Assembly (NCBI GenBank): GCA_024400665.1
Contig: JAKSML010000020.1
Span: forward strand, 1-33,229
DNA length: 33,229 nt
DNA from: Bacteroidales bacterium
Lineage (GTDB): Bacteria; Bacteroidota; Bacteroidia; Bacteroidales; P3
Direction of reading: 5' to 3'
The notes below the pieces were generated by a model. It saw nothing but the letters and a program-made list of their open reading frames with translations. It made no database searches and had not been told where the DNA came from. The position numbers and the translations under genes are program-made. Positions 1-33,229 of the stretch are shown piece by piece (within the stretch, counting starts at the first letter, position 1; every line of letters starts with the position of its first letter).

Positions 1-717
1 CCACCGCTGTTAATAACCTGAAATTTCCACACCGCTTTATGCGTTTGCCCTGCTCAAAACAGCCCCAAACACGCCCATTTCAAAAAATCCTAACATACTA
101 ATACTCAAATGAATAACCAAAAAAAATCACCCAATTTGCCACCCTCCCCGACTCGAAAACTACTTTTCAGCAATTTTTGTCTCCAACCCCCGAAAAACGC
201 CCCAGAAAGCACCCCAAACTGACCCCTCCCACCCCCAAAACTGACCCCTCCAGACCCCCAAACCGTCCCCTACGAGACTCCCAACAGCACCCTTCCAACC
301 CCCAACAGGGCAGTTTTTCAGCAGCCACGGCACACGCAGCCCCGTCCTCGGAACCCCTCCGTTTTGACAAGATAATGGTCGAAAAAAATCTTCGTTATGT
401 GGAGACAACCCATCATGACGGATTTCGTCAATCCGACACACACAGATATTAGGATTTACAGCTCTAACAAACCATCCATAAGTGGCAACTGCGAACAAAT
501 TACACCTCAAATACCGACCAAACTCAGATCAAACAGAACAGACGGAAGCATATTTATCACCCGTAACACCCCACAAATAACCTATAGATTTTTTTGAGAA
601 TCTATAAGGACCATGGTCTTTTTATGACAAAGAGACTAATTGACTTTTTATATGGTTGCCTTGCATGTAGCATTCTTTCGCATTATTTGGTTCAAGACAA
701 GAGACAAATCAAGTATC
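1..717. other. Gene-poor flank, C-rich then AT-rich
   Basis: I see no convincing gene here. Bases about 186-275 carry roughly nine runs of four or five C on the plus strand, including the 12-mer ACTGACCCCTCC twice. Open frames through this part translate to Gly/Trp-rich or Pro-rich peptides without domain character, so they are probably spurious. Bases 583-606 hold a perfect 8-bp inverted repeat, and just beyond it at 605-622 there is a second short palindrome around GACCATGGTC. The stretch ends at the stop codon of the AlbA_2 gene, which is read towards it, so the palindromes could serve as its 3' end, although no T-run follows them on the minus strand. Confidence 0.5.
583..606. repeat. 8-bp perfect inverted repeat
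   Basis: TATAGATT (583-590) is repeated inverted as AATCTATA (599-606) around an 8-base spacer. It lies 112 bases beyond the stop codon of the minus-strand AlbA_2 gene. It could be an RNA hairpin at the 3' end of that transcript or a protein-binding site. The minus strand has no T-run after it, so I do not call it a terminator. Confidence 0.4.
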
Positions 718-2211
718 TCATTTTGCATAATAACCTCCTGACTTCTTTGAATCACGATGTTCGATCAATCCCTCTTTCATAAGAATGGCTATATGCCTAC
801 CAATTGCAGCAATACTTTTCCCTGACATATCCGATATGCTCTTACGTCGAATACCCGGATTCAATCGAATAATCGTATATGTAGCCCTTACACTATCATT
901 TATCGTATCATTTATCGTATCATTTATCGTATCATTTAGTGTATCATTTGCATCTTCATTTCTCTTAATAGGTATTGGGAGCACCAATTCCACCTCATCA
1001 ACCTCAATCCTGTTTTTCAATTCGGGCTCACTCCATCGAGCTTCTTTCCAGGCAGATATGATGGTTGGAAAACCAGACCCGACGTTTTCCCCATAACCAA
1101 TCATACGAAGCATATTTTGGATTCTGGGGTTACGAGCCTTGGAGTTGCCGCCTTCGTATATCATCTCGACAGGTAGTTTCAGCAGACCTGGATTACGAAA
1201 ACACAACTTGTCGTCGTGTTTCTCAACCCGCAATATTCCGGCATCCATCAACAAGTCGGAGTGTATGATGGCGTTCGTAAAGGCCTCTCTGACGGCTTTG
1301 TGCTGAGGAGTGTCATCCACTCGCTGGATACCCTCCATACGGAATGGTCTCGGAAGGTCTGCCGTGACTTTCGGTATCACCCTGCTGAAGAACTGATAGA
1401 GGTTGTTCTCCCAACGGCCATCGTATGTCAGTCTGTCACTATAACGCTCATCGCCGATGAGATTGCAGAAATCGAGGTAGTCCATCCGGAAATTGGCGAA
1501 CCGTTCTTGCACCGACAACCCCTTGCCGAACATCATCAGACCTGCCATCGTAAGACCTTCTTTCCCCGTTGCCCTATCAATGATATAACCTCCAAGATTT
1601 TTGAGAAACGTTTTGTCATCGACCTCATTCCATACATGCCCATCATTCCTATATTGAAATAAGGTACGGTAACGGTGCAATGTGTCAATGTCGATATCGT
1701 TCATATCGTAATGTTCCAGCAGCACTCCGTCATTGCCGTCCTCAAACGAATCTCGTATCATTGCTCTCACTTGACGCTCTGTACAATGATAATCGCCTTC
1801 GTGGTTTCGTCTATAAGTCCCCTTATACACATTGCCGTTCAAGTAAATGGGTTTTATCCTCCAATCTGCTTGTGGCACATGAATACTAACAACCTGTTTA
1901 TCGTTTATATCGACAATATTCACATCCCTACTACCAAGTATGTTTTCATTTACCTTATCACTATTGATTGTGTTCCAAAAGTCATTGACAATCTTCTGTG
2001 CATCATCTACACCAACTATTTGAAAACGTTTTGTTATATCTGTTTCTTTACGATTCTCTTCAATACCCAGCAGAATCACACCGCCGATGGTGTTGGCAAA
2101 TGCAGAATATGTTTCCCAAACAGATTTCGGAACCTCGGACTTTGCCCGTTTGCATTCCAAAGTCAAACTTTCTCCGTTCAGAAGCATTTTCTTTATTTCG
2201 TTTTCCTTCAT
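718..2211 (-). CDS. AlbA_2 / HATPase_c_4 regulator-like ATP-binding protein
   Basis: This 497-residue protein has the layout of the 'RecG-related' or Schlafen-AAA_4-like regulators common in Bacteroidota. An N-terminal AlbA_2 domain (about 1-150) carries the typical motif LTLECKRA followed by AFANTIGGVILLGI. A GHKL-type HATPase_c_4 region (about 300-410) shows REAFTNAIIHSD and a later GYGENVGSGFP. A C-terminal winged helix (about 450-497) ends in GLIEHRDSKKSGGYYAK. Between the last two lies a linker of NDT(I/L) tetrapeptides. I take ATG at 2211 (MKENEIKK); the longer frame would need a TTG. It follows the Ycf46-like gene after 159 bases, so it may have its own promoter. Role: probably a DNA-binding, nucleotide-dependent regulator; the substrate is unknown. 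The family is common near mobile and defence loci, but membership of this system is inference. Confidence 0.85.
   Translation of the reverse strand: MKENEIKKMLLNGESLTLECKRAKSEVPKSVWETYSAFANTIGGVILLGIEENRKETDITKRFQIVGVDDAQKIVNDFWNTINSDKVNENILGSRDVNIVDINDKQVVSIHVPQADWRIKPIYLNGNVYKGTYRRNHEGDYHCTERQVRAMIRDSFEDGNDGVLLEHYDMNDIDIDTLHRYRTLFQYRNDGHVWNEVDDKTFLKNLGGYIIDRATGKEGLTMAGLMMFGKGLSVQERFANFRMDYLDFCNLIGDERYSDRLTYDGRWENNLYQFFSRVIPKVTADLPRPFRMEGIQRVDDTPQHKAVREAFTNAIIHSDLLMDAGILRVEKHDDKLCFRNPGLLKLPVEMIYEGGNSKARNPRIQNMLRMIGYGENVGSGFPTIISAWKEARWSEPELKNRIEVDEVELVLPIPIKRNEDANDTLNDTINDTINDTINDSVRATYTIIRLNPGIRRKSISDMSGKSIAAIGRHIAILMKEGLIEHRDSKKSGGYYAK
894..949. repeat. 12-bp tandem repeat inside the AlbA_2 gene
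   Basis: TATCATTTATCG occurs three times perfectly (894-929) and continues into two degenerate units up to about 949. On the minus strand it encodes the linker NDTLNDTINDTINDTINDS between the ATPase-like domain and the winged helix. As the unit is a multiple of three, gain or loss of copies changes linker length by four residues and keeps the frame. Confidence 0.85.
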
Positions 2212-2235
2212 ATAATTACAGTTACAAAATATGGC

Positions 2236-2255
2236 AACTATTAGTTCCAATAGTT
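2236..2255. promoter_or_regulatory. Inverted repeat before the AlbA_2 gene, possible operator
   Basis: AACTATT (2236-2242) and AATAGTT (2249-2255) form a perfect 7-bp inverted repeat with a 6-base spacer. Its near edge is 25 bases upstream of the AlbA_2 start at 2211. It could be an autoregulatory site or a hairpin in the leader. The 159-base gap it lies in also suggests a separate promoter, but I see no TTTG/TAnnTTTG pair. Confidence 0.3.
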
Positions 2256-2370
2256 ATTCTTTCATTGCATCTAAACTCAATACGTCCTCCATCGTTATAT
2301 GGTTTCTGGGTTTCATATACTAACTACCAACTATACTATTGGGGCATTCGTGGGCTGAAACATTGAACAC

Positions 2371-3975
2371 TTATTCAAAACTCCTATTTAATTCACGTTC
2401 TGATTTAGTCAAAGGAACACTAGCCTCTTTAAAAATGATTTCTGTGTTTTCATAACCAGCCTGTTTGGCTCTGCTTTTTGCCCAATTTCGTAAAGCCGCA
2501 ATTTGGGTTTCCATCGTCATAGATAAGGGAACCGTTTCTTTGATAGCATTCAAAAGATGAATCATCTGTAGTTTAGGGTTCTCTTGATTTTCAGTATACG
2601 CAGCGAACATGGCCTCATTCACACATTCTTCGATTTCTGCGCCATTAAATCCTGATGTATCTTGTGCCAATCTGCCTAACGAAAAATTGCTGGAATTTTG
2701 ACCTTTCTTATTTAAATGAATGGCAAAAATACTTTTTCTATCCTCTTCGTTAGGCAAATCCACAAAGAAGATTTCATCAAAGCGACCTTTCCGTAGTAAT
2801 TCTGGTGGCAGAAGTGAAATGTTATTTGCGGTAGCCACAACAAATACAGGTTTTGATTTTTCTTGCATCCAAGTTAAAAGTGTAGAAAATATTCTCGCCG
2901 TGGTGCCACCATCAGTCGAGCCACTACTTTGTGTACCAGAAAGCCCTTTCTCTATCTCATCAATCCATAACACACAAGGTGCTACTGCTTCTGCTGTGGC
3001 TATGGCTCTACGAATATTATCCTCGCTACTTCCAACAATCCCTTCAAATATTTTACCAATATCCAATCGAAGTAGTGGCATATTCCACAAAGACGCAATA
3101 CATTTAGCGGTTAAGCTTTTCCCACATCCAGGAACACCTAACAATAACACTCCTTTGGGTTCAGGCAGTTTCCATAGTTGTGCCTTAAAATCATAAGCTA
3201 ATTTTCTTTTTTCCAACCACGATTTCAAATGTTCCATACCTCCCACATTACGCAAATCTTCGTTCACTTGATAATAATCAAGAAGTCCACTCTTCTTGAT
3301 TATTTGTTCTTTTTCCAAAGCAACTGTTCTTGGAGAATTGACATCAAATTTATTTTTTACAGCTGCCAAACAATACGCCAAATCCGCCTCCATAACAGTC
3401 ATGCCTAAAGCAGAATCAACTAACCTCTTCTTTAATTCATCATTCAACTCTGCATTTGCATTTCTCGCCACATTCATCAGCACCTTCTCCAAATCACATC
3501 TATCAGGTAATGGGATTTCTACAACTGTTACATACTTTTCCAATTCTGTAGGCAAAGTCATTACCGAGGAAACAATAATGATATGTTTCCTAAAGAATCG
3601 AAGAGTTTCAGCCAATTGGCGAAGTTTTATTTTAATGTTTCGCTCCTCAATATATTCATGGAAATCCTCGAGAACAAAAAACTCCGAAACACTACTTGTC
3701 TCTGAAATCCTTGTAGAAATGTAATTTAGCAGTTCTTCTGGTTCTTCTTGGTTAGCAACAGGCTTCAATGATCCATCTCCTGGCTCTTTCTTTTTTAGAC
3801 CATCGACACAATTCCATTCATAATACAAATAATCCTTCTCAATAGTTTTCGCTATGCTTTGTATTTTCTGTTTTGTCCTTTCATATTCAAAAGTCGTCAA
3901 ATATAATACCGGATAGTATGCTTTCAGCATACTTTGAATTTGATCGTAAATATTAGCGTCTTTCTGAATCACCAT
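2371..3975 (-). CDS. Ycf46-type AAA+ ATPase
   Basis: This 534-residue protein has the two-part architecture of the Ycf46 family. A degenerate N-terminal RecA-like half (about 5-165) starts with the family-typical pattern of a helix and [13 protein letters not shown] and includes [13 protein letters not shown] and [18 protein letters not shown] full AAA+ module follows, with Walker A GVPGCGKS (280-287), Walker B VLWIDE (335-340), a [11 protein letters not shown] segment, sensor-1 ATANN (381-385) and RKGRFDE (395-401) near the arginine finger. Active-site residues look intact. ATG at 3975 lies 4 bases after the stop of the DUF1257 gene, so the two are cotranscribed. Ycf46 homologues often lie beside DUF1257 (Ycf35) genes, so the pair probably works together, perhaps as a remodelling ATPase and its adaptor. 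The biochemical role of the bacterial pair is not established. Base composition is AT-rich like the rest of the operon. Confidence 0.85.
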
Positions 3976-3979
3976 AATC

Positions 3980-4609
3980 TTATTTATTTTGAGTTATTGA
4001 TTGGATTTGTTTCGATTTATTTATTCTATCTCGATACTTCAGCGGAACTTCCTTTTTTGTCATTATTCGTTTTGAACTGAAATTTAAATCCACCTCATCC
4101 ATTGCAGCATGTGCTCGTCTGTTGACATCATCTGGCAGATAATTTGAATCACTAACAACCGTTCCGTCAAAAAGGATAGTGAATTTTATTTGTCCAACCG
4201 GTTCTGATTCTGTCTTGTCATTACTACGTCCTATCATATAAAAAGATACTTTTTCAACATCGTTTGCCACAAATTTATCGTTGCTCTTATAAGAAAATCC
4301 TTTAGCCTTAAACTCACGAATTATCATATTTTTTGAATATTCCACATTGAGCTCATTGTATAATGCCTGCAATTTCTCAACGTATTCCTTGGTGTTGCCC
4401 AAATAATAGGTGTTGTATGTCACCTGGTCACCTTTGACCTTGATGGCGAACTCGCCATAAAATCCTTGTTGGACACCTATATCCGTTATCAGTAGTTCAT
4501 CATCCTTAACAATGAATTTCCAATTGAGTTGCTTGCACGCTTCAAGCAGACAACTTTGATTCATGACAGAATTGTTACGTACAAATTTTGAAGTTTCAAA
4601 TCTTGACAT
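3980..4609 (-). CDS. DUF1257 (Ycf35-like) protein with DUF2997-like tail
   Basis: The protein has 209 residues from the start MSRFETSKF. The first 110 residues follow the DUF1257/Ycf35 pattern: MS-x-F start, a helix LLEACKQLNW, a strand-rich part with GFYGEFAIKVKGD, then YSKNMIIREFKAKGFSYK, which matches the family's closing helix and GF motif. After a linker, residues about 150-190 read GQIKFTILFDGTVVSDS and so on, which resembles DUF2997, a short domain often encoded as a separate small gene beside DUF1257 and Ycf46 genes. I chose ATG at 4609 because it leaves one base after the upstream stop and preserves the MSxF start; an upstream ATG at 4669 would overlap the PLD gene by 59 bases. The molecular function is unknown. 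The DUF1257 call is from pattern memory and is moderately sure; the DUF2997 call is tentative. Confidence 0.65.
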   Translation of the reverse strand: MSRFETSKFVRNNSVMNQSCLLEACKQLNWKFIVKDDELLITDIGVQQGFYGEFAIKVKGDQVTYNTYYLGNTKEYVEKLQALYNELNVEYSKNMIIREFKAKGFSYKSNDKFVANDVEKVSFYMIGRSNDKTESEPVGQIKFTILFDGTVVSDSNYLPDDVNRRAHAAMDEVDLNFSSKRIMTKKEVPLKYRDRINKSKQIQSITQNK

Positions 4610-4610
4610 C

Positions 4611-6686
4611 TTATTTTCTTTTTTTCTTTTTAAACTGTCCCTTTTTCTGTTTATAATTCGATGCTTCAAAAACCTTTATGTTTTTCAGCATTTCTTCCAC
4701 ACTTGAGTATTCTTCCGTTTGACTAATAACAGGGTATTCGTTAGTTAATATATTCAGTCGACTTTGAAAACTCTTCCTCCTTTCAAATGGTATGGTTTTA
4801 TCTTTTACATCTGTCAAATCTGCTTTTATCTTTTCCAATTGTTCCGTATAATAAATCTTTTTGAAATGATTGAGATTGTTTTCTTTAGTTTGTTCAATTT
4901 CAGCAAATTTATCGTCAAACACACCATAGCCCTTATTCAAAAAAACTTTGATTTTTCCGTAGTTTGCTCCTTTGATTTTTTGGAGAAAATCTTTGTCTAT
5001 TGGGGCTTTTGATTGACACAACTCATTCAATGAATCAACGGTATCATTCAAATATTTTTCTCCAAATTTCAAAAAGATTTTTTCATATTCTTCATCATTT
5101 TCGGAATTCCAGTCCAAACGAGACATTTCCTCCTGTCTGTAATTTTGTAATCCTTGCTTTACAAAAAATGAAAGAATATTATAACTACCTGTATAATATA
5201 GGTCTTTGCCTTCTTTTGATCTTAACCATACACGTTTATAGTGAAATGCAGGGAGTTGATGTATGTAGAAATTATGATACTTTTGTTCCAATTCATACAA
5301 TTTTTCCAATGCTTCTGGATCTGCCATAGTATCAGTATTATTCTCTGGCAATGAATAGGCAATGAATATTCGTCCACCTTTTCTTAAGTAATTTTCAAAG
5401 AATGGTATCCTTCTAAAAGTAGCATATTTTTTAATCCAAGGACTTATTATCCATAGTTCATCCGAGGTTTCATCAAACAATCGTTTCAGTTCGACTTCAA
5501 ACTCCAAAGAGTTAAAATGGCGTTTAACCTCCACAATTCCCTTGTGGATAGAAGCGATTTTGTCTACATCGTTGTTCGCTATAGCTGTATCAATCTCTTT
5601 TTGCTTCTCAATAAGTTCTTTCTCAGATAGAATTTGGCTTTCTTTCTTTTGTTCAATTGTGCTTTCTACAGTAAAATCGTCTTCTTCGGATTCACTAAGT
5701 AATTTATCAAACAGTTTGTTTCTTTCTTCCTCTAATGAGTCAAATGATTCGGATAAAGATTCAATAATTGCATCCTGTTTTTCGTCATATACAAGAGACC
5801 GGATAGTATTATCTCTAAAGTTTTCCAATAAAACAACCCATACTTTTGCAATATAACCTTCAGCACCTATCGGCTGACACGATTGAAGAATGAATTTTTT
5901 TGCAGGAAAATGAATTTCTGGAGCTTGAACCTCGGCTAGTGGTTTTACATCCTCAATGTTTTGAGGAAGATTCTCTCGTTGAAAAGTATTTTGTTTCTCA
6001 CTTTTTAGTTTGCTAAAGACTTCTTTTGCACTTTCCCTTAAATTTCCAGTAGCATCAATATATAACTCGAAGTCTCTTTCAAAAGTAGAAAACTTAACTC
6101 CATTATTTGCATATTCTCTTCCCGTATCAGTTAACCAATATACACTTTCATCTCCGTCAATCATTTCATCTTTTATCAAATCGCGTATAGCAGACAAAAG
6201 TATTTCTCTTTCAGCAGGGTCTGTTTCTATATCAAACCCCAATATTTTGCCGATTGATTTTGCCGAGGTCTCACCTTTTAGCAATATAGCACAAATTGCT
6301 TCGTCAAAGAGATTAAAATTAACAGGTTGGGAACAAACCCCGTTGAATTTTGTAATGGTGTAATGCCAATCAAAGTCGGAAAAACCTATGATTCGTTCTA
6401 TTAGTTTTTTCTGTTTGCTTGCTGCATCTACAATCTTTAACTCCAACGGGATTGGAACCTTGTCAGTTTTGTCTGATTTGATTTGCTCTGACTTTACAAC
6501 ACCACCTTCAATATTATCTCCTGATATATAGCTTTTTATGTTAGAGTAAACAAATTCAACTATTTCATCATTAATTGTCTCATCTGGGTCTTCCTCACAC
6601 TGATAACCATTCTTATTTAGAAAATCAGCGATTGCTGTTATACCAATTTTCAGTTCTCTAGATATTTTTGAAAGCCTTTTACTCAT
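4611..6686 (-). CDS. IF-2-N-like domain plus PLD-like nuclease protein
   Basis: The protein has 691 residues from ATG at 6686, 6 bases after the helicase stop; a TTG six bases earlier is unlikely. Residues 1-50 (MSKRLSKISRELKIGITAIA and on) resemble the N-terminal domain of Bacteroidota initiation factor IF-2. Residues about 95-215 look like winged helices (ILLKGETSAKSIGKILG, then SVYWLTDTGREYANNGVKF). An acidic, coiled-coil-prone stretch spans about 300-385. A phospholipase-D-like domain covers about 395-550: LWIISPWIKKY (411-421), RIFIAYSLP, HYK (482-484) and TGSYN (499-503). The usual Asp of HxKxxxxD is Arg489 here, so the active site is partly degenerate or uses another acid. Only one HKD-like unit is visible, so an active enzyme would need to dimerise. 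A lysine-rich C-terminus ends in QFKKKKRK. PLD nucleases beside helicases are typical of anti-phage systems such as DISARM and Mokosh. Confidence 0.75.
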   Translation of the reverse strand: MSKRLSKISRELKIGITAIADFLNKNGYQCEEDPDETINDEIVEFVYSNIKSYISGDNIEGGVVKSEQIKSDKTDKVPIPLELKIVDAASKQKKLIERIIGFSDFDWHYTITKFNGVCSQPVNFNLFDEAICAILLKGETSAKSIGKILGFDIETDPAEREILLSAIRDLIKDEMIDGDESVYWLTDTGREYANNGVKFSTFERDFELYIDATGNLRESAKEVFSKLKSEKQNTFQRENLPQNIEDVKPLAEVQAPEIHFPAKKFILQSCQPIGAEGYIAKVWVVLLENFRDNTIRSLVYDEKQDAIIESLSESFDSLEEERNKLFDKLLSESEEDDFTVESTIEQKKESQILSEKELIEKQKEIDTAIANNDVDKIASIHKGIVEVKRHFNSLEFEVELKRLFDETSDELWIISPWIKKYATFRRIPFFENYLRKGGRIFIAYSLPENNTDTMADPEALEKLYELEQKYHNFYIHQLPAFHYKRVWLRSKEGKDLYYTGSYNILSFFVKQGLQNYRQEEMSRLDWNSENDEEYEKIFLKFGEKYLNDTVDSLNELCQSKAPIDKDFLQKIKGANYGKIKVFLNKGYGVFDDKFAEIEQTKENNLNHFKKIYYTEQLEKIKADLTDVKDKTIPFERRKSFQSRLNILTNEYPVISQTEEYSSVEEMLKNIKVFEASNYKQKKGQFKKKKRK

Positions 6687-6692
6687 AATCAA

Positions 6693-9600
6693 TTACAGAT
6701 TTTTTAGTTGTTTAACATCTACTCTATGCATTTTTGATATGGCTTCTGCATATTCTGGTTTGTTGGCGAAATGCTTTTCGTTACCAACAACAATAAGCAG
6801 CCTCTTTGCACGTGAGAAACCAACATTAACACGTTGTAATTCTCGGGCAAAACCTAATGCAAACGGGTAGTAATTGTTTTTTTGTTCTTTGCCTTTTTCA
6901 TCTATCTGGATATTGCTTCGTACTGTTGATATTATTATGATATTTCTCTCCATACCTTGGAATCTGTCAACAGTATTGATTCTAAACGGAATCTGGAATT
7001 CATTCTCGTATTTGTGTTGCTCAAAATTTCTCCACTCGTCTTTGCGAAAGTCCGGATATAGAGTTTTTCTAATTTTATCCATTTGAGGCATATAATAGGT
7101 TATAACCCCTATTTCTTTATCGTCATCCTTTTGAAAGGAATCCATATACTCTTTAAATCCATTTGCTTTGGTCAAAGCAGATAGAACAGTTTTTATGGCA
7201 TCAATTTCTCCTTGATTTTCGTAAGACGTGCCAACTTTTTTCTCGGCAGTTTCAACATTAACCCAAATAGCATGAAACTTGGGTTCTATAAATGGCAGAA
7301 TGGTAAAACCGTGCCAACGACTTGCCTTGTCAGTGAAGTCTGGAACATCCATATGATTTCTTATTCCGCATAACAAACCGTTTTCCAATTCTTCTTGGTC
7401 TTTATAGAATTGTGAAATACAATTCATGATTTGCTCGTGCATACGGAATTGTGTGTCCAAACTTGCAACAATACTCTTAGGTGCATTGACAAATAATTTT
7501 TCAAACTGTGATGTCTTATAGTCCTGTTTTGTCCAATTTTCTATCAAATCTTTTGCACCGATTGCTTCTAATGCTTCACCAAATTCTTTTTCATCAAGCA
7601 TTGGTGGCAATTGCTTATGGTCTCCTATAATAATTACTTTTTTACCTAAGGTAAGAGGCAAGACGAGTTCGGGTGGGGTTGCTTTACTGGCCTCGTCCAT
7701 TATCACAACGTCAAAAACGGGGTCTCCTTGAATCTCTTGATTCTTTTGAAACATTGACTGGTATGCACTTGCAAAGTTTTTGCTTCCACACTCACTACAA
7801 GTGGCGGCAAAGACATTTACATATTTGAAGTATTCCGAAGAAAAGAGTGGTTTTAGAAATGACTGCTGGCAATCCAACCCCTTCTTCCATTTCTCTATAA
7901 TATCAGAATATGTGTTTTCTTGGCTACATCTACGACTGATATTATTAATCCAGTCATTTATGGCATTATCTTTATTGCTCTTCTCTTCTTGTGAATTTGC
8001 TTTTGCGGCAAGCCATTGTTGCATTCGTTCATTTGAATACATCTTGCCTTCATCCTCAAACTTGTCTATATTCCCAATGCGTATCGGACGAACCATCTTT
8101 TTTCCCCTAAGTCTTTCCAATGCATTGTCAACAGCAAGATTTGTTTGAGATGTCACTAATATTTTAGATTCTGGGTTTCTCAATAATGTTTGCCATATGA
8201 TTTCAGCAATAACGGTTGTTTTTCCAGTACCCGGAGGTCCCTGAATCAGAGCCATATCCGTTGCTATCAAGGACTTTGCGACCGCTTCTAATTGTTTGGG
8301 TTGATTGGCCAATAATGGCTCGTTCAAGTTTAAAAGAATCCGTTTTTTCTCTTCTTCTAAATCCTGAGATGAAATACGGGCAAGCGTTGGGTCGAATAAA
8401 AAATTGGGCAAATTATTATTTGCAGGATACCCAACCCGTCCACTACCAGGACGGGTCACTTTCGCCATTGCTCTAATCATTCGTCCAATATTGGAGAGTT
8501 CTCCGGGAAATATCGGCTTAATATAACCAGCAATTATTCTACGGATATTATCCGATGATTCTATTAAATAATCATCAAAATCTTTTGTTATTTTAAATTG
8601 TAGTTTGTTTTTTCCTTTACTAATCAGTATTCCAATTTGAATTCCATCTCGGAAGTATGCATTATCACCATCTTCCTTGATTTTTTGTTTCAAAGTTTCG
8701 TATTGTTCCTTCGTGAGAAAGACGAACGTTGCACTACTTACACCTTTGGCTGTTTCTTTCTCTTTTTCAATCTCCAACGATTCATTTTTATGAAACTCAT
8801 AAGTTGTACGACCCAACTCATTCTCAAATGATAGTTTCAAATAGTTGTTATATTTGTCACAGACCTCAACGAACTTTTCTTTGAAACAATCACGTTCTTC
8901 TTCTGAATCAAAATTATAACTGAAAGACACTCTAGTGTACTTTTTATAAGGGTCATACTCAACATTCAGATTCTCTTTCCGGATATTGTTTTGTATATCG
9001 GTGATTATGGATTTTCGACCATCCTCCATATCCGTGTTGAGACAAAGATAATACGAAGTTTTGTATGGTTTATCTTCTAATTCAATGTCTGGTACGGCAT
9101 CTTTTATACGCTGAATTTGGCACTGATAATCACTCGCAGAATCAGCTGAAATTACAACTGTGGCTTTACGAATGTTAACAGTCGACTTCCCTAGTAAATC
9201 TGTTTTGGTTTTTACCTCACGTAGAACTTGTATCTGGTTTTCATTCTCTTGAGGATATCCAAAAATATACCTTGTTGGCAGTTGACGTATTGTCAAGTCC
9301 TCATTTTTATTCTGTAGTTCAACCAGGCTATCTTTGAAATTATCAATCTTGTTGCTTGTTTGATATTCTCCGTCAATAATCTCAAAGCCAGCAATCTCAA
9401 CAAAAGAATTTCTATTATTATTATTGCCAAAACGATAAATCCTTTTATTTAATTGAAGACCACAATCTGAAAACAAATCGTATTTCACAGGAGCTGACAC
9501 ATCTATTACTAATTGTGACCGCTCATTAGATTTATACGCCCTTGCTTTTCCTAACCCACTACTATCCAGCCGCTTCTTGACAAATTCATCGGCTGGCAGA

Positions 9601-10724
9601 GTGTTTTTTGGGGTTTTAACCTTAATTTTCAACTCTATTTCATTCCTTTGCTCAACAAAGGCTATACTTGAAAAATTGTCTTCAATACATTTTTTTACGT
9701 GGGGATAGTCAATTTCTGAAATGATTATCTCGCCTTGTGGGGTTATTTGCAAGTCGTCATATCCATATTCCTCTGATAATTTTTGCTGAATATTACTGTA
9801 TATTTCTTCCTTTGAATCATCATCGGTGTATTTGAACGACAATTCACCTGAAATGGTATTGCTTGGCAACTCCTGAGAAAGTTCAAAGAAGTATTCTGAT
9901 GCTATTGCATTTAACTGTGATATTTCATCCTGGCTCAATATTCGATATGTGTCGAATTCGATAAACGCAGTATTTTTATTTACTGCATAATCATTCAATT
10001 CACTTGGAGAAAACAGCTCTTCTATTTCTTCTTCAAATTTTTTATTCAAATCATCTTCACTAATAGTGATATCAACATATGTTGCTCGTTCCCCTCTAAT
10101 GTTATCAGTATATGCCTGACTTACTTTTTGTATTTTCCATACATTTTCTTTTTGTTTGACCAGTTTTTTGAGAGCGTTTACGTAGTTATCCCATATTTGT
10201 TTGTCTTTTCCCTTGTTTATGTCAACGGTTGGTATGTTAAGGGCATCTACTTTTTGATAAAAATCCGTAAACTGCTTACCAGCACCTTTCTTTTCTTTTG
10301 AATAAAATGAGAAAAAACAGTCACATTGTTCAACATCTTTGTTGGGAGCTATTATAAAAACGACCTCCTTTGCCTTTTGTACAAAGTATGAGTATGCTTT
10401 ATCAAACTGACTTATTGGTTCATCATTTATTTTACATTGAAGTTCAATGGCTTTTTCTTTTTCAATGGGAATAAGAATCTTATGAACTGAATTATTATGA
10501 GTAATACCATATTGGTCAACACGTTCATAAGTTTTGATTTTCTGGAAATAACATCTCCGAGTTTGAGCTAGCAAATGTTTTACTTGTCCGAAACGCAAAG
10601 TGTTATTTTCATTTCGCTCCCAAGTTCCTTCAAAATCATCTTTGAACTTTAATACAATCTCGATAGGAGAATTATCATTCTCCCCAAAATCAATAGGCGT
10701 ATATGTTCTATTAAAGTCTTCCAT
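6693..10724 (-). CDS. UPF1-like SF1 helicase (COG1112 type)
   Basis: This 1343-residue protein carries an SF1B helicase core in its C-terminal 40%. Visible motifs are Q-motif and motif I region TDMALIQGPPGTGKT (Walker A 829-836), motif Ia TSQTNLAVDNALERL, motif II DEAS (1010-1013), motif III GDHKQLPP, motif IV region QFRMHEQIM, motif V TVDRFQGMERNIIIISTVRS and motif VI NVGFSRAKRLLIVVGN. This set fits the UPF1/SMUBP2/Sen1 group, which unwinds RNA or DNA 5' to 3'. The first 780 residues are strand- and charge-rich, show no domain I recognise, and may be a sensor or partner-binding region. It starts 31 bases after the small XRE gene and ends 6 bases before the PLD gene, so it is in the same operon. 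COG1112-type helicases are the large subunits of Mokosh and related defence systems; no kinase domain is visible here. Confidence 0.88.
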   Translation of the reverse strand: MEDFNRTYTPIDFGENDNSPIEIVLKFKDDFEGTWERNENNTLRFGQVKHLLAQTRRCYFQKIKTYERVDQYGITHNNSVHKILIPIEKEKAIELQCKINDEPISQFDKAYSYFVQKAKEVVFIIAPNKDVEQCDCFFSFYSKEKKGAGKQFTDFYQKVDALNIPTVDINKGKDKQIWDNYVNALKKLVKQKENVWKIQKVSQAYTDNIRGERATYVDITISEDDLNKKFEEEIEELFSPSELNDYAVNKNTAFIEFDTYRILSQDEISQLNAIASEYFFELSQELPSNTISGELSFKYTDDDSKEEIYSNIQQKLSEEYGYDDLQITPQGEIIISEIDYPHVKKCIEDNFSSIAFVEQRNEIELKIKVKTPKNTLPADEFVKKRLDSSGLGKARAYKSNERSQLVIDVSAPVKYDLFSDCGLQLNKRIYRFGNNNNRNSFVEIAGFEIIDGEYQTSNKIDNFKDSLVELQNKNEDLTIRQLPTRYIFGYPQENENQIQVLREVKTKTDLLGKSTVNIRKATVVISADSASDYQCQIQRIKDAVPDIELEDKPYKTSYYLCLNTDMEDGRKSIITDIQNNIRKENLNVEYDPYKKYTRVSFSYNFDSEEERDCFKEKFVEVCDKYNNYLKLSFENELGRTTYEFHKNESLEIEKEKETAKGVSSATFVFLTKEQYETLKQKIKEDGDNAYFRDGIQIGILISKGKNKLQFKITKDFDDYLIESSDNIRRIIAGYIKPIFPGELSNIGRMIRAMAKVTRPGSGRVGYPANNNLPNFLFDPTLARISSQDLEEEKKRILLNLNEPLLANQPKQLEAVAKSLIATDMALIQGPPGTGKTTVIAEIIWQTLLRNPESKILVTSQTNLAVDNALERLRGKKMVRPIRIGNIDKFEDEGKMYSNERMQQWLAAKANSQEEKSNKDNAINDWINNISRRCSQENTYSDIIEKWKKGLDCQQSFLKPLFSSEYFKYVNVFAATCSECGSKNFASAYQSMFQKNQEIQGDPVFDVVIMDEASKATPPELVLPLTLGKKVIIIGDHKQLPPMLDEKEFGEALEAIGAKDLIENWTKQDYKTSQFEKLFVNAPKSIVASLDTQFRMHEQIMNCISQFYKDQEELENGLLCGIRNHMDVPDFTDKASRWHGFTILPFIEPKFHAIWVNVETAEKKVGTSYENQGEIDAIKTVLSALTKANGFKEYMDSFQKDDDKEIGVITYYMPQMDKIRKTLYPDFRKDEWRNFEQHKYENEFQIPFRINTVDRFQGMERNIIIISTVRSNIQIDEKGKEQKNNYYPFALGFARELQRVNVGFSRAKRLLIVVGNEKHFANKPEYAEAISKMHRVDVKQLKNL

Positions 10725-10755
10725 TGAGTTATTTTTCTTTATTGCATACTAATAA

Positions 10756-10935
10756 TTATCTAATATCGACATCCAATAACTTCGATATGCTTTCAAGTGT
10801 TTGCAAATCAGGTTGTATGCCATTCTGACACCACTTACTGACTGTGCAAGTGGATTTCCCTAATTGTCCGGCCAACCATTTGCCAGTTCGACCTCGCTCA
10901 ACAAGAACCACTTTTATTCTATTAATGTTGGGCAT
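10756..10935 (-). CDS. Small XRE-family HTH repressor-like protein
   Basis: A 59-residue frame translates as MPNINRIKVVLVERGRTGKW, then LAGQLGKSTCTVSKWCQNGI, then QPDLQTLESISKLLDVDIR. It is a single helix-turn-helix of the XRE/Cro type: the turn lies at GKSTCTVSKWCQNG and is followed by the usual 'QP-x-L-x-x-L-x-x-I-x-x-x-L-x-V-D' helix. Proteins of this size and pattern often head restriction-modification and other defence operons in Bacteroidales. The start ATG at 10935 was chosen because NRIKVVL is the normal N-terminus of the family. It stops just where relatives usually continue with a short RELL-like tail, so the end is slightly short. It sits 31 bases before the helicase and 40 bases after a perfect inverted repeat, so it probably autoregulates the operon. 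Confidence 0.85.
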   Translation of the reverse strand: MPNINRIKVVLVERGRTGKWLAGQLGKSTCTVSKWCQNGIQPDLQTLESISKLLDVDIR

Positions 10936-10975
10936 AAACTTATATTTATTTAAAATTCCACTTCAACTTATTTAA

Positions 10976-11010
10976 ACAATAATATAACGTTATCCTTGGC
11001 ATATTATTGT
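10976..11010. promoter_or_regulatory. Perfect inverted repeat, likely operator of the island operon
   Basis: ACAATAATAT (10976-10985) and ATATTATTGT (11001-11010) form a perfect 10-bp inverted repeat with a 15-base spacer that itself contains AACGTT. The site lies 41-75 bases upstream of the XRE gene start, the expected place for an operator bound by that protein as a dimer. The half-site spacing of about 25 bases centre to centre is large for a single HTH dimer, so two dimers or a different binder are possible. I found no clean TTTG/TAnnTTTG promoter beside it. Confidence 0.45.
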
Positions 11011-11339
11011 CTGTTATCATACAAAAAGAGCCACAACAGATAATCCGCTATGGTTAAGTGCATTATAATTCAAAAAACAAAGTTGAGTAAGTTAGGAATG
11101 CCCTCATCCCTCTATCCTTGGGGATGTTCTGAGGGCTGCTGCTGTGGATATTATGATTTGCATCTGCATAAACTATGAATGTGTAGTGGGCGAATTGGGA
11201 ATCTTTATATTTTATGGGGGAATTGTACAAATGTACAAATGTACATGGCGTGTTTTTTCATACGCATCTGGTGGGGCTTGTATTGCGTGGTGATGGGGCG
11301 GAGGCTTATTGCGTTGATTGTTATGTTGTAATGGGTGGC

Positions 11340-11360
11340 GACATCATTAGTAATGATGTC
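11340..11360. repeat. 21-base perfect palindrome
   Basis: GACATCATTA (11340-11349), a central G, and TAATGATGTC (11351-11360) form a perfect odd palindrome. It lies in the intergenic junction and belongs to no gene. It could be a regulator site or a relic of an insertion; there is no T-run on either side, so it is not a terminator. Confidence 0.6.
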
Positions 11361-11444
11361 ACGAGAGGGGGCTGTAGGCGTTTTACGGTGCTTAGGTTCA
11401 AGTAGCAGATGCGACATGTGCCGAGACGACTGGGATGAGGGTAC

Positions 11445-11477
11445 AAAAAAAGTAGGGCGACAGGGAATCGCCCTACT
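11445..11477 (-). terminator. Intrinsic terminator of the aminotransferase gene
   Basis: On the minus strand a perfect 10-bp stem AGTAGGGCGA / TCGCCCTACT with a 7-base loop (11451-11477) is followed directly by seven T. It begins 30 bases after the aminotransferase stop codon. Confidence 0.85.
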
Positions 11478-11506
11478 AACAAACAAACAGTATATCTAAC
11501 TCAACG

Positions 11507-12703
11507 TCAGATTCTTCCAGGATAGACCTTCAGAGCCTCTTCGAGGCACTTGACGGCGGCTTTGAGGTCCTCGACACAGAGGCAGTAGGTGATACGTGCC
11601 TGATGGCGGCCGCTCTCGGGGTTGACATAGAAGCCCGTGGCAGGTGCCAGCATGACGGTGGCGCCATTGTAGCTGAAGTCGGTGAGGAGCCATTTGCAGA
11701 ATTTGTCGCTGTCGTCAACGGGCAGATCTACAACGGTGTAGAAAGCGCCCTTGGGTTTGGGGCAGAAGCAGCCGGGGATGGCGTTGATGCCTTCGACGAT
11801 GACGTTGCGGCGTTTGAGGTATTCGGCACTTACGGCGTCGAAATAGTCCTGCGGGGTATCGACGGCGGCTTCGCCGAAGATCTGGCCGAAGGAGGGAGGA
11901 GAGAGACGTGCCTGAGCGAGGCGCATGGCGATGGAATAGACCTCGGCGTTGCGGGTGACGAGGCAGCCCACGCGGGCGCCGCAGGCGCTGTAGCGTTTGG
12001 AGACGGAGTCGAAGAGGATGACGTTGTTCTCCAGGCCTTCGAGCTGCATGACGCTGAAGTGTTCGAGGCCGTCGTAGCAGAACTCGCGATAGACCTCGTC
12101 GGCAAAGAGGTAGAGGTCGTGCTTCTTGACGATGTCAGCAACCTTGAGGAGCTCTTCTTTGGAGTAGAGGTAGCCCGTGGGGTTGTTGGGGTTGCAGATC
12201 ATGATGGCCTTGGTGTGGGGAGTGATGGCCTTCTCGAACTCCTCGATGGGAGGCAGTGCGAAGCCGCCCTTGATGTCGCTGGGGATGGTCTTGATCTTAG
12301 CGCCGCAGAGTTTGGCGAAGGTGTTGTAGTTGGTGTAGTAAGGTTCGGGGATGATGATTTCGTCGTCGGGGTTGAGACAGACGGTGAAGGCGAACTGCAG
12401 GGCCTCGCTGCCGCCGTTGGTGACGATGATCTGGTCGGGGGTCACCTCGATGCCATGACGATGGTAGTACTCGCAGAGTTTCTTGCGATAGGACATATTG
12501 CCGGCGCTGTGGCTGTAGGCGAGGACGCCGATCTTGGTCTCAGCGAGGACTTTGAGAGCGCCCTTGGGGGTCTCGATATCGGGCTGGCCGATGTTGAGGT
12601 GATAGACATGGATGCCACGTTCTTTTGCTGCATCAGCGAAGGGGACGAGTTTGCGGATTGCAGACTGAGGGAGTTCGTTTCCTTTAGTAGAAATCTGGGG
12701 CAT
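11507..12703 (-). CDS. PLP-dependent aminotransferase, class I (aspartate-type)
   Basis: This 398-residue protein is a fold-type I aminotransferase. Diagnostic motifs are LNIGQPDIETP near the N-terminus, NPNNPTG (171-177), ADEVYREF with the pyridine-binding Asp202, and SVSKRYSACGARVG with the PLP lysine at 236. The late HQARITYCL segment should hold the carboxylate-binding Arg. It would transfer amino groups between an amino acid, probably aspartate or an aromatic residue, and 2-oxoglutarate in the cytoplasm; the exact substrate cannot be read from sequence. I chose ATG at 12703 (MPQIS), the usual start of Bacteroidales homologues; an in-frame start three codons upstream is less likely. It stands alone, with a terminator on its downstream side and another between it and the DUF1573 gene, so it is probably monocistronic. 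GC-rich codon use matches the core genome. Confidence 0.88.
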   Translation of the reverse strand: MPQISTKGNELPQSAIRKLVPFADAAKERGIHVYHLNIGQPDIETPKGALKVLAETKIGVLAYSHSAGNMSYRKKLCEYYHRHGIEVTPDQIIVTNGGSEALQFAFTVCLNPDDEIIIPEPYYTNYNTFAKLCGAKIKTIPSDIKGGFALPPIEEFEKAITPHTKAIMICNPNNPTGYLYSKEELLKVADIVKKHDLYLFADEVYREFCYDGLEHFSVMQLEGLENNVILFDSVSKRYSACGARVGCLVTRNAEVYSIAMRLAQARLSPPSFGQIFGEAAVDTPQDYFDAVSAEYLKRRNVIVEGINAIPGCFCPKPKGAFYTVVDLPVDDSDKFCKWLLTDFSYNGATVMLAPATGFYVNPESGRHQARITYCLCVEDLKAAVKCLEEALKVYPGRI

Positions 12704-12790
12704 AGCGTTCAAGTTTAGTTAATACTATATATGAATTATTTAAAAAATATCGATACGGATTATATTAAAATTAGGAAAACCCTATAGGGT

Positions 12791-12836
12791 AAAAAATAAA
12801 AAGTGGGGTGGACGATGTCCACCAAGACCACTTTTT
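12791..12836 (-). terminator. Intrinsic terminator of the DUF1573 gene
   Basis: On the minus strand a long interrupted stem runs AAAAAGTGG then GGTGGAC, with loop ATC, closed by GTCCACC and CCACTTTTT (plus-strand arms 12798-12813 and 12817-12836). The exit side is T-rich (TTTTTATTTTTT). It starts 30 bases after the DUF1573 stop and separates it from the aminotransferase gene. Confidence 0.8.
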
Positions 12837-12866
12837 ATTTTCTAACGTATGCCATTGCTGCCGAAA

Positions 12867-13283
12867 TTACTGCTGGGGCTGGACAACGTTGCCCTTGATC
12901 TTGACGACCACGCGAGGTTCGTTGACGGCATTGGAGGTGATGGTGACAGTCTTGGTGAAGCCGCCGACGTTGTTGGTGTTGTAGCGCACGCCGATTTCGC
13001 CGCTCTTGCCAGGCATGACGGGCTTCTGGGTCCACTTGGGAGTGGTGCAGCCGCAGCTTGCTCTAACGCTGGAGAGGATGAGGGGTTCGTCGCCGGTGTT
13101 GGTGAAGGTGAACACGCAGTTGCCGTCGCCACCCTTCTGTATGGTGCCGTAGTTGTGTTCCTTTTCTGCAAAGACAATCTTAGCGCCGTGGGCTTCAGCG
13201 TCTTTGGCGGGTTTCTGGTCTTGAGCTTTCACTGCGCCCATCGTCATGATGGCGATCAGGCAGAATAAAAACAGTTTTTTCAT
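12867..13283 (-). CDS. DUF1573 secreted protein
   Basis: The 138-residue protein begins with a signal peptide (MKKLFLFCLIAIMTMGAVKA, cleavage before Gln21). The mature part is one immunoglobulin-like DUF1573 domain: FAEKEHNYGTIQKGG, VFTFTNTGDEPLIL, then the hallmark SCGCTTPKW (77-85) and PGKSGEIGVRYNT. The CGC pair is conserved in the family and may be disulphide-bonded or bind metal. DUF1573 proteins are abundant in Bacteroidota and are thought to be periplasmic or surface proteins; the role is not established. ATG at 13283 was chosen because it starts the signal peptide; an upstream in-frame start would add 22 polar residues. The leader between 13284 and 13400 contains a perfect CCAGGC/GCCTGG hairpin. 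Confidence 0.85.
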   Translation of the reverse strand: MKKLFLFCLIAIMTMGAVKAQDQKPAKDAEAHGAKIVFAEKEHNYGTIQKGGDGNCVFTFTNTGDEPLILSSVRASCGCTTPKWTQKPVMPGKSGEIGVRYNTNNVGGFTKTVTITSNAVNEPRVVVKIKGNVVQPQQ

Positions 13284-13348
13284 AGTATTAAAATGTTTTT
13301 TTGTTGTATTTTCCCTATTAGTATTCGTTAATTTCGATTTATTGCTCA

Positions 13349-13363
13349 CCAGGCTGCGCCTGG
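13349..13363. repeat. Short GC-rich hairpin in the DUF1573 leader
   Basis: CCAGGC (13349-13354), loop TGC, GCCTGG (13358-13363) is a perfect 6-bp inverted repeat 66 bases upstream of the DUF1573 start. It stands out in an AT-rich leader and may stabilise the mRNA or bind a regulator. Confidence 0.4.
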
Positions 13364-13484
13364 ATACATTTATTTGTTATGCGATATAACACAAAATAGT
13401 TATTTTTATTGTGTGTATTTGAAAAAAAATTCACTTTTTTTACAGATAACAGCTTCTGTAAATAGTGCAACAGGCTGTTTGTGA

Positions 13485-13651
13485 GCTGTGAACTGTGGTC
13501 TGTGGTCTGTGATCTGTGATCTGTGATCTGTGGTCTGTGAACTGTGAACTGTGAACTGAGGGGCGGGAGCCATCATTTGTTAAATCACTATTCACCATCC
13601 ACTTTTCACTATTCACTTTTCACCATTCACTATTCACTTTTCACCATTCAC
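13485..13651. repeat. Heptanucleotide-repeat element with inverted arms
   Basis: The left arm has ten heptamers of the form (A/T)CTGTG(A/G), 13485-13554. The right arm has ten heptamers of the form NNTTCAC, 13582-13651. Between them is a 27-base core containing GGGCGGGAGCC. GTGA in the left units and TCAC in the right units are complementary and in register every seven bases, so the whole element can fold into a long imperfect hairpin. It lies between the DUF1573 leader and the mfd stop codon and ends 10 bases beyond that stop on the transcript. It may act as 3' structure of the mfd mRNA. Related elements occur elsewhere in the window. Confidence 0.85.
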
Positions 13652-13661
13652 TTTATTGCTG

Positions 13662-16600
13662 TCAGCTTTCTGGGCCGACGAGGTCGCTGATGCGTTTGAT
13701 GGCCTGGTCTATGTTGGGGACGCGGTCGCAGATGAGCGTCAGTTTGTCGGAGGTCTCGCGCAGATGGACATCGTTGGGGTGGCTCTGCACATATTTTATC
13801 ATCCTGACGAAGTTGGGTGACTGGTAGAAGGGGTTGCTCGGGTTGGCGATGAGGTGGCAGATGAGCTTGCCCTGCTTCAAGACCAGCTTCTCGATGCCGA
13901 AATGGCGAGCCATGCGGCGCAGGGTGATGGTGCGGACCAGCTCTTCGGTGGGCTTGGGAAGGGGACCGAAACGGTCGATGAGACGCTTGCGGTAGGCTGC
14001 CAGTTCCTCCTCGGTCTCCAGGTCGTTGAGCTCCTTGTAGAGCAGCAGACGCTCGCTAACGCTGGTGACATAGTCGTCGGGCAGCAGCACTTCGAGGTCG
14101 GTCTCGATAAGGCACTCTTTGACATATTCCTTGCTCTCTTCGACCTCTTTGCGGAAGAGGTCCTGGAACTCGGTCTCTTTGAGCTCTTCGATGGCTTCGT
14201 TGAGGATTTTGTGGTACATGTCGTAGCCAATGTCGCTGATGAAGCCGCTCTGCTCGGCGCCGAGGATATTGCCCGCGCCACGGATGTCGAGGTCGCGCAT
14301 GGCGATGTTGAGGCCGCTGCCAATAGAGGAGAACTCCTCGATAGCTTTGAGGCGCTTCTGGGCGTCGTCGGTGAGGATGCGGAAGGAGGGGATGAGCATG
14401 TAGCAGAAGGCCTTGATGTTGCTGCGGCCCACGCGGCCACGCATCTGATGGAGGTCGCTGAGGCCGAAGTTCTGGGCGTTATTGATAATCATCGTGTTGG
14501 CATTGGGTATATTGAGGCCGTTTTCGATGATGGCGGTAGCCACAAGCACATCTATGTCGCCTTCGAGGAAGCGCATCATGGTCTCCTCGACTACCTTGCC
14601 GTCCATCTGGCCATGGGCCACTCCAACGCGGGCGTCGGGCACCAGACGGCTGACGAGGCCCGCCATCTCCGGCAGGTTCTCGACACGGTTAGAGATGAAG
14701 AATGTCTGTCCGCCACGAGACATCTCGAAACGGACGGCGTCGCGGATGACCTCTTCGTCGAAGATGCAGAGCTCGGTCTGTATGGGCTGGCGGTTGGGCG
14801 GCGCGGTACGGATCACGCTGAGGTCGCGGGCGCCCATGAGGGAGAACTGCAGGGTGCGCGGGATGGGCGTGGCTGTGAGGGTGAGGCAATCGACGTTGAC
14901 CTTCATCTGGCGCAGCTTCTCCTTGGCGGCGACGCCGAATTTCTGTTCCTCATCGATGATGAGGAGCCCGAGGTCTTTGAATTTTAGGTTCTTATTGGTG
15001 ATGGCATGGGTGCCGATAAGAATGTCTATTTTGCCCTCCTCCACACGTTTGAAGATGGCGTTCTTCTCCTTAGTGGTGCGGAAGCGGTTGAGGTAGTCGA
15101 TATTCACGGGGAGGCCTTGGAGGCGCTCGCGAAAGGTGTTGTAGTGCTGGAAGGCGAGGATGGTGTTGGGCACCAGCACGGCCACCTGCTTGGAGTCGCA
15201 GACGGCCTTGAAGGCGGCGCGTATGGCCACCTCAGTCTTGCCGAAGCCCACGTCGCCACAGACGAGGCGGTCCATGGGGGAGCTGTCCTCCATGTCGTGC
15301 TTCACATCCTGCGTGGCCTTGTTCTGGTCGGGGGTGTCCTCGTAGAAGAAGGAGGCTTCGAGCTGTTCCTGGAGATAGCTGTCGGCACTGTAGGCGAAGC
15401 CTTGCGAGGCCTTGCGCTTGGCATAGAGCTCGATGAGGTCTTTGGCGATGTCCTTCACCTGCTTCTTGGTCTTCTGCTTGAGCACCTGCCAGGTGTTGCT
15501 GCCCAAGCGGTTGAGGGTGGGCGTGGTGCCTTCCTTGCCCACATAGCGGCTGATTTTGTGGAGGCTGTGGATGCTGATGTAGAGGGTGTCCTCGTTCTTG
15601 TAGATGAGACGGATGACCTCCTGTGTCTTGCCGTTGTTGGTTATCTTCTCCAGCCCGCTGAAACGGCCCACGCCATAATCGACATGCGTCACATAGTCGC
15701 CGGGCTTCAGTTCGAGGAGCTCTTTCAGGGTGAGTGCCTGATGGGCGTCGCGGATGTCGTGTACCTTATATTTATGGTAGCGTTCGAAGATTTCATGGTC
15801 GGTAAAGCACACCAGGCGTTCGTCATCATCCACAAAGCCGTGGCTTATCTGGCAGGGAAGGAACTCGATGCCGTCGAGCGAGCTGCCGTCATTGTCTTCG
15901 ATAGCGCCTCGTCCGTTCGGCTGACAGCCAGCCGCGCTCATTGGAAGGACCTTCCGGATGCCCATGGCAGAGGTGGGGCTGTCTTCGTAGGCCTCCATGA
16001 AGACGCGCTCCAGGCGGCGCTGCTGCTGCTCGTTGGCCACGGTGACCATCATGGTGTAGCCCTTGTCGCGGTATTCGCGCAGGGTGCTTATCAGCATCTC
16101 GAACTGCTTGTTGAAGGCAGGCTGCGGGACGGTGTGGGTGGTGATAGTCTCGATATTGTTGAAATAGCTGCTGTTGCCTGTCTCGATGATGCGGCAGTTG
16201 AGGAGGTGCTTGAGGAAGAGGTTGCCCGAGCAGTAGTGCGACTCGTCGCGGCCCATGTTGGCGAAACGGGTCTCTATGTTGTCGGCCACAAACATCAGCC
16301 CCTGCACCCACACCATATCGTCGTTAGCGAAGTAGTTGAGCAGCGGCACTTTCTCTTCCACCACCACCTTCTCCTGCGGCTTGCGTGCCAAGTTGGGGAG
16401 GATGCCCACTTGGTCGAACTGCTTGATGGAGAGCTGTGTGACGGGGTCGAAGGTGCGGAGCGAATCGACGACATCGTCGAAGAACTCTATGCGGAAAGGA
16501 TATTCGTTGGCGAAGGAGAAGACGTCGATGATGCCGCCACGGACGGCATACTGACCAGGATCGACCACGAAATCGACGCGCTCGAAGTCGTACTCCTGCA

Positions 16601-17180
16601 GCGCGTCTATCAGGAAGTCCATAGTCAGGGCTGCGCCACGCGCCACAGTGAGGGTCTGCTTGATGAGTGTGCGGCTCGACACCACCTTCTCGCTCAGTGC
16701 CTCGGGATAGGTCACCACGACGAGGCTCTGCTTCGACCGTTTGGCGGTGCCAAGCTGGTTGAGGCGCTTCACCACCTCGCTGCGCTGCAGCACGTTGGCG
16801 TTGTCGGTCTGGAAGAGGTCGCCGCCATCGTCATCGTCGGATGCCGAGGAGGTGACGACAACGCCCTCCTCTGTGGTATGTGCCACACGGCGCTGTTTGC
16901 GGTAAGAGGCGGGGAAGAGCAGGGCGCGCTTCTGGTCCATGTCGGCGTCAGACTCCTCCAGCATGGTCTCAATATCGTTCAAGAGGTAGTATGCCTCCTC
17001 TTTGGTGCCGGCAATGAGGAGCTGGCCGCGGTCGGGGTGGCGCAGCGCCATGGCGGCAGCCACCACAGCCGGCATAGAGCCCGTCATTCCGTTCACATGC
17101 ACACGATTTGTCCCCTCGGCAAGAAGTTTGTCGAGCGTCTCTACGATATGAGAGTCTTTATATTTATCTACCAGCAGCAC
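13662..17180 (-). CDS. mfd: Transcription-repair coupling factor Mfd
   Basis: This 1172-residue protein is a full-length Mfd, which removes RNA polymerase stalled at DNA damage and recruits UvrA. The N-terminal half has the UvrB-like fold without an active ATPase, with DPGQYAVRGGIIDVFSF as the best-conserved motif. The CarD-like RNA-polymerase-interaction domain starts near residue 487 (LKPGDYVTHVDYGVGRFSGL). The SF2 translocase shows Walker A GDVGFGKT (642-649), motif II DEEQ (743-746), LTLTATPIPRTLQFSL and VGRSNIKAFCYM. The C-terminal TRCF domain follows (about 1000-1130). The start is GTG at 17180; an in-frame TGA lies seven codons upstream and no ATG intervenes. A small lipoprotein gene lies 118 bases upstream on the same strand, separated by a repeat element, so cotranscription is uncertain. 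Confidence 0.95.
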   Translation of the reverse strand: MLLVDKYKDSHIVETLDKLLAEGTNRVHVNGMTGSMPAVVAAAMALRHPDRGQLLIAGTKEEAYYLLNDIETMLEESDADMDQKRALLFPASYRKQRRVAHTTEEGVVVTSSASDDDDGGDLFQTDNANVLQRSEVVKRLNQLGTAKRSKQSLVVVTYPEALSEKVVSSRTLIKQTLTVARGAALTMDFLIDALQEYDFERVDFVVDPGQYAVRGGIIDVFSFANEYPFRIEFFDDVVDSLRTFDPVTQLSIKQFDQVGILPNLARKPQEKVVVEEKVPLLNYFANDDMVWVQGLMFVADNIETRFANMGRDESHYCSGNLFLKHLLNCRIIETGNSSYFNNIETITTHTVPQPAFNKQFEMLISTLREYRDKGYTMMVTVANEQQQRRLERVFMEAYEDSPTSAMGIRKVLPMSAAGCQPNGRGAIEDNDGSSLDGIEFLPCQISHGFVDDDERLVCFTDHEIFERYHKYKVHDIRDAHQALTLKELLELKPGDYVTHVDYGVGRFSGLEKITNNGKTQEVIRLIYKNEDTLYISIHSLHKISRYVGKEGTTPTLNRLGSNTWQVLKQKTKKQVKDIAKDLIELYAKRKASQGFAYSADSYLQEQLEASFFYEDTPDQNKATQDVKHDMEDSSPMDRLVCGDVGFGKTEVAIRAAFKAVCDSKQVAVLVPNTILAFQHYNTFRERLQGLPVNIDYLNRFRTTKEKNAIFKRVEEGKIDILIGTHAITNKNLKFKDLGLLIIDEEQKFGVAAKEKLRQMKVNVDCLTLTATPIPRTLQFSLMGARDLSVIRTAPPNRQPIQTELCIFDEEVIRDAVRFEMSRGGQTFFISNRVENLPEMAGLVSRLVPDARVGVAHGQMDGKVVEETMMRFLEGDIDVLVATAIIENGLNIPNANTMIINNAQNFGLSDLHQMRGRVGRSNIKAFCYMLIPSFRILTDDAQKRLKAIEEFSSIGSGLNIAMRDLDIRGAGNILGAEQSGFISDIGYDMYHKILNEAIEELKETEFQDLFRKEVEESKEYVKECLIETDLEVLLPDDYVTSVSERLLLYKELNDLETEEELAAYRKRLIDRFGPLPKPTEELVRTITLRRMARHFGIEKLVLKQGKLICHLIANPSNPFYQSPNFVRMIKYVQSHPNDVHLRETSDKLTLICDRVPNIDQAIKRISDLVGPES

Positions 17181-17202
17181 AGCGAAGAAGGTAATGTATC
17201 AT

Positions 17203-17285
17203 TAAGTTAAAATGAAGAATAAAGGAATAAAGAGTGGGGCGGGAACCGTTGTGCGGGAGCTTACTTTTTATTTCTCATTCATTAA
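17203..17285. repeat. Dispersed GAATAAA-type element, copy A
   Basis: The copy begins TAAGTTAAAATGAAGAATAA, continues GGAATAAAGAGT, then a core GGGGCGGGAACCG, and ends with a degraded right arm ACTTTTTATTTCTCATTCATT. It occupies most of the gap between the lipoprotein gene and mfd. It shares over 30 bases almost unchanged with copies at 18147, 18317 and 20047. Confidence 0.75.
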
Positions 17286-17298
17286 GGTATCTTATCGA

Positions 17299-17805
17299 TT
17301 ATCTGGCTTCGGACGTCGTCTGATGGCGGTTCAGCACGAAGTGTATGGCATAGAGGTACGTTCCTTCGGCATCTTCTTCCGAGCCTGAAATGTCCCAGAT
17401 GAGCTGTTCTTTGTCGAGCTTCGTGACTCTGTACATCTCATCGGCGCCGAAATAGAGCGTGTCGTTCCTCAGCTCATACTGGAGCGTGTCGGTGAAGGCG
17501 CCCTCATCATAATAGTCGGTCTCCAGTATTGCCGTGCCGTCCTCCAAGAAGGTGTAGGAGGCAGAACGCAGGATATCGGAGGCGGGGTAGTCGAACTCAT
17601 AGGGGTCGATTGTGGCAACCCACTGCTCATGGAAGGTGGAGGCTTCGCAGTCCATATCCCAAGTGCCAAGGAGCAGCTCGTCCATAGTGGGCTCATCCAC
17701 GACAGGAGGCTGAGGGCCATCGGGTTCCACAGGCTCTTTGGTACACGAAACCATCATCACTGTTGCCGCGAAAAGCGCAGCCAGAAAAAACGAAATCTTC
17801 TTCAT
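17299..17805 (-). CDS. Small lipoprotein, lipocalin-like
   Basis: The 168-residue protein starts with a lipoprotein signal (MKKISFFLAALFAATVMMVS, lipid-modified Cys21, then TKEP). After a Pro-rich spacer the rest reads as an all-beta domain: MDELLLGTWDMDC, SYTFLEDGTAILETDYYDEG, LQYELRNDTLYFGADEMYRV and KEQLIWDIS. This pattern of a GTW start and alternating strands is that of lipocalin-like proteins common in Bacteroidota. The ligand is unknown. ATG at 17805 was chosen because it starts the signal; the frame extends 27 codons upstream without a credible signal peptide. It is likely surface- or periplasm-anchored. Confidence 0.75.
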   Translation of the reverse strand: MKKISFFLAALFAATVMMVSCTKEPVEPDGPQPPVVDEPTMDELLLGTWDMDCEASTFHEQWVATIDPYEFDYPASDILRSASYTFLEDGTAILETDYYDEGAFTDTLQYELRNDTLYFGADEMYRVTKLDKEQLIWDISGSEEDAEGTYLYAIHFVLNRHQTTSEAR

Positions 17806-17871
17806 ATAATCTATTTTTTTATCTATTAACGCAGCACGTCTGGAAATATTATCAAGTCGATGAATAAAAGT

Positions 17872-17903
17872 TATGATTATCCGCAATTGCTGCTAATAAA
17901 TGG
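17872..17903. repeat. 32-base dispersed sequence, copy 1
   Basis: TATGATTATCCGCAAT followed by TGCTGCTAATAAATGG recurs at 33047-33078 with four mismatches, all confined to positions 17-21. It lies upstream of the lipoprotein gene. It could be a promoter-region module or the end of a small mobile element. Confidence 0.6.
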
Positions 17904-17973
17904 TGGATTTGAGGTACGCACGGGAGATAGCGGATTTTTAACATTTGGAGTTAGGAATAAGTTTCTTTTCAGT

Positions 17974-18015
17974 CCTTACTTTGACCTTACTTTGACCTTA
18001 CTTTGACCTTACTTT
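17974..18015. repeat. 11-bp tandem repeat upstream of porX
   Basis: CCTTACTTTGA is repeated three times without change (17974-18006) with a fourth partial copy to 18015. Each unit contains TTACTTTG, one mismatch from the Bacteroidota -7 element TAnnTTTG. The same octamer recurs at 18038 and 18392. The spacing of one helical turn would place identical faces in line for a binding protein. Confidence 0.8.
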
Positions 18016-18146
18016 CTCCCTAAGCAGTATATGTTAAAAATTACTTTGGTGGGTGGATTTTTTTAACATTTCGGCTGTTTGGGGCTGAATGCTGAAATTC
18101 TTATAATAAAAAGACTCGGATTTCCGAGACAACAGGACAATTGATA

Positions 18147-18214
18147 TAAGTTAAAAATGAAGAATAAAGGAATAAAGAGTATGGCGGAAGCCGTCATTTG
18201 TCAATTCACAGAAA
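18147..18214. repeat. Dispersed GAATAAA-type element, copy B
   Basis: TAAGTTAAAAATGAAGAATA is followed by AAGGAATAAAGAGT and the core ATGGCGGAAGCCGTC, then ATTTGTCAATTCAC. Preceding bases ATTGATA are shared with copy C. No proper right arm is seen, so it looks like a partial element. Confidence 0.75.
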
Positions 18215-18316
18215 TCTCTCTCGTCACCCCCTGTCGCCCCATTCCTTCCAAAATTTTCCAATCTTCAGTCCTCATTTCACAATATTTTTCTTCCTCTCGC
18301 GTTATGAGAATTGATA

Positions 18317-18470
18317 TAAGTTAAGAATGAAGAATAAAGGAATAAAGAGTGGGGCGGGAAGAAAGAGCCAGTGGCTTTTTCGTGCGGGAGCTTACTTTGG
18401 TTCTCCGCTTCGCTATCGAAAGTCCACTGGACTTTCTTCATCTTTATTCATTAATTTTATTATTCAAAAA
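18317..18470. repeat. Dispersed GAATAAA-type element, copy C
   Basis: The left arm matches copies B and D. The core is GGGGCGGGAA and has been split by about 80 other bases, including GTGCGGGAGCTTACTTTGG as in copy A. The right end CTTTATTCATTAATTTTATT plus ATTCAAAAA is almost identical to the right end of copy D. It runs up to 8 bases before the porX start, so it forms the porX leader. Confidence 0.7.
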
Positions 18471-18478
18471 GATTGAAT

Positions 18479-20044
18479 ATGATGGATAAAATCACAATAA
18501 TCTGGGCTGACGACGAGATTGAGCTTCTGAAGCCCCACATCCTCTTCCTCCGCGAGAAGGGCTATGACGTCATCCCGGTGATGAGCGGCAGCGAGGCCCT
18601 CGACGAACTGGATGAGAACCCGAACAAAATCGACCTTATCTTCTTGGATGAGAACATGCCCGGCCTTAGCGGCCTTGAGGCCCTGAGCCGCATCAAGTCG
18701 CAGTATCCGCAGATTCCCGTAGTGATGATCACCAAGAGCGAGGAGGAGAACCTCATGGACGAGGCCCTCGGCAGCAAGATCAGCGACTACCTCATCAAGC
18801 CGGTGAACCCCAATCAGATACTCATGGCCATCAAGAAGCACACGGAGGCCAGAAGGCTGCAGAGCGAGAAATCGACCTCGAACTATCAGCAGCAGTTCCG
18901 CGAGATTGGCATGGAGCTCTCCGGCCGCCTCGACTACGAGGAGTGGGCACAGCTATACCGCAAGCTGGTCTATTGGGACTTGGAGCTGTCTTCGACCGAC
19001 GATGAGAACATCCACGAGATTTTCTCTGCCCAAAAGGCCGAGGCCAACCAGCTCTTCTGCAAATACTACGAGCGCAACTACACCGACTGGCTGACGGCTG
19101 GCGGAGGCGACGAGAAGCCCCTCCTCTCCCCCACCATCCTCCGCGAGAAGCTTTTCCCGCTACTGCGCGAGGAGCGGCCCACCTTCCTCATCGTCATTGA
19201 CAACTTCCGCTACGACCAGTGGAAGTTTCTCCAGAACTCTATCGAGCAGCACCTCCAGACGGTGGAGGACTCCATCTTCTACAGCATCATCCCCACCACC
19301 ACGCAGTTTGCCCGCAACGCCATGTTCGCCGGCCTCATGCCTGCCGAGATTGAGAAGAAGTACCCCAAATACTGGGTGAACGAGGACGAGGAGGGCTACA
19401 AGAACCAGTTCGAGAACGAGCTCCTCGACGAGAACCTACGCCGCAACGGCCTCAACATCAAGCACACCTACAGCAAGGTGCTCAACGCCCAGTACGGCCA
19501 CAAGCTGGCGGAGAGCATCCCCAACCTCATGCAGAACAAGCTCAACGTCATCGTCTATAACTTCATCGACATGCTCTCCCATGCCCGCACCGATTCGGAC
19601 ATTGTGCGCGAGCTGGCTGCCGACGAGAAGGCCTACCGCTCCGTGACCCTCAGCTGGTACCAGCATTCGCCTCTTGCCGAGGTCTTCAAAGCCCTGGCAG
19701 GCCGCGACGCCAACGTGGTCATCACCACCGACCACGGCTCCGTGCGCATCGACCGCCCCGTGCGCGTCAAGGGCGACGCCTCGGTGAGCGTCAACCTCCG
19801 CTACAAGCAGGGGCGCCTCCTCGACTACAACGCCAAGGACGTCTTCGAGGTGAAGGACCCCGCCAAGGTCTTCCTTCCCCGCCGCCACATCACCTCGCCC
19901 TATATCTTCTGCCACGAGAACGACTTCTTCGCCTACCCAAACAACTACAACCAGTATGTGCAGTACTACATGAACACATTCCAGCACGGCGGCATCTCTA
20001 TGGAAGAAATCATGATACCTTATATAACGCTGAAGCCCAAATAA
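18479..20044 (+). CDS. porX: PorX, response regulator with PglZ domain (T9SS control)
   Basis: This 521-residue protein joins a receiver domain (1-125) and a PglZ alkaline-phosphatase-like domain (about 150-521). The receiver has the acidic pair D11/D12, phospho-acceptor D57 in IFLDENMPG, T85 and K107 in YLIKPVNP. The PglZ part shows FLIVIDNFRYDQW with D241, the threonine-rich IIPTTTQFARNAMFAG (269-285), FIDMLSH (361-367) and ITTDHGS (414-420), so metal-binding and catalytic positions look intact. In Porphyromonas and Flavobacterium PorX, partnered with the sensor PorY, controls T9SS gene expression through the ECF factor SigP and hydrolyses oligonucleotides. I take ATG at 18479; a TTG two codons earlier is possible. 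Three T9SS cargo genes follow on the same strand, which suits a T9SS locus, though no sensor kinase is in the window. Confidence 0.93.
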   Translation: MMDKITIIWADDEIELLKPHILFLREKGYDVIPVMSGSEALDELDENPNKIDLIFLDENMPGLSGLEALSRIKSQYPQIPVVMITKSEEENLMDEALGSKISDYLIKPVNPNQILMAIKKHTEARRLQSEKSTSNYQQQFREIGMELSGRLDYEEWAQLYRKLVYWDLELSSTDDENIHEIFSAQKAEANQLFCKYYERNYTDWLTAGGGDEKPLLSPTILREKLFPLLREERPTFLIVIDNFRYDQWKFLQNSIEQHLQTVEDSIFYSIIPTTTQFARNAMFAGLMPAEIEKKYPKYWVNEDEEGYKNQFENELLDENLRRNGLNIKHTYSKVLNAQYGHKLAESIPNLMQNKLNVIVYNFIDMLSHARTDSDIVRELAADEKAYRSVTLSWYQHSPLAEVFKALAGRDANVVITTDHGSVRIDRPVRVKGDASVSVNLRYKQGRLLDYNAKDVFEVKDPAKVFLPRRHITSPYIFCHENDFFAYPNNYNQYVQYYMNTFQHGGISMEEIMIPYITLKPK

Positions 20045-20046
20045 TG

Positions 20047-20155
20047 TAAGTTAAGAATGAAGAATAAAGGAATAAAGAGTATGGCGGAAGCCGTCGTGCG
20101 GCAGCCCACTCTTTATTCTTTATTCTTTATTCATTAATTTTATTATTCAAAAAAA
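20047..20155. repeat. Dispersed GAATAAA-type element, copy D (complete)
   Basis: This is the clearest copy of its kind. The left arm GAATGAAGAATAAAGG plus AATAAAGAGT (20055-20080) is matched inverted by ACTCTTTATTC and further TTTATTC units (20108-20132) with about two mismatches. The core between is ATGGCGGAAGCCGTC plus GTGCGGCAGCCC. It follows the porX stop by two bases, so it should form a stable hairpin at the 3' end of the porX mRNA and may end transcription. Confidence 0.85.
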
Positions 20156-20183
20156 TTCATATCACAAAATAAACCTTTAGTCC

Positions 20184-21731
20184 ATGAGACATCGCATCCT
20201 CAATATCACAGCAATCATTGCCATTATGGCTTTTTCTGCGTCGGTCTGCCAGGCGCAGTTCCAACTCGTCAACCCCAGCTTCGAGAGCTGGGAGAGCACA
20301 GCCGCCAACGCCAAGCCTACGGGCTGGAGCTCCTTCCCGCAGTCGGACGGCTCTTTTGCAAGCCTCGCCAGCACCCCGCAGCACTATCAGCGCAACGGCG
20401 GCCGCCCCGGCCATAGCGGCAGCAAGTACCTCACCATCTACACCCGCTCCATCCTCGGCATCAAGGCCAACGGCAACATGACCACAGGCCGCATCCACGC
20501 CGGCTCGATGTCGGCCAGCAACGCCAACAACTACAACTACACCTCACGTAGCAGCAGCTACAACCACCCCTTCACAGGGCATCCCGACTCGATGTATGTC
20601 TGGGCCTCGTTCTACGCCCAGAACGCCTCGTCCCACGCCGCCATCAAGGCCTATATCCACGGCGACAGCGACTTCAAAGACCCCAACGATACAACCGACC
20701 ACAACAGCTTCTGCGCCAAGGCCTCGACGGAGTTCGCCCGCACCACCTCGTCGGCCACCACGCCCCAGTGGGTGCACCTCCAGATGCCTTTCGAGTATAT
20801 CGGCACCACCTCGGCCAACTACGTCCTCATGTCCATGGCCACCAACGCCACCCCGGGAGGCGGCAGCGCAAACGACTCGCTCTCAGTAGATGACATCGAG
20901 TTCATCTACAGCGCCTGGCTCGACAGCATCTCGCTCGATGGCGAGCCACTTGCCGACTTTGACCGCAGCGTGCTGGACTACAGCCGTTCCTACCCCACCC
21001 TCGCCGACCTCAACGCAGTCTCCGTGGTCGTCACCACACAGTCACTCTACGCCACAGCAGCCCTCTCAGACGCCTGGCTGAACGACACCACCCGCCTCTT
21101 CAGCATCGAGGTCACCTCTGAGGACTCCCTAACCGTGAAGACCTACACGCTCACCCTCACCGCTCCGCAGCCCGTGTTCGACTGCCCCGCGCCCGACAGC
21201 GTCTATCTCCTCGACCTCAACCCCACCGATGTGCGCTTCTCGTGGACTTTCTCGGCTGACGACTCCATGGCACTGAACACACCGTTCCGCGTCCTCGTCA
21301 CGAGCAGTGCCGACACGGTATTTGACGAGGAACGATACCTCGCCGAGTTCACCTCCGTGGCCGACCTCATGCCCAACACCTCATACACAGCCTGCGTCTA
21401 TACGCTCTGCGACAGCCTCCATGCGAGCGAGGCTGCCTGCCTGTCCTTTACCACCCCGGAAAATGAAGAGCCCACCGCTATCGAGGCTGTGACCTCTGAG
21501 AGCTGGAGCATCTACCCCAACCCCGCTACTGACCAGGTGCAGATTACAGGCCGCACGGCGATAGAAGAGGTTCGCATCACCAACCTCGTCGGCCAGGCGA
21601 TCCTCACCCTCACCCCCTCTCAGCGCTCGACCCAGTTCTCAACAAAAGAACTACCCGCCGGCCTCTACATCGTCAGCATCCGAACCGCCGAAAGTCTGAC
21701 CACCAAGAGGTTAACCGTGATGAGAGACTAA
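20184..21731 (+). CDS. T9SS type A cargo protein with PCMD-like domain
   Basis: This 515-residue protein has a signal peptide (MRHRILNITAIIAIMAFSAS..CQA, cleavage before Gln25). Residues about 26-255 begin FQLVNPSFESW and PTGWSSFP and end NDSLSVDDIEFIYSAW, the frame of the putative carbohydrate metabolism (PCMD) jelly-roll family. A bacterial Ig-like strand repeat follows (LDSISLDGEPLADFDRSVLDY and KTYTLTLTAPQP), then a fibronectin-III-like part with FRVLVTSSADTV and SYTACVYTLCDS. The C-terminal 80 residues are a type A sorting domain (WSIYPNPATDQVQI, VRITNLVGQAI, LPAGLYIVSI). It should be exported by Sec, crossed through the outer membrane by T9SS and anchored on the surface. Ligand unknown. 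It may share a transcript with porX if the intervening element does not terminate. Confidence 0.85.
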   Translation: MRHRILNITAIIAIMAFSASVCQAQFQLVNPSFESWESTAANAKPTGWSSFPQSDGSFASLASTPQHYQRNGGRPGHSGSKYLTIYTRSILGIKANGNMTTGRIHAGSMSASNANNYNYTSRSSSYNHPFTGHPDSMYVWASFYAQNASSHAAIKAYIHGDSDFKDPNDTTDHNSFCAKASTEFARTTSSATTPQWVHLQMPFEYIGTTSANYVLMSMATNATPGGGSANDSLSVDDIEFIYSAWLDSISLDGEPLADFDRSVLDYSRSYPTLADLNAVSVVVTTQSLYATAALSDAWLNDTTRLFSIEVTSEDSLTVKTYTLTLTAPQPVFDCPAPDSVYLLDLNPTDVRFSWTFSADDSMALNTPFRVLVTSSADTVFDEERYLAEFTSVADLMPNTSYTACVYTLCDSLHASEAACLSFTTPENEEPTAIEAVTSESWSIYPNPATDQVQITGRTAIEEVRITNLVGQAILTLTPSQRSTQFSTKELPAGLYIVSIRTAESLTTKRLTVMRD

Positions 21732-21745
21732 GGCAACAGCCACTT

Positions 21746-21796
21746 GAATTGGGAATTGAGAATTGGGCAGAAGCCACTTTTCGCATTCCGCAATTC
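21746..21796. repeat. Heptamer element, GAATTGG type
   Basis: Three heptamers GAATTGG, GAATTGA, GAATTGG (21746-21766) are followed by a core GCAGAAGCCACTTTTCG and a short inverted right arm CATTCCGCAATTC (to 21796). The core GAAGCC matches that of the GAATAAA-type copies. It lies 14 bases after the stop codon of the PCMD protein gene. Confidence 0.65.
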
Positions 21797-21858
21797 ATAT
21801 TTAACATTTTTTATGATACCTTTTTGCAGCAAAATAGCCGTTTTTGCGTCTTATTAAT

Positions 21859-24459
21859 ATGAAACGATTTTTTGCAATTATTCTGCTATTGGGTGCCAAC
21901 CTCTGCCACGCGCAAGTAGATACCGTGTTCTGGTTTGCCCTACCCGCCGTGAGCAGTCCTGAGAGCATCACACACCGCCTGGAGTTCCAAAGCTACGACA
22001 CGGCGGCCACCATCGTTGTGGAGAAGATCTACTCGTCCGCCTCCACCTACGACACCTTCAGCATGGGCGTGCAGCAGCACCACCGCTACCTCCTCGGCAA
22101 CCCAGGCAGCTACACACCCAACAGCGCACAGTATCGCGGCATACACGTCCACGCCACGGCCTCGGTGAGCTGCGTGTATGACGTGTTTATCGACGACATG
22201 CGCACCCTCGGTGAACGCTACTGCCTCAAAGGCAGCACCGCCCTCGGCACCCACTTCCTCGTGCCCGCCCAGCACGACATGATTGATTATTACTACCTGC
22301 ACAACAGCATCGAGCTGATTGCCACCGAGGACAGCACCGTGGTCGTCTTAGAGGTGCCTGTCTCAAGACCTGGATGGGATACGCCCTCAAGCTGGACATA
22401 CGACACCCTATTGCTGCAACGCGGACAATGCTACATCGCCCGCAACGATACCGTGCCCGACAGCACGGGCAGCGGACTCTATATCTGGTGCCGCCACGGC
22501 AGCCTCAACGGCACCATCATCCGTTCCAACAAGCCCATAGCGGTGAACAGCAGCGACGAGGGGAACTACACCATCTACGGCGACATGCCCGCGCCTTCGG
22601 GCGACCAGATTGTGCCCGTCCACTTCCTCGGCACCCAGTACTACTTCTCGCGCGAGGCGATGCACGCCCCCTTCCTCGGCAGCTCGGCAGCATACGACTC
22701 CGTCTCCTTTATGATCACCGCGCTCTACGACAGCACCACATACCATTGGACGGCGGGATGGGGCGGATCCGGCACCCTCTGCCGTGGCGTATATCGCCAC
22801 ACTATCCCATACGCGGGCTCGGGCTACATGAGCTACTTGGGTGGCATCGAAAGCGACAAGCCCATAGCCGTCTATCAAGTGCTGTACCACAACAAGCGGC
22901 CCAGCGCCACCCCAGTGCCCGCCTTCGACTGCACAGGCTGGCGCCAGATTGCCGCCACCTGCCCCGTCGATACCGCCTCGAAGTTCAACTACATCTTCTT
23001 CGGATCAGAGAGAGCCTGTGAGCATCTCCTCGAAAACGGCAACCCGCTCCCCTCCGACCTCAACCATTCCATACAGAGGCACTTCGACTCATCCTTCGTA
23101 TGGCCCTATTGGGCATACTACACCGACTCCGTCGAACGCCTCCACGTCTCGGTCGATACCGGCTGGCTCCACGTCTATACCTACAAGTTCGGCGAGGGCA
23201 GCCGCTTCTACACCTGCCACAGCCCCTTTGCCCCCGAGGCCTACCTCAAGTTCGACATGGGCTTCACCGAGTTCAACTCAGGCGACAGCATCCATTTCCG
23301 ATACGCCTATCGCAACGTGACGAACCTCCATTTCACAGGGCCTAACAGCAACATCCGCATCCCCACCCCAGGCGACAGCATCGTCATCCTCACCGACGCA
23401 CGCTCCACAGGCTGGTACTACCTGCAGGGACGCAGCGTGGGAGGCTGCCACGACACCCTCCTCGACTCGGTCTATATCTTCGTCCGCCCCGCAAACAACG
23501 AGGTCTATGACACCGTGGAATACCAGCTCTGCCGCAACCAGCTGCCTTTCACCATCAACGGCTGCACCTTCGACACCGCTGGCAGCTGCAACCAGCGCTA
23601 CGCGGGCAGCCACGACTGCGACAGCATCGTCACCTACATCGTCACCCTCCTGCCCGACAGCGACACCACGCTCTACGACACCATCGACGGCCGCCACCTT
23701 CCCTGGAGCTATCGCGACAGCACTTTCTCCAGGCCTGTCAGCAACTTCCTCTTCGTTGACCAAAACATTCTCGGCTGCGACAGCGTGATCCACTACAACC
23801 TCCACATCATCTGGCGAGACACTATCTACTACTACATCTGCCCGAGCCAGCTGCCCTTCACCATCCCTATCGACCACGGCCCCCACTCGGCCATCGAGCC
23901 CCTCATCTTCTATGACGAGGGCACACAGAGCGTGACCATCTCGGACGGCAGCGGGACGGACAGCCTGCTGACCTACATCGTCAGCATCATCCCCAACAGC
24001 GAGGCGCACATCTACGACACCATCGTCGAGAGCCAGCTGCCGTGGTTTGCCTGCGACACCCTCTTCAACGACACCATCAACGACTACATACACACCACCT
24101 ACAACGAGGCGGGCTGCGACAGCACCATCCACTACAGCCTCTATATCTATTGGGACGGCGACCACTGCGACACAGCACTCACCTTCGGCAACGTCGTCAC
24201 GCCCAACGGCGACGGCGTGAACGACCGATTCACCATCGGCGGACTGATAGAGAACAACTGCTTCAAATACAACGAGCTCACCATCTACGACCGCTCAGGT
24301 CACCAAATCTATCACCGAAAGAACATCTCACGCGAAGAAGACTGGTGGGACCCCGCCTCCGAACGCATCCCCGCAGGCACCTACTTTTTCATCTTCAAAG
24401 CCCACGGCGTGAATATCTACACCCAGCACCAAGGGGTGATAGAAGTGCTTCGGATGTGA
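21859..24459 (+). CDS. Large T9SS type B adhesin, IgGFc-like
   Basis: This 866-residue protein has a signal peptide (MKRFFAIILLLGANLCHA, before Gln19). Residues about 20-360 resemble the IgGFc-binding domain: FLVPAQHDMIDYYYLHNSIE, SIELIATEDSTVVVLEVP, LLLQRGQCYIAR, IIRSNKPIAVNSSDEG, GDQIVPVHFLGTQYY and SDKPIAVYQVLYHN. A Cys-rich part follows with about four repeats of the form YDTI..QLPW.....GCDS.IHY.L.I (about 545-770). The C-terminus is a gliding-motility-type sorting domain (VVTPNGDGVNDRF near 779, LTIYDRSGHQIYHRK, PAGTYFFIF), i.e. T9SS type B. ATG at 21859 is chosen over an upstream TTG because it starts the signal peptide. It would be surface-exposed and probably adhesive. The IgGFc label is a family name and does not show antibody binding. 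Confidence 0.8.
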   Translation: MKRFFAIILLLGANLCHAQVDTVFWFALPAVSSPESITHRLEFQSYDTAATIVVEKIYSSASTYDTFSMGVQQHHRYLLGNPGSYTPNSAQYRGIHVHATASVSCVYDVFIDDMRTLGERYCLKGSTALGTHFLVPAQHDMIDYYYLHNSIELIATEDSTVVVLEVPVSRPGWDTPSSWTYDTLLLQRGQCYIARNDTVPDSTGSGLYIWCRHGSLNGTIIRSNKPIAVNSSDEGNYTIYGDMPAPSGDQIVPVHFLGTQYYFSREAMHAPFLGSSAAYDSVSFMITALYDSTTYHWTAGWGGSGTLCRGVYRHTIPYAGSGYMSYLGGIESDKPIAVYQVLYHNKRPSATPVPAFDCTGWRQIAATCPVDTASKFNYIFFGSERACEHLLENGNPLPSDLNHSIQRHFDSSFVWPYWAYYTDSVERLHVSVDTGWLHVYTYKFGEGSRFYTCHSPFAPEAYLKFDMGFTEFNSGDSIHFRYAYRNVTNLHFTGPNSNIRIPTPGDSIVILTDARSTGWYYLQGRSVGGCHDTLLDSVYIFVRPANNEVYDTVEYQLCRNQLPFTINGCTFDTAGSCNQRYAGSHDCDSIVTYIVTLLPDSDTTLYDTIDGRHLPWSYRDSTFSRPVSNFLFVDQNILGCDSVIHYNLHIIWRDTIYYYICPSQLPFTIPIDHGPHSAIEPLIFYDEGTQSVTISDGSGTDSLLTYIVSIIPNSEAHIYDTIVESQLPWFACDTLFNDTINDYIHTTYNEAGCDSTIHYSLYIYWDGDHCDTALTFGNVVTPNGDGVNDRFTIGGLIENNCFKYNELTIYDRSGHQIYHRKNISREEDWWDPASERIPAGTYFFIFKAHGVNIYTQHQGVIEVLRM

Positions 24460-24508
24460 ACTGTGAACTGTGAACTGACGGCTCCCGCCTAACTATCAAT
24501 TTTCAATT
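24454..24508. repeat. Heptamer element, CTGTGAA type, overlapping a stop codon
   Basis: Heptamers ATGTGAA, CTGTGAA, CTGTGAA (24454-24474) lead into the core CTGACGGCTCCCGCC, the reverse complement of the GGCGGGAGCCGTC core elsewhere. A right arm TATCAAT, TTTCAAT follows. The TGA stop of the upstream adhesin gene is the last part of the first heptamer, so the repeat array has grown from, or been placed at, the stop codon. The next gene starts 4 bases after the element. Confidence 0.7.
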
Positions 24509-24512
24509 AAGA

Positions 24513-27500
24513 ATGACTGCACAAAGACTTACCATACTGATGCTGTTGCTGGCTTCCGCCGTCCTGGCACAAGGCCAGACCCATACCACCATGGGCACCG
24601 ACTTCTGGGTGGGATTTATGCCTAACAACCGCCAAAGGCCCAGTTCCAACCCCAACACCCTCTCACTCCTCATCACCGCCCCCACGGCGGCAACAGGCAC
24701 TGTGAGTTGCGGAGGGGACTCATTCACCTTCACCGTCCCCCCTGACTCGATGACACGGGTGACCATCCCAAGTCGAACCAACTATTTCAACACCAACACG
24801 AGCGGATTGCACGTCACAACCAGCCAGCCCGTGTCGCTCTACGCCTCTAACCATACCAACTACAGCCACGACATCACAGGTGTGCTGCCTACGCCCACAC
24901 TCGGAACCGACTATGTGCTACAGTCTTATCAATTCCATGGTAGTGGTGGTGTTGATAACCAGTTCTGCATCATCGCCACACAGAACAACACCACCGTGCA
25001 TTACCAACTTGGCGACACGGGTACAGCCGTCCACACCATACAGCTTCAAGCAGGACAGGCGTTCCAATGGGAGGAGAACCTCGACCTTTCGGGGACGCAT
25101 GTGTGGACCACGGACTGCAACAAGCCGATAGCGGTCTTCTCTGGTCACGAGTGCGCCTACGTGCCAAGCGGCTACGCTTCGGGCGACCATATCTTCGAGC
25201 AGTCCATTCCCATAGACTATTGGGGTAGGCACTTCATCGTCACTTCCTCAATGGGTCGCAGACACGACCTCCTGCGGGTGACCGCCCTCACCGACAACAC
25301 CACCTTCACCTTCGCCGACACTACCTGCACGCTACAAGCCCGCCAGACTGCCGAGATAGACATCCTGAGCGACTCTCTGCCCGCCGCCTACTTAGAGAGC
25401 GACAAGCCCGTGAGCGTCTTCCTCTACCTCACCGGCCAGCAATACGGCAGCCACATCGCCCAAATGGGCGACCCCTCGATGCTGGTCGTCCACCCTATCG
25501 AACAGCAGCTGAGACAAATTGCCTTCAGCACATTCGTCTCCACCTACTCTACCTACCACTACGCAAACATCACGACTGAAAGTTCGACAATAGGTCACAT
25601 CACTCTCGACGGCACCCCCATCTCCGACACAGCCTTCCACCCCATTCCTAACCATCCAGATTATGTTTACACACGCTTGGCAATCAGTCCTGGCAGCCAT
25701 ACTTTGGCATCCTCATACGGCGGCTTTAATGCTCACCTATACGGTATCGGGCAGGCCGAGAGCTACTCATACGCATTGGGGGCATCCCTCGATTCCTCCA
25801 ACCCTTTAGCATGGGTGAACGGCACCCCCTCCATTCAGCTGGACAGCACCAACAACCGATTCTGCCCGGGCGACACCTTGCATTTCCGCGCCATGACGGT
25901 GAACGAGGACAGCACCCAGATTGTCTGGCATCTGGGTAATGGACAGACCTCGTCAGAAGCCGAAATCGACATGGTCTATACGATACCAGGAGACTATACT
26001 GTGACCGTCATCTTTACAACAGTTGCAGGCTGCCGAGGCATTCGGCAGGACACCCTCACGCTCCCCATACACATTCAACAGTTCCATAATACCATGTGCG
26101 ACACCTCAGTGTGCGGAGACGAATGCCTGTGGCGCGGACAGACATATACCGCCATAGGATCCTTCTCACAGTACGACGTGAGCGACACCACGAATTGCCA
26201 GTTGCTGACCCTCAACATACTGAACTTATATCCACGGGCAACACCATCTATTGCAACAAGCGAGGACTGCGACAGCCACCTCATATTACTATTCGCACGG
26301 GGAGATGGAGACTTCTACACATGGACAAGTTCTCCTAACGACCCAGACCTCATGGGGCACGAGCACGACTCGGTTATCGCCACCTCGCCCAGCGGGACAC
26401 GCACTTACAGCCTCTATATGGCCTACTCTTTCGACACACTCTGCGGCACCACCATATCACACACCAAACCCGACATCCTCAGCAGCATGGCTTGGCTCAA
26501 CGATATATCCGCCACGATGTTAGACGGCACCAACAACCGTTTCTGCACGGGCGACACGATACACTTCACCGCCTCGGCGGCCTACGAAGAGCTGACACAA
26601 ATCTCTTGGAGAATCCATTTCGACGAATCCTCTGCAAGTGACCCTATCATTCTTTCTGCGGAAATCGACACGACCTTCCTCGCCCCGGGAGACTATACGG
26701 CAACCGCCTATTTCTCATACGAAGACAGCTGTCTAGGAACTTACCGCGACAGCGTACTCCTGCCCTTCACTATAATGGCACGGCAGCAATGGGTGACGGA
26801 TACCGCAGTCTGCGGCGATAGCTGTGTATGGCGAGATAGCGTATATTACACCTCTGGCGTCTTCGGACTTTACGATGAAGCCGACACAACCTTCTGCCCT
26901 AGGCTGCTGACCCTCAACCTCAGCCTCATCGCATCGCCTATGGCCGCCATCATAGACAGCTTTGCCTGCGACAGCCGTCTGATGCACCTCACCGCACAAG
27001 GCACAGGCGACAGCTATCGTTGGAGTTGCACACCACCAGATTCGGCACTCGCCGGACACGAGCACGACGCACACATCACCACATCAAGTGCAGGCGAACG
27101 GCTATACACCCTCTATCTCCACTACTCCTCCGACACCCTCTGCGGCAGTACGGCCACATACCTCAAACCCGACATACCAGTCCTGTCGGCAAACGCCTTA
27201 GCAAACCCCGAGACAGCCGATGCAGAACACACCCAGATAACTCTCACCGACATCAGCACAGGTGCAACACAGCGCTGCTGGTATCTGGATGGCACGGCGT
27301 GGAGCACCGACTCCCTCACCCTCTTCTCCTACAACATACAGCGCGATTCCATGACCGTCCTTCTTGTGGTAGCCGACAGTTTCGGATGCTCCGACACCGA
27401 TGTGATTGTGCTCCACAGCCGAATGGCAGACTTCTGGACGCCCAACACCTTCACACCAGACGCACCCACCAACAACCGCTTCACTATTAGCAGCTCCCGT

Positions 27501-27695
27501 CTCCCATACTTTGAATTATCCATCTTCACACGATGGGGCGACATGATTTGGCACAGCACAGACATCAACGAGGGTTGGGACGGCACCTACCACGGCATCC
27601 CCTGTCCACAAGGCACATACGTATATCTCTGTCGCTACCGCCATCCCGAAAACGGCATCCAACACCGTACTGGCACCGTGACACTATTACGGTGA
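24513..27695 (+). CDS. IgGFc-binding-domain T9SS type B adhesin
   Basis: This 1060-residue protein has a signal peptide (MTAQRLTILMLLLASAVLAQ). Residues about 25-420 are a good IgGFc-binding domain: GTDFWVGFMPN, VTIPSRTNYF, GLHVTTSQPVSLYASN, VLPTPTLGTDYVLQSY, CNKPIAVFSGHECAYVP, FEQSIPIDYWGRHFIV, LRVTALTDNTTFTF and NAHLYGIGQAESYSYALG. Two long internal repeats follow (about 432-658 and 659-889), each starting A-W-(V/L)-N, then D-(S/G)-TNNRFC-x-GDT, then a PKD-like strand set, a W-R-D cysteine motif and ending K-P-D-I. The last 85 residues form a CHU_C-type sorting domain (WTPNTFTPDAPTNNRF, ELSIFTRWGDMIWHS, PQGTYVYLCRY), in which the usual NGDGxND is altered to DAPTNNRF. It is the neighbour and distant paralogue of the upstream adhesin. 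Surface location is expected; ligand unknown. Confidence 0.85.
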   Translation: MTAQRLTILMLLLASAVLAQGQTHTTMGTDFWVGFMPNNRQRPSSNPNTLSLLITAPTAATGTVSCGGDSFTFTVPPDSMTRVTIPSRTNYFNTNTSGLHVTTSQPVSLYASNHTNYSHDITGVLPTPTLGTDYVLQSYQFHGSGGVDNQFCIIATQNNTTVHYQLGDTGTAVHTIQLQAGQAFQWEENLDLSGTHVWTTDCNKPIAVFSGHECAYVPSGYASGDHIFEQSIPIDYWGRHFIVTSSMGRRHDLLRVTALTDNTTFTFADTTCTLQARQTAEIDILSDSLPAAYLESDKPVSVFLYLTGQQYGSHIAQMGDPSMLVVHPIEQQLRQIAFSTFVSTYSTYHYANITTESSTIGHITLDGTPISDTAFHPIPNHPDYVYTRLAISPGSHTLASSYGGFNAHLYGIGQAESYSYALGASLDSSNPLAWVNGTPSIQLDSTNNRFCPGDTLHFRAMTVNEDSTQIVWHLGNGQTSSEAEIDMVYTIPGDYTVTVIFTTVAGCRGIRQDTLTLPIHIQQFHNTMCDTSVCGDECLWRGQTYTAIGSFSQYDVSDTTNCQLLTLNILNLYPRATPSIATSEDCDSHLILLFARGDGDFYTWTSSPNDPDLMGHEHDSVIATSPSGTRTYSLYMAYSFDTLCGTTISHTKPDILSSMAWLNDISATMLDGTNNRFCTGDTIHFTASAAYEELTQISWRIHFDESSASDPIILSAEIDTTFLAPGDYTATAYFSYEDSCLGTYRDSVLLPFTIMARQQWVTDTAVCGDSCVWRDSVYYTSGVFGLYDEADTTFCPRLLTLNLSLIASPMAAIIDSFACDSRLMHLTAQGTGDSYRWSCTPPDSALAGHEHDAHITTSSAGERLYTLYLHYSSDTLCGSTATYLKPDIPVLSANALANPETADAEHTQITLTDISTGATQRCWYLDGTAWSTDSLTLFSYNIQRDSMTVLLVVADSFGCSDTDVIVLHSRMADFWTPNTFTPDAPTNNRFTISSSRLPYFELSIFTRWGDMIWHSTDINEGWDGTYHGIPCPQGTYVYLCRYRHPENGIQHRTGTVTLLR

Positions 27696-27997
27696 TTAGT
27701 GGCTATGTGGGCGGGGCCAAGTATGGCTCTGCCACAATTATCAGCTAAAGAGTCGCAGCACGGATGGCTTCGTCCCAATCTTTATTCTTTATTTTTAATT
27801 CTTAATCGTCACCTACGGCTCTTCAAACTCAATCATGTCTTCGGAACCAGCCTAAGCTTCTTAATTCGGACTCAACGATGGGGGGAGATGAGCGCAGCTC
27901 ACAGCCAACAATAGGTCCACAGATAGCGCAATCGAAACCCTCTTCATGTTTTCTGTGAAATGTGAAACGATTGGCAGCCACCAATCATCATCTTCAA
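27696..27997. other. Convergent intergenic region with hairpins
   Basis: The plus-strand adhesin gene and minus-strand tex converge here. A GC-rich hairpin GTGGGCGGGGCC / GGCTCTGCCAC lies at 27707-27735, eleven bases after the adhesin stop, without a T-run. A repeat element lies at 27750-27808. GATTGG (27969-27974) and CCAATC (27981-27986) form a 6-bp stem just after the tex stop, followed on the minus strand by GTTTCACATTT, a weak terminator candidate. No gene is seen. Confidence 0.45.
27750..27808 (-). repeat. Dispersed element, copy E (inverted, diverged)
   Basis: Read on the minus strand it is TTAAGAATTAAAAATAAAGA, then ATAAAGATTGGGACGAAGCC and ATCCGTGC. It therefore matches the left arm and GGCGGAAGCCGTC-like core of copies A-D in opposite orientation, with several changes. 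Confidence 0.6.
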
Positions 27998-30127
27998 TCA
28001 GACGCCTCGCATGGAGAGGGAGATTCTATGGCGGCGGAGATCGACTTCGATGACCTTCACTTTGACATGCTGGTGAAGATGCACCACCTCGGAGGGGTCG
28101 TTGACACGGCGGTCGGCCAGCTGGCTGATATGCACCAGGCCGTCCTGATGCACGCCCACATCGACAAAGGCGCCGAAGGCGGTGATGTTGGTCACGATGC
28201 CAGGAAGCACCATACCCTCTTGGAGGTCTTCGATGCGGGTGACGTTCTTGTCGAACTCGAAGACTTCGAAGCGCGCGCGCGGGTCGAGGCCCGGCTTGTC
28301 GAGCTCCTTCATGATGTCCTGCAACGTGGGCAGGCCGCAGTCGGCGGTGACGTACTGCTCTATATTGATTTTCGACCGCAGTTCCTTGCTCTGCATGAGC
28401 TGTTCGACGGTCGCTCCCGCATCCTTGGCCATGCGCTCCACCAAGGCATAACGCTCGGGATGCACGGCGCTGCGGTCGAGCGGGTTCTCGCTCTCACGCA
28501 CACGCAGGAAGCCGGCGCACTGCTCGAAGGCTTTGTCGCCGAGGCGTTCCACCTTCTTCAGTTCGGCACGGCTCCCAAAGGCGCCCTCGCGGTTGCGATA
28601 ATCTACAATCTTGTCGGCCAGCGAAGGACCGATGCCGCTCACATAGCTCAGCAGCTCGCGGCTGGCTGTGTTCAGCTCCACGCCCACGCTGTTCACGCAG
28701 CTCACCACCACATCTTCGAGGCTCTCCTGTAGAAGGGTCTGGTTGACATCGTGCTGGTACTGTCCCACGCCGATGCTCTTGGGGTCTATCTTCACCAGCT
28801 CGCTGAGGGGGTCCATCAGACGGCGGCCGATGCTCACGGCGCCGCGGACGGTGACATCGTAGTCGGGAAACTCGCGGCGTGCCACCTCGGAGGCACTATA
28901 CACCGATGCGCCGTTCTCGCTAACCATGACGGCGATAAGCTTTTGTTTGAAATGGCAGCGTTTGACCACCTCCTCGGTCTCGCGGCCTGCCGTGCCGTTG
29001 CCGATGGCGATGGCCTCGATGTGGAAAGCCTCGGCCAAGGCTTCGAGCTTGGCGATGGCGGCACGTTCCTCACGCACGGAGGTGAAAGGATAGATGGTCT
29101 CGTTGTGCAGCAACTGACCCTGCGCGTCGAGGCAGACGGTCTTGCAGCCCGTGCGGAAGCCGGGGTCGATTGCCAGAATGCGTTTCTGTCCTAACGGCGA
29201 GGCGAGCAGCAGCTGCCGCAGGTTCTCGGCAAAGACGCGGATGGCCTCCTTGTCGGCCTTCTCCTTGAGGAGGTTGTAATACTCCGTCTCGATGGAGGGG
29301 GCCAGCAGACGCTTGTAGCCGTCGCGGACGGCGAGGCGCACCTGCTCGGACGACTCGTAGCGGCCGCTCACAAACTGGCGTTCCAGCGCCTCGTAGGCGG
29401 GCTCATCGTCATCGGGGACTACATGGACGCGCAGCACGCCTTCCTCCTCGCCACGGAAGAGGGCGAGGATGCGGTGCGAGGGGGCACGCATGGCGTTCTC
29501 CTTCCAGTCAAACCACGACTCGAACTTGCCGCCTTCCTCCTCCTTGTTCTTCACCACCTTGGAGGAGAGCATAGCGGTGCGGCGGAAGATATTGCGCACT
29601 TTGGTTCTCGCCTGCACGTTCTCGTTGACCCGCTCGGCGATGATGTCGCGAGCGCCGGCCAGAGCCTCTTCAACGGAGTTCACCCCCTTCTCGGCGTTGA
29701 TATACTTCTCCGCCATCTGCTCCAAGTTGCAGGAATACTGTTTCTGAATCTCGTTGGCGAGAGGTTCGAGGCCGCGTTCCACGGCCATGGTGGCGCGGGT
29801 GCGACGCTTGGGCTTGTAGGGCAGATAAAGGTCCTCAAGCTCCGTCATGGTGGCGGCATCCATTATCTTCTTCTCCAGCTCCGGAGTGAGCTTGCCCTGC
29901 TCGGAGATGGAGGCGAGGATGGCCTCGCGGCGCTTGTCGAGCTCTTTGAGCTTGATGAGGAGGTCGCGGATGGCGGTGATCTGCACCTCGTTGAGGCTGC
30001 CCGTCACCTCCTTGCGGTAGCGGGCGATGAAGGGCACCGTGGCACCCTGTTCGAGAAGTTCTATAGTTTTTTCCACCTGGCGTGCGCCAAGGTTGAGCTG
30101 CTGGGAGATAATGGCTGCGTAATTCAT
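27998..30127 (-). CDS. tex: Tex, S1-domain transcriptional accessory protein
   Basis: This 709-residue protein matches Tex (YhgF) from end to end. The N-terminus MNYAAIISQQLNL and TVPFIARYRKEVTGSLNE are family hallmarks, followed by LPYKPKRRTRATMA. A YqgF-like RNase-H-fold domain starts near 315 with RILAIDPGFRTGCKTVCLD and includes GNGTAGRETEE. Helix-hairpin-helix motifs (LLSYVSGIGPSLADKIV) and a C-terminal S1 RNA-binding domain (about 637-705, GIVTNITAFGAFVDVGVHQD) complete it. Tex binds nucleic acid and is linked to transcription and toxin or stress gene expression; the mechanism in Bacteroidota is not established. Length is slightly below the usual 710-770 residues because the tail after S1 is short. 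It has its own near-consensus promoter. Confidence 0.95.
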   Translation of the reverse strand: MNYAAIISQQLNLGARQVEKTIELLEQGATVPFIARYRKEVTGSLNEVQITAIRDLLIKLKELDKRREAILASISEQGKLTPELEKKIMDAATMTELEDLYLPYKPKRRTRATMAVERGLEPLANEIQKQYSCNLEQMAEKYINAEKGVNSVEEALAGARDIIAERVNENVQARTKVRNIFRRTAMLSSKVVKNKEEEGGKFESWFDWKENAMRAPSHRILALFRGEEEGVLRVHVVPDDDEPAYEALERQFVSGRYESSEQVRLAVRDGYKRLLAPSIETEYYNLLKEKADKEAIRVFAENLRQLLLASPLGQKRILAIDPGFRTGCKTVCLDAQGQLLHNETIYPFTSVREERAAIAKLEALAEAFHIEAIAIGNGTAGRETEEVVKRCHFKQKLIAVMVSENGASVYSASEVARREFPDYDVTVRGAVSIGRRLMDPLSELVKIDPKSIGVGQYQHDVNQTLLQESLEDVVVSCVNSVGVELNTASRELLSYVSGIGPSLADKIVDYRNREGAFGSRAELKKVERLGDKAFEQCAGFLRVRESENPLDRSAVHPERYALVERMAKDAGATVEQLMQSKELRSKINIEQYVTADCGLPTLQDIMKELDKPGLDPRARFEVFEFDKNVTRIEDLQEGMVLPGIVTNITAFGAFVDVGVHQDGLVHISQLADRRVNDPSEVVHLHQHVKVKVIEVDLRRHRISLSMRGV

Positions 30128-30201
30128 GGAGAAAAGTTTGGAAGATTTGGAGATTTGGAGGATGGAAGGCGAGCCTGCTAATCTACCAATTCACTCATCT
30201 T

Positions 30202-30232
30202 CAAATCTTATAATTAATAATGTTAAGACAAA
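30202..30232 (-). promoter_or_regulatory. Near-consensus promoter of tex
   Basis: On the minus strand TTTG (30229-30232) is followed after 18 bases by TAAGATTTG (30202-30210), close to the Bacteroidota pattern TTTG-N19-21-TAnnTTTG but with one extra base inside the -7 element. The predicted start would give a leader of about 70 bases before the tex ATG. The -33 TTTG falls in the T-run of the upstream terminator. Confidence 0.45.
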
Positions 30233-30259
30233 AAGAGCCCGCGGAGTGCGGGCTCTTTT
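30231..30259 (-). terminator. Intrinsic terminator of the thioredoxin-adhesin gene
   Basis: A perfect 12-bp inverted repeat AAAAGAGCCCGC / GCGGGCTCTTTT with a 5-base loop lies 16 bases after the stop codon. On the minus strand it ends in TTTTTG. Because both sides are A/T-tailed it may also work in the opposite direction. Confidence 0.9.
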
Positions 30260-30275
30260 CTATCTCAAAGAAAAG

Positions 30276-32618
30276 TTATTTAACAATTTTCTGAGTGGTG
30301 ACACCGGCGTTGGTGATAACGCGGACGAAGTAGCAGCCATTGCTGAGGTTGCTCATATCGACGGTGTTGGTGGTGGAGGTCATAACAACGCGGCCGTTGA
30401 GATCGAGGACGTTGACTTCCTGGAGGCCTTCAGCTTCGATGTTGAGGACGCTGACGACGGGGTTGGGGTAGATAGCAACGTTGGAAACGTTAGCATTGTT
30501 GATGGCGTTCTGACCAGCGGCGACAGTGAGGTCGTCGAAAATCAGCCAGTAACCGTCAACGCTTTCATAGTGACGGAAGCCGAGGCGGATGGTCTGACCA
30601 GCGAACTGAGAGAGGTCGATGTGCTTAACGGTGAAGTTAGCGCTGGTAGGAGTCTCAGTGTGGATAGGAGCGTTAGCGGTGAAGTTGCTGGGCTCAGCAC
30701 CAGTGGTGGAGACATAGATGGAGTACTTGTCACCATACATCTCGCTGACACCACCGACATAGTAAGTCAGGTTAGCACCATTAGCGGGGATAATAAGTTC
30801 GGGGGTGATCATCCACTGGTCGGGAGTGAGGATGCCGATACCATTGATGTAGGAAGCAGTTCCGATAGCGCCGCTGCCACCATGTACATACTGTGAGCCA
30901 GCCCACATTTCAAGATCCCAGTTAAAGCCGTCGCCATCAGCATCGACAAAATTCCAGCAGCCGAAGTCTTCATTAGCTTCGAAACCACAGGTGAAGGGGA
31001 GGTTGCGAGGATCGCAAGAAACAACGTTGACGTTCATGGTTCTGGTAGCGGTCTCGCCGTTGAGGGTAGCGGTGAGGGTGACAGCGTAGGTGCCGCCAGC
31101 AGTCCAAGTGGTGGTAGCGGTAGCACCAGTAGCGGTAGCGGGATTGCCGTTAGCGAAGGTCCAGCTGTAAGAAGCAGCAGCGGGGCCGACAGCGGTGAAG
31201 GTGACAGGAGTGTTGGTGGAAGCGTTAGCGGGGCCATTGAGCTCGACAGCCATAGCGGGAGCGGTGACAGAGGTGGTAGCGGCAATCATCCAAGTGTACA
31301 TGAGGGAGGGATTGAGCTCATAAACGGGGCTCCATTCGCCGTTGAAGCAAACGAGGCTGCCGTTGGGGTCGCCAGTGAAGTCGGTACCAGCAGCGGGATA
31401 AGAAGCATCAGCGCAGGTGAAGACAATCCAAAGGTCCTTAGCGCCGTTGAGCTGAACCTGATCATAGATGGAGAGGGTGTTGTCGCCAGCGGCAACAGCG
31501 TATGTGTACTCATAAAGCATGTCGCTGTTACCAGGGGTGGCACCAGGATTGGTCTGATAGACATCGAGGGTGTAATGAGCAGCCTCGTTAGCATAGACCT
31601 TCACATTCTCAAGATAGTTGCGGCCACTCATGAAAGAGGCAGGATATTTAGCGCCCCAGGTGATTTCGCCACCAGTTCCGACGGAAGAGACATAGCTGCC
31701 GCCCTGAGTGTAGGACATCTCATCGCCCCAGGTCCAGTCGATAACATTGACATTGAGGGTAGCGGTGGTGGTGCCAGTGGTGTTGGTGACCTCAAGGGTG
31801 ACCTGGTGGTTGCCAGTGGTAGCCCAAGTGGTGGTAGCAGCAGCGGTGTTAGCTGTAGCGGGGGTGCCGTCTGCGAAGGTCCAGCTGTAGCTGACAATAG
31901 GATCAACGCTGATGATATCAGCAGTGAAGTTGACGGGGTTGCCGACAACAGCGGTGGTGAGACCGTTGATGCTGACAATAGGAGCCTGGCCGGCGCGAGG
32001 AGCCTGACCAATCAGACCATTGACGATGCTGACAGCCTGAGCGGGAGCAGTGCTGGTGCCGAAGCCCCAGTCCTCACCATACAGGGAGCAGAAATAGCCA
32101 GAGGGAGTGATCAGATACACGCTGGGAACATAGCCTTCATAGAGAGAAGCGCAAGTGCTGAGGCAGCTTGCATCATCGATGATAGGATAGGTGACGGGGT
32201 TGCCGTGGCTGTCGAGCGTCCAGTTACCCTGGGTGGTTGCGCTGCTGCCAGAACCGTTGGTACCGTAAATCTGAGCGGTGGTGTTGCCATCTTCAATTTC
32301 AACCCAGATAACCTGGATGGAATCTTCTGCATCGAGAGCTTCGAGGATACCAGTAGTGTGGAGGCTCCAGCAGGGACCGCACCAGCAGCAGGAGTAGTCA
32401 ACCACCACGCTGATACCAGCATCGAGGTAGGACTGAAGGCTGACAGGGTTGCCGTTGATGTCAGTAGCGGTGAACGGAGCGGCAATCTGACCCCAGGCGG
32501 GAAGAGTAGCGGCGCCCTTAGCGGGGTTAGCTTCGCGGCACTGAGGAGCGCGCTGGAACTGTGCGAAGGAAGCGGAGCAAGCCAGCACAGCAAGCATAAC
32601 TAATACGATTTTCTTCAT
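30276..32618 (-). CDS. Secreted thioredoxin / PKD / cleaved-adhesin T9SS protein
   Basis: This 780-residue protein has a signal peptide (MKKIVLVMLAVLACSASFA, before Gln20). Residues about 40-200 are a thioredoxin-fold domain: FTATDINGNPVSLQSYLDAG, VVVDYSCCWCGPCWSLH with catalytic CGPC at 80-83, and a cis-Pro region YVPSVYLITPSGY. A PKD domain follows (about 209-297), then a strand-rich module (298-451), a second PKD (452-533) and a cleaved-adhesin jelly roll (534-700: LPFTCGFEANEDFGCWNF, TPDQWMITPELIIP, SVDGYWLIFDDLTV), as in gingipain haemagglutinin regions. A T9SS type A sorting domain ends it (VAIYPNPVVSVLNIEA, LNGRVVMTS, GCYFVRVIT). It should sit on the cell surface, where it may oxidise or reduce thiols and bind host or neighbour surfaces. 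It has a consensus promoter, a strong terminator and biased GCT/ACC codons, which suggests high expression. Confidence 0.85.
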   Translation of the reverse strand: MKKIVLVMLAVLACSASFAQFQRAPQCREANPAKGAATLPAWGQIAAPFTATDINGNPVSLQSYLDAGISVVVDYSCCWCGPCWSLHTTGILEALDAEDSIQVIWVEIEDGNTTAQIYGTNGSGSSATTQGNWTLDSHGNPVTYPIIDDASCLSTCASLYEGYVPSVYLITPSGYFCSLYGEDWGFGTSTAPAQAVSIVNGLIGQAPRAGQAPIVSINGLTTAVVGNPVNFTADIISVDPIVSYSWTFADGTPATANTAAATTTWATTGNHQVTLEVTNTTGTTTATLNVNVIDWTWGDEMSYTQGGSYVSSVGTGGEITWGAKYPASFMSGRNYLENVKVYANEAAHYTLDVYQTNPGATPGNSDMLYEYTYAVAAGDNTLSIYDQVQLNGAKDLWIVFTCADASYPAAGTDFTGDPNGSLVCFNGEWSPVYELNPSLMYTWMIAATTSVTAPAMAVELNGPANASTNTPVTFTAVGPAAASYSWTFANGNPATATGATATTTWTAGGTYAVTLTATLNGETATRTMNVNVVSCDPRNLPFTCGFEANEDFGCWNFVDADGDGFNWDLEMWAGSQYVHGGSGAIGTASYINGIGILTPDQWMITPELIIPANGANLTYYVGGVSEMYGDKYSIYVSTTGAEPSNFTANAPIHTETPTSANFTVKHIDLSQFAGQTIRLGFRHYESVDGYWLIFDDLTVAAGQNAINNANVSNVAIYPNPVVSVLNIEAEGLQEVNVLDLNGRVVMTSTTNTVDMSNLSNGCYFVRVITNAGVTTQKIVK

Positions 32619-32716
32619 TTTTTTTCTGTCTCGTTATAGGCCATCAGACTCATCGGCTTTGATTATTAATTAATTAAACGAATATTTCTAACAATTTTCC
32701 GAACTTAATCAAGATG

Positions 32717-32747
32717 CAAAAATACGATTTTTTTTTGATATAACAAA
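32717..32747 (-). promoter_or_regulatory. Consensus Bacteroidota promoter of the thioredoxin-adhesin gene
   Basis: On the minus strand TTTG (32744-32747) is followed after exactly 19 bases by TATTTTTG (32717-32724), a full match to TTTG-N19-TAnnTTTG recognised by the primary Bacteroidota sigma factor. The transcript should start near 32710, giving a leader of about 90 bases before the ATG at 32618. Confidence 0.75.
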
Positions 32748-33046
32748 TTTTTCAGCACATTTTTTTCAACATTTAATCCTCCCCCTCACCCCAAACGCTG
32801 ATATCCGCGCAAAAAACCTAAAAAGTCATATTAGGCAACTTCTATAAATTCAAGAAAATTAATGATAATAAATTTTTTTTTACACGAATTTCCATGAATT
32901 ATTCACGAATTTATTCATAAATTATTGTGATATGCGGACTAACTCAGAATGCCACCGGCATTCTTCGCATTGAATTTTTAGAAGTTTCCTTGAGGTGAAT
33001 TACCATAAATCGCACGCAAATTAATTCGTTGTTTAATAACAATTTA

Positions 33047-33078
33047 TATGATTATCCGCAATCACCACTAATAAATGG
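33047..33078. repeat. 32-base dispersed sequence, copy 2
   Basis: TATGATTATCCGCAAT followed by CACCACTAATAAATGG matches 17872-17903 at 28 of 32 positions in the same orientation. It directly precedes the large palindromic element here, but no such element lies beside the first copy. Confidence 0.6.
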
Positions 33079-33095
33079 AAGATATGTGATGCGTC

Positions 33096-33187
33096 AGCCT
33101 CCCCTTTCGGAACGCATGGAAGCGGAGCGTCCAAGAGCTCGCTCTTGAGACCGTAGCGGAATGCGTCACGGAGTAAAGGGGCTGGGG
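33096..33187. repeat. Large imperfect palindromic element
   Basis: Blocks CAGCCTCCCCTTT (33095-33107), ACGCAT (33112-33117) and AAGAGC (33133-33138) are mirrored by GCTCTT (33141-33146), ATGCGT (33161-33166) and AAAGGGGCTG (33175-33184) around a 2-base centre. Mismatched loops separate the paired blocks. The element is more GC-rich than its surroundings. It resembles a MITE-like or structured-RNA module; a frame through it gives no known protein. Confidence 0.6.
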
Positions 33188-33229
33188 GTATGTTTCGATA
33201 AAATAATTCCCTATAGAAAAACATTTGGG

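Follow-up and report, generated by a model that had tools for sequence, protein, structure and literature searches.

The window analysed here, a stretch of 33,229 nucleotides of a Bacteroidales contig (JAKSML010000020.1), contains an operon that is probably an undescribed variant of Mokosh, a known phage-defence system. The explanation that we favour as a whole, at a probability of about 0.6, is an anti-phage or anti-plasmid operon that moves horizontally and has a Mokosh-type core; it would cut RNA under the control of an AAA+ ATPase.

Operon layout

Five genes lie on the minus strand: a small XRE/Cro-type HTH protein (59 aa; 10756-10935); gene A, an MkoA-like SF1 helicase of the UPF1/IGHMBP2 type (1343 aa; 6693-10724); gene B, an MkoB-like protein composed of an IF2N domain, a scaffold and a PLD nuclease (693 aa; 4611-6692); gene C, a small partner (209 aa; 3980-4609); and gene D, a Ycf46-type AAA+ ATPase (534 aa; 2371-3975). 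All ORFs are intact, and the spacings are 31, 6, 1 and 4 nt, as the sequence-only reading had claimed. The 6-nt gap assumes an ATG start for the PLD gene, and an upstream TTG reduces it to 0; the coordinates of gene C likewise assume ATG, and a TTG start moves its end to 4669. The GC content of the five-gene block is 35%, compared with 55% elsewhere in the window.

The leading XRE protein is present as described (Pfam HTH_3, E 2.2e-5) and is probably a local repressor. An XRE gene immediately ahead of the operon is seen only in the window and in locus L044; further XRE homologues are more distant from the operon or lie beside a different helicase, and a different gene of ~150 aa precedes the helicase in 11 loci. 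It is the four large genes that recur together; the XRE gene and the IF2N domain are outside the conserved core.

Helicase and nuclease scaffold

Gene A contains the Pfam domains AAA_11 (E 1.1e-39) and AAA_12 (E 8.7e-39) and matches the PADLOC MkoA model with E 3.5e-109; the same model is matched by all 24 gene A homologues. Motif I (GPPGTGKT, 8217-8240, minus strand) and the DEAS residues of motif II (7686-7697, minus strand) show no variation across 24 aligned rows; the SF1 helicase motifs are intact, as first noted. The closest solved structures are SMUBP-2, UPF1/NAM7 and SEN1, with the best stretches from profile position 787 onward. Pfam gives 24 matches for gene A at E<=1, and none of them is to a protein-kinase family. 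Its NCBIfam match carries the name PLuB, for which no explanation was found in the literature searched.

Gene B matches PADLOC MkoB over residues 161-482 (E 2.6e-13). The PLD-like domain with its HxK(484)...GSxN(502) motif (HYK...GSYN, 5178-5243, minus strand) is confirmed in the window protein; the H, K, G, S and N residues are unchanged in all 14 aligned PLD-type rows. The assignment as a PLD nuclease is correct for the branch of the window and is not universal, as a PIN domain takes its place in a sister branch. Across 30 operon loci, the PLD motif is kept in 18 and is lost in the 12 others, which have PIN motifs; in a motif scan of the 30 B ORFs, 11 ORFs of the PIN branch are without PLD. 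Pfam PIN_4 is found in 11 of the 11 PIN-type proteins scanned, one of which also has an OST-HTH/LOTUS domain. MkoB is matched by only one of these 11 (E 0.0055), and the scaffold is common to the PLD-type proteins and their PIN-type homologues (hhalign E 5.1e-49).

The IF2N domain of gene B (approximately 6513-6686, minus strand) is real: this region matches the N-termini of IF2-sized proteins in many genomes (phmmer E 1e-10 to 8e-10). It is limited to 7 of 31 B proteins; one of the 31 (L052) is without its N-terminus. A solved-structure search with gene B returned just two weak rows, both fusion constructs. A search for the MkoB family over 390 genomes gave mostly partial-model matches, and controls were positive in 8 of 14 genomes; we take from it only that G000 and G512 match.

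Small partner and AAA+ ATPase

Gene C belongs to a family of 26 members and looks like a fusion, probably, of DUF1257 and, less surely, DUF2997. As a direct sequence match, the DUF1257-like identity first proposed is weak: only six of the 26 homologues match DUF1257 at E<=1 (best E 0.015), and families that are likely chance matches outdo it, with GOLD_PATL1_C found in eight of the 26 at up to 3e-4. In the window's own genome, DUF1257 (PF06868) has no match at E<=0.001 or above the Pfam curated cut-off. Profile comparison with permuted controls does support the identity. Gene C aligns to the DUF1257 profile with an hhalign score of 34.5 and a probability of 60% (approximately 4274-4570, minus strand), and none of 200 permuted controls scores as high. 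Four of nine candidate proteins in the DUF1257 position were omitted from this profile, having neither a DUF1257 annotation nor a phmmer match, as was the DUF1257 gene of L129, where the family match is split over two frames.

The more tentative DUF2997-like part (PF11211; approximately 4031-4198, minus strand) scores 23.1 with a probability of 12%; again none of 200 permuted controls is as high, the best being 22.2. Its position and order fit DUF2997; a cysteine invariant in four DUF2997 rows is not conserved in gene C. No PADLOC-2023 model matches gene C, and a solved-structure search with it found nothing.

Gene D is an intact AAA+ ATPase, in agreement with the sequence-only reading (Pfam AAA, E 1.1e-30). 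Invariant in 23 rows are the DE of Walker B, the RKGRFDE motif, and most residues of Walker A (GVPGCGKS, 3115-3138, minus strand); the exceptions in the last are V281, which is nearly invariant, and C284. In the PADLOC-2023 search, the only models that gene D hits are those of other AAA+ proteins. Over 502 aligned columns, it shares 42% identity with an AAA ATPase from a plasmid of the cyanobacterium Geminocystis, a comparison made with that record and not with one named Ycf46; DUF1257 and DUF2997 genes lie close to this plasmid gene.

Plasmids and phages carry scattered relatives of gene D, which are mobile on their own. Among 11 plasmid or phage contexts read, DUF2997 genes are nearby in nine and DUF1257 genes in six; on plasmids, the two are separate genes near related AAA+ genes. 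Hsp70-type genes are found near some of these relatives, which suits a protein-remodelling role. No homologue of gene A or B is found in 16 contexts outside the operon; the AAA+ module is therefore not specific to the operon or to defence.

Recurrence, selection and mobility

As far as contigs allow it to be followed, the same succession of the four large genes is seen in 29 further loci, giving 30 operon loci in total. Chance adjacency in one genome is thus rejected; the parts are not adjacent only here, and the AAA+ ATPase and its small partner belong to a recurrent operon together with the helicase and nuclease. This set excludes L034 (no C-D) and L065 (lone C), and L053, L055, L058 and L059 were left out as they are on the same contigs as L035, L038, L036 and L037. 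Hosts are many gut and marine Bacteroidota, including cultured Bacteroides finegoldii, Phocaeicola faecium, Cellulophaga fucicola, Lutibacter citreus and others.

A scan on gene C alone gives 28 loci. In 27 of these, B lies ahead and D after in the same order as far as contigs reach, and A is also upstream in 25; the two other contigs break off within B or shortly upstream of it. Gene C stands alone in the remaining locus (L065). Among 395 sampled genomes of the phylum, gene C is found in three, including the window's own, always at E<1e-90 and within the operon. Genes C and D also follow A-B in L071 and L072, and a related A-B pair without C-D is found in one genome (G078, locus L034).

Across 26 full operons, the four proteins have correlated pairwise distances (0.80-0.87, without correction for common descent). 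The tree of gene D covers 28 of the 30 operon loci, L040 and L056 being omitted due to a truncated D; its 28 rows form a single operon group (99/98), in which the 17 PLD rows (95/92) and the 11 PIN rows (100/100) each group together. Mean identity is highest for C and D (52% and 61%), lower for A (39%) and lowest for B (30%). All four genes are under purifying selection, with dN/dS of 0.03-0.23 in three locus pairs.

The operon lies near known defence genes, and its surroundings are rich in them. At E<=1e-20, 105 flank proteins match 133 PADLOC families and 105 control proteins match 5, where the counts are of family models, many of them overlapping, rather than of proteins, and the controls come from six long-contig genomes. 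Each set of 105 was taken from 153 proteins; those of the flanks are non-redundant and within a distance of under 3.5 kb.

Near-identical operons are found in different genera, several with unrelated flanks, which indicates that the block moves. L061 and L062 are 99.7% identical over 8,728 nt, with the match ending near the operon; in L045/L046 and L048/L051, similarity runs past the operon. Residence on plasmids or phages was rejected: single-protein queries with gene B found nothing among plasmids, phages and viral contigs, gene C of L045 has no plasmid match, and none of the 296 plasmid records that match gene A does so over 80% of its length.

Comparison with known systems

Genes A and B are of the MkoA and MkoB type, which makes the operon a variant of Mokosh and not an unrelated system. 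The sequence-only interpretation is supported in part: C and D belong to the operon, as proposed, and A and B are recognisably Mokosh. Mokosh is defined here from the available portions of PMC11672841, PMC10952713 and PMC11291487. As in type I, a COG1112-type SF1 helicase gene is followed by a separate PLD-nuclease gene. Unlike type I, the operon is not a two-gene system, as it adds a conserved DUF1257-like partner and a Ycf46-type AAA+ ATPase; a whole operon branch has PIN in place of PLD, and in the branch of the window B carries IF2N. Type I includes a serine-threonine kinase domain according to the available part of PMC11672841, whereas gene A has no kinase family by Pfam at E<=1. In type II, as described in the same part of that source (PMC11672841), MkoC is one fused protein; the helicase and PLD families are the same, but in the operon the genes are separate.

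DUF2997, ycf35 and a ferredoxin gene are clustered in Synechocystis (PMC4284462, in the portion available). With the Ycf46/Ycf35 (DUF1257)/DUF2997 module of cyanobacteria, plastids and plasmids, the operon probably shares an AAA+ protein of full-length homology and small DUF1257/DUF2997 partners. In contrast to the module, these partners are apparently fused and tied to a helicase-nuclease pair, and the operon has neither a ferredoxin nor a 4Fe-4S gene.

DISARM also has a PLD protein, DrmC, and a helicase, in a DrmA/B/C set with a methyltransferase. It was rejected, as gene B matches DrmC very weakly (E 8.5e-4) and no other Drm model matches the operon proteins. The IetA system was also rejected: the similarity of gene D to IetA is confined to the general AAA+ region (best residues 271-502, E 2.1e-26), and Pfam gives no protease family for any of the operon proteins. 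Hachiman has different protein families and no AAA+ module. In outline, the operon may work like Hachiman (HamAB), in which a nuclease is restrained and then released by a helicase, as the available portion of PMC12278908 describes.

In the literature searched, no defence role for DUF1257, DUF2997 or ycf46 was found among the matches listed, and no relevant paper ties ycf46 to phage or defence. Nothing was found that links the Mokosh helicase with a PIN domain and phage, or that brings together UPF1, conflict systems and PLD, LOTUS or PIN domains.

Proposed mechanism and alternatives

Defence is very probably the function of the operon. In the proposed mechanism, gene A would load onto foreign nucleic acid, for which RNA is the best candidate, and travel along it as the sensor. 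The gene B scaffold would bear an exchangeable nuclease (PLD or PIN) that cuts once A engages its target. Gene C may be an adaptor for gene D, whose AAA+ ring would remodel the A-B complex and so set the arming or release of the nuclease; we give this role of the AAA+ protein, as remodeller or gate of A-B, an even chance. Helicases of the gene A type act on both DNA and RNA and PLD proteins can cut either, while the PIN, LOTUS and IF2N families point to RNA. Taken with the statement in the available part of PMC11291487 that Mokosh degrades viral transcripts, the presence of PIN, LOTUS and IF2N on B suggests RNA as the target, and RNA is somewhat favoured as the substrate.

It is unlikely that the operon is plain Mokosh type I, in which defence would come from A and B alone and C and D would only aid folding, expression or self-protection. 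The MkoA and MkoB matches and the A-B pair that lacks C-D would suit this explanation, but every operon locus has C and D to the extent that its contig covers them, both are better conserved than A and B, and D evolves with a dN/dS of 0.05-0.11 in the three pairs; the absence of a kinase family from the Pfam matches of A also argues against it. The variation in B bears on a still less probable arrangement, in which the AAA+ protein and its DUF1257-like partner sense a phage protein or stalled complex and switch on A-B, with the helicase as effector motor only. Parts that contact phage are expected to vary, yet C and D are the most conserved. The independent mobility of gene D relatives in plasmids and phages is in favour of such a sensor, as is the precedent of AAA+ remodellers that gate other defence systems, such as TRIP13 with HORMA in CBASS.

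That the operon is a toxin-antitoxin-like or stabilisation system of mobile DNA, and not anti-phage defence, is very improbable. A sporadic XRE gene, a nuclease and the direct repeats found around the operon in one flavobacterial locus could be read in this way; however, the proteins are large and consume ATP, no small antitoxin-like partner is common to the loci, and the flanks are rich in defence genes.

The Mokosh-type, AAA+-controlled defence operon remains the preferred explanation, and it can be extended. Tentatively, the Ycf46-type AAA+ ring with its DUF1257-DUF2997 adaptor could gate the activation of a complex of helicase and scaffold that takes PLD or PIN. The operon would then be a distinct defence system, and the plastid and cyanobacterial Ycf46-Ycf35 pair a domesticated or shared form of a general mobile-element remodelling module; we hold this to be possible, at somewhat less than even odds.

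Significance

Ycf46 and Ycf35 are conserved proteins of plastids and cyanobacteria; no described biochemical role for them was found in the literature searched. The operon links a Ycf46-type AAA+ ATPase with a helicase and effector nuclease, and its hosts include named cultured strains, which makes the function of this module open to a phage assay. As PLD and PIN replace each other on a single scaffold, the core may be a general platform; the exchange also points to an RNA target and so bears on the mode of action of Mokosh.

Structure of the operon

The sequence-only reading had placed five minus-strand genes, 31, 6, 1 and 4 bases apart, at 2371..10935, and the window sequence bears this out: all five are intact and spaced as claimed. 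A small XRE gene leads, followed by genes A to D. The operon has a GC content of 35.0%, compared with 55.3% for window positions 11507-33229; this is in line with acquired DNA.

Gene A is an SF1 helicase according to Pfam (AAA_11 and AAA_12), and its top defence model in PADLOC (2023 models) is MkoA (E 3.5e-109, residues 594-1331). The closest solved structures are SMUBP-2, UPF1/NAM7 and SEN1, with the best stretches within the helicase core; for none of the 24 Pfam matches of gene A does the best stretch fall within the N-terminal half. Gene B has a true IF2-type N-terminus and the HxK...GSxN motif, and matches MkoB at E 2.6e-13. Gene C (209 aa) has no significant domain match in Pfam and no matching PADLOC-2023 model. 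Gene D (534 aa) is an AAA+ ATPase with a p97/VAT-like AAA part; plasmid AAA ATPases are homologous to it over nearly full length. Directly after the operon lies a 510-aa Schlafen AlbA_2 and HATPase_c_4 gene (718-2250).

Recurrence and genomic setting

Of 295 genomes from the window's order, 119 gave a match to gene B: the window's own genome, five true relatives and 113 with a match confined to the IF2N part. Four of the five true relatives have A-B-C-D in unchanged order; the fifth (G078, locus L034) has A-B only. When 84,980 species genomes were scanned with patterns built from an alignment of gene C, which are tilted toward near relatives, 28 gene C relatives emerged; because the patterns derive from C alone, neighbours could not bias the scan. 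Gene B precedes C and gene D follows it in 27 of these loci. In 25 of them gene A comes ahead of B; the other two have no A, their contigs stopping in or just upstream of B. The sole exception is L065, a lone gene C homologue amid unrelated genes. Among 395 genomes of the phylum, the gene C HMM matches three, all at E<1e-90; besides the window's genome, these are two that also carry the complete operon.

Counting each contig once, the analysis has 30 operon loci, 26 of them complete. The hosts are gut Bacteroidales (Bacteroides, Phocaeicola, Prevotella and others) and Flavobacteriaceae (Flavobacterium, Lutibacter, Lacinutrix, Cellulophaga and Polaribacter). One contig, 3.7 kb long and filed as Lachnoclostridium (L052, a Bacillota MAG), shares 99.4% identity with the Bacteroides operon L048, which suggests either a misbinned contig or a very recent transfer. 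Gene B is split into two frames in one close relative of the window operon (L040:7913-9998). A conserved protein of about 150 aa is found just ahead of the helicase in 11 operon loci (L049:3123-3581, L035, L043-L048, L050, L051 and L067); the window operon does not contain it, and two members scanned have no Pfam match.

With up to two candidates per genome scored, A-like helicases (E<=1e-50) are present in eight of the 295 order genomes: five with C-D, including the window's own, one in an A-B pair without C-D and two among different neighbouring genes. Other MkoA-like helicases are encoded at L107:8607-18244 and L134:7783-16081. One has an XRE gene before it and, after it, genes for a 1494-aa protein and for what by eye looks like a macro-domain protein; the gene after the other encodes a large protein with the annotation DarT ADP-ribosyltransferase.

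The operon flanks are richer in defence families than control regions. At E<=1e-20, 133 PADLOC families are matched by the 105 flank proteins of 25 loci and five by 105 control proteins drawn from 18 arbitrary regions of 20 kb in six genomes; many families are overlapping models for one protein, so that 133:5 overstates protein numbers, while the direction is clear. Type IIG restriction enzymes, PbeA, Ssp/Dnd proteins, Argonaute and Dsr2 are among the 25 flank families listed; Cas9, a type II endonuclease and a DRT protein are among the control families. Five of the 105 flank proteins have a Schlafen AlbA_2 domain, one being the window neighbour at 718-2250.

Nuclease exchange in gene B

The nuclease of gene B varies between loci. 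Inspection of 30 B ORFs, including L034, which lacks C-D, found the PLD motif in 18, PIN motifs in 11, both in none and one fragment. Pfam PIN_4 matches all 11 PIN-type proteins (best E 1.8e-24); these lack the PLD motif and share the invariant acidic residues D608, E637, D687 and D708. One (L038) also bears an OST-HTH/LOTUS domain (E 3.8e-7). The region before the nuclease can still be aligned between the two groups (hhalign E 5.1e-49, 538 columns). Among the 30 operon loci, which include L071 and L072 but not L034, 18 are of PLD and 12 of PIN type.

In a gene D tree with six plasmid relatives, operon rows form one group (99/98), which splits into PLD (17 rows, 95/92) and PIN (11 rows, 100/100) clades. 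A single exchange would explain this two-clade split, with the root unsure owing to long outgroup branches.

Mobility and selection

Different genera share operons at 93-99.7% nucleotide identity. The main match stops near the operon in L061/L062 (99.7% over 8,728 nt), L061/L071 (95.4% over 8,385 nt), L044/L067 (94.6% over 9,043 nt) and L045/L047 (93.7% over 9,609 nt, including the upstream gene for the ~150-aa protein); it continues into the flanks in L045/L046 and L048/L051. In the flavobacterial locus L071 (3650-4000 and 12319-12669; also L061 and L062), direct repeats of 244 and 93 nt, with 94% and 91% identity, flank the operon; further repeats of 91-164 nt recur there in a cassette-array-like manner.

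All four genes are under purifying selection (dN/dS 0.03-0.23, three pairs of loci). For the window/L041 pair, dN/dS is computable for gene C alone (0.09), synonymous sites in A, B and D being saturated. Synonymous distance between L045 and L047 is 0.70 in gene A, far exceeding the 0.015-0.03 of C and D; this suggests recombination inside the operon.

The C-D module

Gene C is probably a DUF1257 relative. DUF1257 maps to its first half (profile score 34.5, hhalign probability 60%), and none of 200 column-permuted controls scores as high (best 23.7); an unrelated profile gives E 0.76. Against this stand the modest hhalign probability and the Pfam DUF1257 model, which detects only six of 26 family members, and those weakly. 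A DUF2997 part is possible: gene C has the combined length of DUF1257 and DUF2997, and DUF2997 maps to its last quarter (score 23.1, hhalign probability 12%; 0/200 controls as high, best 22.2). The low probability and the missing DUF2997 cysteine speak against it.

Eleven contexts of gene D relatives, from plasmids and one phage, were chosen among the matches listed. Nine have an annotated DUF2997 gene, six of these also a DUF1257 gene, and five of the eleven a 4Fe-4S gene. The Treponema and mycobacteriophage (L140) contexts have neither DUF gene annotated, although elsewhere on the Treponema plasmid there is a DUF1257 match. The Ycf46-like ATPase is found on large plasmids from several phyla, IncC among them (L128-L131, L141-L145), with DUF2997 nearby in 9/9 and DUF1257 in 6/9.

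D-like proteins (E<=1e-70) occur in 25 of the 395 phylum genomes; scores are at least 900 bits in the three operon genomes and no higher than 488 in the remaining 22. Of the contexts in these 22, five were inspected: one has an adjoining DUF2997 gene and two an Hsp70-like gene nearby, Pfam-checked in one. Family f136 of the phylum (L157, L158) has its Ycf46-like gene close to an Hsp70-like gene and one for a SUMF-domain-like protein (by eye). No A or B homologue is found in the 16 plasmid, phage and phylum chromosomal contexts. A Pseudanabaena plasmid groups GrpE, Hsp70, DUF1257, DUF2997 and the AAA gene. Such company suits a protein-remodelling module employed in several settings.

Relation to known systems and proposed function

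In its likely mode of action the operon resembles helicase-nuclease defences such as Mokosh and, in outline, Hachiman. Assignment to Mokosh type I was set aside on three grounds: no kinase domain such as that described for the type was found, there are four genes, and PLD is not universal among the loci. The label that fits best is a Mokosh-related variant. No description of it was found in the literature covered by our search, most subscription papers and preprints lying outside it.

Recurrence and setting make defence the likely function. Most likely, gene A would sense, or load on, foreign nucleic acid and gene B would cut. The PIN, LOTUS and IF2N domains suggest a link with RNA or with the translation machinery, and we infer that RNA may be the substrate. 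Gene D, with gene C as adaptor, would remodel the complex and could thereby gate it. Mean identity is highest in D (61%) and C (52%) and lower in A (39%) and B (30%); consequently, C-D probably act on a constant internal partner, while gene B may face selection for change.
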